Assembly (NCBI RefSeq): GCF_014879975.1
Contig: NZ_CP062501.1
Span: 930,001-994,000 of the forward strand
Origin: Vibrio bathopelagicus
GTDB taxonomy: Bacteria; Pseudomonadota; Gammaproteobacteria; Enterobacterales; Vibrionaceae
DNA: 64,000 bases
Direction of reading: 5' to 3'
Of the stretch, positions 1-64,000 are shown piece by piece (position 1 is the first letter of the stretch; each line of letters opens with the position of its first letter). The position numbers and the translations under genes are program-made. The notes beneath the pieces were generated by a model. That model worked only from the letters and a program-made list of their open reading frames with translations, was not told the DNA's origin and ran no database searches.

Positions 1-27
1 AAGATCAATTAGTATCAAAAACTGACG

Positions 28-2502
28 TTATGCCTTTTTTTGACCCTGTTCAGAGTTAAGTAAGAAGTAAGATACCCAATCATTAATCGGCAGAGGTCGC
101 GCAAAGAAATAGCCTTGAGCGTATTTACAACCTATTTGACGCAATGTCTCAACATGATTTTGGGTTTCCAGGCCTTCTGCTATGACTGAAAAATCAAGTA
201 TTTGTGCGAGTTTTAACACTGCACAGGTAATTTCGTAATCGACTTTAGACGAGTTAATGTCTTCAATAAAGCTACGGTCCAATTTGACGCAATCAGCAGA
301 AAGGTTCTTCAAAACCGACAGTGAAGAATAGCCCGTACCAAAATCATCGATAGCAATTTTGTACCCTTTCGAATGAAGCACCTCAATGGTTCTCGAGCAG
401 GTTTCAAAATCGCGCATCATGTCTCTTTCGGTAATCTCAAGCAGTAGTTGGTGAGGCTTACAATCCGTTTCATCGAGTATTACTTGCAGCTGTTCAGCCA
501 GGTCTGTCATATAGAAGATTCTTGCAGAAAAATTGATTGAGAAAGTGACGCCTTGTAAATCAAGCCCCGCGCGTTGCCACTCGGTAATCAAGTTTGCGAC
601 CTTCTTAAATACCCATTTATCGATGTCGATGATCAGGTCACTTTTCTCAGCAACTTCAAGAAAATCAACCGGAGGAAGTAACCCTAACTTGGGGTGTCTC
701 CATCGAATCAAAGCCTCGGCTCCGATGATGTCTTGAGAGTTCAAATCAACCTTGGGTTGGAAGTAAACTTCCAGTTCATCATTGGCGATGGCTTGATGAA
801 GCCCCATATTGGTTTCGATTAAGTCATTAACCTCATGTGTCATTTTGTCAGCATAGATGCGGTACTGGTCTCTACCATTGCGTTTGGCGTGATACATCGC
901 AGTATCTGCGTTTCTAATCAAGGTTTCGCCGTCCAAACCATGAGTAGGGTATTCACACACGCCAATACTGGCTGACACGAAGATAGAATTATCACCGATG
1001 TAGTAGGGCTTACGCAGTGCTTGATTTAAACGGTCTGCGATCGGTTCGCCTTCTTCTAACCCAATGTTTGAAAACACAACCATGAACTCGTCACCCCCCA
1101 TTCGAGCGACAAAGCCTTTGTCTCCAACTAGGTTTCTTAGGATGTCAGATACATTGACCAAAAGGTTGTCACCCGGCGCGTGTCCCAGCGAGTCGTTAAT
1201 GGTTTTAAACTCATCAATGTCGAGGTAAAGCAATAAGAAAGACTCATGGTTTTGGCTCGATCTTCTGATCTCTTCGTCCAATTTTTTCGTCGCCAAAAGG
1301 CGATTGGCCAAACCGGTCAGTGGATCATGGTGAGCCAAGAAATCGAAGTTTTTCTTCTCTTCGGTGAGTTCTAAATAAGCCTCTGAAAGTCGTGAGGCCA
1401 TATCGTTATAGGCCTTTTCTAAGTGAGACCATTCATCGCTTCTGCCCAAATTGATCGGTTCTTTGAGGCTCCCAGACTCTAGGCGGTCAAAGCCATGTTT
1501 AAGCGCATTAAGTGGTTGTCTAATATGATATCTGACCACGTGGTTTACCAATAGCATCGATAATACAAACGCGGAGAGGCTAATAAGGATGGCGTTGAAT
1601 CTTGATAGACCAATTTCTTTTTCTAGCTGGTCGGTTAATTCTAAGGCTTGGTTTTGGACTCGTGACTCTGTGTTTTTCACCATTTCTAATAAGTCACTCT
1701 GTGCTTCTAAAAGAGAGGCCATTACCAACCAACGCTGTTCTAAATTGGCTCTAATTCGTTTTAATGCGGCGTTGTATCGCATTACCGTTCTGTTGATGCG
1801 CTTTTTCTCTGCGATGACGGCGGGCGTTTCGATATCAACGTTCTCTAGGTGAAGTAAGAATATATCGAGTTCTTTCTCGACCTCAATAAGCAGCACTTTT
1901 TCTGTTTCTGGAGTGATACGACTGTGAATGTCACCGACCATTTTTCCTGAAGTAAGAAAAGATTCGCGTAACATGTTGATGAGATCTAACTCGTTGTTGT
2001 AACGGATGAAGTCAGGTTCATCTAGGTGTCTAAGTTTGCTGTCGGCGATGGCGAATTCGAGTTGGTCGAGTTGATCAGCCAAGGTTGCATCAATCTTATT
2101 GGTTTGTTTAAAGATCCTATTCAGTGCCAGTGAGCTGCCTAAAAATCGGTGGAAATTGTTAATAAAGGCATCAATTTTTTGCGAAAAGCCTTCATTGGTC
2201 GACAAATCCCTTAACCTTTGAAGTTGGAAATCAACGTTAAATGCTTCTTCTGACAGTGTGGTTTCACTGAATAAGAAGGTCTGTTCGAGCAATTTCACTC
2301 TTGACGTTAAAGTGAAAACTCGACGGCTGATTTCGGAGTTCACTATCAACTCTGAAACGTGCGTGGACGTTTCAGTTTTAAGTGTAGATTCTACGTAATA
2401 GAGCGATCGAATCACCATGATAACAGCGAGACTCACAATGAATAACGATAGAAGATTCGAAATAATGAGTCGTTGGGTGATGTTTATCTGATGTAATTTC
2501 AT
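28..2502 (-). CDS. Membrane-bound GGDEF-EAL c-di-GMP enzyme with periplasmic sensor domain
   Basis: This 824-residue inner-membrane protein should make and/or break cyclic di-GMP. A TM segment lies near residues 10-32, followed by a roughly 265-residue mostly helical periplasmic region, a second TM near 300-322, a HAMP linker, a GGDEF domain (intact GGDEF at 469-473) and an EAL domain (intact EAL at 596-598). Both motifs look catalytic. I see no RxxD inhibitory site at the usual place before GGDEF. The start is the ATG whose ATGA overlaps the stop of the upstream binding-protein gene, with GGAAG five bases before it; a longer frame would need a TTG. Coupling to a periplasmic binding protein resembles NspS-MbaA and ScrB-ScrC, so ligand-bound binding protein probably sets the cyclase/phosphodiesterase balance. 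That role is inference; the domain call is firm. Confidence 0.93.
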   Translation of the reverse strand: MKLHQINITQRLIISNLLSLFIVSLAVIMVIRSLYYVESTLKTETSTHVSELIVNSEISRRVFTLTSRVKLLEQTFLFSETTLSEEAFNVDFQLQRLRDLSTNEGFSQKIDAFINNFHRFLGSSLALNRIFKQTNKIDATLADQLDQLEFAIADSKLRHLDEPDFIRYNNELDLINMLRESFLTSGKMVGDIHSRITPETEKVLLIEVEKELDIFLLHLENVDIETPAVIAEKKRINRTVMRYNAALKRIRANLEQRWLVMASLLEAQSDLLEMVKNTESRVQNQALELTDQLEKEIGLSRFNAILISLSAFVLSMLLVNHVVRYHIRQPLNALKHGFDRLESGSLKEPINLGRSDEWSHLEKAYNDMASRLSEAYLELTEEKKNFDFLAHHDPLTGLANRLLATKKLDEEIRRSSQNHESFLLLYLDIDEFKTINDSLGHAPGDNLLVNVSDILRNLVGDKGFVARMGGDEFMVVFSNIGLEEGEPIADRLNQALRKPYYIGDNSIFVSASIGVCEYPTHGLDGETLIRNADTAMYHAKRNGRDQYRIYADKMTHEVNDLIETNMGLHQAIANDELEVYFQPKVDLNSQDIIGAEALIRWRHPKLGLLPPVDFLEVAEKSDLIIDIDKWVFKKVANLITEWQRAGLDLQGVTFSINFSARIFYMTDLAEQLQVILDETDCKPHQLLLEITERDMMRDFETCSRTIEVLHSKGYKIAIDDFGTGYSSLSVLKNLSADCVKLDRSFIEDINSSKVDYEITCAVLKLAQILDFSVIAEGLETQNHVETLRQIGCKYAQGYFFARPLPINDWVSYFLLNSEQGQKKA

Positions 2503-3617
2503 TGTGGCTTCCAAATTCTCAGATACGCTTCGCGATAGCCATTTTTAGGGTCGTAGATGCCTTTGTCTTCGTGACTTATAAGCTCTTCAACATTGTCTGG
2601 CGTGACTAGGTGAACAGGAGCAGAGTAACCGCTAGGCGGCATCTTGTTGAAGGCTCGATTGAGTTCGTCGACAATTTGCCAACCTTGCAAATAAAGAGGC
2701 TCTGGTACAGTAGCAAGTTGGAACTGGCCACTATTAATTCGTTTGTATGCGGCTTTGCTACCGTCACCCGCCGAGATATTTTGTGGTATTAGCCGATACT
2801 CATCGAGGTTGGATTCCAAAGACGGGATCGCATAATCAATGTACAAGTCGTTGATGGCTAAAATGTGCGTGATTTTCTCGTCGTACTTCTTCTCGAGTAT
2901 TTTTAATGTCGCGGGCATTTGCTCCGCTATTTTATCTAACGGTAGGTAGTTCAGTTCAAGGACATCGCACGTGTTGCAACGTTTAATCGTGTTGACCATC
3001 GCGTTTGCTTTGATCATCGCTATTTCATAATTAGGGTCGGTGAATACGACGGTTTTGGCTCGACCATTAGAGTTTACAATCGCGAGCAGTGCAGCGACTT
3101 CGGCTACAGCCAAAGGATCGGTTGTTATGTTCGAGTATAAGCCAATCTCAGGGTTCCCACTCACCAATTCAGTCGCATGCCAACCAATGACCACAACCCC
3201 GAGCTCTTCGGCTTGTTTTAAAATGTCTTTGTGTCGGACAGCATCGATCCCGCCGAGAACGATGGCGTCAGGCTCAAAGCCGAGCGCTTTTCTGATCGCT
3301 GCACCTTGGCGGACTTCAGAACCTAGACCGTCGATAAAACGAAGGTGCCAATTGATCTTAGAAATGGCTTCAGATATGCCTTTCCCAACACCATAAACAC
3401 CGCCGTTACGTAAGTCTGAGGCGACAAAAATAATGTTCTTCTCGTGAAGCACGGCCGGACCTTCCGTTGGTCCTCCCCAAGTTCGTTGACTGGAAATCGC
3501 TTGCATCACTTTTTCTTCAGCGTATTGGAAGAAATCGTCTTCTGGATTGCCCGCAAAACTGGTTGAGTAGCAGGTGGTAGCGAGCAACAAACTCGCAAAA
3601 CTTATCGTCTTATTCAT
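2499..3617 (-). CDS. Type 1 periplasmic binding protein, probable ligand sensor for the GGDEF-EAL protein
   Basis: This 372-residue protein has a Sec signal peptide (cleavage near residue 22) and the alternating alpha/beta pattern of sugar-type (Peripla_BP_1/4) binding proteins. Examples are the IIFVASDLRNGG first strand, the PDAIVLGGIDA strand near residue 137 and the SAGDGS segment near 283. A CNTC pair near 214-217 may form a disulfide. No ABC permease or ATPase gene is nearby. The gene overlaps the start of the downstream GGDEF-EAL gene by four bases, so the two are co-translated. I infer that it senses a small periplasmic ligand and docks on the partner's periplasmic domain, as in NspS-MbaA or TorT-TorS. 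The ligand cannot be read from sequence. Confidence 0.85.
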   Translation of the reverse strand: MNKTISFASLLLATTCYSTSFAGNPEDDFFQYAEEKVMQAISSQRTWGGPTEGPAVLHEKNIIFVASDLRNGGVYGVGKGISEAISKINWHLRFIDGLGSEVRQGAAIRKALGFEPDAIVLGGIDAVRHKDILKQAEELGVVVIGWHATELVSGNPEIGLYSNITTDPLAVAEVAALLAIVNSNGRAKTVVFTDPNYEIAMIKANAMVNTIKRCNTCDVLELNYLPLDKIAEQMPATLKILEKKYDEKITHILAINDLYIDYAIPSLESNLDEYRLIPQNISAGDGSKAAYKRINSGQFQLATVPEPLYLQGWQIVDELNRAFNKMPPSGYSAPVHLVTPDNVEELISHEDKGIYDPKNGYREAYLRIWKPQ

Positions 3618-3698
3618 GAATTATATAAAGTGCTTTTAATCATCATCGTTATATATTTATAATAATGTTAATAAACATTCAAACATTTGGTAACAGTT

Positions 3699-4793
3699 AT
3701 GATGGGTCAAATTTATAAAAATGTTTTTCCAACCCTACTAACCGCCTGTTTTGCTGTTCCTTGGTTCGTGAACGCTGATGGCATAAGGCCTGACGCTGAT
3801 TCTAGAAAACTGGATAAATTTCAAGAGACTGTAAGTGGAGAGCCGATCTCTTTGGCTACTGTGTCATTTGAAAAACCGGTGAGAATTGCTCTAATTTATC
3901 CAAGTGCAGATATTTCTGACTTTTGGATAAGAAATTACACGGCATTGAAGGAGCGACTCATTGCCCTCGAACTTCCATTTGAGATCCAAGAGTTCACATC
4001 GAGACAAATTGAACACTCTTTACAAACACAATATACGGATCAAGTCTTGAGCTCTGAGGCACCGTATGACTTCGTAATTTTTGGCCCTTCAGAGTTAGGC
4101 GTTCAAGCTGGAAATATTCAAAAACTTTCTGCATCGAAAGACTTTAAAACCTTTATCTGGGCGTTTCATACACCGAACGAACAATGGGTACATCAACCAG
4201 ACAGTTGGTTCGACTTTTCTAGTGCGATGGGCGCGAAAGTGCTGTGCCAACATGTGTTGGAAGAGTTAGGTAATGAGGTTGAATTCTCTGCGAATCGCGG
4301 GATCCCTGGAATCACCGACACGCAGCGCTCACAAGGTTTCATCAATTGTGTCGAAGAGAAAGGCGATTGGTTAACCGTCTATGAGCACTTTGGGCAATAT
4401 CAAAAAATTGGTGGGGCTGATGGGGTTCGATTGGTTCTCGGTAATTTCCCTGAAGTGACGATGATTCACAATGCAAATACAGCGATGACGATGGGGGCTG
4501 TTGATGCGTTAGGTAAAGCCGATATGCTTTCTGAAATATATGTGACGGGTTGGGGCGGAACGGCGAAAGAGATCGAAAAGATTCGTTCAGACGAGTTGGA
4601 TGCGACTCCAATGAGAATGAGTGATGACCTTGGGGTTGCGACAGCGGAAGCCATCAAATTTCATCTAGAAGAGAGGGAAGCCGAAGTGCCACTTATCTAT
4701 TTGGGGCGAATTACGGTTGTGCACAACAAGATGAATGATGAAGAGTTGAATCAGTTAACTAAAGAAGCATTTCGTTACTCGGGTCAGAACTAG
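3699..4793 (+). CDS. LuxP-like periplasmic binding protein (AI-2 receptor paralogue)
   Basis: This 364-residue periplasmic protein resembles Vibrio LuxP over its whole length. The SDFWIRN segment (73-79), the GAVDAL and GWGG motifs (267-272, 284-287), PMRMSDD (304-310) and the end AFRYS are LuxP hallmarks. Compared from memory with V. harveyi LuxP, the residues matching Ser79, Trp82, Arg215, Trp289 and Arg310 are kept (S73, W76, R210, W285, R306). Those matching Gln77, Asn159 and Asp267 appear to be D71, A155 and A262. No luxQ is adjacent; the neighbours are the divergent binding protein and GGDEF-EAL pair. The start is the first ATG of an ATG-ATG pair and no clear SD is visible. It may bind a furanosyl or sugar ligand other than borated AI-2. 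Family call good, ligand unknown. Confidence 0.85.
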   Translation: MMGQIYKNVFPTLLTACFAVPWFVNADGIRPDADSRKLDKFQETVSGEPISLATVSFEKPVRIALIYPSADISDFWIRNYTALKERLIALELPFEIQEFTSRQIEHSLQTQYTDQVLSSEAPYDFVIFGPSELGVQAGNIQKLSASKDFKTFIWAFHTPNEQWVHQPDSWFDFSSAMGAKVLCQHVLEELGNEVEFSANRGIPGITDTQRSQGFINCVEEKGDWLTVYEHFGQYQKIGGADGVRLVLGNFPEVTMIHNANTAMTMGAVDALGKADMLSEIYVTGWGGTAKEIEKIRSDELDATPMRMSDDLGVATAEAIKFHLEEREAEVPLIYLGRITVVHNKMNDEELNQLTKEAFRYSGQN

Positions 4794-4841
4794 GCTTGCT
4801 TAATCTGTCTCTTCTGGTTCTATTTTCACACATTAAACTAA

Positions 4842-4895
4842 AAGAGCCGTTTACCTGTTTCGACTGAATCTGCCAGACTTAGGTAAACGGCTCTT
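4842..4895 (-). terminator. Perfect 15-bp inverted repeat, probable terminator of the phosphatase gene
   Basis: The arms at 4842-4856 and 4881-4895 are perfectly complementary over 15 bases and separated by 24 bases. On the minus strand the second arm is followed by TTTTAG, which suits termination of the phosphatase gene. No T-run follows on the plus strand, so use by the LuxP-like gene is less certain. Confidence 0.6.
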
Positions 4896-4948
4896 GCATT
4901 AGGTATCGAAGGTTCTAAATCTTAACGATTAAACCTCAATGAATTCGA

Positions 4949-6631
4949 TCATTCAGTGATTTCTTTCAGCACTTGTCCAATCGAACCACTTGGTTGAGTG
5001 ATGCCCAGTTTATTCGAAAGTGTTGGCGCAATGTCGTATGGCGTGATTGCACGCGAGACGTTCTGAGCTTCAACATCGTAGCCTGCAAAAATAACCGGTA
5101 CATGGGTGTCGTATTTCCAAGGAGAACCATGTGTAGAGGCGATTTGTAGGCCTTCCATGTCATTAATGTAGCTACGTGGTGCGAATACCACATAGACATC
5201 GCCAGAGCGAGCTGGGTGGTAGTTGTTTTTGATGAGCTGCATTACATGAGTATCCGGCACTCGGTTCGCTGCGATATCACTGCTTGATACTGCAAATGCA
5301 ACGCCTTTCACTTTCGCTATTTCATCCGCAATTACTCCTTGTACCTCAGCGAGGTCAAGCTTCTTCTCGGCGATTAAATCGTGATTCAGATAAATATAAG
5401 GCTGTGCATACAAACGAATCGCCTCTTTAGTTAAGCCAAATTCGTCCTTCAATCGTTTCTCAACGCCACTCGAGAGTAGTGTGTCTTTGTTGAAGTACTG
5501 AGCTTGATTGAAGCCAAGTGCATTTGCCGCAGGTGAAGATTCAGGCACGCCGTGATCGGCAGACAGTACAATTAACGTGTTCTCTAGGCCGACTTGGTTA
5601 TCGACAGTCTTGAGAAGCTTTGCGATAGTTCTATCGAGTCGAATCAAGTTGTCTTCGGTTTCTAGACTTTCAGGGCCATAAAGGTGAACCACATAGTCGT
5701 TCGACGAGAAACTAACAGATAGATAATCGGTCACGTCACCTTGGCCTAGCTTCTCTTGCATCAACAAGGTGCTTGCGAAGTTTTCCGTGATTTCATCACC
5801 AGCAGGACTCACGGTGAGCGTAGTACTGTAGTACTTATAGCTTGCCGGGCCGTATGGGTGAGGGAAGGTGCGTTGGAAATCACCGAGTTTCACTTTGTGT
5901 TCGGTATTATGTTCTTGCAACGTGTATTGATCACGCGGCAATGAAAGCTCCCACTTTTGTTTGGAATACTGAGCAGCAATCGCTTTCTCGTTCCAGCGTG
6001 ATACCCAAGCTGGATATTCATCGTAGTAATAGTTACTCGTTACAAATTCAGATTGTGCTTTGGAGAACCAGAAGGCTTTGCCACTGTGTCCCGCCAATGA
6101 GATTGCGCCGCGGTCTTTCACCGACACACCGAACACTTTGGATTTTCCGCTATTGGAAATCGTTAGTTCATCACCAAACGTAGTAGAGAGTATTGGCTCA
6201 GGAGAGCGACCATCACCTTGTGCTGTCTTCTGTGTTGGGTCGATCTCTGTTGCTTTATCGACACCTGCACCAGAGGTCAGCATTTTGTAGTTACCATCTT
6301 CTACGTTATACACCAAACGCTCTTCACTACGGTCATACCAAACATTACCAACCATGCCATGAACACTCGGCGGAGCACCCGTTGCAAGCGATACATGTCC
6401 GACAATGGTTTCTGTGTTTCCATGCTGGTAGTTTGCATTGGTGTAATAGGTACCGTCATCCATTAAGTACCGAAATCCGCCTTCACCGAAGTTGTGCTTA
6501 TATCGTTCGATAAGGTCTGCACGCAGGCCATCGACCGTGATTTGGAGGACTAAATCTGGCTTGTCCGCAGCCGATGCAGGGAAGGCACAGAGTAACGCGA
6601 GTGTAAGTCCTGAAAGCTTGGTGTATTGCAT
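4949..6631 (-). CDS. PafA-type alkaline phosphatase, periplasmic
   Basis: This 560-residue protein with a Sec signal peptide (to about residue 21) belongs to the type I phosphodiesterase/alkaline phosphatase superfamily. It follows the PafA pattern: metal ligand Asp in VDGLRAD (D34), nucleophile Thr in TIVGH (T75), Asn in GNVWYD (N96), phosphate-binding KDR (K172, R174), then the NDYVVH, SADHG and THGSPW metal-binding motifs. These predict a broad-specificity phosphomonoesterase releasing phosphate outside the cytoplasm. The nucleophile is Thr rather than a Cys/Ser within a sulfatase signature, so it is not a substrate of the sulfatase-maturation enzyme encoded nearby. The start has AAGGA ahead of the ATG. 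I saw no clear Pho box. Confidence 0.88.
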   Translation of the reverse strand: MQYTKLSGLTLALLCAFPASAADKPDLVLQITVDGLRADLIERYKHNFGEGGFRYLMDDGTYYTNANYQHGNTETIVGHVSLATGAPPSVHGMVGNVWYDRSEERLVYNVEDGNYKMLTSGAGVDKATEIDPTQKTAQGDGRSPEPILSTTFGDELTISNSGKSKVFGVSVKDRGAISLAGHSGKAFWFSKAQSEFVTSNYYYDEYPAWVSRWNEKAIAAQYSKQKWELSLPRDQYTLQEHNTEHKVKLGDFQRTFPHPYGPASYKYYSTTLTVSPAGDEITENFASTLLMQEKLGQGDVTDYLSVSFSSNDYVVHLYGPESLETEDNLIRLDRTIAKLLKTVDNQVGLENTLIVLSADHGVPESSPAANALGFNQAQYFNKDTLLSSGVEKRLKDEFGLTKEAIRLYAQPYIYLNHDLIAEKKLDLAEVQGVIADEIAKVKGVAFAVSSSDIAANRVPDTHVMQLIKNNYHPARSGDVYVVFAPRSYINDMEGLQIASTHGSPWKYDTHVPVIFAGYDVEAQNVSRAITPYDIAPTLSNKLGITQPSGSIGQVLKEITE

Positions 6632-6795
6632 AGAGTGTCCTTTTCAGTGTTGCCGTAGCGTTCTAACGTTTGATGATGCAAGTTATGTTTTTAGTATCGT
6701 TGACCGGAGAGCATTGAGCTGAGTCACTTAATTCGTTTAAGTGATTAATTCTTAAAATGAACTAGCTTGCTCTCTAAATTAATCAGCATCTTTAA

Positions 6796-7584
6796 CTAGT
6801 TCGTATCTTTAACTAAGCGCAGGCCCATGTCTGACATAGTGATCGATTGGCTTGCGAAGTCGCGACGGTAACTTTCAGATTCATTTTCATCATAGGCAAA
6901 GCTGCCACCACGAACGGACTTGTGTGATAAACCAACGTCACTGTGTTTTGTATTGTTTGGATTGTCTGTTGGACCGAATCTGTAGAAGGTGTCATCAAAA
7001 GCATCAATGACAAATTCACCAACGTTTCCTGTCATGTCGTATAAGCCTAGTTCATTTGGTTTTTTTAGCCCGACAGGATGTGCGCTATTTTTTGAATTTG
7101 CTGAGTACCACGCGACATCATCTAAGTCGTTGGAACCACTGTAAGTATAGCCTTTACTGTCATTGCCACCTTTCGCAGCAAACTCCCATTCAGCTTCCGT
7201 TGGCAGGCGGTATTCTTCGCCGGTTAATTCATTCAATTGCTCAACGAAATAGTTCGCTTGTTGCCAGCTAAGGTTATTAACCGGAACCTGTGGATTTTGG
7301 AAATAACTGAGAGATGAACCCATCACCGATTCGAACAATTCTTGAGTCACCTCAAACTTCGCGATGTAGAAACTATCTACAGTTACATCCCGGGCTGGTC
7401 GTTCTGCCTTGCTCGCTTCTGGGCTGTTTGAACCCATGGTGAATGTTCCGCCTTCAACCAACACCATCTCTTGGTCAATTTTTTTGGCGATAGGATGTGT
7501 AGGCACGCTGACACAGCCGCTTAGAAGAATAGTCATGGTGACGCTGCTAACCGCTGCTAAATGTTTGTAATTGAAAAATTTCAT
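6796..7584 (-). CDS. SUMF1/FGE-fold lipoprotein, probably non-catalytic
   Basis: This 262-residue lipoprotein has lipobox LLSGC near residue 24 followed by a formylglycine-generating-enzyme (SUMF1) fold. Visible motifs are GGTFTMGS, the PVNNLSWQQA segment, RLPTEAEWEFAAKGG, GNVGEF and VRGGSF near the C-terminus. The chosen ATG begins the lipoprotein signal and has GAGG seven bases upstream; a longer frame would place 17 polar residues before it. The C-terminal region, where true FGEs carry their active cysteines, contains none. The protein is therefore more likely a structural or binding SUMF1-domain protein than a sulfatase activator. It is divergent from the anaerobic maturase gene. Confidence 0.85.
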   Translation of the reverse strand: MKFFNYKHLAAVSSVTMTILLSGCVSVPTHPIAKKIDQEMVLVEGGTFTMGSNSPEASKAERPARDVTVDSFYIAKFEVTQELFESVMGSSLSYFQNPQVPVNNLSWQQANYFVEQLNELTGEEYRLPTEAEWEFAAKGGNDSKGYTYSGSNDLDDVAWYSANSKNSAHPVGLKKPNELGLYDMTGNVGEFVIDAFDDTFYRFGPTDNPNNTKHSDVGLSHKSVRGGSFAYDENESESYRRDFASQSITMSDMGLRLVKDTN

Positions 7585-7721
7585 CACGTGCCTCAAATGT
7601 TCGAAATAGGGTGCAATTCTAACGTTTAAGGTCATTCCTATTGGTTATAAAGGGTATAACATGCCACTGACTTAAATCGGAATTATGATGGGAGCCAGAC
7701 ACTAAGATAGGTAGGTAAATC

Positions 7722-9053
7722 ATGCATATTACTCAAGGTCCGCAATATAATGGTAAAGCGTCTAAACGCTTGCATGTTATGGCGAAGCCGATTGGCGCAG
7801 CGTGTAATATCGACTGTAAATATTGTTATTACCTAAGTAAGCAAGATTTGTTGGAGTACAAGAAAGGCAGTTCTCCAAGAATGGATGACGAGACGTTAGA
7901 GACTTATATCCGACAATATATCGAAGGTCAAAATACCCCTGAAATCATCTTCTCGTGGCAGGGCGGTGAACCTACCATGCTAGGTTTGGCTTATTTCGAA
8001 AGAGTGGTTGAGCTGCAGAAAAAATATCAACCTGAAGGTGTGTTGATTTCAAATGACCTTCAGACTAATGGCACATTATTGAATGACGATTGGGGTCGAT
8101 TCTTAGCAAAGAACAACTTCCTGATCGGTTTAAGTATTGATGGCCCTGAAATGCTGCACAACGCTTACCGTACAAATCGAGCTGGTCGTGGCACATTCAA
8201 ACAAGTGATGGCTGCGGTTGAACTGCTACACAAACACCAAGTTAAATTCGCAACGCTCACTTGTGTGAATAACCTCACCAGTCAAAATGCACTAGAAGTG
8301 TATCGCTTCCTGCGTGATGTGGTGAAGTCTCCACAGATGCAATTTATCCCTATCGTTGAACAAAAAACCTTTAGAACCGTTGCACCGCAAACTTCTCAAG
8401 TGAGTGAGCAACTTAAGCAAGGTGACAAACGTCTTATCCCAGGCCACAAAGATTCGATCATGGAATCATGGTGCGTGTCAGATTTGGCTTGGGGTAATTT
8501 CCTGATTACTGTGTTTGATGAGTGGGCGAAGCACGACATCGGTAAAGTGTTTGTTCAGTATTTTGAAGCAAGCTTAGAAACGTGGATTGGTCGCCCAAAC
8601 CCGCTTTGCACTTTGAACGAGATGTGTGGCAAAGGGCTCGCGATGGAGCCAAACGGCGACGTGTTCTCGTGTGACCACTATGTCTACCCAGAATATAAAA
8701 TCGGAAATATCCACCACGAGAAGCTTGATGATCTCGCGTACAGCGCACCACAACAGAAATTTGGTTTCGCGAAATCACGCACATTGACGAGCCAATGTCA
8801 GCAGTGTGACTACAAATTCGCTTGTCATGGCGAGTGTCCTAAAAACCGCTTTATCAAAACTCGTGCTGGTGAGCCGGGTTTGAACTACCTATGTGCAGGT
8901 TGGCACAAGTTCTTTTCTCATGTAGATAAGTCGATGGCCTATATCGCTCGGGCCATGAGACATCCTGTAGCTCATGGTAAGCACAATGACTCTGTATTGA
9001 TGGCGCATCGAGCAAAACAGGCGCAACAAGCCACGTTCGAGACCAAGTTTTAA
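7722..9053 (+). CDS. Anaerobic sulfatase-maturating enzyme (radical SAM/SPASM)
   Basis: This 443-residue cytosolic radical SAM protein has the CX3CX2C cluster motif at C28, C32 and C35, each cysteine binding the SAM-cleaving 4Fe-4S cluster. A SPASM-type cysteine-rich region near residues 297-395 should hold the auxiliary clusters, including CTLNEMCGKG, FSCDHYVYPE and the CQQCDYKFACHGEC run. Family members (AtsB/anSME) oxidise a Cys or Ser in a sulfatase signature to formylglycine without oxygen. No sulfatase is encoded in this window, so its client must be elsewhere. The SD region TAGGTAGG precedes the ATG. Confidence 0.92.
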   Translation: MHITQGPQYNGKASKRLHVMAKPIGAACNIDCKYCYYLSKQDLLEYKKGSSPRMDDETLETYIRQYIEGQNTPEIIFSWQGGEPTMLGLAYFERVVELQKKYQPEGVLISNDLQTNGTLLNDDWGRFLAKNNFLIGLSIDGPEMLHNAYRTNRAGRGTFKQVMAAVELLHKHQVKFATLTCVNNLTSQNALEVYRFLRDVVKSPQMQFIPIVEQKTFRTVAPQTSQVSEQLKQGDKRLIPGHKDSIMESWCVSDLAWGNFLITVFDEWAKHDIGKVFVQYFEASLETWIGRPNPLCTLNEMCGKGLAMEPNGDVFSCDHYVYPEYKIGNIHHEKLDDLAYSAPQQKFGFAKSRTLTSQCQQCDYKFACHGECPKNRFIKTRAGEPGLNYLCAGWHKFFSHVDKSMAYIARAMRHPVAHGKHNDSVLMAHRAKQAQQATFETKF

Positions 9054-9140
9054 CTCGGCCTTTTTGTCTACAGATCCTAACGAAATTTAATTAGATACGA
9101 GTCTAAGGAAAGGCTAAGTTCCCCAGTTTAAGGTAATACT

Positions 9141-10181
9141 ATGATGAAGAAGAGTTTAGCGACTGCCGTTGCGTTGTTAATTTCAACGTCTGCTATGGCA
9201 ACCAATAGCGTTCAACAGACGGTTGACGCACCGGCACAAAATATCAATCAAGTGCTTGAAATGACGGATACTCAAACCCGTATCCAACAGTTGTCTTACA
9301 TGGCGCAAGATCAAAACCAATCCATAGAGAACCGTACTGGTGCGTTGCAAGCACTGACCAATTACCCAAGCCAAAACGCATTGGTTGCTGTGGCAAGAGG
9401 GCTTAAAGACCCAAATCCAGAAGTAAGAGAAGCCGCGGTCATCGGCTCTGCACCATATCAGTTAGAACATCGCTGGACCTTGGTTTCTCCGTTACTAAAA
9501 GATAACGACACTATGGTTCGCCATACCGCAACATCAAACCTAGTTCGTGACTTTAATGCGTTAAATGAACAGCAAAAATCACAGATTGAGTCTCCAGTAA
9601 AAGAACTGATTGGTTTCTTGGAGACTCAGGAGTCTGAGAAATTTCAGTTGTTGTTTGCTGATGTACTTCGCTGGCACAACGAATGGGATAAAGCAGAAAC
9701 GGTTTATCTAGAACTGATAAAAACTCATCAGAAAGATCCCCAAGTTTGGTTGAGCTACGCTGATAATTTCCGAGCTCAGAAAAAAGACCTGCAAGCAGTA
9801 GAAGTGCTGGATCGTGGTTTAGGGAATGTGCCAAACAACGCAGCGCTGCATTACTCAAAATCTTTGACTCTGGTTCGCCTTGAAAACAAGAACGCTGCGG
9901 CAAATGAGATAGAAGTCGCTGCAGAACTGGCGAAAGATAATAGCTATTACTGGTATTTGAATGGCGTGTTACAGGAAGAGTTCGATATCGACAAATCAAC
10001 CCAGTCATTTGAAAAGGCGTATCTAATTTCGGGCTCGCCCGAGCAACTTTACGCAGTCTGTGATATTTACGTGCGTTACGGGAATGAGAAAACAGACGAC
10101 TGCTTGGAAGAGCTTTCGAAAGTTGCACCGAGTTACGTGATTGAACAGTTGAAAGAGAAGCGTGTTCCTTCTAGTTCGTAA
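9141..10181 (+). CDS. Periplasmic HEAT/TPR repeat protein
   Basis: This 346-residue protein has a Sec signal peptide ending near residue 20. Residues 45-165 form HEAT-like helical pairs (the NPEVREAAVIGSAP segment is typical). Residues 175-330 form TPR-like pairs (the WDKAETVYLEL, DPQVWLSYADN and LQAVEVLDRGL segments). Such scaffolds mediate protein-protein contacts and have no enzymatic signature. It lies 87 bases after the maturase gene on the same strand, so co-transcription is possible, and ends at a strong terminator. AAGG sits seven bases before the ATG. Specific function unknown. Confidence 0.8.
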   Translation: MMKKSLATAVALLISTSAMATNSVQQTVDAPAQNINQVLEMTDTQTRIQQLSYMAQDQNQSIENRTGALQALTNYPSQNALVAVARGLKDPNPEVREAAVIGSAPYQLEHRWTLVSPLLKDNDTMVRHTATSNLVRDFNALNEQQKSQIESPVKELIGFLETQESEKFQLLFADVLRWHNEWDKAETVYLELIKTHQKDPQVWLSYADNFRAQKKDLQAVEVLDRGLGNVPNNAALHYSKSLTLVRLENKNAAANEIEVAAELAKDNSYYWYLNGVLQEEFDIDKSTQSFEKAYLISGSPEQLYAVCDIYVRYGNEKTDDCLEELSKVAPSYVIEQLKEKRVPSSS

Positions 10182-10211
10182 ATTTCAACGGTAGTTGCTG
10201 ATTAAATAAGG

Positions 10212-10240
10212 AGCCAGTCGACGATATCGACTGGCTTTTT
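10212..10240 (+). terminator. Rho-independent terminator after the HEAT/TPR gene
   Basis: A perfect 10-bp stem (10212-10221 with 10227-10236) around a five-base loop is followed by a T-run ending at 10240. It sits between convergent genes and may also slow transcription from the ggt side. Confidence 0.88.
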
Positions 10241-10265
10241 GTTTTCCGTATATGTTCGATTTTTA

Positions 10266-11996
10266 CTAGTCACCCATTGAGCTTGATGCTCGGCGTCTGT
10301 CTGTTGCTCCATAGATCTTGCCATCTTTTACTTCAATGGCGTTCAAGCCACTGACCACAGGAATGACATGTACCGGATAACCGAGCTGAATAAACTCAGG
10401 GACAAGCATTTCAGCGTAGGTTTTCTTCTCGACTAATAGACCCGTTGGGTCATAAGGTTTGGTTCGATCAATCTTAGTGCCGTACTGAATATTCGGTAGG
10501 TCAATGGCGTCCTGCGCGGATAGACCCCAGTCGAGAACGCCAACTACGGTTTTTAACACATACCCTGGAATTTGAGAGCTACCCGGTGATCCCACCACTA
10601 AACGTAGGTCGTCATTCTTGTCCATCACCATTAACGGTGTTATCGCTGAGCGAGGTCGTTTTCTTGCGTCGATAGCATTTTGACTCGGTTTACCGTTGAT
10701 GGTTGGTTTGGTAGAGAAATTGGCCATTTGCGCATTGAGAATCACACCATCAACCATTACTCCAGAACCCATTCCTGTGCCAATGGTACTGGTCATTGCA
10801 ATCGCATTACCGTCTTTATCGATGATGGAGATGTGTCCGGTATCCTGACTTTCAAAGCCTTGATACTGTGCGTAGTCGGTATCGGAAAGCTTACCTGCCT
10901 TCGGGTTAGACTGCGCGATGCCATGCTCTGGGATCAGTTGACGTCGCTTATCAATGTAAGGCTTGTCGAGTAGGGCAGACACTGGGGCTTCAACATAATC
11001 AGGATCACCTGCATAAGCGATACGGTCGGCTTTGGCAATTCTCATTGCTTCCGTCATTAAGCGCCAAGGTTCAGCATCGGTTTTCGACATGTTTGCTAAA
11101 TCATAGGCTTCTAGCATTTCAAGACTTTGGGCCACCATTACGCCACCAGAAGCAGGGTAGCCAAATGACACTATCTTATTGCCTCTATAGTCGTTTTCAA
11201 TTACGTCGCGTTGTTTCACTTTGTAATGCTCAAAATCTTCGATAGAAAGCTTTGCGTGGCCTGAATCAATACGGCTGTTGACCGTTTCAACGATGTGCTT
11301 ACCAAATTCGCCACCATAAAGGTATTTGTCACCTTGTTGAGCAATGTTGTTTAGAGTGTCGGCAAGTTTTGGGTTGGTCATCAAAGTGCCTGTTGGTTTG
11401 ATCTCATCGTTATCCCAATAGAGCGCTTTGATTTCTGGGTCTTCAATCAAACGTGTTTGCTCACGAACCACAATGTCGTACGTGTAGCTATTCATCGCAT
11501 AACCTTTGCTTGCAAGGTCGATGGCAGGTTGAATAAGTTCCGACCAAGGCAGTTTCCCATACTCTTGGTGGGTGCTATAGAGTAGTCGAAGTGTGCCAGG
11601 TACTGCGACCGAACGCGGACCCAAAATCTCATTTCGACTTAGCGGCTTGTCGTTTTCCATGAACATGTCGGGTGTTGCGCTAGAAGGGGCTTCATCACGA
11701 CCATCGAGAGCGAGAAACTGGTCTTTATCATGTTGATAAAACAGAGCAAACGTTCCGCCGCCGATCCCAGTCATGTCGGGCTCGACGACCGACATGGTCA
11801 TTTGCATCGCCACCATGGCGTCGATGGCATTGCCGCCTTGTTTCAGTATCGAATATCCGGTGCTGCTGACATATGGGTTGGTCGCACTCACCATGAATTT
11901 TTCGCCGCTTTTGTCTGGTGTTATTGGAAAGGGGGTGGGCTCAGCCGCGAAACCGACCGCTGAAACCAAACTTAAAGATAAAGTAGCTAATCGCAT
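10266..11996 (-). CDS. ggt: Gamma-glutamyltransferase
   Basis: This 576-residue periplasmic proenzyme has a signal peptide ending near residue 18. Self-cleavage before the conserved Thr (T386, in DTGHIS) would give a large subunit of about 367 residues and a small subunit of about 190, with the Thr as nucleophile. Support includes GNAIDA and GIGGG in the large subunit, and NAQM, KRPRSA and GSPGSS in the small one. The usual Thr-Thr pair at the cleavage site reads Thr-Gly here. The enzyme hydrolyses or transpeptidates the gamma-glutamyl bond of glutathione and related peptides. GGAG stands before the ATG. Confidence 0.95.
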   Translation of the reverse strand: MRLATLSLSLVSAVGFAAEPTPFPITPDKSGEKFMVSATNPYVSSTGYSILKQGGNAIDAMVAMQMTMSVVEPDMTGIGGGTFALFYQHDKDQFLALDGRDEAPSSATPDMFMENDKPLSRNEILGPRSVAVPGTLRLLYSTHQEYGKLPWSELIQPAIDLASKGYAMNSYTYDIVVREQTRLIEDPEIKALYWDNDEIKPTGTLMTNPKLADTLNNIAQQGDKYLYGGEFGKHIVETVNSRIDSGHAKLSIEDFEHYKVKQRDVIENDYRGNKIVSFGYPASGGVMVAQSLEMLEAYDLANMSKTDAEPWRLMTEAMRIAKADRIAYAGDPDYVEAPVSALLDKPYIDKRRQLIPEHGIAQSNPKAGKLSDTDYAQYQGFESQDTGHISIIDKDGNAIAMTSTIGTGMGSGVMVDGVILNAQMANFSTKPTINGKPSQNAIDARKRPRSAITPLMVMDKNDDLRLVVGSPGSSQIPGYVLKTVVGVLDWGLSAQDAIDLPNIQYGTKIDRTKPYDPTGLLVEKKTYAEMLVPEFIQLGYPVHVIPVVSGLNAIEVKDGKIYGATDRRRASSSMGD

Positions 11997-12189
11997 GCGT
12001 TCTCCGTTTAAGGTATCTGTTTATTTGCTCTAAGGTTGACCGAGCAAGGCCGGCGAAGTTCGTGAGTTTGCAGCCTTTTTACACAATGTTGACTGCTCTG
12101 ACATTCATCCCAAAACCATATAAATTATTGCAAATAAAAGGATAGTTAAGGCTTATGTTTCAGCTTGTTTGGGTAAAGTTTAGGACCAG

Positions 12190-12222
12190 AAAAAAGCCCA
12201 AGGTGCGTGAGTACCTTGGGCT
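12190..12222 (-). terminator. Terminator of the kinase-PBP-porin operon
   Basis: A perfect 10-bp stem (12195-12204 with 12213-12222) is followed, read on the minus strand, by a run of T. It lies 32 bases past the porin stop codon. The rest of 11997-12254 shows only the upstream region of ggt. Confidence 0.85.
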
Positions 12223-12254
12223 TCTGTTTTTATTGAATATTATTTAACTCTGGC

Positions 12255-13331
12255 TTAGAAAACAAAACTCAGCATGATGGTATAGAGCACTGCATCTTTA
12301 TCATCAAAGCCTGTTGGTGTGAAGTCTTCAACAAAGGCGCCGTTGGTTTTACGTGCTTCAAAGTATTGAACTTCACCATTGATAGAGACGTTTGGTAGTA
12401 CATCGTAATCGACACCAATCAAATAACTGTTCCCGGCTAAGTGCTCGTTAGAATCAAACTCTGCACCGTAAACAACGTAAGGAGTGAAAGAGTTTAGTCT
12501 ATAGCCCAAACTTGCGTACATCGATGATGAGAAATCACTTATTTGCCCTTCACTAGTCAGAACAGCTTGACCAAATTCGTACTCGGCTCCTAGCGACCAA
12601 AGTTGGATATGTTGGTTATCTAGTTCTGTTGTGTATGGTGTAGGCACCCCAGGTATTGTCGTGCTAACCGTTTGATCGAAAGTTGAATCTAAGAAAGATA
12701 GGTTCCAACGGTAGTTTTCGCCGCTTAGTTGTAGGTTGGCACCGAACATTCGATTGGTTTCAAATTCTAGATCTGTACTCGAGTTGAACTCGACTTCATT
12801 TGTGTCTTTTACACCATAGAACGGAGAGAGCAATAGAGTCGCCTCATCACTGACGTCGTGGGTCCAGCTGACCTTGATGCCATTGAACGCGGTGATACCT
12901 AGCACGGCATTATAAACCTCTGTTGGAGGCCTAGCGGTCATGTAAGCTTGGCCAACGTAATAGTATTCAGAGGCAAGAAACAGAGGGATCCTTAAGCGTC
13001 CGATGCTGGCATCAAAATCACCAAATTCATAGCCGAGATAAGCCCACTCTAGTTGTGGGTCACTCCATTCAAATTGTGGTGCTTTCACAACTTGTACAGA
13101 CGCTTTAAATGAGTTGTAGAAATAATCGAGCTGAACACCAAACGTGGTATCACAGTCGTAACAGTTTTCATCAGTAAATCCACGATTAATTACTAATGGA
13201 TTTTTGTTATCTGATTTAGCCCAAGATGTTGAGCCAAATCCGCTTAACGAAAGGTTGTCGGTTATCTCTATAATCGCGAATGCGGGAGAAGTAAGTGAAG
13301 CACATAGCACTGACGTAATTATCTTTTTCAT
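12255..13331 (-). CDS. Porin-like outer-membrane beta-barrel
   Basis: This 358-residue protein has a signal peptide ending at residue 19, an aromatic-rich amphipathic-strand pattern throughout and a C-terminal Phe (MLSFVF end), all typical of outer-membrane barrels. A CYDC pair near 37-40 could form a disulfide. It resembles general porin-like proteins in Vibrio that accompany a small PstS-like protein and a hybrid kinase. The GGAG ribosome site lies inside the last codons of the upstream PstS-like gene, so the two are translationally linked. Substrate is not predictable. Confidence 0.8.
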   Translation of the reverse strand: MKKIITSVLCASLTSPAFAIIEITDNLSLSGFGSTSWAKSDNKNPLVINRGFTDENCYDCDTTFGVQLDYFYNSFKASVQVVKAPQFEWSDPQLEWAYLGYEFGDFDASIGRLRIPLFLASEYYYVGQAYMTARPPTEVYNAVLGITAFNGIKVSWTHDVSDEATLLLSPFYGVKDTNEVEFNSSTDLEFETNRMFGANLQLSGENYRWNLSFLDSTFDQTVSTTIPGVPTPYTTELDNQHIQLWSLGAEYEFGQAVLTSEGQISDFSSSMYASLGYRLNSFTPYVVYGAEFDSNEHLAGNSYLIGVDYDVLPNVSINGEVQYFEARKTNGAFVEDFTPTGFDDKDAVLYTIMLSFVF

Positions 13332-13332
13332 G

Positions 13333-13809
13333 TTATTTCTCCGAGCTTACAACGTAGAGAACGTTGGCATTTTCAGGAACTGAAGAGAGGGGGGAGTATC
13401 CGATACGATTAGGTTTATCATTAAGCCAGTCCACTAGGCTATCGGTAGAGGCTGACTTAATTTCTCTCGGGTAACGCGCTTTACCGGAAAAGGATAGGCC
13501 GGCCCAGTGCGCGTTCATTTGAGCTGCGTTCTTACCTAGTAACAATCGATAGAAACGGTCTCTTTCGTCACTGTTTTCTGGCCAGTCTGAAAGCTCAACG
13601 CGTTTGCCGTCAAGGCGTTTAGTTTTTCCCCGATACAATTTTCTCGCTTTGTTTATAGAGATTTCACTGAAATCGGTATCTAACGAGAATATTGCATACT
13701 CTTCTGCTGCATAAGCCGGATTTAGCAACAATAGGCTACCTAAGAGACCTAATATCGCTGATGTAACAGTCGTTCGTTGGATGATTTTTATTGTATTAAT
13801 CCAATCCAT
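13333..13809 (-). CDS. Small PstS-like periplasmic protein
   Basis: This 158-residue exported protein (hydrophobic signal to about residue 34) resembles the half-size phosphate-ABC-binding-like domain. The features are a hydrophobic strand with SLDTDFSEIS, a KARKLYRGK segment (where PstS-like proteins have an F/Y-x-G turn) and the terminal IGYSPLSSVP stretch. It is far shorter than true PstS (about 320 residues) and has no transporter genes beside it. Placed nine bases after the hybrid kinase gene and directly before a porin-like gene, it may be a periplasmic sensor partner of the kinase. AGGAG precedes the ATG. Confidence 0.72.
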   Translation of the reverse strand: MDWINTIKIIQRTTVTSAILGLLGSLLLLNPAYAAEEYAIFSLDTDFSEISINKARKLYRGKTKRLDGKRVELSDWPENSDERDRFYRLLLGKNAAQMNAHWAGLSFSGKARYPREIKSASTDSLVDWLNDKPNRIGYSPLSSVPENANVLYVVSSEK

Positions 13810-13818
13810 TGGTTTCTC

Positions 13819-16800
13819 CTAACAGGTCGCACTTTCAATTTGATGGAATAGCTTTTCTTTCCTGACAGGCTTTGGTACATATCCATCCATACCTGAATCA
13901 AAGCATCTTTGTATGTCATCATCGATAACACTCGCGGTAAGCGCGATGATAGGAGTTTTGCTTAAGCCTAAGTTTTTTTCGTGTGCACGAATCTCCTTGG
14001 TTGCGGTGAAACCATCTTTCACTGGCATCATACAATCCATTAAAATAACGTCGAAGCTGTGATCTTTTTGGTACATGTCGACAGCAATTTGACCGTTATC
14101 CGCGATTTCAAAAGCATAGCCAGCCTTTTTGAGCATCACAGAGGCAACCTTTTGGTTAACGCGGTTGTCTTCGACCAATAGTATTCTTTCTGATTTACTT
14201 GGTACTGCGTCTTCCTCAGGTGTTTCTGGTAACGTCAGGCTCTGCTTCGCTGCATGAATAGGTGTCACTGTGGAGTGGGCTGAAATAGCTTGTTTGCCTG
14301 ATGACTGTGTGGAGGCGGTAAGAGACGAAGGTGGAAGAGGCTCCTCTTCAACAGCAGTTAAGATCTTTTCTTTTAGCATCTCAAATTTGAATGGTTTCGG
14401 AACGTAGTCGTCCATACCCACGTCAAAACATTTTTGGATATCATCATCAATTACACTGGCTGTTAACGCAATGATAGGGATGCGTCGTGATGCTTTGGTT
14501 TCTTTTTCTATACGGCGAATATTCGCCGTGGCTTCAAAGCCATCCATCACTGGCATCATACAGTCCATCAAGATCGCAGCGTAATGTGGGTTAGCACTGA
14601 ATATATCCACGGCTTCTTGACCATTGTTAGCGAATTCAAATTCGAAGCCACTTTTGCCTACGTGAAGTCCGGCAATTTTCTGGTTAATCTTATTATCTTC
14701 AACGATAAGGATCTTATGATGAATAACCTCAGACACTTGTTTTTTGTCGCATAACTCGACTAAGCCTTGCGAATCGCAAAGTTCAATCGCTTTTATTAAG
14801 CGTAAGCCGAGTAGTGGCTGAGAGACCTGCGCGGTAATACATTGTCCAATATCTGCGGGGTCGCTTAAGAATGAGCGAATTAAACAAATGGTGATGCCAT
14901 TCTTGTGTAAGGTATCTAAGTCGTTCGAGTAGTCACTCGCTTGGAATGTATCGTCTTCTGCGAAAATAACAGTGACAGGCTTGTTGTGTTTGTTTGCTGT
15001 GATCTGAGAGGTAACTAATGAAGCTTCGTTTGAGCGTTGCGCCACTTTTAGGCCGAAAAAGTTAAGATCATTTTCAATACGCTCTGATATTCCTTTTTCG
15101 TTACCGAGTATATAAATATCGGTGGTCGCTGGGCTTGGTTTTGGAGTATCTAAGTCGATTGGCAATTCAAGTTCGAAGTAGAAACAGCTACCTTCGCCTT
15201 TCACTGAGTCCAACTGAATTTTCCCGCCCATCAGTTCCACAAGCTGAGTACTGATTGCTAACCCAAGGCCTGTGCCACCGAATTGGCGAGTGGTTGAGTC
15301 ATCTTCTTGGGCGAAGGGTTCGAATATCTGTTTTTGTTGCTCTTTATCGATACCGATCCCTGAGTCTTGCACGGAAAATCGAATAGTGACGTCACTCTCA
15401 GATTTGTTGAGAGTCGTGATCGATAGGGTTACACCCCCTTCAGCGGTAAACTTCACAGCATTCGACATGAAATTCATCAACACCTGTCTTAATCGGTGGT
15501 CATCAATCATGACCCGTGATGGGGTGTTGGGGCTGATCTCGACGTTTACGCCGATGTTCTGTTCTTTCGCTTTAGGGGATACGATAGAGGCAATATCGTA
15601 TATGGATTCACGGATGGAAGCGGAATGTGGGCTAATCAGTAACATGCCGGACTCTATTTTAGAGAAATCTAGGATGTCATTGATTAAGCTCAGCAGTAAC
15701 TGAGAAGAGGTTTCGATAGTATCGACATAGTCTTTCTGAGTTGGAGTCAGCGGTGTATCTGAAAGTATTTCTGAAATACCGATAACACCGTTAAGAGGTG
15801 TTCTGATTTCATGAGACATGTTCGTAAGGAAACTACTTTTTGCCTTACTCGCTTGTATGGCATCGTCTTTCGCTTTTTCGGCGTCCTCTTTTGCGATCGT
15901 TAGCCTTTCTTTAGCGTGCTCTCTTTCGATTGTTAGCCGCTCGACTTGTTGAGCAAATAAGCTTAACTCATCTTTCCCTTGAACCAATATTTCAAGAGAA
16001 GGGCGCTGGCCATTATCGTGTTTTAAGAATCGTAGAATCAGCCCTAAGTTGTTTGTCACTTGTCTTGCTAAGCTTAGGGTTAACGCCATCACAATAGTAG
16101 CAAGTAGCGTGACGATGGTGATAAATAGCGTTCGCTGCATTTGAGCGTCCGAAATCGCTTGTCCTACTTCTTGTTGAAACTCTTGCTTTATCACGCCACC
16201 AAGGTTCTGTAACAAGGCTAATCTTGCCCTCATAGCCGTTAAACCAGTAGAGATTTCTTTCGGTGTTAGTTCACTGAGCATATTCACATCAAGAAGTGCA
16301 GTTCTTATCTCTTGGCTTTGGACGAATACATCATTTCTAAATACGTCCACCATGAGAGATACTTGATGTTCATTGGCATTTAGCGACACAAAGCGCTCTA
16401 AAAAGAGTTGTTGTCTTCCGCTCAATGTAGCGATTAATTCAGCCAGTTCAGGATCGTACTCTTGATCTTTCTGGTAGATTTCAATGAGTGATGCACCCAA
16501 CTTAAACTCTTCATTAGACCAAAACATTAACCATTCAAGCTGTTGTAAAGCGGTTAGGTGTTGTTGTATCTCACGCTTGGTATTTTCAAAAGGAACCCTT
16601 TCAATCGCGAGCAGCAGTTGCTGGTAAAGATCACTTTGCCACTCAATCGCGTCAAGTTTATCAAAACTGTCTGTTGCTTCCATTGTTGACAAGGTCGCTT
16701 CACTAAAATCGTTGAGCAGTTGATTCATTTCACCAGAAGCGTTCAAGAAAACACTTGTTGAGAGTGCTTCTAGTTCTAACTTGGTTTGAGTGCTTTGCTC

Positions 16801-17022
16801 TACAAAAGCGTCTGGGTTCGGCGCCAAGGTACTTCGATAGAGAGTCGAGATTCCTTCTAAATATAAGGACAACTGACTGGTTCGCTCAAAATCGTTCAAT
16901 TGAGTTGTAAGAAAATAGGCTTGTCTTCCTGCGAGGAAAAGCAGCAATGAGATAGGAAGAAGAACTAATCCGAAAAGTTTGTGCTTTACTGAAAGATTAC
17001 TCCAGACCATGCGTGTCGACAT
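13819..17022 (-). CDS. Hybrid sensor histidine kinase with two tandem receiver domains
   Basis: This 1067-residue inner-membrane kinase has a TM near residues 15-35, a long helical periplasmic sensor, and a second TM near 295-315. The His box SHEIRTPLNG (H404) and an ATP-binding domain with N, G1 (DSGIGI) and G2 (GTGLGLAI) boxes follow. After a degenerate receiver-like stretch (about 645-760) come two intact receivers, each with LMDCMMPV around the phospho-Asp. No Hpt domain follows. The longest frame starts with TTG at 17040; I prefer the ATG six codons in. The final output probably passes through a separate Hpt protein; the orphan Hpt at 42753-43088 is a candidate. It lies 121 bases downstream of a DUF3131 gene on the same strand. 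Confidence 0.92.
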   Translation of the reverse strand: MSTRMVWSNLSVKHKLFGLVLLPISLLLFLAGRQAYFLTTQLNDFERTSQLSLYLEGISTLYRSTLAPNPDAFVEQSTQTKLELEALSTSVFLNASGEMNQLLNDFSEATLSTMEATDSFDKLDAIEWQSDLYQQLLLAIERVPFENTKREIQQHLTALQQLEWLMFWSNEEFKLGASLIEIYQKDQEYDPELAELIATLSGRQQLFLERFVSLNANEHQVSLMVDVFRNDVFVQSQEIRTALLDVNMLSELTPKEISTGLTAMRARLALLQNLGGVIKQEFQQEVGQAISDAQMQRTLFITIVTLLATIVMALTLSLARQVTNNLGLILRFLKHDNGQRPSLEILVQGKDELSLFAQQVERLTIEREHAKERLTIAKEDAEKAKDDAIQASKAKSSFLTNMSHEIRTPLNGVIGISEILSDTPLTPTQKDYVDTIETSSQLLLSLINDILDFSKIESGMLLISPHSASIRESIYDIASIVSPKAKEQNIGVNVEISPNTPSRVMIDDHRLRQVLMNFMSNAVKFTAEGGVTLSITTLNKSESDVTIRFSVQDSGIGIDKEQQKQIFEPFAQEDDSTTRQFGGTGLGLAISTQLVELMGGKIQLDSVKGEGSCFYFELELPIDLDTPKPSPATTDIYILGNEKGISERIENDLNFFGLKVAQRSNEASLVTSQITANKHNKPVTVIFAEDDTFQASDYSNDLDTLHKNGITICLIRSFLSDPADIGQCITAQVSQPLLGLRLIKAIELCDSQGLVELCDKKQVSEVIHHKILIVEDNKINQKIAGLHVGKSGFEFEFANNGQEAVDIFSANPHYAAILMDCMMPVMDGFEATANIRRIEKETKASRRIPIIALTASVIDDDIQKCFDVGMDDYVPKPFKFEMLKEKILTAVEEEPLPPSSLTASTQSSGKQAISAHSTVTPIHAAKQSLTLPETPEEDAVPSKSERILLVEDNRVNQKVASVMLKKAGYAFEIADNGQIAVDMYQKDHSFDVILMDCMMPVKDGFTATKEIRAHEKNLGLSKTPIIALTASVIDDDIQRCFDSGMDGYVPKPVRKEKLFHQIESATC

Positions 17023-17143
17023 ATAAAAGTATCCATCCAACTGTTTTCATATAAACGTAGAATAAAGTTAGCGATATGGAAACCTAGAAACAACAAATTT
17101 GGTAGAAGTGTGGGAGAGGTATAAGTTATTGTGATTACAACGC

Positions 17144-18571
17144 TTATTCTAAGATTGGTGAGCGTCCTTTCGTTTTGTACCATAAGGCAACCAGAACAAG
17201 AGAGTTGGTGTTAATATTCATTGATGAATTGATTCCACCATTCGCATATTTTCCTGTCGGAATCCCCCTAAACTTTAAGCTACTTTCTAACACATCTTCA
17301 TAAAGCAACTCGCTAAATTCATCTTCAAAGAGAACGCTGAACCCAAATGCCACTTTATTGCTGAGTATTTGTGGGTTTTCGATAGGTTGGCCGGATGGAC
17401 TAACACTTGTCCAAGATTTTCCGTAGTAATACACGTTGTTGTAGGCGAACCAAGGGTTTTTATTCATCGCATCTTCAGCATAAGCCGAGAGGATATTTTG
17501 TTTCTCCCAGCGCTGTTTGTGGAGATCATAAAAGGGAAGCAATTGGCTCCACTTACTATCACCGTACTCTATGGTCGACAGGACATAGGGATCGCTGGTG
17601 AGAAAGGGCACGTTTCGGCTGTCGATAGCGATGGTGATCTCGTCAATCTCAACGCTTTCAAGATATGTCTTCAAATCAGGGAGTAGTACATCAAACTTGA
17701 ACATTTTGAAACCCTGAGCTGCGTATTGCAGATAGCCGTTTCTTCCTTCTTGTCGGTAATATTCTTTGCCTTTATAGAGCTTAGTACCATAAAGCGTACC
17801 GTTGTTGATGGCTTTATCGAGATTCCAGCGACTCACAATTTTTTGAATATCAGAGATGAGCTCGGGATGTTGCTGTTCCAAGATTTTGAGCCAAACTAAT
17901 AACCGTCCAATATCGAGTGCAGACCACCCATTTCCGTTACTTCGCGTATCGCTTAATCGACCAGAGGGCTTAGCTGACTTGGTGCTGTATTCTCGGTTAG
18001 GCAGTAAACCTTTATACAAAGGAATGGTATGCAGCGTCGTTAATGTTTTATTCAACTCATGGTGGGCTTGTGCTCTTGTTTTTAAACCTAGAGCTTCGAG
18101 CGCTAAGGTGGCCGCGATCCCACTTGCAACATCCCACATTGTTGTGTGTGGATAGCCTTGTACTGAATTCCAAAGCCCGGTTTTGTTATTGAAGTTCCTT
18201 TGAATGTAATATTCCGCTTTTTTGGCTAGCAGTAATTCATTTCGGCTTAATGGAATAGGGGAGGAGCTTTTTGATAGCGTGCTTGTCGCATCTTGACTAA
18301 TTAATGGAGCAGGATGAACATCGATGTCAGTGTTCTCTTGAACATCTACTGTATTTTCGGATATTGGCGGAGCGATAACTCGACGGTAGTACTTAGGTTC
18401 GTCAATCTCTTTGTCTTCATCCATTCCTGGAGTGCTGGCAGGGGTGATGACTCCTCTTGTCCCATAAAAACTAACCTCTTCGTCCGCAAATACTTCCCAT
18501 TGTTGAGTAAAGATTGAAATCGCAAACAATAGACAAGTAAAACGGACGTTTCCTTTCGTGATTAGCTTCAA
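17144..18571 (-). CDS. DUF3131 protein with TTG start, exported
   Basis: This 475-residue protein has an N-terminal signal-like hydrophobic segment (residues 9-29) and a DUF3131 domain over about 110-470. Recognisable blocks shared with three paralogues further on are NKTGLWNSV, TMWDVAS, GWSALDIGRLL, GRNGYLQYAAQGF, VPFLTSDPYVL and the terminal NTNSLVL. The start is a TTG with GGAG five bases upstream; the first in-frame Met is about 50 codons later, beyond the signal peptide, so the TTG is well supported. DUF3131 genes commonly sit in surface-polysaccharide loci, and I infer a periplasmic role in glycan handling. The fold is likely an alpha/alpha toroid, but no catalytic residues are established. 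Confidence 0.85.
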   Translation of the reverse strand: MKLITKGNVRFTCLLFAISIFTQQWEVFADEEVSFYGTRGVITPASTPGMDEDKEIDEPKYYRRVIAPPISENTVDVQENTDIDVHPAPLISQDATSTLSKSSSPIPLSRNELLLAKKAEYYIQRNFNNKTGLWNSVQGYPHTTMWDVASGIAATLALEALGLKTRAQAHHELNKTLTTLHTIPLYKGLLPNREYSTKSAKPSGRLSDTRSNGNGWSALDIGRLLVWLKILEQQHPELISDIQKIVSRWNLDKAINNGTLYGTKLYKGKEYYRQEGRNGYLQYAAQGFKMFKFDVLLPDLKTYLESVEIDEITIAIDSRNVPFLTSDPYVLSTIEYGDSKWSQLLPFYDLHKQRWEKQNILSAYAEDAMNKNPWFAYNNVYYYGKSWTSVSPSGQPIENPQILSNKVAFGFSVLFEDEFSELLYEDVLESSLKFRGIPTGKYANGGINSSMNINTNSLVLVALWYKTKGRSPILE

Positions 18572-18779
18572 TGCAACTCCATGCTTATTGTTATAGTTAA
18601 GCTAATGATAATACAACTTATTGCATCGTATCAGAGGAATTACGAAAAATGTGAATATAGGTATTGATGATAATTTAAACAATTAACTTGTTTGATCTAA
18701 CAATACGCTGTTAAACTGTAAGCATAACAACGGACAGAACTGGCTAGATGGATTTTGATTTAGTTAGGAAAAGATTGTT

Positions 18780-19415
18780 ATGTTTAAATTTTATGATTTC
18801 ATCCGCGACATGGGCCTTCCGGTTCCTGAGCATATTTCCCCTGAAAATTCTTGTTTGATTCAGCATCGCTATCTTAAAGAGCGTTATCAGATAGAAGAAT
18901 CGTCAAAAGAACGCATTTTCCATTACTTAACTTCAAATGTATTAAAGCGTCAAAACTTCGGTGATGTCGGAGACGCTCAAGCCGTGATTGCTTTTTCGTT
19001 TGGTGATAGTGATTGTGTTAATCAGCAGTTAGCGAGCCATGTGGCGCTATTTTATCATTTGAATCCTTTGGCTTTTTGTTACGTGCAACAGGAGATAGCG
19101 AAGCATTTGCATCAAACTCCTTATGTACCGATAAAGAATGACCTTTATCAAACGACTGCGGATGTGGCAAAAAAGGCACGCGAGGATTTGGGGAAAGTTA
19201 AAGTCGCCGTTGTTGCACAATCTTGGCATGCACAGCGCTGTATTGAAACTTGCGAATCTTTGGGCTTTACGGTCGTTGCTCTGAAAGTGTCTGATGGTTT
19301 TCCTTCACAAGATCCTCAGCCTTGGGTCCGAAACCCAATTAATTGGATAATAAAAGAAAGTCATAGAGAAGTTGCGACAGGCTATGAGGTGAGCGAGCAA
19401 TTTAATCTCATTTAA
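18780..19415 (+). CDS. Hypothetical protein, weakly DUF218/YdcF-like
   Basis: This 211-residue protein has no signal peptide or TM. Its second half (about 135-205) holds a KVKVAVVAQSWH strand and an RCIETCESLGF helix, then WIIKESHREVATGYEV. This looks like the end of a DUF218 (YdcF/SanA-like) domain, where a His follows the strand and a helix leads to another strand. I could not find the rest of that domain convincingly. It is divergent from the DUF3131 gene and precedes the type I secretion genes by about 170 bases. Function unknown. Confidence 0.7.
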   Translation: MFKFYDFIRDMGLPVPEHISPENSCLIQHRYLKERYQIEESSKERIFHYLTSNVLKRQNFGDVGDAQAVIAFSFGDSDCVNQQLASHVALFYHLNPLAFCYVQQEIAKHLHQTPYVPIKNDLYQTTADVAKKAREDLGKVKVAVVAQSWHAQRCIETCESLGFTVVALKVSDGFPSQDPQPWVRNPINWIIKESHREVATGYEVSEQFNLI

Positions 19416-19587
19416 CTCAGGTGTTTATAAAATTAGATGAGATTCCAACTACAAATGAGGTTGATATGGTTTTGTCTGATAACGTTTTAAGGATCAATAT
19501 CTAAGCTTTTAAAAAATTGTATTTAGGCTGTTAAAAATTTGTCTATACTCACTCTATAATAATATGCAACTAGGTGAGTCTGGCTAT

Positions 19588-21345
19588 ATGGAAGATATGA
19601 CACGGAGTCCTTTTCGAACTGTGAAGAGGGAAGCGTTGGCCGCGGTTGGTTTTAGCATGGGGATCAATTTATTAGTACTCGCTGTGCCTATATACAGTTT
19701 ACAGCTTTTTGATCGAGTGATGAGCAGTGCAAGCTTGGAAACCTTGCTGGCATTATTGGGTATTACTCTATTTTTGGTCACCTCCCAGTCGGCTCTTGAG
19801 TACATTCGAACTCTTTTGATGCAACGTTCTGCGCTTAAATTGGACACACAGCTTAGTGGTCAGTTACTGGATTTAAGTATATCGACATCATCGCAATCAA
19901 ATAGCATTGATAAGCAGCCGCTCCACGATCTCACAACACTACGTAACTTTCTTGCATCCCCCTCAACATCTTCAATTCTGGATTTACCATTCACTCCGTT
20001 CTTTCTAATCCTGCTGTTTTTTCTACACCCATACATCGGGTTCGTTGCACTCACTGGCGTGATCATTTTTTCATTGCTTACTTTTGCAATGATGCTCGGA
20101 GGTAGAAAGGTCAGTGGTATGGCTCAAGAAGAGACGGGCAAAGTCGCCATGGAACTCAACGACTTTCTTCGTAATGCGCCGACACTGAAGGCTATGGGCA
20201 TGAGTCAAAACATAGGAAAAGTTTGGGAAGAAAAAAACAACCACGTCCTCAGTTTGCAATGGTTAGTAAACGCCAGAGTAGGTTTGTTACTCGCGGTTAG
20301 CCGTTATTTTAGAACCTTATTGCAGGTGGTCATACTCACACTTGGTGTTTATTTAGCGCTGCAACAGCAAGTGGGTCTTGGTGCCGTTATCGCGAGCTCA
20401 ATTCTGATTGGCCGAGTCGTCAGTCCTTTTGAAAGTGCGGTTAGTGGATGGAAGTCTTGGTATAGCGCATTTCAATCGTGGCGAAGACTCAAACAGTGTG
20501 TATCTCTTAGTAAAACGAAAGCCAAAACGTTGTTACCACAGCCTAAAGGCGAAGTGCAATTTAACAACGTGAGCTTGAAGTTCCCTGGAGCAAAAGCGCC
20601 GACTTTGCAGGGTATCAGTTTCAAGCTGGGTGCCGGTCAGGCTCTTGCAGTCATGGGTAATTCTGGGTCGGGTAAGTCAACTCTTGCAAGTTTACTGATG
20701 GGCATTCATAAAGCGAGTGTTGGCGATATCAAAATTGATGGCGCAACGGTTGAGAAATGGGATCAAAACCAATTCGGCCAATATATTGGTTATCTACCTC
20801 AGCATGTAGGGTTACTTGCCGGAACGGTTAAACAAAATATTTCGCGATTTGCAGAGTGTAATGACGAAGATGTAGTTTCATCTGCAAAACTTGCGTGTAT
20901 TCATGAGCTTATTATGGCGCTTCCTGAAGGGTACGATACTTATATTGGTGAAGGCGGAATTCTACTTTCCGGAGGCCAAAAACAACGAATTGGCCTTGCA
21001 AGAGCAATTTACTCAAATCCAAGAGTATTAGTATTGGATGAGCCGAATTCAAACCTTGACCCCGAAGGCGAAACCGCTCTGGCCATTGTTTTACAGCATT
21101 GCAAAGAACATAAAATTACCGTGGTAATGATCTCTCATCGACCGGGTTTCCTTCGTCAGATGGATTGGGTTATTAGTTTGAAAGAAGGACGTGTCGAGAA
21201 AGCTGGAACCTGTGAACAGTTCTTAGGGCTTAATGTGAACTCGCAAGGTAAGGCTGCCTCATTGAACAATGCCAACTCCCAACCTAAGACTCACTCTCAA
21301 ACTTCGAAGGTTTCGCCGAAGTCTCAAAATTCAGTACAAGGATAG
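19588..21345 (+). CDS. Type I secretion ABC transporter (PrtD/HlyB-type, no peptidase domain)
   Basis: This 585-residue inner-membrane exporter has about six TM helices in residues 15-300 and an ABC ATPase with Walker A GNSGSGKST (357-365), Q-loop, LSGGQKQR signature, VLVLDEP Walker B and the ISHRPG switch His. It lacks an N-terminal C39 peptidase or C39-like domain, as in the PrtD/LapB-independent class that exports C-terminally targeted RTX proteins. I chose the ATG preceded by AGGTGAG; an upstream in-frame ATG at 19564 has no SD. It should pair with the following membrane fusion protein and a TolC encoded elsewhere. The convergent RTX protein gene is the obvious substrate. Confidence 0.93.
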   Translation: MEDMTRSPFRTVKREALAAVGFSMGINLLVLAVPIYSLQLFDRVMSSASLETLLALLGITLFLVTSQSALEYIRTLLMQRSALKLDTQLSGQLLDLSISTSSQSNSIDKQPLHDLTTLRNFLASPSTSSILDLPFTPFFLILLFFLHPYIGFVALTGVIIFSLLTFAMMLGGRKVSGMAQEETGKVAMELNDFLRNAPTLKAMGMSQNIGKVWEEKNNHVLSLQWLVNARVGLLLAVSRYFRTLLQVVILTLGVYLALQQQVGLGAVIASSILIGRVVSPFESAVSGWKSWYSAFQSWRRLKQCVSLSKTKAKTLLPQPKGEVQFNNVSLKFPGAKAPTLQGISFKLGAGQALAVMGNSGSGKSTLASLLMGIHKASVGDIKIDGATVEKWDQNQFGQYIGYLPQHVGLLAGTVKQNISRFAECNDEDVVSSAKLACIHELIMALPEGYDTYIGEGGILLSGGQKQRIGLARAIYSNPRVLVLDEPNSNLDPEGETALAIVLQHCKEHKITVVMISHRPGFLRQMDWVISLKEGRVEKAGTCEQFLGLNVNSQGKAASLNNANSQPKTHSQTSKVSPKSQNSVQG

Positions 21346-21354
21346 GTGCAGAAT

Positions 21355-22668
21355 ATGGAAGGGAATTTCAGTACGCGAAAGCTCATTATATTAGGTTCGA
21401 CTATCCTAATTTTGACTGTCGGAGGCTTCTTATTTTGGTCTATGACGATGTCATTAAGCTCAGCTTCTGTTGCTCACGGTAACTTAGTTGTTGAAAGCAA
21501 AAGGAAGCAGATTCAACACTTGCAGGGTGGTTGGGTTAAACGAGTTTTCGTGAAAGACGGCGAGAAAGTGAAAGTTGGCCAAGTGCTTATCGAGCTTTCT
21601 GATAGTAAGTCTGAATCTGACTACAAGCGTTATTTATATCGAAACTTTTCTTTGATAGCGCAGCAAGCTCGGCTTGAAGCACTACTCAATGAATCTGAAG
21701 AGCCACAGTGGCCAGAAGTGTTGGTGAGCAATGAGGATGAATCTTTAATTGTTATGCCAATCATCAATAGTGAATCTGTTCAGTTCGAGCAAGGCTTGTT
21801 ACGAAAGCAATTAATTGATTCGCTATACACACAAAAATCCACGTTATACCGAGAGAAAATTCAAGGTAACCAGTTCCAGAGAAAGGCCGTGTCGTCTCAA
21901 AGAGATCTAATCAAGCAAGAGATTGATATGACCAAAGGCCTTGTGGCTAAAGGGTATGTATCTAGAACTCGTATGCTTGAGTTGCAACGACACTACGCAC
22001 GTATTGATGGTGAACTTGCGGAAATCAAGGTTACGATTGATGTCGCTAAACGCGAACTCGAAACTTTGGAAGAAACCTATAAAAGTCAGTTGTTGGATTT
22101 GAAGCGAGATTACTCACAGCAATTAAGAGCCGTAAACGATGAGGTTCGAGACATTAAACAAGTCATGAATACCTTGGAAGACGTTCGCTCACGAATTCAA
22201 ATTCGAAGTGAGTTTGATGGTCGTGTTGTTGGGTTGAATATTTCTAGCGTGGGTGGTGTTGTGCGTCCGGGGCAGGTTTTGATGGAAATTGTCCCTGAGA
22301 GTGATGAGCTGATTGTGGAAGCGATTGTCCCGCCAAGAGATATCGATATTGTTCGCTCAGGGCAGGACGCCAGAATACGCCTGACGGCTTATAGTGCAAG
22401 GCAAGTCCCGCCGATCTTGGGTGAAGTTATCCATGTTTCAGCGGATAGGGTCATCAAGGGAGGGGAAGCTTCACAAAGCGATCAAGGTTACCTCGTTAAA
22501 ATACGATTTGACCGTGATGATCTTGAGGCGCTTCGTACTAAAAGTAACATTGAGCTGTACCCTGGCATGCTGACAGAAGTGTTGATCTTAGTGGAAGAAA
22601 GGACGCTATGGGATTACTTAATTGGTCCGCTAACGAGTGGAATGGCGAAAGCAATGAGGGAGGCATAA
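21355..22668 (+). CDS. Type I secretion membrane fusion protein (HlyD family)
   Basis: This 437-residue protein has one N-terminal TM (about 9-31) and a barrel-sandwich (lipoyl-like) half with the QHLQGGWVKRVFVKDGEKVKVG region split around a long coiled-coil hairpin (about 130-285). The C-terminal half carries the typical FDGRVVGL and GQVLMEIVP blocks. It should bridge the ABC exporter to an outer-membrane TolC. The gene begins nine bases after the exporter stop (a GTG exactly abutting it is possible, but the ATG has AGGTG at better spacing). Its TAA overlaps the next ATG. Confidence 0.93.
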   Translation: MEGNFSTRKLIILGSTILILTVGGFLFWSMTMSLSSASVAHGNLVVESKRKQIQHLQGGWVKRVFVKDGEKVKVGQVLIELSDSKSESDYKRYLYRNFSLIAQQARLEALLNESEEPQWPEVLVSNEDESLIVMPIINSESVQFEQGLLRKQLIDSLYTQKSTLYREKIQGNQFQRKAVSSQRDLIKQEIDMTKGLVAKGYVSRTRMLELQRHYARIDGELAEIKVTIDVAKRELETLEETYKSQLLDLKRDYSQQLRAVNDEVRDIKQVMNTLEDVRSRIQIRSEFDGRVVGLNISSVGGVVRPGQVLMEIVPESDELIVEAIVPPRDIDIVRSGQDARIRLTAYSARQVPPILGEVIHVSADRVIKGGEASQSDQGYLVKIRFDRDDLEALRTKSNIELYPGMLTEVLILVEERTLWDYLIGPLTSGMAKAMREA

Positions 22669-22922
22669 TGGACGAATCTATGATGTTTTGGCTGAGTTTT
22701 TATTTCAGTTTCTTAGCTATGAGCACTTATGTTGGATTTAAAAAGAACAACCTAGTTGCTGGGGTTTTACTTGGGTATGTATTAGGTCCTATTGGATTTA
22801 TGTTGCTATTACTGAGCTTTGACCGTAAGCAGGGGCGGTGTCCGCATTGCTCCGCCAAGATCGACCGTCAATCGTACATATGCCCGAGTTGCGAAGAGAA
22901 GTGCTACAAACAGGTAATTTAA
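22668..22922 (+). CDS. Small membrane protein with C-terminal zinc ribbon
   Basis: This 84-residue protein has two hydrophobic helices (about 5-23 and 28-50), then a CX2C...CX2C zinc-ribbon (C58, C61, C72, C75) and an extra C79. The start ATG overlaps the HlyD stop by one base (TAATG) and has GGGAGG five bases upstream, so it is translationally coupled. A longer frame at 22608 would overlap the HlyD gene without an SD. No family function is known to me. Its place inside a secretion operon suggests a membrane adaptor or assembly factor, which is inference. Confidence 0.82.
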   Translation: MDESMMFWLSFYFSFLAMSTYVGFKKNNLVAGVLLGYVLGPIGFMLLLLSFDRKQGRCPHCSAKIDRQSYICPSCEEKCYKQVI

Positions 22923-22932
22923 GGAGGAGACA

Positions 22933-23667
22933 ATGGATAAACAAACGACAGCTCTTTCAACGCTATTGGCTTCGACTTTACTTATTACTGGCTATCTTGG
23001 GTACCATAATTACAGTGCCTCAATACAGCTCAGTGAGGCGAGTGAAACTATAACGACGCTAAATAAAGTCATTGATGATTTGACGGATGAGATGGCAAAC
23101 ATGAATTACGTCAAAACAATGGATGATGAAACCTATGAAAGTCAGGTTGATGCTGCTGATAAAAAGCTTGTAGAAAAAGCGCTTGAAATCGAAGAGCTCT
23201 CCGCATTATTAGCGGTAACTAATGCTAAATTGGCGAAGGCGGAGAAATCGGCAAAGACTTATCGTTCTCGATATTTTTCAGAAAAAAATTCGGTCAAAAA
23301 TGCCAAGCTTGCGATGAATCAAAAGCTTGAAAAAGAGAAAGTTGCATTAGAAAAACAAAACCAACAGGCGCTTGCATCCCAAATGTCAGAGCTTGAAGGA
23401 GAGTACTCCAAACAAGCACAAAAGGCTGAGACAGAAAAACGCGTTGATGAATTAATGACGGAGTTTGCTGATTTAAGAGTCGATCTTGATATAGTGAATA
23501 AGTGCGACCGTAATTATTTAGAGCGTTATGGTGAAGCCAAAAGTATGCTAAATCATATGCGAACTTATATTCAGCAATATGAATTAAGCCAAGAGTATTA
23601 CTTCTTTGTTATTTCTAATGATGCGCAACTAACACGTAAAACGCGTGAAATTTGTATCGAAGGCTAG
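22933..23667 (+). CDS. Membrane-anchored coiled-coil protein
   Basis: This 244-residue protein has an N-terminal TM or uncleaved signal (about 7-26), then a Lys/Glu/Ala-rich coiled coil over roughly 30-180 and a compact C-terminal segment with a single Cys (C193, in NKCDRNYL). It lies ten bases after the zinc-ribbon gene with AAGGAGG before the ATG, and ends the operon at a strong terminator. I do not recognise the family. An accessory role for the type I exporter, or a periplasmic spacer or tether, fits the position but is unproven. Confidence 0.8.
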   Translation: MDKQTTALSTLLASTLLITGYLGYHNYSASIQLSEASETITTLNKVIDDLTDEMANMNYVKTMDDETYESQVDAADKKLVEKALEIEELSALLAVTNAKLAKAEKSAKTYRSRYFSEKNSVKNAKLAMNQKLEKEKVALEKQNQQALASQMSELEGEYSKQAQKAETEKRVDELMTEFADLRVDLDIVNKCDRNYLERYGEAKSMLNHMRTYIQQYELSQEYYFFVISNDAQLTRKTREICIEG

Positions 23668-23744
23668 CCAACTAGGTTTCTACTGCTTTGATAAGTGGGC
23701 TGAGACCCAAGTTAAGCAGACTTATTCGAAGGATAAGATATTAG

Positions 23745-23777
23745 AACGTAAGAGCTTCACTGTTCTTGCGTTTTTTT
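23745..23777 (+). terminator. Terminator of the type I secretion operon
   Basis: A 10-base stem with two wobble pairs (23745-23754 with 23763-23772) closes an eight-base loop and runs directly into seven T. Confidence 0.85.
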
Positions 23778-23883
23778 GTTTCTGAACGGCTATCTAACGA
23801 GTATTTTCGGTCTGATGCTCTGCCAATGCTGGTTAATGGAAATGTAGCCCTAAACACCATTAACTAGACAGCAAACACCAGGC

Positions 23884-23915
23884 AAAAAATAACCTGCTAT
23901 TGGTAGCAGGTTATT
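23884..23915 (-). terminator. Terminator of the RTX protein gene
   Basis: A perfect 12-bp stem (23888-23899 with 23904-23915) around a TTGG loop is followed on the minus strand by a T-run. It lies 37 bases beyond the RTX stop. Between 23668 and 23952 nothing else than the two terminators is evident. Confidence 0.88.
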
Positions 23916-23952
23916 GATTGGAGTTATTTAATGGTTACGAGCTGACGTATCC

Positions 23953-26900
23953 TTATACTTCATTGGTATCAGGGAAATTAATGTCACCACTATTTAGATC
24001 GCTCCAAATGACGACTTCTTGCCCAGCTTCACTTTCAAATCGGTAGCCATACAGAGAGCCTGTATCGATATTGCTTTCGCGATAGATGTCTTGAAGTGAT
24101 TCACTCATTTCTAAGTGGCTCTCCGTGAGCTGCCAACCCCAACCAGATACATCAATGCTACTCGCTCCGGTACATACGAATTGTCCCGCAGTATCACCAG
24201 CCGTATTATTGGCAGCAATTTTATCCAAGGCGAGGGCGAGCTCTGTATCACTGGAGCTGATTTTTACCCCTTCAATCTCCTGGAATGTATTGTTCGACAT
24301 ATCAATCATTTGGCTTTGGTTGTCGTTGCCGACTACTAAAACATCGAAGTCTGAACCACCACTAAAGTGAACGACACCAACCTCACCGGATTCGAGTTCG
24401 TTTGAATCAAATATGAGTTGGTCATTACCCGCACCACCATAGAGTTGGTCAATGCCATCACCGCCGTCGAGAATATCATTACCAACTTGACCAAATAGGG
24501 TGTCGTTTCCGGAATCACCAGATAGGTTGTCGTCGCCAACTCCACCGTCAAGGGTGTCTGAATTGTTGTTACCGCTTAGGGTGTCGTTGCCGTCACCACC
24601 AGAAAGGTAATCATCGCCAGAGCCTCCGGACAGTTTGTCATCGCCACTTTCGCCATACATAATATCGTTGCCTCCGTTTCCAGATAATGTATCGTTCCCT
24701 TCTTCTCCGAATAGGAGATCGGCAGAACCTCCGCCTGAAAGGTTATCGTTGCCAGTGCCGCCCCAAAGGGTGTCTTCACCAGAATCACCACGTAACGTAT
24801 CGTTTCCTTCTCCACCTTTAAGGGAGTCGTTACCGGAACCTCCTGAAAGGTAATCGTTACCTAATCCGCCAACGAGGGAATCTTGGTCGTTTTGCCCGTA
24901 CATGGTGTCATTGCCGTCACCACCTTCAAGGAGATCGTCGCCGTCCCCTGCATAAAGTTTGTCGTTATCGGAACCGCCATAAAGGTTATCGTTTCCAGAC
25001 CCAGAGGATAGAGTATCTGCTCCGGCATCACCGTGAAGGGTATCACTTCCACTGGCTGACGTGATTGAGTCGTTACCTTCACCGCCAGTAACCGTACTGC
25101 TACCCGCAGTAATACTGATAGTGTCACTGCCTTCACCACCATCTATAGTATTTACATCACCAGTAGCTGTTATTGAGTCGTTACCGTCTCCACCTGCGAT
25201 ACTAACAATACCACCACCTGTAGAGCTGATAGTGTCAGCACCTGCACCGCCGGCTACGGTGTTATTCGCACCGGTTAGTTTTATGGTATCAGAGCCTTCG
25301 CCACCTTCGACAGTATTGTTGTCTGATGAGTCTTCAATATAATCGTCACCAGTGCCGCCGAGTAAGGTATCTGCACCGGAACCACCAAGTAGAATATCAT
25401 CCCCCGAATCACCAGAAAGGGTATTGGTACCGCTTTCCGCGGTCAATTTATCTTCGCCATCGCCACCGTGCAGTTGGTCGTTGCCTGCACCGGAGTAGAG
25501 TAGGTCGTTTCCGGCATCACCCATCAATGTGTCGTTACCGTCACCGCCAAAAATAAGATCGTTATCGTCGCCACCGGAAACGGTATCATTGCCTTCTCCG
25601 GCATCTACGAAATCTTCTCCTACGCCGCCAGATAAATCGTCGTTACCTGAACCACCGAACAAGTTATCGTTACCTTCACCACCTAAAGCGGTGTCTGCAC
25701 CGGTTCCGCCAAATAGGGTGTCATCGCCGGTACCCAAATTGACTTGGTTGCTGCCGGATTCGCCATAAACGTTATCATTACCAGAACCAGCGTCGACGGT
25801 ATCTACGCCATCGCCAGCAAATAATGTGTCATCACCATCGGCTCCAGTGATGGTGTCATCATCGGCACCACCATAGAGGGTGTCACTAGCGTTGCTTCCT
25901 ATCAGAGTATCATTACCGTCACCACCGTAGATGTTGTGGCTTCCCGTAGCTGCTGCTGTGAGGGTGTCATTCCCTTTTTCACCTAGGATCGTATCTTGAC
26001 CGTCATCGGTGATAATGTCATCACCATCTCCGCCAGCTAGGAAGTCGTAACCTTCACCCCCAACGAGTTCATCATTCCCGGAGCCACCAAAAATAGCATC
26101 GTTTCCGCTGCCACCTTGGATGTAATCTGCGCCAGCACCAGCATCTATATGGTCATCACCTGAGCCTGCATCAATGGTGTCGTTACCATCACCAGAGTAA
26201 ACTTGGTCGTTACCTTCACCAAGGGTGACATTGTCACTATTTACACCACCATAAACGATATCGTCACCAGTACCGGTATCAATCGTATTGCTGCCAGACT
26301 CACCATAAACGGTATCAGCACCTTCGCCCGTTGTTATGTTGTCGGTCCCCGAGCCCGCAAATACGGTATCGTCTCCAATTCCTGATGAAATAGTGTCGTC
26401 TCCCGAGCCTCCGGAGAGTAGGTCATCTTCAGTAGAACTAATTATCGTATCATTCCCACTGCCGCCATATATCTCACTGCGTCCTGTGCCACCGTCGAGT
26501 AGATCGTTACCTTCGCCTCCGACAAGGACATCATCTCCACTGCCGCCAGTGAGAGTATCGTGCCCGGCATCTCCAACCAGAGTGTCGTTACCTTCGCCGC
26601 CAGATATCGTATCGTTACCTTCACCGCCTAGGCCGACATCATTACCGGTTCCAAGAGTTAATGTGTCATCTCCGCCATTACCTTCAACTATGTCGTTACC
26701 GGCATTCGCAGTGATATCATCGTTTCCTTGACCACCATGTAGACTGTCAGACTCTTCCGAGCCTAGGAGAGTATCCGCACCGCTACCACCGTATAGCTCA
26801 CTTGCATTAAGACCTGCAATTAACGTGTCGTCACCGCCTTCACCAAAGAGTTGGTTATTACCTTGTATGCCTTGAAGGGTATCGTCACCTTCACCTGCAA

Positions 26901-28707
26901 AGATTTGGTCATCACCGCTACCAGCAACAATTGAATCGTTGCCCCCGCCAGCGAATGCTTTGTCGTCGCCTTCACCAAGATTGATGGTGTCCACGCCGCT
27001 TCCGGTAAAGACTGTATCGTTGTCAGTGCCAGACTCTACAATGTTGTCGCCGTCTCCGGCATAGATGGTGTCACTTCCTGTTCCAGAGGTGATGAGATCG
27101 TCCCCAGAATCTGTGTACATCAAGTCGTCACCGGATCCGGAATTTATTACATTATCACCAGCTCCTGCGAAAATCGTGTCGGCACCGTCACCGGAATCAA
27201 TGTTGTCTTTACCTGAGTCGGTGTAAATCGTGTCGTCCCCAGAACCTGACGTAATTTGGTTATCGCCGGTTTCACCAAATACCGTATCAGAACCTTCACC
27301 GGTATCGATGATATCGTCACCGGAGCCTGCGAAAATGAGATCATCGCCGCTACCGGTTGTGATGATGTCGGCACCTTCATTTGCGTGAATGACATCATCG
27401 CCATCGCCGCCGTCTATTGTGTCATCACCTAAGCCACCATACAGTTGGTCGTTCCCAGCACCCCCAGACAACGTGTCATCGCCGGCATCACCATATAGGG
27501 TATCTTGGCCGTCACCGCCTGATAAGTTATCGTTACCGAGTTCGCCAACTAATGTGTCGTCACCTTCATCACCAGTAACAACATCGTCGCCATCACCGCC
27601 AAGTAAAAGGTCACTGCCTTGGCCACCAGAGATTAAGTCGTCACCAGCGCCTCCTAATACGAAGTCATCGCCGGCGCCTGCGATAATGTTATCAACACCG
27701 TCTTCACCATGAATCTCATCATTACCGTCATCACCGGATAGGTAGTCGTTACCTTTACCACCAAACAATTTATCGTGACCTTCACCTCCATACAGGGTGT
27801 CAGCACCATCGTCGCCAATCAGGTCATCGTTGCCTTTCCCCCCATGGATCGTATCGTCACCTATCTCACCCATGAGTAGATCGTTACCATCGCCACCATG
27901 AAGGATGTCGTCGCCATCAGATCCGAGTAGGGTATCATCGCCAGAACCGCCATCGAGGTAGTCATCACCGTTCCCCCCGACTAAAACATCGTTTCCATCT
28001 TCGCCATAAAGCGTATCGTCATTGATGTCGCCGTCTAAAAAATCATCTCCGGTACCACCGTAGATCGTGTCGTCACCTTGTTGGCCTTTAAGAATGTCAT
28101 CACCGGCACCACCATCAATTGTGTCGTTATAGATGTTACGAACGTCAATGTTCATATCATCAATTTGGGTGATGGGTTGATTGTTGTCATCAAGAAAGGT
28201 AAACGTGATTTCACCGGAGTCACCGAGTGAGGATTCTGGAATATCGGTATCGATGCTGACAAGACCGTTAGCATCGACTTGAGCGATTTGTGAGGCGATC
28301 ACAGTACCATTTTCGTCTGTGAGTTGAACGGTAATTGAGCTGTTGCTTTCAAGCCCAGCGACCGTTGTTGATGTGTTGACAGCTTGGTTAACAGCAAAAC
28401 TATCAAGTCGAATTGTGTGTGACGATTGCTGGCCGTTTGTATTGTTGTCGTAGGTATAAACGGTTTGAGATTCACCCCATGAATCGTCAGTATTGACTGG
28501 GGCCTCAGCCGTCTCTCCTGTATCGTATTCAACATCACCTAATACGGTGTCTGCGCCTTCACCCGCTAAAATTGTGTCGCTGCCTTCACCCGCAGCAATG
28601 AAGTCATCACCCGCCAGCGTACTAATTTGATCGTTGCCAGCTCGGCTATTTACTGCGTCGTCTTGATCTGTACCTACAATGAGATCATCGTGTTTAGTTC
28701 CTTCCAT
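23953..28707 (-). CDS. Giant RTX-repeat protein, probable secreted calcium-binding matrix protein
   Basis: This 1584-residue, very acidic Gly/Asp-rich protein is built almost wholly of GGxGxDxLx nonapeptide repeats. A few repeats lie at residues 5-55. A roughly 130-residue Thr/Asn-rich beta domain (about 57-190, probably Ig-like) follows, then about 1240 residues of nearly unbroken repeats. The unique C-terminal 150 residues include one Cys and an acidic tail that should hold the type I secretion signal. No protease, lipase, adenylate cyclase, pore-forming or adhesin domain is visible. The start is the ATG with AGGAGG six bases upstream; the longer frame runs through that SD. RTX repeats fold into calcium-loaded beta rolls after export. 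Convergent T1SS genes and the neighbouring glycan operon suggest a CabA-like biofilm matrix role. Confidence 0.9.
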   Translation of the reverse strand: MEGTKHDDLIVGTDQDDAVNSRAGNDQISTLAGDDFIAAGEGSDTILAGEGADTVLGDVEYDTGETAEAPVNTDDSWGESQTVYTYDNNTNGQQSSHTIRLDSFAVNQAVNTSTTVAGLESNSSITVQLTDENGTVIASQIAQVDANGLVSIDTDIPESSLGDSGEITFTFLDDNNQPITQIDDMNIDVRNIYNDTIDGGAGDDILKGQQGDDTIYGGTGDDFLDGDINDDTLYGEDGNDVLVGGNGDDYLDGGSGDDTLLGSDGDDILHGGDGNDLLMGEIGDDTIHGGKGNDDLIGDDGADTLYGGEGHDKLFGGKGNDYLSGDDGNDEIHGEDGVDNIIAGAGDDFVLGGAGDDLISGGQGSDLLLGGDGDDVVTGDEGDDTLVGELGNDNLSGGDGQDTLYGDAGDDTLSGGAGNDQLYGGLGDDTIDGGDGDDVIHANEGADIITTGSGDDLIFAGSGDDIIDTGEGSDTVFGETGDNQITSGSGDDTIYTDSGKDNIDSGDGADTIFAGAGDNVINSGSGDDLMYTDSGDDLITSGTGSDTIYAGDGDNIVESGTDNDTVFTGSGVDTINLGEGDDKAFAGGGNDSIVAGSGDDQIFAGEGDDTLQGIQGNNQLFGEGGDDTLIAGLNASELYGGSGADTLLGSEESDSLHGGQGNDDITANAGNDIVEGNGGDDTLTLGTGNDVGLGGEGNDTISGGEGNDTLVGDAGHDTLTGGSGDDVLVGGEGNDLLDGGTGRSEIYGGSGNDTIISSTEDDLLSGGSGDDTISSGIGDDTVFAGSGTDNITTGEGADTVYGESGSNTIDTGTGDDIVYGGVNSDNVTLGEGNDQVYSGDGNDTIDAGSGDDHIDAGAGADYIQGGSGNDAIFGGSGNDELVGGEGYDFLAGGDGDDIITDDGQDTILGEKGNDTLTAAATGSHNIYGGDGNDTLIGSNASDTLYGGADDDTITGADGDDTLFAGDGVDTVDAGSGNDNVYGESGSNQVNLGTGDDTLFGGTGADTALGGEGNDNLFGGSGNDDLSGGVGEDFVDAGEGNDTVSGGDDNDLIFGGDGNDTLMGDAGNDLLYSGAGNDQLHGGDGEDKLTAESGTNTLSGDSGDDILLGGSGADTLLGGTGDDYIEDSSDNNTVEGGEGSDTIKLTGANNTVAGGAGADTISSTGGGIVSIAGGDGNDSITATGDVNTIDGGEGSDTISITAGSSTVTGGEGNDSITSASGSDTLHGDAGADTLSSGSGNDNLYGGSDNDKLYAGDGDDLLEGGDGNDTMYGQNDQDSLVGGLGNDYLSGGSGNDSLKGGEGNDTLRGDSGEDTLWGGTGNDNLSGGGSADLLFGEEGNDTLSGNGGNDIMYGESGDDKLSGGSGDDYLSGGDGNDTLSGNNNSDTLDGGVGDDNLSGDSGNDTLFGQVGNDILDGGDGIDQLYGGAGNDQLIFDSNELESGEVGVVHFSGGSDFDVLVVGNDNQSQMIDMSNNTFQEIEGVKISSSDTELALALDKIAANNTAGDTAGQFVCTGASSIDVSGWGWQLTESHLEMSESLQDIYRESNIDTGSLYGYRFESEAGQEVVIWSDLNSGDINFPDTNEV
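24405..28130 (-). repeat. Tandem 27-bp coding repeat tract (RTX nonapeptides)
   Basis: About 3.7 kb encode consecutive variants of GGxGxDxLx, so the DNA shows a degenerate 27-base period with recurring GG(T/C)GG and GA(T/C)GA(T/C) blocks. Variants such as SGSGDDTI and GEGSDTIT cluster in the middle (26200-27400), while canonical GGDGNDTL units dominate both ends. This suggests block duplications. Such a tract is prone to recombination and to assembly errors, so its exact length should be treated with care. Confidence 0.85.
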
Positions 28708-28868
28708 AACCCGCCTCCTAGCCATTATTGTACGTACCACTTATCGATATTTATGTGGGATCTATTTGTGTGATTGTGGTTGCATATGTTGGTTGTATTC
28801 TAAGATTAGTCGGCTTGGGGATGTTTTCCATTAATTTCGTTAATTAAATCAAATCAATAACTAATGGA

Positions 28869-29867
28869 TTAGAAAGCAAAACTATAGGCTAAGGTGATGG
28901 CGCCATCTTTAAATCGGCCTGTGTTCTCACCGCGTTCAGCACTGTTCCAACGGTTTCCTGAATAGTTGTTGTACTGCAGAGTAATGGAACCTGGTCGCCA
29001 GTCGAAATAGCCAAAGCCATAAGTGAAGTCAGGATTCCATGGTTGTTGCTGGTTTTTATCTAGGTAATAAAAAGCAGTGCCATTGACGTACCAATTCCCC
29101 CAAATGGAATATTTACAGCCAAGGCTAACCGTTTGGTGGTTAGACTTATATTCGATCGAGGCTAAATCGAAATATTCGGGCGTGAGGTTGTAGTCGACTT
29201 GGCAACCAATAGCGCCGTCGTCGGTAAATCTAAACCAATCCACGACAGGAGAGGTTATCGGGAACTTCCAGCCAAGAGACCAAGTGCCTTGGTTGAATTC
29301 AGTTCTGTTTTGTCCAGGTTCTGGATTGAATCGGTTGCCACCATAGTTTGAGTAAACAAGGCTTAACGTATATGGACGCCAATCACTGTAACCAAAAACA
29401 TAGGTGAAATCTGGATTCCATGCTTGCTGCTGATCGCTGTCCAAATAGTGATAAAAGGTTCCGGAAATAAACCAAGCCCCAGCGATGGTATATTTCAGCG
29501 AGAGTGTTGCGGTTTTATTTAGGTTGGAGGGGCCTTGCGTGCTCCCCGCGGGTAGGTTTGCAGATTCCGTTTCAGCTAAGGGTTGGTGATAACCGATGTT
29601 GCCACTTAATCCATCAAAGAGATCTCTCTCTTCCCAATCGGCATATGGGAATTCAAACGAACTGCTCACACCTTTCCAAATTTCATCAATTTCTGAATCT
29701 GTGGGTATGGATGTTGAAGTGTTTGAAGGTGTACTTGCTGTGACTGTATTGCCGTTATCTGTTTTCGGGGCGTGAGGCGCAGTATTGGCCAAAAAACTGT
29801 CTGCTGTTGCATGGTTTGCAATCACACCAAGCAAGATTGTTAAATTCCATCCTTTTGTTAATGTCAT
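28869..29867 (-). CDS. Outer-membrane barrel with internal duplication
   Basis: This 332-residue protein has a signal peptide (cleavage near residue 22), a Ser/Thr/Pro-rich linker (about 25-60), then alternating aromatic beta strands ending in AYSFAF, a barrel-type C-terminus. Two halves (about 117-202 and 245-332) are clear copies: both contain YLD...QQQ.WNPDFTY.FGY.DWRP followed by NY.GNR. The chosen ATG is three codons inside the longest frame; AGGGGTGA lies ten bases upstream. It is upstream of the RTX gene on the same strand and divergent from the glycan operon. A role as outer-membrane export or anchoring pore for the glycan or RTX protein is a guess. Family unknown to me. Confidence 0.78.
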   Translation of the reverse strand: MTLTKGWNLTILLGVIANHATADSFLANTAPHAPKTDNGNTVTASTPSNTSTSIPTDSEIDEIWKGVSSSFEFPYADWEERDLFDGLSGNIGYHQPLAETESANLPAGSTQGPSNLNKTATLSLKYTIAGAWFISGTFYHYLDSDQQQAWNPDFTYVFGYSDWRPYTLSLVYSNYGGNRFNPEPGQNRTEFNQGTWSLGWKFPITSPVVDWFRFTDDGAIGCQVDYNLTPEYFDLASIEYKSNHQTVSLGCKYSIWGNWYVNGTAFYYLDKNQQQPWNPDFTYGFGYFDWRPGSITLQYNNYSGNRWNSAERGENTGRFKDGAITLAYSFAF

Positions 29868-30058
29868 TTTTAACAATTCACCCCTATTGATAGTGCTAGT
29901 TACCGCACATCATTAACTTAAAAGAAACAAAAGCATAAGAAACAATTTGCAAAGCAATGAGTTGAGTCTAACCTAAAGTAATAAGGCGTGCGAACCAAAG
30001 CTAAAAATAATAGTTAATGTGCGCATTTGTAACGTCAGTTAAAGGCTTAGGGTTAAGA

Positions 30059-31312
30059 ATGAAAGATATTCTATTGGTGGACGATAATCGAACCATTCTT
30101 ATATATATGAGTTCGGTTCTTAAAAAACGCGGTTATCGAGTGCATACTGCATCAGGTGGTGAAAAAGCGCTTGAACTGCTGGCTAGTAACAATGATATCC
30201 AACTCGTACTTAGCGATTGGATGATGCCTGGAATGAATGGCTTAGAACTTTGCCGTGAACTTAAGTCCCAAGATTACAACCGCTACATCTTTTTTGTCCT
30301 TTTGTCTTCGAAGGGGGACGAGGCCTCAATTATCAATGGTATTGACGCGGGTGCGGATGATTTCATCGATAAAAAAACCTCCATCGATGAACTCGATGCA
30401 CGTGTGAGAGCAGGTTTCCGAACTCTTGCTTTACATAACGAAGTCGTCGACAAGAATACCGAACTTGATAAAGCTTACGATACGATTAAGCGTGATTTAG
30501 ATTCCGCGAGTGATCTCATTCGTCACATCCTTCCTAAAACCAAACATTTCGCCTGTGTTGAGCTGAGCTACATTTCGATACCTAGTGCTCAAGTTGGCGG
30601 AGACATGCTCGGCTACATGCAACTAGATAAAGATCACGTGGCGTTTTATCTATTTGATGTTGCGGGCCATGGAGTCTCTTCTGCACTGATGTCTTTTTCG
30701 GTGCAAACAAGTTTATCTGTTTTAAACGGCAATGCTTCAGTCGTTCTTAAGCATGATGGAGACAGCACCCAAATTTGCCCACCACACGAAGTGGTATCAA
30801 AGCTCAATCAAATGTACATGAGCAACGACTCAAATATTCTCTATTTCACAATGATTTATGCCGTGCTTAACATCAAAACGGGATTGATGTCGTATTGCTG
30901 TGCTGGTCACCCTCCGTTGGTTTGGTACCACGGATCTAAAGGCAATGCCGAGCTAATTGGTCACGATAATTTTGTGGTTGGTGCCTTTGATGAGGTGGAA
31001 TATCAAGCTGCAAATATTCAATTAGAAGCCGGGGATAAAATATGGTTTTACTCCGATGGAATCACTGAAGCTGAAAATGGTGAAGAACAATTTTCAGAGG
31101 AAGGCTTGAAAGATGCGATTGAAGAGTTGCAGCACTACCCAACACAACAGCAAACCGAATTATTAGTAAACAATGTCAGAAACTGGCAACACAATGAAAG
31201 CTTCCAAGATGATGTAAGTGTTTTGGTCGCAGAATGGAAAGGGCCTCAAGAAGGAGACGCCGAATGCGATATGAAATTAGTCAACAAGGCAACAGCACAG
31301 TTCTTCAAGTAA
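30059..31312 (+). CDS. Response regulator with PP2C-type (SpoIIE) phosphatase output
   Basis: This 417-residue cytosolic protein has a receiver domain (1-120, phospho-acceptor D53 in SDWMMPG), a short coiled linker (about 128-160) and a SpoIIE/RsbU-type serine phosphatase. Its metal-binding residues are visible in QVGGDML, DVAGHGVSS and YSDGITEAENG. Family knowledge says it dephosphorylates a STAS anti-anti-sigma protein; the very next gene, overlapping by 49 bases, encodes one. The upstream in-frame Met is rejected because AGGG sits six bases before this ATG. As first gene of the glycan operon it probably converts a histidine-kinase signal into partner-switch control. It differs from SypE, which also has a kinase domain. 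Confidence 0.93.
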   Translation: MKDILLVDDNRTILIYMSSVLKKRGYRVHTASGGEKALELLASNNDIQLVLSDWMMPGMNGLELCRELKSQDYNRYIFFVLLSSKGDEASIINGIDAGADDFIDKKTSIDELDARVRAGFRTLALHNEVVDKNTELDKAYDTIKRDLDSASDLIRHILPKTKHFACVELSYISIPSAQVGGDMLGYMQLDKDHVAFYLFDVAGHGVSSALMSFSVQTSLSVLNGNASVVLKHDGDSTQICPPHEVVSKLNQMYMSNDSNILYFTMIYAVLNIKTGLMSYCCAGHPPLVWYHGSKGNAELIGHDNFVVGAFDEVEYQAANIQLEAGDKIWFYSDGITEAENGEEQFSEEGLKDAIEELQHYPTQQQTELLVNNVRNWQHNESFQDDVSVLVAEWKGPQEGDAECDMKLVNKATAQFFK

Positions 31313-31596
31313 ATGAAGAGCGATTTGATGCGAAGCTTGCCCCTGAGTTTAGAGAAACAGTAGAAAGCTTAACTCCAGAACTGTCACAAAATGTGGTGCT
31401 AGATATTACTAACGTCAAATTTATGGATAGCAGTGGTCTTGGTGCGGTGATGGGGGTTTACAAAATGTTGAGAGACAAAAAGATCGCTGTAGCAAATGAT
31501 CAAAAGCCAGTTTTGGATCTGTTTAAGCTAACGCGTATGGATCGGTTGATCAAAACGTACACCACTGTAGATGAAGCGTTAGCTACGGCAGTTTAG
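31264..31596 (+). CDS. STAS-domain anti-sigma-factor antagonist
   Basis: This 110-residue single-domain STAS protein has the phospho-site motif DSSGLG (55-60) equivalent to that of SpoIIAA/RsbV/SypA. The first half carries the NSTVLQVNEERFDAKL strand-helix pattern. When dephosphorylated by the PP2C protein it should bind the ATP-binding kinase encoded at 32746-33228 or another target such as a glycosyltransferase regulator. AAGGAG lies seven bases before the ATG, inside the upstream gene, so the two are coupled. Function as a partner switch is well supported by the family and by the presence of all three parts in the operon. Confidence 0.92.
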   Translation: MRYEISQQGNSTVLQVNEERFDAKLAPEFRETVESLTPELSQNVVLDITNVKFMDSSGLGAVMGVYKMLRDKKIAVANDQKPVLDLFKLTRMDRLIKTYTTVDEALATAV

Positions 31597-31605
31597 GGGG
31601 ATAAA

Positions 31606-32730
31606 ATGAAAGGAATGATTCTAGCTGCAGGGAAAGGAACTCGTGTCAAACCTATCACTCAGTCGTTGCCTAAACCCATGATTCCAATCCTTGGGAAACC
31701 AGTGATGGAATCGATGATTGAGCTGTTTGCTCAACACAATATTAATAAGCTCGTTATTAACACGAGTCACCTTGCTGAGGTAATCGAGGGTTACTTTGGT
31801 GATGGCCACCATTTTGATGTGCAACTTTCGTATTCCTATGAAGGTGAGCATGTTGATGGTGAATATCGAAGTAAAGCATTAGGGTCGGCTGGTGGAATGC
31901 AAAAAATACAGCAGTTTTCCGGCTTTTTCGATGAGACATTCGTTGTGGTCTGTGGTGATGCTTGGATAGATCTTGACCTAACAGAAGCTGTTCGTAAGCA
32001 TAAAAAGAATGGCGGTATCGCGACCATCATTACCAAAAACGTGATGTTAGATGATGTCGAAAAATACGGCGTTGTTGTGACTAACGATAAAGGGCTTGTC
32101 ACTAGCTTCCAAGAAAAACCACCGAAAGCTGAAGCCATGTCTACTCAAATCAATACCGGGATCTACATTTTTGAGCCCGCTATTTTTGACTATATCCCTA
32201 AAGAGGGTGAATACGATATTGGTAGTGAACTCTTCCCTATGTTAGTAGAAAAACACGTCCCATTTTATGCCGTAGAGATGAATTTCCAATGGTTAGATGT
32301 AGGGAATATTACGGATATCTGGAGTGTTACCAAAGATATTCTTGATGGAAAAGTCCCTGGTTATCGAATTCCGGGAACTCAAGTAAAGGCCGGAGTTTGG
32401 GTAGGAATTAACTCTGTCGTGGATCTCAATAATTGTAGCTTAACTCCACCAGTGGTTATCGGTAGCGGTTGTAAAGTCGACGCGAATGCGAAGGTAATTG
32501 GCCCAGCGTTAATTGGCGCAAATTGCCAACTTGATTCAGGCAGTGTTGTTGAAGAGTCTCTTATATTCGACAACATCAATGTTGAGTCTGGCGCGCATAT
32601 TAAGCATCAAACCATATTTGGTAATTACTGCATTGGCCATGACGGCGTACAAAATCATGATTTGAAATGGCATAACCTAAGAACGCATGCAGCACACAAC
32701 CGTGTATCGGATATGTTGAATAGCATGTAG
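31606..32730 (+). CDS. NDP-sugar pyrophosphorylase (mannose-1-P guanylyltransferase-like)
   Basis: This 374-residue nucleotidyltransferase has the GxGTRxxPxT signature at residues 9-18, the KPM motif, GDAWID (metal Asp near 110) and EKP near 170. A left-handed beta-helix of hexapeptide repeats occupies about 250-350. It should form an activated sugar (GDP-mannose, dTDP- or UDP-glucose) from a sugar 1-phosphate and NTP for the glycosyltransferases of this operon. Sequence alone does not settle the nucleotide or sugar. AGGGGG lies five bases ahead of the ATG, nine bases after the STAS stop. Confidence 0.88.
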   Translation: MKGMILAAGKGTRVKPITQSLPKPMIPILGKPVMESMIELFAQHNINKLVINTSHLAEVIEGYFGDGHHFDVQLSYSYEGEHVDGEYRSKALGSAGGMQKIQQFSGFFDETFVVVCGDAWIDLDLTEAVRKHKKNGGIATIITKNVMLDDVEKYGVVVTNDKGLVTSFQEKPPKAEAMSTQINTGIYIFEPAIFDYIPKEGEYDIGSELFPMLVEKHVPFYAVEMNFQWLDVGNITDIWSVTKDILDGKVPGYRIPGTQVKAGVWVGINSVVDLNNCSLTPPVVIGSGCKVDANAKVIGPALIGANCQLDSGSVVEESLIFDNINVESGAHIKHQTIFGNYCIGHDGVQNHDLKWHNLRTHAAHNRVSDMLNSM

Positions 32731-32745
32731 ATAAGGAGGGACTCC

Positions 32746-33228
32746 ATGTTGGAGACATTTGAACAGGCATATAAAAGTTCTCTCGAAACCTCTCGGCAGG
32801 TCGCTTTGGAGCTTCACGCTTACTGGGCGGAAGTCGGGATATCCCCTGATCTAGCCTCACAGTTGGAACTATGTGTTGTAGAGATGGTTAACAACACTTA
32901 TATCCATGCTTATAGCGAGCAGGAAGGTATGCCTGTCAGGGTCAAGTGCTTACTTGAAAGCGATTCTAATTCGAAGAAGTTGTGCATCGACATCATCGAT
33001 CAAGGAGAAGCTATGACAGAAAGTGAATTGGAAAAAGCGTTGTCCAATGAGTTCGTGGATATGGACCCTAGTGATGACTCAACATGGACGACGTCTGGAC
33101 GCGGTTTTTTGATTGTATCGGCTTTGATGGATGAAATCAGATTGCAAGTTGAGGGTGGATATAACTGTTTCATGATGACTAAGGAGTTGGTTGAAAGTGA
33201 TTTGATCGACAATGTTCATTCCCCATAG
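32746..33228 (+). CDS. ATP-binding anti-sigma-type serine kinase (HATPase_c_2)
   Basis: This 160-residue protein has the SpoIIAB/RsbW-type GHKL fold: N-box EMVNNTYIHA (46-55), G1 DQG (85-87) and G2 SGRGFLIVSAL (117-127). It should phosphorylate the Ser of the STAS protein, opposing the PP2C phosphatase. AAGGAGG precedes the ATG, 15 bases after the pyrophosphorylase stop. No dedicated sigma factor is encoded here, so its regulated partner may be a protein of glycan synthesis rather than a sigma factor, as proposed for other non-sigma partner switches. Confidence 0.88.
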   Translation: MLETFEQAYKSSLETSRQVALELHAYWAEVGISPDLASQLELCVVEMVNNTYIHAYSEQEGMPVRVKCLLESDSNSKKLCIDIIDQGEAMTESELEKALSNEFVDMDPSDDSTWTTSGRGFLIVSALMDEIRLQVEGGYNCFMMTKELVESDLIDNVHSP

Positions 33229-33283
33229 ATTCAGGGAAAAGAAACATTTGGCTAGATGAATAAAATAATAGGGAAATGAACAA

Positions 33284-35140
33284 ATGGACAATTATTTTCA
33301 TAAATTTGAGCATCGGGTTCCGCCCGAACCTGTACCTCACAGTGTACCTAGGGAGCTTCTATATCAGTATTTGGCGACCTGTAGCTTAACGTTAGGTTTA
33401 TGGTATTTGGGTTGGCGTTGGATGTACGCGCTAAATTACGATGCACTGTGGTTCTCTCTACCTTTAGCTTTTGCTGAGTCATGTGCTTTTATTGGTTCAA
33501 TTTTGTTTACATACAACCTGTGGAAGCTTGAAGATGAGCCTAAAAAGGCTCCACCGCACAAGATCTCGGAATGTATTTCTAACAGTGAGGAAGATAGGCC
33601 AATCAGTGTTGATGTCTTTTTCCCTAGTTACGATGAAGAGCCAGAGTTGGTAAAACTGAGTATTCTGGATGCTCAAAAAATCCGTTACCCTCACGATATT
33701 GATATTAAGATATTCATTCTTGATGATGGTAAGCGACCTGAAATGGAAGCGATGGCTAAAGAGATGGGTATTGGCTACATCACTCGTGATGGAAATATTG
33801 GATTTAAGGCTGGTAACTTACGAAATGCGATGGAGCGTACCAGTGGTGACTTCGTTGTCATCTGTGATGCGGATACTCGTCCATTCCCTACCATTCTAGA
33901 AAATACACTTGGCTACTTTAGAGACCCAAGTGTTGCATGGGTACAAACACCGCAATGGTTCTTTGACTTACCAGAAGGTGAGCGCCTTCCTGAGTTCCTA
34001 ACTAGAAAAGTAGGTAAGTGGGCGAGCCCAATTGGTCGAGGTATTGAGCGTTTTTATGGCCCAGTAACCTTAGGTGAAGACCCATTCGTCAACGACCCTC
34101 AAATGTTTTATGACGTGATTCAACGTCGTCGTAATTGGGTCAATTCTTCTTTCTGTTGTGGCGCTGGTTCGATACACCGCCGTGAAGCGGTCATGGAAGC
34201 TGCGCTTAGAGCATACGCGGAGCAAATCACCAAAGAACAAGATGAAATCGAAGCGCAAATCCGTCGTTTAACCAATGAGAAAAAGGTTGAACAAACGGTG
34301 TCGGATAACTTACGTGATGAGATTTTGTTTGATACTGAATTCACTCCATATAAATTCCACGTGTCTGAGGATTTATACACATCTATCGTTTTACATTCAG
34401 ATAGAGAGCGAAATTGGCGTTCGGTGATGCACCCTAATGTGGAAAGTAAGATGTTATCTCCGCAAGATTTACAAACTTGGACTGTTCAGCGCTTTAAGTA
34501 CTCAGGTGGTGCGATTGATATTTTCATGAACGATAACCCGATACTTCGTAAAGGCCTGACGCTAAAGCAGAAGTTTATGTATGGCGCGAGCTTTTGGTCC
34601 AATCTGTCTGCAATTTGGAATATCGTTTTCTTAGCGTGTCCGATCATCTATTTCCTAACTTCTATCGCTCCGGTAAGTGCATATGACGTGACTTTTTATC
34701 TTCACTTTCTTCCGTTTGTATTGACGGCTGAGTTGGCGATGATGATAGGGACGTGGGGGGTTGCTGGCTACAAAGGCAAAACTAACTTCTTGTCCTTCTT
34801 CCCTGTGAACTTAAGAGCTCTATGGACGGTACTTCGAGGGCGTAAAGTGAGTTTTCCTACCACGCCTAAGGAACGTCAAACAGGTAACTTTTTTAAACTT
34901 GTTATTCCACAAGCTGCCGTATTTGGCTTGAGCCTATTTAGCTTAGCTTTCGCATGGATTGGCCATTCAACAGGCTCATGGGGAAATTACTCATTTGGCG
35001 GACTTGTACTGAACACATTTTGGATTATCAATAACATGCTTGCGATGTGGGGAATGATCGCAGCTGCATTCTGGGCACCACCTGAAGAAAGTGAAGGTGA
35101 AGAAACTACCAATTCAGAGGAGTTGAAGTATGGAGTTTAA
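33284..35140 (+). CDS. Cellulose-synthase-like processive GT2 glycan synthase without PilZ domain
   Basis: This 618-residue inner-membrane synthase has two N-terminal TMs (about 25-80) and a GT2 catalytic domain with D in SYDEEPE (near 111), CDADTR (D195, D197) and SED (E362, D363). The product-binding motif reads QRFKY (402-406) where cellulose synthases have QxxRW. Four or more C-terminal TMs follow, with a gating-loop-like SFPTTPKE near 523. A PilZ domain is absent, so direct c-di-GMP gating as in BcsA is unlikely. With a GH16 enzyme in the operon, a beta-1,3- or mixed beta-glucan is plausible; this is inference. AGGGAAA precedes the ATG, and the stop overlaps the next gene by 11 bases. 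Confidence 0.92.
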   Translation: MDNYFHKFEHRVPPEPVPHSVPRELLYQYLATCSLTLGLWYLGWRWMYALNYDALWFSLPLAFAESCAFIGSILFTYNLWKLEDEPKKAPPHKISECISNSEEDRPISVDVFFPSYDEEPELVKLSILDAQKIRYPHDIDIKIFILDDGKRPEMEAMAKEMGIGYITRDGNIGFKAGNLRNAMERTSGDFVVICDADTRPFPTILENTLGYFRDPSVAWVQTPQWFFDLPEGERLPEFLTRKVGKWASPIGRGIERFYGPVTLGEDPFVNDPQMFYDVIQRRRNWVNSSFCCGAGSIHRREAVMEAALRAYAEQITKEQDEIEAQIRRLTNEKKVEQTVSDNLRDEILFDTEFTPYKFHVSEDLYTSIVLHSDRERNWRSVMHPNVESKMLSPQDLQTWTVQRFKYSGGAIDIFMNDNPILRKGLTLKQKFMYGASFWSNLSAIWNIVFLACPIIYFLTSIAPVSAYDVTFYLHFLPFVLTAELAMMIGTWGVAGYKGKTNFLSFFPVNLRALWTVLRGRKVSFPTTPKERQTGNFFKLVIPQAAVFGLSLFSLAFAWIGHSTGSWGNYSFGGLVLNTFWIINNMLAMWGMIAAAFWAPPEESEGEETTNSEELKYGV

Positions 35141-36452
35141 TAAATCTCTGGTGAATGCTCGCCATCACATAGTATTTATTCTAGGGCTTGCTACGGCACT
35201 AATCATTGCCTTCAGTATTGAAAGCCGTGAGCCAGGACGTGTTCTGGGGAATATCACCTTTGAAATACCTGAAGACATCCCGTTTAAGTCTTCACGAGTA
35301 TTGTCTGAACAAGAGTTTGAATGGGCGAATGTTGCTTGGCAGTACTTTGAAAACAATTATCAAGAAAACACCGGATTAGTGAATTCAGTAGATGGTTACC
35401 CTTCAACAACTATGTGGGATACCGCTTCTTACTTAATGGGGCTAATTGCTGCAGAGAAGATCAATATTATATCTTCAGAAGAGTTTGACCGACGTATGGA
35501 GAAGGCTCTGACTACGTTGGCGAGACTTCCGCTTGTTGATGGCTTATTGCCAAATAAAGCTTACAACACACAAACGTTGCAAATGGTGGATTACGCGAAC
35601 AACCCTGAAGAAAATGGTATTGGTTGGTCTGCCATTGATATTGGTCGAATTTTAGTGCCGATGAATATCATGATTTGGCAGTACCCTAAGTTCAACAAGC
35701 AAGTTAACGATGTTTTGAATCACTGGAAAGTGAGTGCAATGTTGAACGAAGGCTACATGTTTGGTTCTCGTCCATCTAGTGTTGACGGCAAAATGGAGCT
35801 GGTTCAAGAAGGTCGAATCGGTTATGAAGAGTATGCATCAAAATCGCTAGCGCTTATGGGACGTGATGTATTTAACTCAATGAAATATATCGATTTCTTA
35901 GATATGGTTGATATCTATGGGGTTGAGATTCCTACCGATAAGCGTGACCCTTCTAAGTTCCACGCGCATAACTACGTGGTGAGTGAGTCTTACATATTGG
36001 ACGGTATTGAATTTGGCGCAGATAGCGTATCGAAAGTGTTCGCACATCGAGTCTTCCAAGCTCAAGAACGACGTTACGAAGATACGGGTATCGTGACAGC
36101 GGTCAGTGAAGATAACGTAGATGAAGCACCATACTTTGTGTACAACACCGTGTTCTCTGATGGCGAAAAATGGAATGCCATTTCAGACGATGGTAAAGAT
36201 CAATCTCACCTTAAAACACTATCCACGAAAGCAGCCTTTGGCTGGTATGCACTCTATGACTCTGATTATACCGATGTGCTAATCAATGAAGCATCAACGT
36301 TGTATTCAGATGAAAAAGGTTGGTATTCAGGTCGTTATGAGATTGATGGTAGAACGAATAAAGCGGTAACGGCAAATACCAACGGTATTGTTTTGGAATC
36401 TTTAGCGTATATAGAAAATGGACCACTATTGACCATCGGTGAGTTGAAATAA
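35130..36452 (+). CDS. DUF3131 protein 1, N-terminal membrane anchor
   Basis: This 440-residue protein has one N-terminal TM (about 12-31), then a DUF3131 domain. Shared blocks are NTGLVNSVDGYPSTTMWDTASYL (split around residue 89), LLPNKAYNTQT, IGWSAIDIGRIL, EGRIGYEEYASK and ANTNGIVLESL. Start codon and SD lie within the end of the GT2 gene, so synthesis is coupled to the synthase. DUF3131 members are thought to be periplasmic helical-barrel proteins in polysaccharide loci. The Trp-Asp pair and conserved Glu/Tyr blocks suggest sugar binding, but no reaction is established. Confidence 0.87.
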   Translation: MEFNKSLVNARHHIVFILGLATALIIAFSIESREPGRVLGNITFEIPEDIPFKSSRVLSEQEFEWANVAWQYFENNYQENTGLVNSVDGYPSTTMWDTASYLMGLIAAEKINIISSEEFDRRMEKALTTLARLPLVDGLLPNKAYNTQTLQMVDYANNPEENGIGWSAIDIGRILVPMNIMIWQYPKFNKQVNDVLNHWKVSAMLNEGYMFGSRPSSVDGKMELVQEGRIGYEEYASKSLALMGRDVFNSMKYIDFLDMVDIYGVEIPTDKRDPSKFHAHNYVVSESYILDGIEFGADSVSKVFAHRVFQAQERRYEDTGIVTAVSEDNVDEAPYFVYNTVFSDGEKWNAISDDGKDQSHLKTLSTKAAFGWYALYDSDYTDVLINEASTLYSDEKGWYSGRYEIDGRTNKAVTANTNGIVLESLAYIENGPLLTIGELK

Positions 36453-36467
36453 TAAGAAGGAATTTAT

Positions 36468-37868
36468 ATGCGAACGATTAGTGTTGGCTTGATCACTCTT
36501 GCAATCGTTGGTTGCGGTAGTAAATATAATCAATTCTCTGATGATATTATTGAAAGAAATACACACTGGACAACGCCACAACCTCGTTCTGGAGAGCTAA
36601 CAGAGCAAGAGATGGATATGGCGAGGATTGCTTGGAAGTACTTTGAAAATAACTACCAAGAATCAACAGGGCTAGTGAATGCGGTAAATAATTACCCATC
36701 GGTTACATGGTGGGATGCGGCTTCTTATTTGGCGGGCATGACGAGTGCCTATGAGTTAGGAATCATTGAGAAAGAAGAGTTTGATAAACGATTGGTACGT
36801 TTTCTGACTACATTAAACACGCTTGACTTGTTTAAGGGCGAGCTGCCAAACAAAGCCTACAATACGCAAACAGCGGCAAAGGTGGACTATGGTAACCAAC
36901 CAGGTGAAATTGGTTACTCGGCGCTGGACTTAGGGCGTTTGATGATTTGGCTCTACATTATCAAACAGAGGTACCCAGAGTTCGCGACAAGTATCGATTC
37001 AGTTCTATTACGTTGGAACTACTGCAATGTTGTTGATGAGAACGGCACCATGTTTGGCGCACTACTAGAACCAGGTAAAGAGGTTCAGTACCTTCAAGAA
37101 GGTCGTTTAGGGTATGAAGAGTATGCAGCTAAGGGGTTTGAACTTTGGGGGTTCGATACCACACAAGCTGCAATGGCCGAGCCTTATGCCACTATAAACC
37201 TGTTCGGTTACGACGTGCCTTACGATACTCGTGACCCAAGAAAACTCAAAGCTCATAGTTACGTTGTAACTGAGAGTTATGTGTTAGACGGTATCGAGAT
37301 GGGTTGGGATTTAGTCGAAGACCGTTCACCACATGACAACAATTACTCACATGAGTGGATCGCTGAGTTTGCTCTTCAGATTTACCGAGTCCAAGAAGAG
37401 CGTTATAAGCAAACGGGTATCATTACTGCTAGAACCGAGCACCAACTAGCAGGAGCTCCTTATTTCGTTTATGACACAATTTATACTGATGGTTTTGCTT
37501 GGAATACAATTTCAGAAGTCGGTGAGTATCTACCTCAGTATTCAGCTGTTGCGATTAAAGGCGCGATGGGGATGTGGGCTCTATGGGACACACCATACAC
37601 GGATCTATTGTTTGATCATGTTTCGACTGCATATGACCGCGAAAAAGGGTTCTATGAAGGTATATTTGAAAATGGTACCGGACTTATTAATACGTTCACG
37701 TCGAATAATAATGGGATTACCTTAGAAATCTTATTGTACAAAAAGCAAGGTAAGTTATTGACCTATAAAGATAACTTAGCGCCAAGCCTATGGGAGAAAG
37801 CGTTGGAGTCGCCGTTTGGTTATGAAGGCCAATGTCTACCTCGTAAAAAGATTGTACCCGTAGAATAA
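36468..37868 (+). CDS. DUF3131 protein 2, lipoprotein
   Basis: This 466-residue lipoprotein (lipobox AIVGC, lipidated Cys at residue 16) carries a DUF3131 domain with the blocks STGLVNAV, TWWDAASYL, ELPNKAYNTQT, IGYSALDLGRLM, EGRLGYEEYAAKG and NNNGITLEILL. It is about 45% identical by eye to paralogue 1 in these blocks, and adds a Cys-containing C-terminal tail (GQCLPRKK). AAGGA stands before the ATG, 15 bases after gene 1. Presumably it sits in the inner face of the outer membrane or outer leaflet of the inner membrane and acts on the growing glycan. Confidence 0.87.
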   Translation: MRTISVGLITLAIVGCGSKYNQFSDDIIERNTHWTTPQPRSGELTEQEMDMARIAWKYFENNYQESTGLVNAVNNYPSVTWWDAASYLAGMTSAYELGIIEKEEFDKRLVRFLTTLNTLDLFKGELPNKAYNTQTAAKVDYGNQPGEIGYSALDLGRLMIWLYIIKQRYPEFATSIDSVLLRWNYCNVVDENGTMFGALLEPGKEVQYLQEGRLGYEEYAAKGFELWGFDTTQAAMAEPYATINLFGYDVPYDTRDPRKLKAHSYVVTESYVLDGIEMGWDLVEDRSPHDNNYSHEWIAEFALQIYRVQEERYKQTGIITARTEHQLAGAPYFVYDTIYTDGFAWNTISEVGEYLPQYSAVAIKGAMGMWALWDTPYTDLLFDHVSTAYDREKGFYEGIFENGTGLINTFTSNNNGITLEILLYKKQGKLLTYKDNLAPSLWEKALESPFGYEGQCLPRKKIVPVE

Positions 37869-37877
37869 GGTTACTGA

Positions 37878-39260
37878 ATGCTGAAGAAGTGGAGTGTACT
37901 TTTGTTGTCGGTATCTATTTCCGGATGTGGAGTAGTTTACCAAGGTGTAAGCAATGGTGTTGATGCGCTCAATCAGTCTCAAATCGTAAGACAGGGGCGT
38001 CATGGCCCATTAACCGAAGAAGAGCTTCTATGGGCTCAAACCGCATGGAAATATATAGATAACAACACCCAACTCACAACAGGGTTGGTGAACAGTTTGG
38101 ATAATTTTCCGACAACAAACATGGCAGGCTTGGCTGACTATTTGATTTCTCTAATTGCGGCCAAGGAATTCGAGTTTATAACCAATAAGCAATATGACGA
38201 GCGTTTGACGTTGGTATTGGCATTTCTCAACAAAATGGACCTGAGTTATGGTTATGCCCCTAACAAAGTCTACAGCACGCAAAGTGGGGGAATGGTGAAC
38301 TATGGAAATCAACCTCAAGACATAGGTTGGTCATCTTTAGATGTCGGTCGTTTACTGATTGTGTTAGCTATTGTGAAGCGACATTCACCTGAGTTTTCAG
38401 AGTATGTAGATAAAGCAGTCTTGAGGTGGAACTTTTGTGAGTTAATTAGCCTTGATGGTGAGTTGTACGGTGGCCTAATTCAAGATGGCCAGCTTATACG
38501 CTATAAAGAAGGTCGGCTGGGTATCGAAGAGTATACCTCTTATGGTTATCTTGACTGGCAAATTGTTCCTGAAAAAGCCATGAATATTGAACCTTATGAT
38601 GTGGCAACTATTTACGATATCGACTTGATTTTCGATGGTCGAGATCCGCGAGTGTTTAATGTATTAAGACCTGTCTATTCGACACCTTACCTATGGATGG
38701 GGTTAGAATTTAATTGGGATAAGGTTGGAGATACGACTTCAAGTGATGCTACCCATACTAATCAAACCTTGTCTGCGATGGCTGATGCTATTTACCAAGT
38801 TCAAGAAGCTCGCTGGGATAATGAAAGAATCTACACTGCGCGAGGAGAGCACGTTGTTACCGGAGAACCATACTTTGTCTATGACGCTATCTATGGGTTG
38901 GGTACGCCTTGGATAACGTTGGCCGAAGATGGCAGTTCTCATGATGATTTAGCACTGGTTTCAACAAGAGTCGCTTTTCAAATGTGGGCATTGTGGAAAA
39001 CAGACTATACCGATCGATTGATGACCCTAGTAAAAGAGTTGTATGACCCTCAGCGAGGTTGGTATGAGGGGCGTTACGAACTAACCAGTGCTTATGAAAA
39101 AAGCATCAGTTTGAAAACTAATGCGGGGGTGCTTCAAGCTTTGCTTTATAAGCAAAAGGGCAAGTTGTATCAATCGACTACTGATAAAGAATATAGAGAT
39201 GTAAAATTTAACTCTCGTTTCGACCATCCTGGTCGTTGCTTAATAGAGACATTCCGATGA
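37878..39260 (+). CDS. DUF3131 protein 3, divergent lipoprotein
   Basis: This 460-residue lipoprotein (lipobox SISGC, Cys at residue 17) is the most divergent of the DUF3131 set. It keeps TTGLVNSLDNFPTTN, APNKVYSTQ, IGWSSLDVGRLL and EGRLGIEEYTSYG. However, the block that reads MWDxAS or WWDxAS in the other three paralogues is MAGLAD here, losing the Trp-Asp pair. The C-terminus ends in a Cys tail (GRCLIETFR) like paralogue 2. It may be a non-catalytic partner. Its stop overlaps the next start (ATGA). Confidence 0.86.
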   Translation: MLKKWSVLLLSVSISGCGVVYQGVSNGVDALNQSQIVRQGRHGPLTEEELLWAQTAWKYIDNNTQLTTGLVNSLDNFPTTNMAGLADYLISLIAAKEFEFITNKQYDERLTLVLAFLNKMDLSYGYAPNKVYSTQSGGMVNYGNQPQDIGWSSLDVGRLLIVLAIVKRHSPEFSEYVDKAVLRWNFCELISLDGELYGGLIQDGQLIRYKEGRLGIEEYTSYGYLDWQIVPEKAMNIEPYDVATIYDIDLIFDGRDPRVFNVLRPVYSTPYLWMGLEFNWDKVGDTTSSDATHTNQTLSAMADAIYQVQEARWDNERIYTARGEHVVTGEPYFVYDAIYGLGTPWITLAEDGSSHDDLALVSTRVAFQMWALWKTDYTDRLMTLVKELYDPQRGWYEGRYELTSAYEKSISLKTNAGVLQALLYKQKGKLYQSTTDKEYRDVKFNSRFDHPGRCLIETFR

Positions 39261-40411
39261 ACAGAGTATGGATACTATTGCTTGTCATGTCGTTTCCTTC
39301 CTACGCATTAAACCAAGCATCAATTGATCTTCTGAGTACGCCGACATTGATGGTTTCACAAGGCCGTTATATCCAAGCGGCTAATTTAATGCATCAACAA
39401 GCAAATAGAGCCCTGAGTATGGAACCTAAGTTAGGAACCAAGCAAATGTGGTTAACTGCTGGTTTAGCGGATGCGTTGGCTGCGATTGCGGCAGAGAAAA
39501 GCCAAGATCCGATTGCTTACGAATATTGGTCCAATAGTGTTCGATATTTCTTAATGGGGGGAAGCAATTGGCTTGAGTACAAGCAGCAATTACAGAGTGA
39601 ATATAATCAATTCAATGCTCGTTTCTCTGTTGCCACAAATTCAGGGGATGCGAGTGGTTTTGTGAATGACTCATGGGTTCAACTCTCTTCTCTTATCGAT
39701 ATCTGGGACCAAAAGCTTGGAGTGTTTAATTACGATGCACCGGCAACGGGGTTGATTGCTTCACCACCTCCACCGGTAAAACGCTCAAACAAACCATTAG
39801 CCAAAGGTGATCAGCTAAAACAATACACACCGAATGGAAAGCTGATGCTCAACAATGAGTTTTCAAATAAACCGACTTTCGTGGTCGAACCATCTCCTAC
39901 GTCGAAAAGTACTAATTCAGAGGTTAAAGCGGCCAATCCACAAACGAGTGATTTGTCAGGGGCGAGTGGTGAAGGTTCCAATGTGGTACAGAGAGCCAGT
40001 ACCGGAGGAACGATTAATTACAGTGGCTCAGACATTAATTCGCCTAAAAGCCGAGTTCACCCTCAAGCCGAAGTTGCAACGAGCAATATCTCTATAATGA
40101 AAGAGCTTCCTACAACGAAAGAGTTATCAGCTAACGAACCAGTAGATAACAAGGCTTCCCATTCAACGAATCAACAAGTCAAAAGTAAGAGTGCAGAATC
40201 TCCGAATGGAAATGATGAGATCCAACCAGTGGTTATTATTTCTCCGCTTGGCGATGTCGAACCAATTTCTGAATCCAATGTGCAATCGACTCTACCAGAG
40301 CCTCATCCTGTTGAAACTAAAACGATTCCCAAAGGTAATTTAGGCTTGAATTCTGCTCCTGCAGTGGAAGCCGTACAAAGAAGAAGTTTTATTCCAGTAA
40401 CCGAAGACTAA
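39257..40411 (+). CDS. Exported protein with disordered Pro/Ser-rich C-terminal half
   Basis: This 384-residue protein has a signal peptide ending near residue 18 and a helical N-terminal domain (about 20-165) rich in Gln and Ala (the MHQQANRALSME and LADALAAIAAEK segments). A low-complexity tail from about 175 onward contains PPPPVK, many Ser, Asn, Glu and Pro, and no structure I recognise. The ATG overlaps the TGA of DUF3131 protein 3; a longer frame begins seven codons earlier without support. It may be a periplasm-spanning or TolA-like spacer for glycan export. No family recognised. Confidence 0.75.
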   Translation: MNRVWILLLVMSFPSYALNQASIDLLSTPTLMVSQGRYIQAANLMHQQANRALSMEPKLGTKQMWLTAGLADALAAIAAEKSQDPIAYEYWSNSVRYFLMGGSNWLEYKQQLQSEYNQFNARFSVATNSGDASGFVNDSWVQLSSLIDIWDQKLGVFNYDAPATGLIASPPPPVKRSNKPLAKGDQLKQYTPNGKLMLNNEFSNKPTFVVEPSPTSKSTNSEVKAANPQTSDLSGASGEGSNVVQRASTGGTINYSGSDINSPKSRVHPQAEVATSNISIMKELPTTKELSANEPVDNKASHSTNQQVKSKSAESPNGNDEIQPVVIISPLGDVEPISESNVQSTLPEPHPVETKTIPKGNLGLNSAPAVEAVQRRSFIPVTED

Positions 40412-40481
40412 ATCTAGGGTGAAATTTATGGCATATGTATTACGCTTGATAGTGAAACTCAATGAATAAGTGTGTTTGCCC

Positions 40482-41276
40482 ATGCCATTATCCAAAACAT
40501 ATTCTGCTATCGCCGTTGCGTTAGTCTTATCTAGTGCCACCGTTTATGGGGAGAGCTTCGAAGACCCATTTAGGGACTTAGATAGCAGCCTCTGGTGGTT
40601 GTCTGATGGGTGGGAGAATGGGTTTCCATTCGTAAGTCGATGGGACGCTGACGCGGTTAGTTTCAACAAGAGAGGGATGACTCTCTCATTGTCGCCAGAT
40701 CCCGTGTTAGCTGATGACGGTAAATTGAGCTTTTATGGGGGAGAGATTCGAAGTACGGAGTTTTATCCATACGGTTGCTATGAGATAGACATGAAACCAG
40801 CAAAAGCCCCCGGGGTTGTTAGTTCTTTCTTTTTGTTTTCGGGACCTTACGACAAACCTGAAGGCGGCAATGGAATACACAATGAAATAGATATCGAATT
40901 TCTTGGTTCTAATACCAATATGGTCCAACTGAATTTTTGGACTGATGATGACAGCTACACCAACTCGCATGAGACACTTATTTTTTTAGGGTTTGATGCA
41001 TCCAAAGATTTCCATCGCTATGGAATATATTGGGGAGAAGATAAGCTTGAATGGTATATAGATGGCAACTTGGTATTACGTATAAACGACAGCCAATATG
41101 ACCCTATTCCAAGTATTGAAAGCTCGTATTTACGTATTATGGCCAATATATGGGCGACAGACCCAGAGATCAGTAACTGGGCCGGTAAGTTCCGAGAAGA
41201 TAGGAAAAAAACGTATCGAGCTAAGTATAGAAACTTCAGTTTTAAGCAAGGAAAACCTTGTTCAAAAAATCAATGA
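40482..41276 (+). CDS. GH16-family beta-glucanase, secreted
   Basis: This 264-residue protein has a signal peptide (to about residue 23) and a jelly-roll GH16 domain with catalytic motif EIDIE (nucleophile E135, D137, acid/base E139). It also shows the GGEIRS, YGCYEIDMKPA and HRYGIYW blocks typical of lichenase/ExoK-like enzymes. It should cleave internal beta-1,3 or beta-1,3-1,4 linkages, trimming or releasing the polysaccharide made by the operon's synthase. Start choice: the ATG at the signal peptide rather than an upstream GTG; neither has a strong SD. Seventy bases separate it from the previous gene. Confidence 0.9.
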   Translation: MPLSKTYSAIAVALVLSSATVYGESFEDPFRDLDSSLWWLSDGWENGFPFVSRWDADAVSFNKRGMTLSLSPDPVLADDGKLSFYGGEIRSTEFYPYGCYEIDMKPAKAPGVVSSFFLFSGPYDKPEGGNGIHNEIDIEFLGSNTNMVQLNFWTDDDSYTNSHETLIFLGFDASKDFHRYGIYWGEDKLEWYIDGNLVLRINDSQYDPIPSIESSYLRIMANIWATDPEISNWAGKFREDRKKTYRAKYRNFSFKQGKPCSKNQ

Positions 41277-41349
41277 CATAAGTTTGATATGAGTTGATTT
41301 GCATACTATTCTAAAGGTGATTATAACAACATCACGCTAGGGAATATGT

Positions 41350-42639
41350 ATGGATACTTCATTGTCTACCGCTCTTGAACTTTTGAACGCTTCTAACGAA
41401 CATTTCGATCTTACAGAACCGCAACACCAAAGCAGTTTACTTAGGCTTGCTGACCGACTATTAGCTATAGATAACCTCACCATACAAAATTTGAATGACT
41501 TGTCTCTTCAATTCAGCGCCCCACTAGAATTTAAACTTGCTGTTAAACTAGTCCAATCACGTAAAGAGACCCAGGCCATTTGTCAGCCTGTAGAGGTCAG
41601 TGTGGTATTTGCGATGTGGGGCGAGCAAAATCGCCTGCAGCCCAAGAGTTCTGATAACCCACATGGAGAGGACTCTCTGCGTACTAAAGTGGAGCAGTTA
41701 CAATGGGTGACAGAAGATACTAATGTTAATTGGAAGCTATATGCCGTTGACGATGGTTGTCCGCATGGGAGTGCTTCTATTGCAGAGAACATCAAAGCGG
41801 GTTATGACGCCGCAACGAGTGCAAAAATTCAGGTATTACGCTTAGCGGATGCGTTACCTGTAGATCATGGGGCTTTAAGAAATCTAGCTTGTGCTGATGA
41901 CTCTCGCAAAGGCGGAGCCATTATTTTAGGTTGTGATCAATCTTTAAAAGATGGAGTCGATGCCGTTTTATATACAGATGCTGATAACTCTGTTCATCTT
42001 GGACAGATTGGCCTTGCGCTAGCGCCATATAATCGCGAAGGAACGCAAGTCGTCTTAGGTAATAGAAAGCACGTTGACTCGATATTGGTAAAACAAGAAG
42101 AGCGTTGGGGAGTTGGGATTAAGACGCTTCGCCATATGCAACGAATGATCGGTGCGCAAATTTTTGATAGTGGAATTAAAGATACTCAAGCGGCGTTTAA
42201 GTTATACGGTCGAAATATATTAGAAAAAATACTGGAAAATCCAACAGTCTTTGATTTCTCATTTGATACGGATTGGATTTTTGCAGCGATGGAATTCAAC
42301 CAACCGATTGTGACCGTGCCTTTTGCATTTATCGATTCTGCGGCTGAGTCTGCGTCAGTGGTTCAAGGGCCAATGACGACATGGTATGTGTTACTTGATG
42401 GGCTTGTTAAAGCTGCTAGAGCGCGTGGCGGAGACTACAGTGAGGAGATGGCTGATGTCTTTACGCGAGAAATTAATTCCCACGAAGACTTAGAATTAAT
42501 CATAAATGTATTGCCACCAGAACTGGCAGCAGCAGGTGACAGTGATTTAGGTAACCCGCGAGTGATGTCTCCCCAGTCTGTACGTCATTGGATCACGAGC
42601 GCAAAATCATTAAGCGCTCAACCTGGGTTACATGCGTAG
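41350..42639 (+). CDS. Cytosolic GT2-fold glycosyltransferase-like protein
   Basis: This 429-residue protein has a GT-A domain over about 78-365. It has VSVVFAMWGE as first strand, YAVDDGCPHG, the nucleotide/metal site TDADNS (D210, D212), and a GNRKH...GIKDTQAAFKLY block resembling DPM1/GtrB-type glycosyltransferases. There are no TM segments, unlike most GtrB proteins. An extra helical N-terminal extension of about 75 residues is present. Last gene of the run, followed by a terminator 33 bases on. It may add a side group or prime the glycan; the donor cannot be told from sequence. Confidence 0.82.
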   Translation: MDTSLSTALELLNASNEHFDLTEPQHQSSLLRLADRLLAIDNLTIQNLNDLSLQFSAPLEFKLAVKLVQSRKETQAICQPVEVSVVFAMWGEQNRLQPKSSDNPHGEDSLRTKVEQLQWVTEDTNVNWKLYAVDDGCPHGSASIAENIKAGYDAATSAKIQVLRLADALPVDHGALRNLACADDSRKGGAIILGCDQSLKDGVDAVLYTDADNSVHLGQIGLALAPYNREGTQVVLGNRKHVDSILVKQEERWGVGIKTLRHMQRMIGAQIFDSGIKDTQAAFKLYGRNILEKILENPTVFDFSFDTDWIFAAMEFNQPIVTVPFAFIDSAAESASVVQGPMTTWYVLLDGLVKAARARGGDYSEEMADVFTREINSHEDLELIINVLPPELAAAGDSDLGNPRVMSPQSVRHWITSAKSLSAQPGLHA

Positions 42640-42671
42640 TGCCAAAACGGTGACTAGCCAATAGACGAAAT

Positions 42672-42702
42672 AAAAAGAGCTAAGTGATACTTAGCTCTTT
42701 TT
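42672..42702. terminator. Bidirectional terminator ending the glycan operon
   Basis: A perfect 13-bp stem (42672-42684 with 42690-42702) around TGATA has A-rich and T-rich ends, so it can act for both the plus-strand glycan operon and the minus-strand Hpt gene that converges on it. Confidence 0.88.
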
Positions 42703-42752
42703 GCGTTGTAGGAAGTCGTTGTAGTTAGAGGCTTAGATATGAACAGACTGTA

Positions 42753-43088
42753 TTAGCAATATTGAACTAATGCGTCTTCGATCTGTTTATTGATTATCTC
42801 AACTTCTTTATAAATTATGGATAGGTCACCATCTTGTGGTGCAAGGTTCTTTAAGGTGTTTTGCTCGACATTTTCTAACGCGACCGTTGCCGTATCTTCA
42901 CCAAAACTGACTAAGATTCCTTTTAGTGTGTGTACGATAAAGTGAAGCTTGCCCCAGTCTTGTTGACTTACGAGCTCTTGAATCTCTTCTAGTGCATCCG
43001 CATGGTCTTCTTGATAGGTCGACAACACAGCAAATATCACATCTCTGTCGTTATCTAAGTAAGCATTTAAGGCATCAAAATCTAGCAT
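42753..43088 (-). CDS. Stand-alone Hpt phosphotransfer protein
   Basis: This 111-residue all-helical protein has the Hpt motif HTLKG with phospho-acceptor H53. Family members relay phosphate between receiver domains. AGGAG stands five bases before the chosen ATG; a frame starting seven codons earlier is unlikely. The first seven bases overlap the end of the receiver-TPR gene, so both are made together. No histidine kinase is adjacent, so it must receive phosphate from a kinase elsewhere, possibly the Hpt-less hybrid kinase at 13819-17022. Confidence 0.9.
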   Translation of the reverse strand: MLDFDALNAYLDNDRDVIFAVLSTYQEDHADALEEIQELVSQQDWGKLHFIVHTLKGILVSFGEDTATVALENVEQNTLKNLAPQDGDLSIIYKEVEIINKQIEDALVQYC

Positions 43089-44671
43089 ATGGACTCCTGT
43101 CGGCTGCATGTTGAAAATGGGCTAGGTGGCTTAGTGGAAAAACCATACTTTAATGAGTCACTAATCCATTGGTTCCATTTTGGCGGAAGTTCTAACTGTG
43201 TAAGTTCTTCTATATATTCGTTGCTAAGATGTTCATCTATATGAGCCTTTTTGACCGCATATAAATAGTCAAGTTTCGCAGCAACAGAGTAGGGGTAATT
43301 GGTAATGTAATCTTTTAACTCATGTATTGAACTGGAGTTTTCTATATTAATACAAGTTGAAGGGTCAGTTTTGGTTGAACCAAGTTGTTGGTTAATTGTT
43401 TCCCCACGAGATTTTAAACATTCAGCCACAAGGTGGTAAAGGGAGTACTCGCCAAAGTGGACCAGCAATGGAACCAGTTGAACCAGTAAAGATGTTGGTT
43501 GACTATAAAAGTTATTTGCCAGTAGTGCCGAGGCTCGTATTACTTTTTTGTGTGCTATTTGAGGGGTGCTTTCAATAAGCAATATATTGCTTTGAAATAG
43601 CGCAAGGCTTGCTAAAACTTGTTGTTGGTGTTTTTCGGGGAGTTTTAGGTTTACTAGTTCCGTAAATTGATTCGCGTGTTCTAGCAGAATACGTTTGTTC
43701 TTTACTTGGGTTTCACGCTGATAAGTCGCCTTGAGTGAACTAAAGTGAGACCCAATGGAATGAATAACATCAATATCCGCTGAGGAGATATGGGTTGCAT
43801 ACATCTCACCAAGTTTAATCAGCATATGTGTGTTATCGGAGTTTTCTGCCAAATCTATCGCTCTGATTGCACGGTGGCTGATACTCGGTGTCATCTCAAA
43901 TGCACGAATGGCAAGTTTGAGAGCAGGTAAAAGCATTTTATGCTTCTCATAAATACAGCTTAAACAATCGATAACAGTTAATGACAAAGGCTGAACGATC
44001 AGGTAATTGTGGAGCTTCTCTATCGCTAAGTTAGGCTTACCTAAGCTATCAAGAATTAATGCTTCTGCGACGAGCTTTGTTGGGTGCATATTGGTTTTTG
44101 AGTTCTTAATGACACTGGAAAGTAACTCCCACTTTTTACCAGATATAAGGTGTTCAATTAATGTCGCTTCGAATTGGACATTATTACCGTTTTGAGAGAT
44201 GGCTAAAGCTTGTAGTAAGGCCTTGTGATTATTGATTGGATACAAATGGTGAAGCTGACTGAGTTGTCTTGATACAGACACAGCACTTTGGATTTTTTTC
44301 CCTAGTGACTGAGTATGAATTGGTTTTGAAATAAAATGGTGAGCTTCACCTGAAAGGGCCGTTAATACCGTTTCTTGGCGCATATCCCCAGATATCAAGA
44401 TAGTTGCGACGGTATGATCGATAAGTCGATTTCGGTAGAGAATCCCTAACAGTTCGAACCCAGTAAAGGATTGTTCCAAATGGTAATCAATTAGCAGCAA
44501 ATGGAAAGAGTGCGTCTCGACCGCTTTAATCGCTTGTCGATAGTTAGTGGCAATAAAAATACTTTCGTGCGCAATGCCTAAGCTTGAGAGTTGCTGCTTG
44601 ATAAGGATCGTTGCACTCTTTGAGTCGTCGACAATCAAAACCCGTAGGTCTGGTGGTAAGGTCAAATCCAT
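43082..44671 (-). CDS. Receiver-domain protein with TPR-like helical output
   Basis: This 529-residue cytosolic protein begins with a receiver domain (about 8-130; acidic pocket VDDS, phospho-acceptor D62 in LIDYHLE, Lys in ISKPIH). It continues as about 390 residues of TPR-like helix pairs (the KPNLAIEKLHNYLIVQP and LLPALKLAIRAFEMTP segments are typical). No DNA-binding, cyclase or phosphatase domain is present, so output is probably protein binding. GAGGAAA precedes the ATG; a TTG five codons earlier is unlikely. Coupled to the downstream Hpt gene. Confidence 0.88.
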   Translation of the reverse strand: MDLTLPPDLRVLIVDDSKSATILIKQQLSSLGIAHESIFIATNYRQAIKAVETHSFHLLLIDYHLEQSFTGFELLGILYRNRLIDHTVATILISGDMRQETVLTALSGEAHHFISKPIHTQSLGKKIQSAVSVSRQLSQLHHLYPINNHKALLQALAISQNGNNVQFEATLIEHLISGKKWELLSSVIKNSKTNMHPTKLVAEALILDSLGKPNLAIEKLHNYLIVQPLSLTVIDCLSCIYEKHKMLLPALKLAIRAFEMTPSISHRAIRAIDLAENSDNTHMLIKLGEMYATHISSADIDVIHSIGSHFSSLKATYQRETQVKNKRILLEHANQFTELVNLKLPEKHQQQVLASLALFQSNILLIESTPQIAHKKVIRASALLANNFYSQPTSLLVQLVPLLVHFGEYSLYHLVAECLKSRGETINQQLGSTKTDPSTCINIENSSSIHELKDYITNYPYSVAAKLDYLYAVKKAHIDEHLSNEYIEELTQLELPPKWNQWISDSLKYGFSTKPPSPFSTCSRQESIC

Positions 44672-44850
44672 TTTCCTCAATACCAAATATTAACTTTAAT
44701 TTAGGTGTCAAGTTGCACATTGTCAAGCTCCTGTGTTGAAAGGTGAATACTCAATAAGCTATTGGTAATAAAGAATATTCGATATATTTGAGAAAGGTAG
44801 CTCAAAGGTACGGTTAGTAAACTAGATTAGGTACTGCTTTTATAAACGAC

Positions 44851-44878
44851 AAAAAGCAAACCATTAGGCTTGCCTTTT
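44851..44878 (-). terminator. Terminator of the EmrAB operon
   Basis: An imperfect hairpin (one mismatch and a one-base bulge) flanked by A-rich and T-rich ends gives a stem followed by a T-run on the minus strand, 47 bases beyond the EmrB stop. Confidence 0.65.
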
Positions 44879-44925
44879 GTATTGGGGCTATTAATTACCT
44901 TGCTTTGATGTTTCAGATAGAACGG

Positions 44926-46476
44926 TTAATCCCGCATGTTAAGAATCAACACGGCAGCTAGAGCTAGGAATGCTGTCATCATTAAGAACACATCATTGTA
45001 AGCCATGATAGCGGCGTCACGCTGCATGGTTCCAAGTAAGCTTGCTTGCGCTTGTTGCATCGCGGTTGCAGCATCACTACCTGATTGGATGAAGAACGCT
45101 TGTTGCTGTTGAAGTGTTTGCCAACCAAGTTGACTCACTGAAGGCAACGATTCTTTGATATGTGCAAGATGCTCACTTGTCTTGTTATCCAGTAGAGTAG
45201 CGATAATTGCAATACTGAAAGCACCACCTAGGTTACGCATTACATTTGTTAAAGTTGATGCGTCTGGCGTGTCCATTTTGCTGATGTTCTTCATGGCAAC
45301 CAAAGACAGCGGAACCATGATAAACGGGCTACCAATAGCGCGTAGAATCATCGACAAAATCAACTGCTGACCACCGAAATCGATCGTCATGTGAGTGTTC
45401 ACATAACAACTCAACCCAAACATCGCGAAGCCAAAGGTCACCAAGTATTTGGGCTTAATGATTTGAGTTAGTTTTGGCACTATTGGGAAGATCAGAAGTT
45501 GTGGGAAACCCATCCACATTAGTACTTCGCCGATTTCCATCGCGTTGTATTGCTGGATTTGTGTTAAATACAGTGGCAACACGTAGATAGAGCCGAGCAA
45601 CGCCATCCCTAAGATTAGATAGGCGATACAAGACATCGCAAACTGAGCATCCCGCAATAGCCGTAAATTCACCAGTGGCTTCTTGTGTTGTAGTTCGTTT
45701 ATCACGAAGTAAACCAAACTCACCGCAGACACGATACTCAAGCCAACGATAAAGCTTGAGCTAAACCACTCTTCACGGTTGCCTTCTTCTAACACAACTT
45801 CCAAACAACCTAAACCTAGCGCCATGGTTGCGATACCAAACCAGTCGGCTTTTTTCAGTGTACCAAGATCTAGCTTTTCATCGTCCAAGCCATATCGGAT
45901 CATGGTGATCACGAGTAGAGCGGGTGGAATATTGATGTAGAAAATATAGTGCCATGAGAAGTTCTCGGTCAGCCAGCCACCAAATGTTGGGCCAATAGAT
46001 GGAGCAAACGTCGCGGTAACACCAAACAGTGCCATACCGACAGCACGTTTATTGATAGGCAGCAGTTGAATAACCAACGAGAACGCGAGTGGGATTAAAG
46101 CGCCCCCACTAAAGCCTTGCATCGCACGAAACACGATCATCGAAGTCATGTTCCACGAGAATGAACATAACAAAGACGAGAAGGTAAAGATGACCGTGGT
46201 CCACGTGAGATAACGACGTTTACCGAGCGCTTTTGAAAGCCAACCACTGAGTGGAATCGCGATCATTTCTGCAACTAGGTATGACGTGGAGATCCACGAA
46301 CTTTCATCCAAGGTTGCAGACAAGGCACCTTGAATATCTTTAAGAGACGAGTTGGTGATTTGGATATCCAAGATCGCCATAAACGCACCAATCAAACCGC
46401 CGAATAGGGCAATCCAATGGCGAGTTGATACTTTGTCCTCATCATGAGTTGGGGTGACAACACCAGCGCTGCTCAT
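44926..46476 (-). CDS. emrB: EmrB-type MFS drug efflux transporter (DHA2 family)
   Basis: This 516-residue protein shows 14 predicted TM helices and DHA2 landmarks. These are LDIQITNSSLKDI in TM1, the GWLSKALGKRRY motif A between TM2 and TM3, and motif C-like GPTFGGWL in TM5. Paired with the EmrA-like fusion protein three bases upstream and a TolC-type channel, it should expel hydrophobic drugs or uncouplers across both membranes by proton antiport. GAGG lies before its ATG inside the end of the emrA gene. A C-terminal helix rich in Gln/Ala (about 455-485) is a periplasmic or linker region. Confidence 0.92.
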   Translation of the reverse strand: MSSAGVVTPTHDEDKVSTRHWIALFGGLIGAFMAILDIQITNSSLKDIQGALSATLDESSWISTSYLVAEMIAIPLSGWLSKALGKRRYLTWTTVIFTFSSLLCSFSWNMTSMIVFRAMQGFSGGALIPLAFSLVIQLLPINKRAVGMALFGVTATFAPSIGPTFGGWLTENFSWHYIFYINIPPALLVITMIRYGLDDEKLDLGTLKKADWFGIATMALGLGCLEVVLEEGNREEWFSSSFIVGLSIVSAVSLVYFVINELQHKKPLVNLRLLRDAQFAMSCIAYLILGMALLGSIYVLPLYLTQIQQYNAMEIGEVLMWMGFPQLLIFPIVPKLTQIIKPKYLVTFGFAMFGLSCYVNTHMTIDFGGQQLILSMILRAIGSPFIMVPLSLVAMKNISKMDTPDASTLTNVMRNLGGAFSIAIIATLLDNKTSEHLAHIKESLPSVSQLGWQTLQQQQAFFIQSGSDAATAMQQAQASLLGTMQRDAAIMAYNDVFLMMTAFLALAAVLILNMRD

Positions 46477-46479
46477 GGT

Positions 46480-47544
46480 CTAGCCTCGTTTATCGATAGT
46501 CGCAACCACAGACAAACCAGGAAGCAATCGGCCTTTCAACTCTTGCTGGTCTGGAATGGTAATTTTTACAGGTACACGTTGCACGATTTTGGTGAAGTTA
46601 CCGGTCGCATTTTCTGGTGGCAGCAGCGCGAACTTAGCGCCAGTAGCAGGGGAGAAGCTGTCCACGATGCCTTCAAGTGGCTGACCTGGAAAAGCATCTA
46701 ACTCAACTTCAACCGTTTGACCTTTGTGGATACCACTTAGTTGTGTCTCTTTGAAGTTGGCCTCAATCCACACTTGGTTGTTAGGCACTAAACTCATAAG
46801 CGGAGCACCAGCTTGAATCAGCAAACCTTCACGGACACTGCGTTTACCTATTACGCCATCAGTAGGTGCGTAGACTTTGGTGTAGTCAAGATTTAGCTGT
46901 GCTTGATCTTGCTGTGCCTGAGCTTCTGTTACTGAGGCTTTGGCTTGTTCAATTTCGCTAGCAATAACGATGAGTTGATCGTTACTTGCGACGAGGTTTG
47001 CTTTCGCTTCTTCTAAGTCTGCAAGGGTCACTTTTTGTTGAGCGACCATGCTATCGACTTCATCTTGGGAAGCGTAATTGCGTTTTAACAAGCTGCGAGA
47101 GCGCTGCACCTGTTGGATTGCACGTTCATATTCTGCTTCTGCGGAATCGACGCCACTTTCTGCTTGGTTTATTTTGCTACGTTGTAACGTCTGTTGAGCG
47201 ATTAAGTTCTTTACGTCAGATTGTACGACGGATAAATGAGCATTAGCTTGAGCGAGGGCCGCTTGGTAATCATGGTCATCGATTTGAACCAATAGGTCGC
47301 CTTCTTTCACCGATTGGTTATCACTCACGTAAGACTTAACAATATAGCCAGACACTTTAGGGCTGATATTGGTGATGTCGCCTTGTAGGTAGGCGTTATC
47401 GGTCGATTCAAAATACTGGCCGTAGCCATACCAATATCCAGCGCCAGCTAAGCCCAATGACAGCATGATCGCAGTAGCAATAAGCGGTGCCTTTTTACGT
47501 TTTTTTGTGCTTACTGGTTGCGAAGCGTTATTGATATCTGTCAT
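46480..47544 (-). CDS. emrA: EmrA-type membrane fusion protein
   Basis: This 354-residue HlyD-family adaptor has a cytosolic Lys/Arg-rich start, one TM (about 20-40), the TDNAYLQGDITNISPKV block typical of EmrA, a coiled-coil hairpin (about 95-205) and the C-terminal APTDGVIGKRSV and PGLSVVATID blocks. It connects EmrB with an outer-membrane channel. It is first in its operon and divergent from the LysR regulator gene, with 128 bases between, where the operon's control region must lie. Confidence 0.92.
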   Translation of the reverse strand: MTDINNASQPVSTKKRKKAPLIATAIMLSLGLAGAGYWYGYGQYFESTDNAYLQGDITNISPKVSGYIVKSYVSDNQSVKEGDLLVQIDDHDYQAALAQANAHLSVVQSDVKNLIAQQTLQRSKINQAESGVDSAEAEYERAIQQVQRSRSLLKRNYASQDEVDSMVAQQKVTLADLEEAKANLVASNDQLIVIASEIEQAKASVTEAQAQQDQAQLNLDYTKVYAPTDGVIGKRSVREGLLIQAGAPLMSLVPNNQVWIEANFKETQLSGIHKGQTVEVELDAFPGQPLEGIVDSFSPATGAKFALLPPENATGNFTKIVQRVPVKITIPDQQELKGRLLPGLSVVATIDKRG

Positions 47545-47672
47545 TTCTTTTTCTCATTTTGATTTTATTTAGATGTAACAAATTGTAAATGAATCTCATT
47601 GATTGATAAGATAGGAAAAAAGAGAAACACTGTTGCAAAAATCTTACTAATTACGAGTTTGGGGGAGGTCGG

Positions 47673-48575
47673 ATGGACTTAAATGCCGTCACTGTTTTTA
47701 CACAAGTCGTTGATTGTGGGAGTTTCACGCATGCCGCTGAGGCATTGAACATGACCAAGTCGACCGTAAGCCGAAAACTTGCTGAGCTAGAACAGCATCT
47801 AGGTGTGAGGTTGATCACTCGTTCGACACGAAGTTTGGTGTTAACACCGGAAGGTGAGCGTTTCTATCAATCGAGCATGCAAATGCACGAGATAATGAAC
47901 CAAGCTGAATTAGAAGTTTCAGCTAACCAAGATCTGATTCGAGGCCCTCTAAACGTTGTGCTCCCTGTTGAATTGGGACACCAAGTGTTAGCGAAGTATA
48001 TTCACAGCTTTCTGCTTGAACATCCGAATGTAACGATGAATTTGGAATTGACTAACCGTGAAGTCGACATAATTGGTGAAGGCATCGATCTCTACGCACA
48101 AATCGGTGAGCTGGCAGACTCCAGTTTGGTTTCTCGTTTTTTGACGACTTCAGGACGCGTGTTAGTCGCTAGCCCTAAATATTTAGAGCAATTTGGCGAA
48201 ATTAAAACGCCTAAGGACCTCAAATCACCATTTCGAATGATCGAGGTCTCGAATAAAGCGGCGCGTTTGCCTAAATGGAAGTTACAACTTGATGATGGTG
48301 AATCCGAGCTGATAGAGCTTCCAAGCCAGCTCAAGGTAAATACCATTACGGCATGTCTTACCGCGTGTGTTGACGGGCTAGGGCTTGCTGTTTTGCCTGA
48401 GTTCATCTGTAGAGACCATTTTAAAACTGGTCGATTGGTGCACTTACTGCCTGAATACGACATGCCACAAGTCTCGGTGAGTTTGGTGTACGCCGACAGG
48501 CAGCTCATGCCTAAACGTAAAAAGGTCTTTATCGACTATCTGCTAACGGCATTTCAAAGCCGCAACCATGAATAG
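47673..48575 (+). CDS. LysR-family regulator, probable regulator of EmrAB
   Basis: This 300-residue regulator has an N-terminal winged HTH (1-60; the AAEALNMTKSTVSRKLAEL region) and a periplasmic-binding-type effector domain (about 90-295). The layout matches the AaeR/CrgA-like branch. Divergent placement next to emrAB implies control of the pump genes and itself. A GGGGGAGG ribosome site precedes the ATG. The effector is unknown. Confidence 0.92.
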   Translation: MDLNAVTVFTQVVDCGSFTHAAEALNMTKSTVSRKLAELEQHLGVRLITRSTRSLVLTPEGERFYQSSMQMHEIMNQAELEVSANQDLIRGPLNVVLPVELGHQVLAKYIHSFLLEHPNVTMNLELTNREVDIIGEGIDLYAQIGELADSSLVSRFLTTSGRVLVASPKYLEQFGEIKTPKDLKSPFRMIEVSNKAARLPKWKLQLDDGESELIELPSQLKVNTITACLTACVDGLGLAVLPEFICRDHFKTGRLVHLLPEYDMPQVSVSLVYADRQLMPKRKKVFIDYLLTAFQSRNHE

Positions 48576-48614
48576 CTTTTGTCTAATCACTCTTAAGTCG
48601 CGACACAAATACTC

Positions 48615-48649
48615 AGTTCTTTAGTATCGAAATAGAACACTAAAGAACT
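48615..48649. repeat. 11-bp perfect inverted repeat between convergent genes
   Basis: The arms at 48615-48625 and 48639-48649 are fully complementary with a 13-base loop. There is no T-run on either strand, so it may be a weak, factor-assisted terminator between the LysR gene and the glycosidase-like gene, or an RNA 3-prime end structure. Confidence 0.5.
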
Positions 48650-48690
48650 GAAAAGCTAACGAACTCACTAATGAAAGAGTAAGAGTGCGA

Positions 48691-50994
48691 TCAATTGAGC
48701 TCTGGTTTCCACTCTACGACTTGTCCATTACTTAATACGGCTTTGATAGACGTTGCCGCAACACTGACACCCTTTTGGTTAAACGCTTGATCAGAGAAAT
48801 TCGCGATGATCTTGCTGCCATCATCGAATACGGTTTGTTGAACTGTACCGCTGTTATCTAACCACGCAAAATTAACGAGCGTCTTGTCCCATAACTGCTT
48901 GTGTATTGGCTCAAATCCATCCTGATAGTTCTTCAATGCCTTAAGTCTTGGGCTTGAGCTCGATAAAGCTTCATCTCTTGTTAAGTGAACCATCGCAGGT
49001 GTGTTGTACAGCATGGCAGTTAAATCGCGGTTAGCTTTCACATTGGTGAACTTGAGACTGTCTGAATGCCAGTGGTGTGTGTTAATCACTTCATCATGGA
49101 ATACGGTTTGGTAAAGCGGAATTCGGTATTGAGGCGAAAACAGTAGCGACTTGTAGGGGTCTTTAACTTCGGTAGGCTTAAAGAAGAAATCCGGTTTGTG
49201 GTCTGGGTACCAACGGCCCAAGTAATAAGGTGATTGGCGGTTTTCTTTCATGTCTTTATCTGTCCAACCAAAGCCAACCGTTTCTAATCCGTGTGCAAAC
49301 GCGATGCCTTTTGTCGTCAGGCTATTGCCATCTTCAGAACCAAGCACTAAATCTGGTTGTTCGCTTAACCACTGCATTCGGTTATTGAAGGCCGAAAGCA
49401 TATGCGACTCACTGGTATTGTCACGGTAATCTTCACGAGCCATTGCTGTCGCATCCACATCTAAGAACAGACTATTAAAGTGCCCAAGGCGCATGATGTC
49501 GAGAGCACGCTCCTTTACGTAGTCCAAATGGCAATTCGGATTTAAGTAAAAACCGTTTCCTCGGAATCCTTTTTTCAAGCGGCCATCAGCCATTTCAATC
49601 GCACAAGTGTCGCGAATAGGCGTTGGCAGTTGAGCTGTTAACCAATTGTCGTTTAACTGTGCGGGTATAGCTGTGTTGTAAGAATCATAGGTTCCAACTA
49701 AATAACCGGACTGTTTAGCCAGTTCTACTGCATTCGGTTGATAGAAAGCTGGCATCCAATTATCAAAACCTAGCCAAAGCTGATTCAAGCCCGCTTTATT
49801 TAGGTTGCTGACCATATCTGACGACAAGGCTTGTCCCCACGTTTCAGGTGTATTGAGATAAGAAGACGCGTTGTTAATCAACCAGTTTTTTTTGTCTTGT
49901 GCGGCGGTATGTTGAGCTTGAATAGTGTTGTCAGTGAGTGTTGGCGTGGCAACAGGGTACAATCCTTGTAGTGACTGGCTTATAGAGTCCAACAACAGCT
50001 GTTTGTGATACTGGCTAAACCAATCTTTGCCTTTAGATAGAGAAGACAGTTCTCGCTTGGCTTCACTTGGAATAATCAGTTTAGATCTCTCTAGATACCA
50101 AGTGTTTAATCCCCACCAGTTGTTTATATCTTGGATGCTTAACGGGTCTTTACCAAACAGATAAATGTGGCTCGCGCCAATTAGCTTACTCACGTCAGGA
50201 TTACGCTTTTGCTTTTCGACAAGCGATTCAGAGCGATCATTCTTAGTACGCCAACCACGGTATTGTTTCGCGCCATCCAACCAAGAATCTCCAAGTGTTA
50301 TCCGAACCGTAAAAGGCTGAGACTTGTTCAGCATGGTAAATTGATGTGATGCATTCATATCAATGTTGGTGCTTGTCTTAGAGGACGAATTAGAAAAAAA
50401 CAGCTGATTGTTGGTTGGGTTGATCAACTGATAACTAATGAATTGATCCTTCTGTTGCGCGCTCCAAAACGGCATTTTTAAGTCTTGTGTGGTGTTACTT
50501 CCAGAATGATTGTCGACTAGATAGTTTGCCCATTGCTTATTGTTGGTAGGCACGCGCATACCTTCGTTAAAGGGTAGGAATAGGGTTTGAGTTTGTTGCT
50601 CTGCAAGGTCAAACCAAGTGAGAACAATGGGTTGGTTTCGTTCTATATCAATATCTGAGGGAACGGTGAATTGGACAAGAAGATCATCTTGCTTCAATTC
50701 GGCTTCAGCATGGATTCCGCTTGGTATCAGTGTCCAAGAAGCCTTGGTTTGTGAGTGAGCGACAAGCTGTGTGGTTTTCTGAGGTTGATGATCAACCGTT
50801 AGCGCTGCGCTATTCACGCTTAAGCCATTCCAATCAATCTCTAGTGTTTTTGTTGAAATTGAGACTGTGTCGCTGTTGTTAATACTCGTTAGTGTTATCT
50901 GGCTGTCTTGTGCGTTTGCTGAGAACGCACAAGTGCTAAATAGAGCCAAAATGGCAAAAGACGTAAAGTTTAAATGGTGACGTACACTGAGCAT
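48691..50994 (-). CDS. Large exported putative glycoside hydrolase (GH101/GH129-like layout)
   Basis: This 767-residue protein has a signal peptide (to about residue 28), an N-terminal beta-rich region (about 30-260) and a central alpha/beta region. In the centre, LFLDVDA (D512, D514) and GSEDGN (E554) sit where retaining glycosidases of the GH101/GH129/GH31 type carry nucleophile and acid/base. A C-terminal beta domain follows (about 690-767). The family call is tentative, made by pattern and layout only. It lies downstream of vxrC on the same strand with a 120-base gap, so it may be in the Vxr regulon. Substrate unknown; an alpha-linked surface glycan is a guess. Confidence 0.72.
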   Translation of the reverse strand: MLSVRHHLNFTSFAILALFSTCAFSANAQDSQITLTSINNSDTVSISTKTLEIDWNGLSVNSAALTVDHQPQKTTQLVAHSQTKASWTLIPSGIHAEAELKQDDLLVQFTVPSDIDIERNQPIVLTWFDLAEQQTQTLFLPFNEGMRVPTNNKQWANYLVDNHSGSNTTQDLKMPFWSAQQKDQFISYQLINPTNNQLFFSNSSSKTSTNIDMNASHQFTMLNKSQPFTVRITLGDSWLDGAKQYRGWRTKNDRSESLVEKQKRNPDVSKLIGASHIYLFGKDPLSIQDINNWWGLNTWYLERSKLIIPSEAKRELSSLSKGKDWFSQYHKQLLLDSISQSLQGLYPVATPTLTDNTIQAQHTAAQDKKNWLINNASSYLNTPETWGQALSSDMVSNLNKAGLNQLWLGFDNWMPAFYQPNAVELAKQSGYLVGTYDSYNTAIPAQLNDNWLTAQLPTPIRDTCAIEMADGRLKKGFRGNGFYLNPNCHLDYVKERALDIMRLGHFNSLFLDVDATAMAREDYRDNTSESHMLSAFNNRMQWLSEQPDLVLGSEDGNSLTTKGIAFAHGLETVGFGWTDKDMKENRQSPYYLGRWYPDHKPDFFFKPTEVKDPYKSLLFSPQYRIPLYQTVFHDEVINTHHWHSDSLKFTNVKANRDLTAMLYNTPAMVHLTRDEALSSSSPRLKALKNYQDGFEPIHKQLWDKTLVNFAWLDNSGTVQQTVFDDGSKIIANFSDQAFNQKGVSVAATSIKAVLSNGQVVEWKPELN

Positions 50995-51114
50995 ATCTAG
51001 GTTCCGTAAAGAGTAAGTACGGTTATTAAACCCAAGTCGTGATGGTGTTTTGTCGCCTATATGTCTCTATTATCTCTCTTAAGGGTTTAATACCTTTTTA
51101 CTGCGTGCATAACT

Positions 51115-51927
51115 TTAGAAAGGCACCGCGACACGCTGTACATATTGGATTGCAATCGCGCCTTGGTATTCAAACATTTCCACCGAAGCACTCAGGTGTT
51201 TGGCTTTCGTTCCTAGTGGGCTTTCTGTGGGAACGGCTGCTTGCGCTGTTTTGATTGGCACTTTGTAGCCCAACAGGTTGTAGTTATCATCAAACCATTG
51301 CCAACTCACATTAGCGTCAGGGCAATTGTCGATCACCTTTGGAGGCGAGAGCACAACATACGGTTCGCTGAGTTTACTTTCGAGCGTTAGCCATCGATTT
51401 CTGTCATTTAAAGCCACAACAATAGGATAGTTGTTTGATCCTATGGTTAACTGATAAACACCGGACTCGGGTTTGATGAACATTTCACTGGTTTCAATCT
51501 CTTGATATTCGACATCAGAATTGAGTAGTCCATCGATAACCACTTTCCCTGAAGGTGTTACTAAAGAGATGGGCTGTGCTTCTGACTCTTCACCTATTTG
51601 CTCCGCAGATACTTTAATCTGATAGCCTTGTGACGAAAGACCTTGGCGTTTGATAAAGCTAACTTGGATGCGGTTGTTGGGTTTAACACTTTGTTCAAGA
51701 GTGGTTCCACATTGAGTTTGACTCAGTATTTCTTGTTTAACAGGCAACCAAAGCTGGCTATCAAGTGTCTCCTGATTAAGCGCGATTTGTAGTTCTTGCC
51801 AAGCGACTTGTGGTTGGCCATCAAGCAGCGATTGATAGGTGTGTTGCAATGGCGTATTAGCAAACCAAGCTGCGTGACACGCAAAGGGCAATGTACAGAA
51901 TAGTGCTGTTAGATAGCTTACTTTCAT
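51115..51927 (-). CDS. vxrC: VxrC-like DUF2861 periplasmic protein
   Basis: This 270-residue protein has a signal peptide ending near residue 19 (ACHAAWF). It then shows the DUF2861 pattern: TPLQHTYQSLL, VAWQELQIAL, QTQCG, a beta domain around 95-190 and a Cys-containing region near 210. The ATG overlaps the vxrB stop (ATGA), while the longest open frame runs 43 codons further into vxrB and is spurious. In V. cholerae the gene after vxrAB encodes a protein of this family. It may modulate VxrA in the periplasm; this is inference. Confidence 0.85.
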   Translation of the reverse strand: MKVSYLTALFCTLPFACHAAWFANTPLQHTYQSLLDGQPQVAWQELQIALNQETLDSQLWLPVKQEILSQTQCGTTLEQSVKPNNRIQVSFIKRQGLSSQGYQIKVSAEQIGEESEAQPISLVTPSGKVVIDGLLNSDVEYQEIETSEMFIKPESGVYQLTIGSNNYPIVVALNDRNRWLTLESKLSEPYVVLSPPKVIDNCPDANVSWQWFDDNYNLLGYKVPIKTAQAAVPTESPLGTKAKHLSASVEMFEYQGAIAIQYVQRVAVPF

Positions 51928-52574
51928 TGTGATTTCCCAGCCAAACGATAACCAACTCCACGGTGTGTCTCTAGGTGGAGTGTTGGCAGCTTCTGACGCA
52001 AACGCAGTATGTGGTTGTCCACGGTTCTGGTACTTGGGAAGGCTTGATAACCCCAAATTTTATTGAGTAACTCATCTCGGTGGAACACACGCCCTTGGTT
52101 CTGAACAAACAAAACCAATAACTGAAACTCTTTAGGTTTGAGTGCGATAGGACTGTCATCCAGATAAGCAATGCGTTCCGACAAGTTGATTTGGATGTTG
52201 GCGTAATTTAAGTGGCTAACACCTAATGGGCGAAGCTGAGTGATCACCCGAGCAAGCAACTCTTCATTTGAAAATGGTTTAGTCACGTAATCTTTGGCGC
52301 CAGCCATCAAGCCTTCAACACGTTGTTGAACTTCCACTTTGGCGGTTAACACAATCACAGGCAGAGCTTTGAGCAGTAACCAATTTGGAAGGTGCTGTAA
52401 GCTGTCACCGTCTTCGAGTTGTCGATCAAGCACCACAAGGTCGGCACGTAACCACAGCTTACTGGCACTCTTTGCATCTTGTACCCAAAGGCAGTGATAA
52501 CCATTGGACTCAAAGAAGCTGACAAGGCCTTGCCCTAGCAGTTGGTCGTCTTCAATCAGCAATAGGGTGTTCAT
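51924..52574 (-). CDS. vxrB: OmpR-family response regulator VxrB
   Basis: This 216-residue regulator has a receiver domain (acidic pair E8-D9-D10, phospho-acceptor D50, Lys in YVTKPF) and a C-terminal winged-helix DNA-binding domain (about 125-213) with the LKPKEFQLL and RTVDNHILRLRQKL blocks. Known VxrB controls cell-wall stress, type VI secretion and biofilm genes in V. cholerae. The start is the ATG before the NTLLLIEDD strand; it overlaps vxrA by 23 bases. The identification rests on the whole operon, not on the regulator alone. Confidence 0.9.
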   Translation of the reverse strand: MNTLLLIEDDQLLGQGLVSFFESNGYHCLWVQDAKSASKLWLRADLVVLDRQLEDGDSLQHLPNWLLLKALPVIVLTAKVEVQQRVEGLMAGAKDYVTKPFSNEELLARVITQLRPLGVSHLNYANIQINLSERIAYLDDSPIALKPKEFQLLVLFVQNQGRVFHRDELLNKIWGYQAFPSTRTVDNHILRLRQKLPTLHLETHRGVGYRLAGKSQ

Positions 52575-53961
52575 AAGCGATTTCCAAAATGCATCGTGTT
52601 GGGTTACGGAGAATAATGAGACGGCCATTGGCTTGTTTCATCAAGTGTTCGACAATTGTCAGGCCAATGCCCATGTTATCTTGTTTGTGTGCATCACTTG
52701 GCGTTACTCGGGATAATAGTCGTTGTATCAAAGAAGGGAAGTGACCCTCATCTTGCACTTCTATCGTCAGTTTATCGGCAAGGGTGACCTTAACTAAAAC
52801 CTTACCTTGTCCGTGTTGCTTGGCATTTTTGATCAAGTTATCAAGGCAGATGGTTAACCAATAATACGGTAGATTAAGTTCGACTTCGCTTGATTCACAT
52901 TGATACTCAATATTGTGCTTTTCGCAGACATGGTCGAGCCACTCTTCTAATGATGCGTTTTGCTTCAACAACGGCTCTGACTGATCTGCACTCAAGTACA
53001 CTTTACTGTTTTGAGTAAGTTGCGAAAGCCTTTGATAGTCGGATATTAAGCGCCAAACTGCGCCTTGGGTGTCATCGGGAAAATCATCGTAGCGGTTTCT
53101 GAACATTTCGACGGTTAAGCCAAGGCTAGTGATTGGTGTGCGCAGTTCATGCGTGAGAAGTTGCAATACAAATTGCTTCTCTCTGCGTTCTTTCCTACGT
53201 AGATATATGGCTCTAGTTAATACGCAAAGTAGCGTGAAAAGTAATGAGAGAGTCACAAGCTTCATGACAAGCCTATCGTTGCTCGACTCGCTCAGGCACA
53301 GGTTACTGTAACGAAAAGAACAGCTTTCGCCCGACAAGGTGACTTCTTGCTGCTCGGCGATAGGCTGCCACACTTCCGATGGAATCGCTTTCCAACCTTG
53401 TTCGCCATTTAACCAAAGCACATCACCTTGTTGCCAAGCGCGATATCCATTAAGTAGCGCCTCTTTTCCTTCTATCGTTAAAGTTTCCAGCTTGGGAAAT
53501 AACGGATGCAGAGGGTTGCTGATACTCAAAAATGGATGAATTTGCTCACTGTTCTCTGGGTAATGGGCTAAATAACGGTCAGCAAAACTGCCACCAGCAG
53601 GGTGTCGTTTTGAGTGTGCCGCAAACCAGATTGAATCTAGCTGTTGTTGTTGACACAAAGCCAGTTCGAATTCGATGGCATCGTTCAAAGAAGGGTTGGT
53701 ATTTTCAATCGCTTGGCAGTGATTTTGTATCGAGGCCAGTTCTGCGATGTCTTCCCAACTGAATTTTTTGAAATCCGGATAGCGACTGCTTTCCTTAAGA
53801 AGAATTTTTGGATATTGAGATAATTCTTGTTGAGATACAGAAATTGGAGACGACTGCCAACTGAGTTGATACAGGGTTTGCCACTTGTCTTGCAAACTTT
53901 GGGCATTGGCTAGCGTTGGGAGCCAAAAGGTCAAACAAAGGGCTAATGTCAGCCTACGCAT
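52552..53961 (-). CDS. vxrA: Sensor histidine kinase VxrA (DUF3404 sensor)
   Basis: This 469-residue kinase has a signal peptide (to about residue 20), a periplasmic DUF3404-type sensor (about 21-230, with four Cys), one TM (about 235-255), the phospho-acceptor box THELRTP (H271) and an ATP-binding domain with the N-box NLIKNAKQHG and G2 MGIGLTIVEHL. VxrA (WigK) senses cell-wall damage in V. cholerae and phosphorylates VxrB. I prefer the ATG that begins the signal peptide with GAGA eight bases ahead; an ATG eight codons upstream (53985) is possible. First gene of the vxr operon. Confidence 0.9.
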   Translation of the reverse strand: MRRLTLALCLTFWLPTLANAQSLQDKWQTLYQLSWQSSPISVSQQELSQYPKILLKESSRYPDFKKFSWEDIAELASIQNHCQAIENTNPSLNDAIEFELALCQQQQLDSIWFAAHSKRHPAGGSFADRYLAHYPENSEQIHPFLSISNPLHPLFPKLETLTIEGKEALLNGYRAWQQGDVLWLNGEQGWKAIPSEVWQPIAEQQEVTLSGESCSFRYSNLCLSESSNDRLVMKLVTLSLLFTLLCVLTRAIYLRRKERREKQFVLQLLTHELRTPITSLGLTVEMFRNRYDDFPDDTQGAVWRLISDYQRLSQLTQNSKVYLSADQSEPLLKQNASLEEWLDHVCEKHNIEYQCESSEVELNLPYYWLTICLDNLIKNAKQHGQGKVLVKVTLADKLTIEVQDEGHFPSLIQRLLSRVTPSDAHKQDNMGIGLTIVEHLMKQANGRLIILRNPTRCILEIAYEHPIAD

Positions 53962-54235
53962 CCAGTCATTCTCATTAAAAGTCATTAGGGCGAGTCTAAA
54001 GAGTTTTGGCTGAGATTTGTAACCTGAATGTCAACAAGCGTCCTTTCGATAACAAATTGTGAAGCTGAGTCATGAAATAAATCATAAGCCTGAATTGAGC
54101 ATGCTTTCAGAGAATAAGGCTAAAATACAGAAAGTATCATTTATTTGGTTTAAATTAGATAATTGTGTACTTAATGTTATTTTTGGGGCGGTGGAACTGA
54201 ATATACTGGGTTCAAACCTAATAAGAGGAACCACC

Positions 54236-54769
54236 ATGAAAATAATCATAAAATCAGTATTGGCAATGAGCATCTTGGCTGCAGGTTCAGTTCAGGCATT
54301 TGAACTCACGAGCAATGATATTCAAGAAGGTCACCCAATGGCGAAGACGTTTGAATACTCTAGCTGGGGTTGTGATGGCGATAACTTATCACCTCAGTTG
54401 ATGTGGAAAGACGCGCCAGCAGGAACCAAGAGTTTTGCGATTACAGCTTACGACCCGGATGCACCAACCGAAAGTGGTTTTTGGCATTGGGTCGCATTTG
54501 ACATCCCAGCAACGGTAAACGAATTACCACGCGCTGTGGACATCGCGAAGTTAGGTGGCAAAGAAGGGCGCATCGATTACGGAAGCGTCGGCTTTGGTGG
54601 TGCTTGCCCTCCCGAGAAGGACGGCATGCACCGTTACCAATTCACCGTTTGGGCATTACCAACGGACAAACTTAGCCTAGATGAAAACACGCCGTCTGCT
54701 GTGGTCGGTTTTACGCTGAACAGCATGGCGTTAGACAAAGCGAGATTAACAGCAACTTATACTCGCTAG
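54236..54769 (+). CDS. YbhB/YbcL family (PEBP-fold) periplasmic protein
   Basis: This 177-residue protein has a signal peptide ending near residue 21 and the PEBP/Raf-kinase-inhibitor fold. The anion-site motif YDPDAPTESGFWHW lies near residues 72-85, with GGACPPEKDGMHRYQFTVWAL (split) near 122-140. Bacterial members bind small anionic ligands; their biological role is poorly defined. AGAGGAA lies before the chosen ATG. The longest frame would add 59 residues without an SD and place the signal inside. Between vxrA and this gene (53962-54235) lies only the divergent promoter region. Confidence 0.9.
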   Translation: MKIIIKSVLAMSILAAGSVQAFELTSNDIQEGHPMAKTFEYSSWGCDGDNLSPQLMWKDAPAGTKSFAITAYDPDAPTESGFWHWVAFDIPATVNELPRAVDIAKLGGKEGRIDYGSVGFGGACPPEKDGMHRYQFTVWALPTDKLSLDENTPSAVVGFTLNSMALDKARLTATYTR

Positions 54770-54829
54770 CTTGCTAATCAAGCAGCACGATTGGCACAAG
54801 AAACACAACAAAACAGACAAGGGGATGAG

Positions 54830-55627
54830 ATGAATCATCAATATCAAGTGACAGTCTTTCGCGCAGAGCAATTACAGAAGCTGCGTAATGTGAGGATTCT
54901 ATCCCCTAGTATCATTCAGATAATCACAGGCAGTAAGCGCCTGTTTTGGAAAGAGTCAGCAGCCGAACTTACACAATCAGAGCTGTTGTTGTGTGAAGCA
55001 TCGGCATCATTGAGTTTTGAGAACATGCCCCACAAAGGACGATTTGTATCGCGTGTGTTCAGTTTTCAATTCCAGCCAACCCAAGCGATGCTCGATTTCA
55101 GCGAGCAGCGATCAGATGAGTTGGAATTACCCACCATAAAAGCTGATCAGAGTTTGCAAGATTCGTTGAATGCGTTGTTTACGTTTGATCGTCAAAGCAT
55201 GAGTGAAGCAACCCAGCAATTTTGGTTACAAGGTTTGTATCAGCAACTGGCAGAGAAGGGCGTATTACATCATCTGTTTATTAGCTCAAACGTTTCGTTT
55301 AGCCAAAAGCTCAGCCACTACCTTTCCCACTCTCCAGACGAGAAACATCCGTTAGAATCGGTAGCAGAACGTTTTGCGATGAGTCGTACCACTCTGATTC
55401 GTAAGCTTAAACTTGAAGGCATGCAATATCGAGAGGTGTTAGCGGAAGTGCGCTTAAGTCACGCACTGTATTTGATGCAGAATGGCCAACAGAATGTGGC
55501 GATGTTGGCTCAGTCTTGTGGTTACCAATCTGAAGGGCGTTTTAGCCAACGTTTTAAAGGTAAGTTTGGTTTATCGCCGAGTGAATATATCAAGACTGTT
55601 GCGAGTGATAGAGTCGCAACGCTTTAA
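54830..55627 (+). CDS. AraC-family transcriptional regulator
   Basis: This 265-residue regulator has a beta-rich N-terminal half (about 1-150) resembling ExsA/cupin-type sensing domains. A C-terminal AraC-type double HTH (about 170-262) has the MSRTTLIRKLK recognition helix and the YQSEGRFSQRFKGKFGLSPSEY signature (split). AAGGGGATGAG precedes the ATG. It lies 60 bases after the YbhB-type gene on the same strand and may regulate it or the convergent transporter. Confidence 0.9.
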   Translation: MNHQYQVTVFRAEQLQKLRNVRILSPSIIQIITGSKRLFWKESAAELTQSELLLCEASASLSFENMPHKGRFVSRVFSFQFQPTQAMLDFSEQRSDELELPTIKADQSLQDSLNALFTFDRQSMSEATQQFWLQGLYQQLAEKGVLHHLFISSNVSFSQKLSHYLSHSPDEKHPLESVAERFAMSRTTLIRKLKLEGMQYREVLAEVRLSHALYLMQNGQQNVAMLAQSCGYQSEGRFSQRFKGKFGLSPSEYIKTVASDRVATL

Positions 55628-55642
55628 CCATTCTTTTACTGT

Positions 55643-56836
55643 TTAAACGCTGACCTTGTTGTCTCTTGCTGCAAGAGCGGCAAAAATCGTACATGCGAAG
55701 GCAACGCCAGCAATCAACAGAATCGGAACGCTCCAAGAGCCCGTCTGTGCATGGAGCTTACCCACCAAAGTCGGGCCCGTCGCCGCTAAGGCATAACCAA
55801 TTCCTTGAGCCATCCCCGACAGCGATGCGGCTTGGCTGCTGTTTGATGTGCGCAAGCCAACAAAAGAGAGCGCGATAATAAACGTAGAACAGTTGGCTAA
55901 ACCAAAGAGCCCCACCCAAAAGATCGCAAAATCAGGTAAGTACAGCAGGCCAATCAATCCAATAAACACACTCGAAGTACAAAGGGTAATGAGCCATCGT
56001 TGGTTATTGCTTTTGCCTAAGAACGGCAGTAACAGTAGTCCTGGTACCATGGTTGAAAACTGTAGGAATCCATAAATGTAACCCGCATCGATCTCGCTGT
56101 AGCCAAGATCGTTCAATATCTGTGGTAGCCAACCAGCCAAAGAGTAGAAGGTGAATGAGTTAAGCCCAAGTGCGAGTGTCACTTGCCACGCAACGCCACT
56201 CTTTATCATCTTTTTCATCGGTACTGGATTTTCTTCGTTCTGTTTAGTGCTTTTAGAAGAAGAACGCTTGGTGATTTTAGGGAGCCAAATCATCAGGGCC
56301 AATATTGGGAATACGAGGTTCATTAACAGTGCTAATTGCCAACCAGTTAACGTGAACAAGGGCAGTTCTGAAAGTGGCACCATCAAACTTGAGCCTAGCG
56401 TCGAACCAATCCCCATCGTAAAAATATACAAAGAGGTGACAGTCGCAATGCGTGTCGGGAAGCTAATTTTGACCACTACTGGAAGCAATACGTTACCAAT
56501 TGCGATACCAAGCCCGATCATCACAGTGCCGATGTATAAAGTTGGAATCGCTCCAAAAGAACGCAGCGTGATACCTGTGGTGATCAAAACTAAAGCCAAC
56601 AGCAAGCTAGGTTCAAGCCCAATTCGCTGAGATATTTTGGTAACTAGCGGCGAGAATAAGGCGAACGTTAACAGCGGTAAAGCCGTTAAGAATCCAGCAG
56701 CAGAAGAATTAAGGCTGAGCCCTTCCATAACCTGAGAAAGCACCGGAGCCAAGCTCGTAAACGGCCCACGAAGGTTAAGTGATAGGAATAGAATCCCTAA
56801 CATGACGAAAATGCTGTTACGAAGTGAGGCGCTCAT
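55643..56836 (-). CDS. CynX/NimT-type MFS transporter
   Basis: This 397-residue protein has about 12 TM helices and the CynX/YeaN features: NLRGPFTSLAPVL in TM1, AAGFLTALPLLTF in TM2 and SPLVTKISQRIG before TM3. Members export or import small anions or nitroimidazoles, but substrates are seldom known. It converges with the AraC gene, stops only 15 bases apart. It lies downstream of dsdC on the same strand (150-base gap), yet is not DsdX (a gluconate-type permease), so a D-serine link is doubtful. Confidence 0.88.
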   Translation of the reverse strand: MSASLRNSIFVMLGILFLSLNLRGPFTSLAPVLSQVMEGLSLNSSAAGFLTALPLLTFALFSPLVTKISQRIGLEPSLLLALVLITTGITLRSFGAIPTLYIGTVMIGLGIAIGNVLLPVVVKISFPTRIATVTSLYIFTMGIGSTLGSSLMVPLSELPLFTLTGWQLALLMNLVFPILALMIWLPKITKRSSSKSTKQNEENPVPMKKMIKSGVAWQVTLALGLNSFTFYSLAGWLPQILNDLGYSEIDAGYIYGFLQFSTMVPGLLLLPFLGKSNNQRWLITLCTSSVFIGLIGLLYLPDFAIFWVGLFGLANCSTFIIALSFVGLRTSNSSQAASLSGMAQGIGYALAATGPTLVGKLHAQTGSWSVPILLIAGVAFACTIFAALAARDNKVSV

Positions 56837-56986
56837 AGGTTGTTCTACTGTTTGCTTATGAGAAGACAGGCTAGCCTACAGATCATTGAATGTAGAAACA
56901 ATTACCGGTGCTAAAAAGAGCTGGCTGAGCCAAGAATTCCCATATACCACCTGAGGCGCATTTTCACACGGTGCGAGGATACACAC

Positions 56987-57928
56987 CTACATCTGATCTC
57001 GTTGCTCTAAAGCCCATTCAATAAACATTTTAACTTTTGGGGATTGTTGCTCTGAAGGCGTCGCAAAATAGTACTGCTGTTTGCATGTGACGGGCGGTTC
57101 GCTAAATGGCGCGATAAGCGTATTGTCTTCAAGATATTTCGATACAACGCTAGATCGTCCCATGGCAATACCGGCATTGTTTATGGCTGCCAGTATCGCG
57201 AGATCTGAACGGTCAAACTCGATGTTAGAGTTTGAATGCACAGTGCTGAGTTTGTTTGCTTGTGCCCACACTTCCCACTCATTGCGGTTCGAATCGTAGT
57301 TCCATGCTTGGTTGTCGTGCAGTAACGTTGCTCGATTCAGGTTCGCTGGTTGTTGATTAAGGCCGTGTAACTCAGCGTATTGTGGGGTACAAACCGGAGT
57401 CATGCTCTCATGCATGAATGCTTGGCAGAAAAGTTTATCGGGGAACTGATCATCGAAGTAGATAGCAATATCGATACCGTGTCCTTGAAAACTGATATTT
57501 TCATTACCAGTCAGCAGCTTTAATGTGATTGATGGGTAACGTTGTTTAAAGCTCGCTATCCGAGGTACTAGCCAACTTTGTGCAAACGTCGGTCGTGAAT
57601 ATATCGTGAGTGTGCCTGATATTTCTTCGTTCTTAACATCTAAAATCTCTTGGTTTAGATCATTCAAGGTACGGCTCAACGCTGTATATATGCGTTTTCC
57701 TTCGGCTGTCAGGGTGATTTTGCGATGCGCTCGTTCAAACAACTGGATATCCATCTCTCTTTCGAGTTTGTTGATACGATGAGAAACCGCACTTGGTGTC
57801 ATCGATAACTCTTGGGCTGCAAGTGAAAAAGATCCATGTCGTGCCGCCACTTCAAACGTGTGAAGTTTAGAAAGCTGGTGGCTGTTTAATCGTTGATTTT
57901 TAGAGTACAGGTTGTCTTCGCTATACAT
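56987..57928 (-). CDS. dsdC: LysR-family D-serine dehydratase activator DsdC
   Basis: This 313-residue regulator closely follows E. coli DsdC. The HTH region reads SKLHTFEVAARHGSFSLAA and PSAVSHRINKLE, followed by EGKRIYTALSRTL, SGTLTIYSRP, WLVPRI and FDRSDLA blocks in the effector domain. It should activate dsdA when D-serine is bound. The gene is divergent from dsdA with 279 bases between. The start is the ATG; the longest frame begins at a TTG eight codons earlier. A palindrome at 57988-58005 is a good operator candidate. Confidence 0.93.
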   Translation of the reverse strand: MYSEDNLYSKNQRLNSHQLSKLHTFEVAARHGSFSLAAQELSMTPSAVSHRINKLEREMDIQLFERAHRKITLTAEGKRIYTALSRTLNDLNQEILDVKNEEISGTLTIYSRPTFAQSWLVPRIASFKQRYPSITLKLLTGNENISFQGHGIDIAIYFDDQFPDKLFCQAFMHESMTPVCTPQYAELHGLNQQPANLNRATLLHDNQAWNYDSNRNEWEVWAQANKLSTVHSNSNIEFDRSDLAILAAINNAGIAMGRSSVVSKYLEDNTLIAPFSEPPVTCKQQYYFATPSEQQSPKVKMFIEWALEQRDQM

Positions 57929-57987
57929 GTCGTTAAGGGCACCTTGGTTCAAACAAGAGGAATTCGATACACATCGTTGATGTCATA

Positions 57988-58005
57988 TCATAGCTCTATC
58001 TATGA
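57988..58005. promoter_or_regulatory. Candidate DsdC operator palindrome
   Basis: TCATAG at 57988-57993 and CTATGA at 58000-58005 form a perfect 6-6-6 palindrome containing the T-N11-A pattern of LysR boxes. It lies 60 bases upstream of dsdC and about 200 upstream of dsdA, a normal place for an autoregulatory site. Not tested. Confidence 0.5.
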
Positions 58006-58155
58006 GTGATAGTTAATCATAACTTGCTTTAGCTAAGTTAATTCTCGAACTATTAAGTAATAGATGAATTGAGTTCATGTAAGTGTGATTTATCGTCGTT
58101 TGAATAAACACCAAAATACCGTTTTAATAGGCACAAAACCAAGTGATTGAACGAG

Positions 58156-58194
58156 CGCAGATCGTTGTATACCAACGCAGATTGCTTTATACCA
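58156..58194 (+). repeat. Tandem 20-bp direct repeat just upstream of dsdA
   Basis: Two copies of a 19-base unit (58156-58174 and 58176-58194) differ at three positions, and each ends in TATACCA. The second copy ends 13 bases before the dsdA ATG and next to its AAGG ribosome site. It may be a duplicated promoter -10 region or an RNA element. Confidence 0.6.
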
Positions 58195-58207
58195 GAGAAG
58201 GTAACCC

Positions 58208-59557
58208 ATGACTGAATTGAACCAAAAAAGTGAATTAAATATAGATAAACTCACTAGCGATTTCCCATTGCTAAAACAACTGATAGCACTTGAAGAGGTG
58301 AATTGGTTTAACCCAAATATCACCACGCTAGAGCAGGGGTTACCTTATGTAGGCATGGGCGACAAAGACATTCACGATGCGAGCTTGCGATTAAAAAGGT
58401 TTGCTCCTTATCTGGCAAAGGCATTCCCTGAAACTCAAGTAGCCAACGGCATTATTGAGTCTGAGCTTATTGATATCCCTTTGATGAAATCAGTACTGGA
58501 AGATCATTATCAGTTGCCGATTAAAGGCCGCTTGATGATGAAAAAAGACAGCCACTTGCCGATTTCTGGTTCAATCAAAGCGCGTGGCGGTATTTATGAA
58601 GTACTAACGCATGCCGAAAAGCTTGCGATTGAAGCTGGATTGCTGAGTGAGAGCGATGATTACAGCAAGCTGTTAGAGCCTGAATTTCGTGACTTCTTTA
58701 AACAATACAGTATTGCCGTTGGGTCGACAGGTAACCTTGGCATGTCTATCGGCATCATGAGTGCCAAGCTTGGTTTTACGGTATCGGTTCACATGTCTGC
58801 TGATGCAAGAGCGTGGAAGAAGAACAAACTGCGTGAGCATGGCGTCAATGTCGTTGAGTACGAACAAGACTATGGTGTCGCGGTAGAACAAGGTCGTAAA
58901 GAAGCTGAGCAAGACCCGCGTTGTTTCTTCATTGATGATGAGAACTCTCAAACCTTGTTCCTTGGTTATTCTGTGGCGGGAGAGAGGCTCAAACAACAAT
59001 TCGAACAACAACAGGTTGTCGTCGACAAAGAGCACCCATTGTTCGTTTACTTACCATGTGGTGTTGGTGGCGGCCCTGGTGGTGTGGCATTTGGCTTAAA
59101 GATGGCGTTTGGTGATGATGTTCACTGTATTTTTGCTGAGCCGACTCATTCTCCTTGCATGTTGTTGGGTGTTCACACTGGCTTGCATGACGAAATCTCA
59201 GTTCAAGATCTTGGTATTGATAACTTGACCGCAGCAGACGGGCTTGCAGTAGGCCGTGCGTCTGGTTTTGTTGGCCGAGCAATGGAACGCTTATTAGATG
59301 GTTATTACACATTAACAGACGAACGGATGTATCAACTGTTGAGTGAATTGGATCAAGCCGAAGGTATTCAGTTAGAGCCTTCTGCATTGGCTGGTATGCC
59401 GGGTGCTATTCATGTTGAACACAACAGTGAATATCTGGAGAGGTTAGGCATCGCTGAATCTACATTAGCGAGCGCGACTCATCTTGTTTGGGCAACCGGT
59501 GGCGGTATGGTTCCAGAGCAAGAAATGGCAGAGTATCTTGCTAAGTCTTCGTTGTAA
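58208..59557 (+). CDS. dsdA: D-serine ammonia-lyase (dehydratase)
   Basis: This 449-residue PLP enzyme converts D-serine to pyruvate and ammonia. Visible family features are SGSIKARGG with the Schiff-base Lys K124, the phosphate-binding GSTGNLG near 178-184, [10 protein letters not shown] near 288, and the C-terminal ATGGGMV. Length matches E. coli DsdA. AAGG precedes the ATG by six bases. It lets the cell use or detoxify D-serine, with DsdC as activator. No dsdX permease is present in the window. Confidence 0.96.
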
Positions 59558-59718
59558 ATCGAATAGGAAAACGGACGTTGGTGGATGATTTACGCGTTTA
59601 AATGAAACAATAACTTGCACAGATCGTTACCTTAAACACAGATTTTATAAATTAGACTTCATCGTTGTTATAACTGTCAGTTAGGTTGAGTAGCATTCAA
59701 CTTGATAGGAATATAACG

Positions 59719-60525
59719 ATGCAAGCCGATAAAATGATTCAATCGAATAAAAAAGAAACGTTACAGGCCAATACACCAGAAAAGCTACTACAACGTTTAG
59801 ATGCGATTGGAGAGTCTTTAAGAGCCTCAGGTAAGGCGCATGCCTTGTTGGGGCTCGGTTCTGTTGGCATTGAAACGGAGCGACTGGATCAATATTCAGA
59901 TGTCGATTTCTTTGCGATAGTGCAGAACGGGCACAAGCAGTATTTCTTAGACAGTTTGCATTGGTTATCTGATATCCACACAATCGACTATGCGGTAAGG
60001 AATACGGTCGACGGCTATAAGGTGCTCTATGCTGACGGTGTTTTCTGCGAGTTTGCGGTATTTGAACCACATGAATTAGCACATATTCCGTTTGCTGAAG
60101 GGCGAATTGTTTGGCAGGAAGCCGACTTTGATACTCAGTGTTGTGTGCCAGCAGCAAAAGCTGCTACCCAACCTAATTCTCAAGAATGGATCGTAGGAGA
60201 GGCGCTCACCAACCTTTACGTGGGCATGTCTCGCTATAACCGAGGTGAAAAGCTATCTGGGAGCCGGTTTGTTCAATCTTACGCGCTTGATCGTTTGATC
60301 GATCTTGTCGATCAAACAGAAATATCACAACCTGAATTCGTCGATGAATTTATGTCTGATAGAAGGTTAGAGGCACGCTTTCCTAAATTCGCTCAGTTAT
60401 TGCCAACCTTTACTCAAGGCTACGAATGCACGGCAGAATCGGCTCTGGCACAGCTTGAATTTTTGAATGCTCACTTTAACGTCAATCAAGCGATGCGTTC
60501 TAGAATTATTGATTTATGTAATTAA
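59719..60525 (+). CDS. Nucleotidyltransferase-fold (aminoglycoside NTase/GrpB-like) protein
   Basis: This 268-residue protein has the Pol-beta-type nucleotidyltransferase signature: GLGSVG near residues 45-50 and two Asp in YSDVDFF (D61, D63), then a third acidic candidate in FCEFAVF near 110. The C-terminal half is helical. The Gly-Ser plus Asp-x-Asp arrangement suggests a catalytically competent transferase. The substrate is unknown; an antibiotic or small metabolite is possible. AGGA eight bases before the ATG decides the start over an ATG 11 codons upstream. Confidence 0.82.
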   Translation: MQADKMIQSNKKETLQANTPEKLLQRLDAIGESLRASGKAHALLGLGSVGIETERLDQYSDVDFFAIVQNGHKQYFLDSLHWLSDIHTIDYAVRNTVDGYKVLYADGVFCEFAVFEPHELAHIPFAEGRIVWQEADFDTQCCVPAAKAATQPNSQEWIVGEALTNLYVGMSRYNRGEKLSGSRFVQSYALDRLIDLVDQTEISQPEFVDEFMSDRRLEARFPKFAQLLPTFTQGYECTAESALAQLEFLNAHFNVNQAMRSRIIDLCN

Positions 60526-60658
60526 TACATTTACTTACGATGTGCATATTCAATAGTTTCTGTTTTGAAACGCCTCGAAAACCGGTTTCGGTACGTTAGT
60601 TTTATTGTCTACCAATAAAAGGGTTGTCGCTAACTCTTATTATTGGTAGGTTTTAATA

Positions 60659-60712
60659 ATGAAATTTAATTCCGCTTCAACTTCAATTTTCTTTTGGTGG
60701 TGCTCTATCTAG
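60659..60712 (+). CDS. 17-codon leader peptide with tandem Trp codons, upstream of trpS
   Basis: The short frame reads ATG, then codons for a 17-residue peptide MKFNSASTSIFFWWCSI and TAG. Codons 13 and 14 (60695-60700) are consecutive TGG. TAGG lies eight bases before the ATG. The stop sits inside the loop and 3-prime arm of a stable hairpin. The layout is that of a ribosome-mediated attenuator sensing charged tRNA-Trp, placed 109 bases ahead of a tryptophanyl-tRNA synthetase gene. It was found by reading, not by homology. Confidence 0.8.
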   Translation: MKFNSASTSIFFWWCSI

Positions 60713-60816
60713 AGCAGCACGGAATACTCACATTCTTTAGCTGCTGGAAGGTAGTTAAGAATGTCACCAAGAATGTCGTCTCTTTTTATCTCCAGTAGCT
60801 TTTATTACTTGGAGAT
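60697..60816 (+). promoter_or_regulatory. Trp-responsive attenuator of trpS with SD-sequestering hairpin
   Basis: Hairpin A pairs 60697-60706 with 60711-60720 (one mismatch) and overlaps the second Trp codon. Segment 60713-60718 (AGCAGC) can instead pair with 60740-60745 (GCTGCT). ACATTCTT at 60730-60737 can pair with either of two identical AAGAATGT copies (60757-60764, 60769-60776). A final hairpin (60788-60797 with 60806-60816) buries the GGAG ribosome site of trpS (60811-60814). A ribosome stalled at the Trp codons would block hairpin A and change the downstream folds. Translational rather than transcriptional control looks likelier, as no GC-rich stem directly precedes the T-run at 60783-60787. 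Confidence 0.7.
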
Positions 60817-60821
60817 ACCCC

Positions 60822-61844
60822 ATGAAAACACCGCAAAACACGAACAAACCAGAAATTATTCTGACTGGCGACCGAGCGACAGGTCCTTTACATCTGGGTC
60901 ACTATGTTGGTTCGCTTCAGCAGCGTGCCTCATTGCAACATATTCACGACCAAACGATATTGGTCGCTGACATGCAAGGGCTTACCGACAATGCACATAA
61001 CCCTGCCAAGGTTTCGTCTAACATTCTCAATGTGGTGGCTGATTATCTAGCGGTGGGTATAGACCCAACAAAAACCACAATCTGCCTTCAATCACAATTG
61101 CCAGCACTGGCTGAACTCACCATGTTCTACAGCAACCTTGTGTCTATCGCTCGTTTGGAGCGCAATCCAACCGTTAAAAGTGAGATTCAAAACAAGGAGT
61201 TTGGCCGCTCAATTCCGGCTGGTTTTCTTACTTATCCGATTTCACAAGCGGCTGATATCACAGCCTTTAACGCGACTTTGATTCCTGTGGGTGACGACCA
61301 ATTGCCGATGCTAGAACAGACCAACGAGATCGTGAGAAAAGTTAACTCACTCGCGGGCAAACCAATCTTAAATGAGTGTAAACCGTTGCTGAGCAATGCC
61401 TCTCGCCTCCCGAGTACGGACGGTAAGAACAAGATGTCCAAATCAATGGGCAACGCTATCAACTTAGGCGCGACCGAGAAAGAGATTCGAGCAGCAGTCA
61501 AATCCATGTATACCGACCCAAATCATCTACGAATCGAAGATCCGGGCCAAGTAGAAGGCAATATCGTATTTACTTATCTCGATGCTTTCCATGCTGACGT
61601 TCACTACGTCAATGAACTAAAAGATCACTACCGCAGAGGCGGATTAGGGGATGGCCAAACTAAGAAGGTATTGGAAGAGTGTCTACAAGAGATGATTCGC
61701 CCGATTAGAGCACGTAGAGCCGAATTGTTGGATGACAAAGCGCAACTTATCGATATCTTGCGCAAAGGCACGCAAGTATCGAGAGAAAGAACAGAAACTG
61801 TGTTGTTTGATGTTAAAGAACTATTTGGCCTGAACATCTTGTAA
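60822..61844 (+). CDS. trpS: Auxiliary tryptophanyl-tRNA synthetase
   Basis: This 340-residue class I synthetase has HLGH (within GPLHLGHYVG) and NKMSKSMGN signatures, ADMQGLTDN and GDDQLPMLEQT blocks, and normal TrpRS length. It charges tRNA-Trp. The usual Vibrio trpS lies in a dam-rpe-gph-trpS cluster; that context is absent, so this is probably a second copy. The leader with tandem Trp codons suggests it is made when charged tRNA-Trp falls. In Streptomyces an auxiliary, attenuator-controlled TrpRS confers indolmycin resistance, a good model here. Confidence 0.93.
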   Translation: MKTPQNTNKPEIILTGDRATGPLHLGHYVGSLQQRASLQHIHDQTILVADMQGLTDNAHNPAKVSSNILNVVADYLAVGIDPTKTTICLQSQLPALAELTMFYSNLVSIARLERNPTVKSEIQNKEFGRSIPAGFLTYPISQAADITAFNATLIPVGDDQLPMLEQTNEIVRKVNSLAGKPILNECKPLLSNASRLPSTDGKNKMSKSMGNAINLGATEKEIRAAVKSMYTDPNHLRIEDPGQVEGNIVFTYLDAFHADVHYVNELKDHYRRGGLGDGQTKKVLEECLQEMIRPIRARRAELLDDKAQLIDILRKGTQVSRERTETVLFDVKELFGLNIL

Positions 61845-61860
61845 GCGTTCTGATTAGATT

Positions 61861-61890
61861 AAAAAGGGAGCTAGTCTGTGCTCCCTTTAT
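61861..61890 (+). terminator. Terminator of trpS
   Basis: A perfect 9-bp stem (61863-61871 with 61880-61888) with an eight-base loop follows the trpS stop by 18 bases and ends in TTTATT. Confidence 0.82.
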
Positions 61891-62010
61891 TCGTTCAAAG
61901 TGAGAGGTGAAGATGTATGCTTATCTTGTGTTCGCACGTCCAACATTAGAGTATGTGGCTTAGCCTTATTCGGCATTCAGCATGCAATATTCAGTAACGA
62001 CGAAACAAGG

Positions 62011-62397
62011 ATGATTAAATTGGAAATCAGTCATTTAGATCACTTGGTGCTAACTGTTAAAGATATAGAGGTAACGGTCGATTTTTATCAGCGCGTATTA
62101 GGTATGAAGCCCATCCAATTCGGGGAAGGACGTTTGGCGTTGTCGTTCGGCAATCAAAAGATAAATTTACACCTTTCCGGTAGCGAGTTCGAGCCAAAGG
62201 CAAGGCATGTGCAGGTCGGTAGTGCAGACCTCTGCTTTGTTACCAATACACCAATTGTTGAGGTCGTAGAGCATATCCAAGCGCAAGGAGTCGTGGTCGA
62301 AGAGGGACCAGTTACGCGAACAGGTGCAATGGGAAAAATTGTCTCTGTTTATATTCGAGATCCTGATGGCAATCTGATTGAGGTCTCGAATTATTAG
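62011..62397 (+). CDS. VOC (glyoxalase/fosfomycin-resistance fold) protein
   Basis: This 128-residue single-domain protein has the paired beta-alpha-beta-beta-beta modules of the VOC family: LDHLVLTVKDI with a metal-ligand His near residue 9, and DPDGNLIEVSNY with Glu at the end. Such proteins are metal-dependent lyases, dioxygenases or antibiotic-inactivating enzymes, and the substrate is unknown. Start uncertain: the ATG at 62011 directly abuts the AAGG, whereas a TTG at 62020 is correctly spaced behind AAGGAT. The longer frame from 61900 has no SD. Confidence 0.85.
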   Translation: MIKLEISHLDHLVLTVKDIEVTVDFYQRVLGMKPIQFGEGRLALSFGNQKINLHLSGSEFEPKARHVQVGSADLCFVTNTPIVEVVEHIQAQGVVVEEGPVTRTGAMGKIVSVYIRDPDGNLIEVSNY

Positions 62398-62534
62398 GCT
62401 TAAGCGCTAAACCCGTACGCTTTTGTTTACTCTTTCAAAACTCGACTTTTCACGTTTACTCCGCTTATCACTGGATGTCATCAGCTAAATAAAATACAAT
62501 CGAACAATGTTTTATTAATTCGTGATTTATCATT

Positions 62535-63014
62535 ATGATGAGAAACTTACTCATATTCATCGTTAGCCTGTTCTTCTTAACAGCTTGTTCTTCAACGAGT
62601 AATCATCAGCTAGACGACAAGACATTGAGCAACGAAGACGCTATGTCGAAAAGCGTAGAGGAAAAGGGTAATCTCGAGACTTCAATGGATACAAATGCTG
62701 AGACCAGCGACGAATCTTCCCATGAACTAACCATTAGCGATGAATCTATAAGTGGCCATGACGTAAACTCAAACCTTGATTCAAATAAAGGCACGAGAAC
62801 TCACGCTAATGCAGAGCCAGAATCAGCGGATCCCTCTCAAGTAGCAGCAACAGAAACAACTGAGAATGATGCTAAGAGTAGCGGTGAAAAAGGTATCGGA
62901 AGCTATTTTATCCGTCATAACGAACCGACCAAGAAAGTGATTAAATCATTAGAGGGCGTGACAGATGCATTGAACGTCATGACGTTTGGGATATTTGCCA
63001 CGGGCCACGGTTGA
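62535..63014 (+). CDS. Small lipoprotein with acidic disordered middle
   Basis: This 159-residue protein has a lipoprotein signal (lipobox FLTAC, Cys at residue 18), a Ser/Glu/Asp/Asn-rich low-complexity stretch (about 20-118) and a short conserved-looking C-terminal segment (IGSYFIRHNEPTKKVIKSLEGV, split, about 121-145). Not recognised. The adjacent ATG-ATG allows a start one codon later. A terminator follows 47 bases after the stop. Confidence 0.8.
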   Translation: MMRNLLIFIVSLFFLTACSSTSNHQLDDKTLSNEDAMSKSVEEKGNLETSMDTNAETSDESSHELTISDESISGHDVNSNLDSNKGTRTHANAEPESADPSQVAATETTENDAKSSGEKGIGSYFIRHNEPTKKVIKSLEGVTDALNVMTFGIFATGHG

Positions 63015-63060
63015 TCCGTTAACCAAGAAAGCCAAACTAACAGATAGAATGAGACGTGAA

Positions 63061-63087
63061 GGCGAGCCAAATGGTTCGCCTTTTTTA
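63061..63087 (+). terminator. Terminator after the small lipoprotein gene
   Basis: An 8-bp stem with one G-T pair (63061-63068 with 63073-63080) around a four-base loop runs into six T. Confidence 0.85.
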
Positions 63088-63373
63088 TATCAGAAACTCT
63101 ACTATTAGCTCTGATTGTAGCGTGTTGTCCGCTTGTTTATCGGCTTGAGTCAAGGGACAGTCAGCAAAGTAGGAATTTGTTCGTTATGGAATGAACTCGC
63201 CGTATTTACCGTGTGTGACTTGTTATATGCATCAAGGGTTTTAATACTCTTCCCAAAATAAGCCGTGAAATCTAATCTTACAAAGACAAGTACCATATTC
63301 ACTTGTGAGCATAGTAAGATGTTTGCTGTTAAGTTAATTTTAGGTTTAGTTATCAATATTCTAGGGAAGAAAT
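63088..63373. other. Non-coding interval before the carbonic anhydrase gene
   Basis: No convincing gene is present. It holds an imperfect palindrome near 63177-63194 (GTTC/GAAC outer arms) and an AT-rich stretch before the anhydrase start, where the promoter must lie. The minus-strand open frame here has no SD or recognisable product. Confidence 0.5.
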
Positions 63374-64000
63374 ATGAAGAATAAAAGTGTGTTTTTAAGT
63401 GTCGCGATGGTGATGTTGTCAGCTCATGCAAATGCATCAGACGGAAATCATGAGTCTGTAGCTGACAGTGTTATCGCTGAACAAAGAGCAAACCTATCTG
63501 AAAACACGCAAGGGAAAGGTTTCGGCCCACAAGCCCCACGTGATCTGGGTTCTTTACAGGGAACTAACGCTCGTCTGTTTTCCGATGCGCCAGATTCAAC
63601 AGCCATGAATTTATGTAATATTCATTTCCATAAAAACGCTGAGCACAAAGGTGGTGAGTTTACTCAATACGCTGGTAACGGTGATGGCAAGGGTTTCCAA
63701 AGTGGCTTTAAATACACTGGCAAGTTGAGCACGGCCGAGCTTAAACCATTCGAGCAGAAGGTTTGTCCTAGCGACCACGGTTCACTTAATTCTGGTGACA
63801 CTATCGAGGTGCATTACGTTTACTCGACTGCACAAGTTGAACCGGGCGAAACATTGGGTGCTTGTTTTAACGACGCGATTACCAACCCGCAACTGCGTGT
63901 AGAAACTCAAGTCTACGTATTAGTGAATGACGACAAAGCACTCGACTTCGAAGCATTAGCCAAGCACTCAAAAGTGAATGGTTTACACCAAGCACCAAAC
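63374..64000 (+). CDS. Delta-class carbonic anhydrase, periplasmic (3-prime end cut by window)
   Basis: An open frame of 209 codons runs to the last base of the window. It begins with ATG behind AGGGA, then a signal peptide (to about residue 20, AHANA). The body has a NLCNIHFHKNAEHKGGE region near 76-92, VCPSDHGSLNSGDTIEVHYVYS near 134-155 and a GACF Cys. This is the pattern I associate with Vibrio delta-class (CDCA-type) carbonic anhydrases, where two Cys and one His bind zinc. It would hydrate CO2 in the periplasm. The C-terminus is outside the window. Confidence 0.82.
   Translation, partial: MKNKSVFLSVAMVMLSAHANASDGNHESVADSVIAEQRANLSENTQGKGFGPQAPRDLGSLQGTNARLFSDAPDSTAMNLCNIHFHKNAEHKGGEFTQYAGNGDGKGFQSGFKYTGKLSTAELKPFEQKVCPSDHGSLNSGDTIEVHYVYSTAQVEPGETLGACFNDAITNPQLRVETQVYVLVNDDKALDFEALAKHSKVNGLHQAPN

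Follow-up and report, generated by a model that had tools for sequence, protein, structure and literature searches.

A conserved tryptophan-codon leader, probably a translational attenuator, precedes an auxiliary tryptophanyl-tRNA synthetase gene in Vibrio bathopelagicus and its relatives

Why should a bacterium keep a second, divergent gene for tryptophanyl-tRNA synthetase (TrpRS), and why should a short reading frame with two adjacent tryptophan codons stand in front of it? This question is raised by a locus of Vibrio bathopelagicus (GCF_014879975.1, V. splendidus clade), located in a stretch of 64,000 nucleotides that we analysed as a whole and call the window (NZ_CP062501.1, positions 930,001-994,000). 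A preliminary description of this DNA had read the locus as a ribosome-stalling switch ahead of an auxiliary trpS, hereafter trpS2. The conserved Trp-Trp (WW) frame, the covarying exclusive helices and the linkage to trpS2 bear out this attenuator reading, and we consider it likely that the element is a ribosome-mediated translational attenuator of the auxiliary TrpRS. Its features are listed in Table 1.

Table 1. Features of the trpS2 leader region, in positions of the window.
Feature	Positions	Strand	Basis or remark
-35-like hexamer TTGTCG, 17 nt before the -10-like hexamer	60624..60629	+	locus consensus
-10-like hexamer TAGGTT, 6 nt before the leader ATG	60647..60652	+	locus consensus
Leader ORF, 17 codons and TAG, MKFNSASTSIFFWWCSI	60659..60712	+	frame ATG...TGG TGG TGC TCT ATC TAG
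Regulatory TGG TGG codons	60695..60700	+	invariant in alignment A1; WW in 79/80 loci
Segment A, partner of B (as 5' arm); overlaps the Trp codons	60697..60706	+	A:B covariation
Segment B, partner of A (as 3' arm) and of C (as 5' arm); the stop codon (60710-60712) overlaps its start	60711..60725	+	
Segment C, partner of B, D or E	60732..60748	+	alignment pairing
Segment D, partner of C (as 3' arm) and, at its start, also of E	60750..60763	+	
Segment E, partner of C/D 60740-60753 in the ON state and of F in the OFF state	60787..60799	+	
Segment F, GGAGATA, includes the trpS2 Shine-Dalgarno	60811..60817	+	E:F covariation
trpS2, auxiliary tryptophanyl-tRNA synthetase, 340 aa	60822..61844	+	TIGR00233 above cut-off

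The auxiliary nature of the synthetase was examined from its product and from the other tryptophan genes of the genome. The trpS2 product scores 226.7 bits against TIGR00233 (tryptophan--tRNA ligase, curated cut-off 176.75), and another contig of the same genome encodes a second TrpRS (trpS1), 29% identical to it, so that the gene is auxiliary as had been proposed. Its best solved relatives, 1yi8 (E 4e-105) and 2a4m (E 2e-104), are both tryptophanyl-tRNA synthetase II, presumably from Deinococcus radiodurans. No Trp-rich leader was found at trpS1 of this genome. The trpE gene carries its own leader, MLQEFNQNHKDKVLELSSVEASSELNWWRTWTSSWWANVYF, and this region scores 71.4 bits with the Rfam model RF00513 (Trp_leader). 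The trpS2 leader scores 13.6 bits with the same model (E 6), below the gathering cut-off of 41, and no Rfam family, T-box included, matched the window at its cut-off.

As first described, the 17-codon frame overlaps a hairpin (60697-60706 with 60711-60720). Its stop codon lies 109 nt before the trpS2 ATG, which itself forms the 3' boundary of the element (60822). It had been set beforehand that a frame or Trp codons not conserved in related species would speak against a switch, and the outcome was the opposite. In the best 80 of 150 confirmed relatives, a sample thus biased to close relatives, the WW leader frame is kept in 79 loci, and the sole locus that does not show it (L032) lies on a contig starting 201 nt 5' of trpS2. 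The 79 WW-leader loci belong to Vibrio, Photobacterium, Alteromonas, Shewanella, Pseudoalteromonas, Colwellia and Cocleimonas, the nearest named relatives in this sample being Vibrio lentus, a Vibrio isolate and V. tasmaniensis; across loci the leader stop is 88-128 nt from the chosen trpS2 start. The earlier leader codons vary, unlike TGG TGG. Substitutions at codon positions 1, 2 and 3 numbered 155, 158 and 268 between similar leaders (105 non-independent pairs), a pattern that is a mild sign of coding. These sequence comparisons confirm the WW leader before the auxiliary trpS as real and conserved, a short frame with codons for the amino acid that would be sensed.

How this frame is expressed was approached through its upstream region, using 72 non-redundant sequences (80 sequences, the window and 79 loci, minus near-identical ones). 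Counted with the leader ATG as +1, they share the consensus TTG at -35 to -33 (T -35 97%, T -34 76%, G -33 75%), TAnnTT at -12 to -7 (T -12 75%, A -11 79%, T -8 88%, T -7 86%) and G at -14 (78%). A Shine-Dalgarno (SD) four-mer precedes the leader in 13/72 loci, which is not commoner than in shuffled sequences (15.7 ± 3.2), and precedes trpS2 in 71/72. Judged from these patterns, the A of the leader ATG is probably the first base of the transcript, which would make the leader itself leaderless, and the ribosome would then begin at the 5' end. A consensus promoter scan of the window did not report the TTGTCG/TAGGTT pair; a search of hexamers locus by locus gave a gap of 6 or 7 nt in 51 of the 72 sequences and chose a different hexamer in the window. 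A strong inverted repeat (60608-60650, CTACCAATAA...TTATTGGTAG) lies 5' of the predicted transcript start and overlaps the putative promoter; by eye it is common to L003 and L004 and not to most relatives.

The RNA from 60600 to 60850 folds at -68.1 kcal/mol, compared to -46.9 ± 4.5 kcal/mol in 200 shuffles (z -4.7), an excess to which a hairpin upstream of the leader contributes part. Segments A to F were defined on an alignment, A1, of 63 of the 72 sequences. The other nine (L049-L053, L062, L064, L071 and L072), in which a long insertion separates B from C or D from E, were left out of A1 and are included in the promoter, co-transcriptional and stop-position counts (n = 72). As the helices were picked by eye on these same sequences, the proportions of paired cells in A1 are biased upward: 98.2% for A:B, 96.1% for B:C, 92.0% for C:D, 97.0% for C/D:E and 94.3% for E:F. 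Stronger evidence comes from changes on both sides of a pair. They were seen in 58 cells at 6 pairs of C/D:E (15.2 in shuffles), in 13 cells of C:D (2.9 in shuffles), in 10 cells, at 1 pair, of E:F (3.3 in shuffles) and in 8 cells at 2 pairs of A:B, and sliding C/D:E by 1-3 columns left only 27-61% of cells paired. The B:C helix is weaker than the others, with only 2 cells changed on both sides; its upper stem has at least 5 pairs in 56 of 71 loci (L050 left out), compared to a mean of 10.6 in shuffles. C/D:E and E:F both use E and are hence mutually exclusive. The alternative pairings first noticed in one sequence thus covary among relatives, and the last hairpin, said to hide the trpS ribosome site, is present in the window (60787-60793 with 60811-60817). 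A short tandem repeat of the D arm, AAGAATGTC ACC AAGAATGTC, occupies 60757-60777 in the window and is single-copy in V. lentus (L003).

What the computation shows is a leader frame that is conserved and linked to trpS2, together with exclusive helices that covary; the start site, the stall, the direction of switching and the benefit are what we infer. The leader stop codon lies between the first two arms, as attenuators of the trp type require, three codons past the second Trp codon in 57/72 loci and four codons past it in 13/72. With this spacing, a ribosome at the stop codon would cover B, and a ribosome on the Trp codons would cover only A. We propose that transcription begins at the A of the leader ATG and that a ribosome loads at the 5' end of the transcript. 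When charged tRNA-Trp is plentiful, the ribosome would reach the stop codon and cover B, C:D would form, and E would be free for F, hiding the trpS2 SD (OFF). With little charged tRNA-Trp at hand, it would stall on TGG TGG and cover A, so that B:C would form and block C:D; the free end of C and the start of D could then capture E before F is made, leaving the SD accessible (ON). In this way, failure or inhibition of the first TrpRS would call up a second, divergent one.

Whether the switch acts on translation was judged against transcription attenuation, in which, as in the trp operon, abundant charged tRNA-Trp would let C:D or a later hairpin terminate transcription early. The hairpin logic is the same as that of trpL, and a Rho-dependent ending would be compatible with the leader. 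However, a T-run (at least 5 T in 8 nt) directly after C:D was found in 0/63 sequences, and a scan of the window leader detected no terminator-like site; since no terminator directly follows C:D, the likely output is translation. A T-rich stretch does lie further downstream (TTTTT at 60783-60787, 19 nt past D in the window and nearer in L003), and in Aeromonas caviae (L160, 2868-3003) a long C:D hairpin is followed by TTGTTTTC and may act as a terminator there. The strongest covariation nevertheless sits in the helices that decide whether the trpS2 SD is free, and we regard transcription attenuation as unlikely.

The direction of the translational switch was assessed with two folding models, which did not agree. 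At equilibrium, with the ribosome footprint removed, the median SD accessibility was about 0 in all states: the SD was more open in the stalled state than at the stop codon by more than 0.2 in 11/80 sequences (e.g. L059, L061, L067), the reverse was seen in 8/80, and 61/80 showed no difference. In medians, the OFF state was about 5 kcal/mol better even with a stalled ribosome, so that the switch would need to be kinetic, and once B:C had formed, B:C with E:F was about 3 kcal/mol better than B:C with D:E. The co-transcriptional model is a custom simplification with findpath barriers, read out 1 s after synthesis; the probability of the SD hairpin was made its main read-out after the SD of the stalled window had been seen in weak stray pairs. 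Here the mean probability (n = 72) was 0.49 with the ribosome stalled on Trp-Trp, 0.94 at the stop codon and 0.67 without ribosome, and the mean unpaired fraction of the SD was 0.35, 0.04 and 0.05, respectively. Stalling lowered the hairpin probability by more than 0.2 in 45/72 sequences, raised it in one (L064) and left it within 0.2 in 26; without ribosome it was below 0.2 in 15/72. In the window it was 0.00 stalled, 1.00 at the stop codon and 0.74 without ribosome, yet the stalled SD was only 6% unpaired because the model places it in weak stray pairs. Of seven leaders from enterobacteria and Aeromonas, two behaved as predicted (L151, L152), one was reversed (L160) and four were unmoved. 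The alternative folds of the preliminary description were thus not separated at equilibrium and were separated in the predicted sense by most co-transcriptional runs. With results so mixed, the models suggest that stalling would open the SD in the marine group, a sign that is supported but not settled and that we do not extend to other groups.

The same models bear on two further readings of these parts. If stalling led to B:C and thereby denied C to E, trpS2 would be switched off, as the median energies after B:C formation and the 8/80 equilibrium cases would have it; the co-transcriptional model moves this way in 1/72, and a synthetase silenced by shortage of its own product would make little sense, so that we give this opposite sign very little credence. 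It is just as improbable, in our view, that the region is a stable 5' leader whose short frame only delivers ribosomes to trpS2, with no Trp sensing. Equilibrium folds that are mostly closed in every state would fit such a leader, but the invariance of TGG TGG in A1 beside varying earlier codons and the covariation of several exclusive helices argue against it and for the Trp-sensing translational attenuator.

In order to follow the attenuator beyond this locus, we built a covariance model on 63 sequences. Its only match with E up to 10 in the 5.67 Mb genome was the trpS2 leader (150 of 1008 first-look candidates scored). In a sample of Vibrionaceae, the RNA occurred in 130/296 genomes, trpS2 in 130/296 and both in 127, and 129 of the 132 RNA matches adjoined a trpS2 on the same strand. 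The three matches without a full trpS2 precede a gene missing an inner stretch (G177), a remnant with 120 residues matched (G241) and a gene running into the contig end (G041). The trpS2 places without RNA in this sample are those of G094 (202 nt from the contig end), G001 and G021. In the order sample the RNA was found in 29/295 genomes, 22 outside the family and 7 also in the family sample, and 28 of the 29 matches lay before trpS2, that of G922 ending at a contig edge. The class sample gave 2 matches in 369 genomes, this genome and a weak match in G436 (26.6 bits, E 0.005), which was taken as probable chance, there being no trpS2 in the 4.5 kb covered. Two genomes (G134, G222) have two trpS2 places each, one a shorter match, with the RNA leader at both. 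A metagenome-assembled genome named Desulfobacterium (L063) holds a trpS2 of 73% identity with a WW leader, through transfer or a binning error.

We then sought trpS1 in 34 genomes, 30 of them from the family. One family member, G021, has only a TrpRS of the trpS2 type, and its leader was absent in two scans, while G001 has both TrpRS types yet no leader and is thus an exception to a spare/sole pattern. In four distant genomes whose sole TrpRS match is of the trpS2 type (G345, G358, G390, G654), no leader was found, and the enzymes are only 43-54% identical. These genomes offer a natural comparison, with the leader present where the enzyme is spare and absent in one family genome where it is the sole TrpRS. 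The predicted leaderless start, the six-segment logic, the spread past Vibrio and the sole trpS2-type gene of G021 that lacks the leader all go beyond the preliminary description.

A protein relative of the trpS2 product was present in 90 plasmid records, of which five were opened. WW leaders were found in a Klebsiella pneumoniae record, chromosome-sized and labelled plasmid (MNRNVIVTYPRLWWLPA, 35.4 bits with the model), in a 48 kb E. coli plasmid (MNINHAVLTVNRWWLPS, 33.4 bits) and in an 8.5 kb Salmonella record (MNTKRSNATQRHLRWWLPS, 32.5 bits). A Trp-Trp leader is also present in the Aeromonas caviae record, where the model gives it only 12.6 bits (E 0.3), and no leader was found in the Acinetobacter baumannii record. 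Among 5426 complete E. coli genomes, two match most of the region, both on plasmids, and a third matches 12% of it, in fosA only. Phage records did not match the leader DNA. On the E. coli plasmid pKTa005_5 (L158, 496-5002), the leader and trpS2 lie beside an IS3000 transposase and a partial fosA8-like stretch.

An attenuator before a trpS is known from Streptomyces, as the preliminary description had stated. A title by Vecchione and Sello (2010) reportedly names transcriptional attenuation of Streptomyces trpS. Excerpts of published accounts describe a Trp-codon leader on a leaderless transcript before trpS in S. lividans (trpL2-trpS), where the trpE leader is leaderless too (PMC8079986), and a predicted attenuator before trpS2 of S. 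avermitilis (PMC1262725). Like the Vibrio element, S. lividans trpL2-trpS has a Trp leader and then hairpins, and no uridine-rich stretch was found after the leader, but its leader has one Trp codon where that of Vibrio has two (PMC8079986, in part). The excerpts describe no SD-masking stage for the Streptomyces attenuator, which also belongs to another phylum; we liken the two by regulatory layout alone, not by enzyme orthology. The trp operon leader (RF00513) shares Trp codons and competing hairpins with the trpS2 leader, which differs in adding an SD-masking switch without a terminator. In Sinorhizobium meliloti the trpL transcript starts with the ATG of the leader ORF and so resembles the leaderless start predicted here, but trpL controls trpE(G) by transcription attenuation (PMC7298713, in part). 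The gammaproteobacterial pheST operon is also an aminoacyl-tRNA synthetase operon with an attenuator, for Phe, called classical in the excerpt (PMC1262725). Deinococcus TrpRS II, the nearest solved relative of the trpS2 enzyme and likened to it by enzyme alone, is an auxiliary TrpRS induced by radiation damage (PMC9437257, in part). Among the titles and abstracts of open-licence papers listed, there was no account of a trpS leader for Vibrio or other Gammaproteobacteria, in line with the preliminary description, which knew of none for Vibrio. The trpS2 leader would work in the manner of the trp and Streptomyces trpS attenuators, but with SD masking as the probable output.

What would the cell gain from such a switch? 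The place of His43, which we located through a TrpRS1 motif, is occupied by Gln in 81/81 trpS2-type sequences and by His in TrpRS1. In excerpts of the literature, His43 of Bacillus stearothermophilus TrpRS is implicated in indolmycin sensitivity, its replacement by Asn giving resistance (PMC4899734), and marine Pseudoalteromonas, named in the preliminary description as indolmycin makers, are in print as such, with a putative cluster that seems to include a TrpRS (PMC5069768). Taken together, these points make protection from TrpRS inhibitors plausible, with the Gln residue only a hint that the trpS2 enzyme may be insensitive to indolmycin; simple Trp shortage would explain the benefit as well. 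If the attenuator reading is true, an RNA switch would keep a second TrpRS silent in many marine bacteria and in some records from enterobacteria and plasmids, which would bear on bacterial escape from natural TrpRS inhibitors, and the leader would be a translation-level reporter of Trp-tRNA charging. More tentatively, and with some doubt, we suggest that leader and gene form a mobile and self-contained backup-synthetase module, in which a leaderless WW leader responds to a failing TrpRS by opening translation of a divergent TrpRS with an altered Trp pocket, giving inducible protection from natural inhibitors such as indolmycin, and which has spread among marine Gammaproteobacteria and has also reached Enterobacteriaceae and plasmids.

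No conserved neighbourhood of trpS2 was found among the 80 loci, viewed mostly over 3 kb per side: a glyoxalase-like gene was found in 4/80, a D-serine ammonia-lyase gene in 7/80 and the third neighbour in 3/80. In the window, the D-serine ammonia-lyase gene (58208-59557) lies upstream of the leader, and 3' of trpS2 is a glyoxalase-fold gene (62014-62394) with sub-cut-off matches to fosfomycin thiol transferases.
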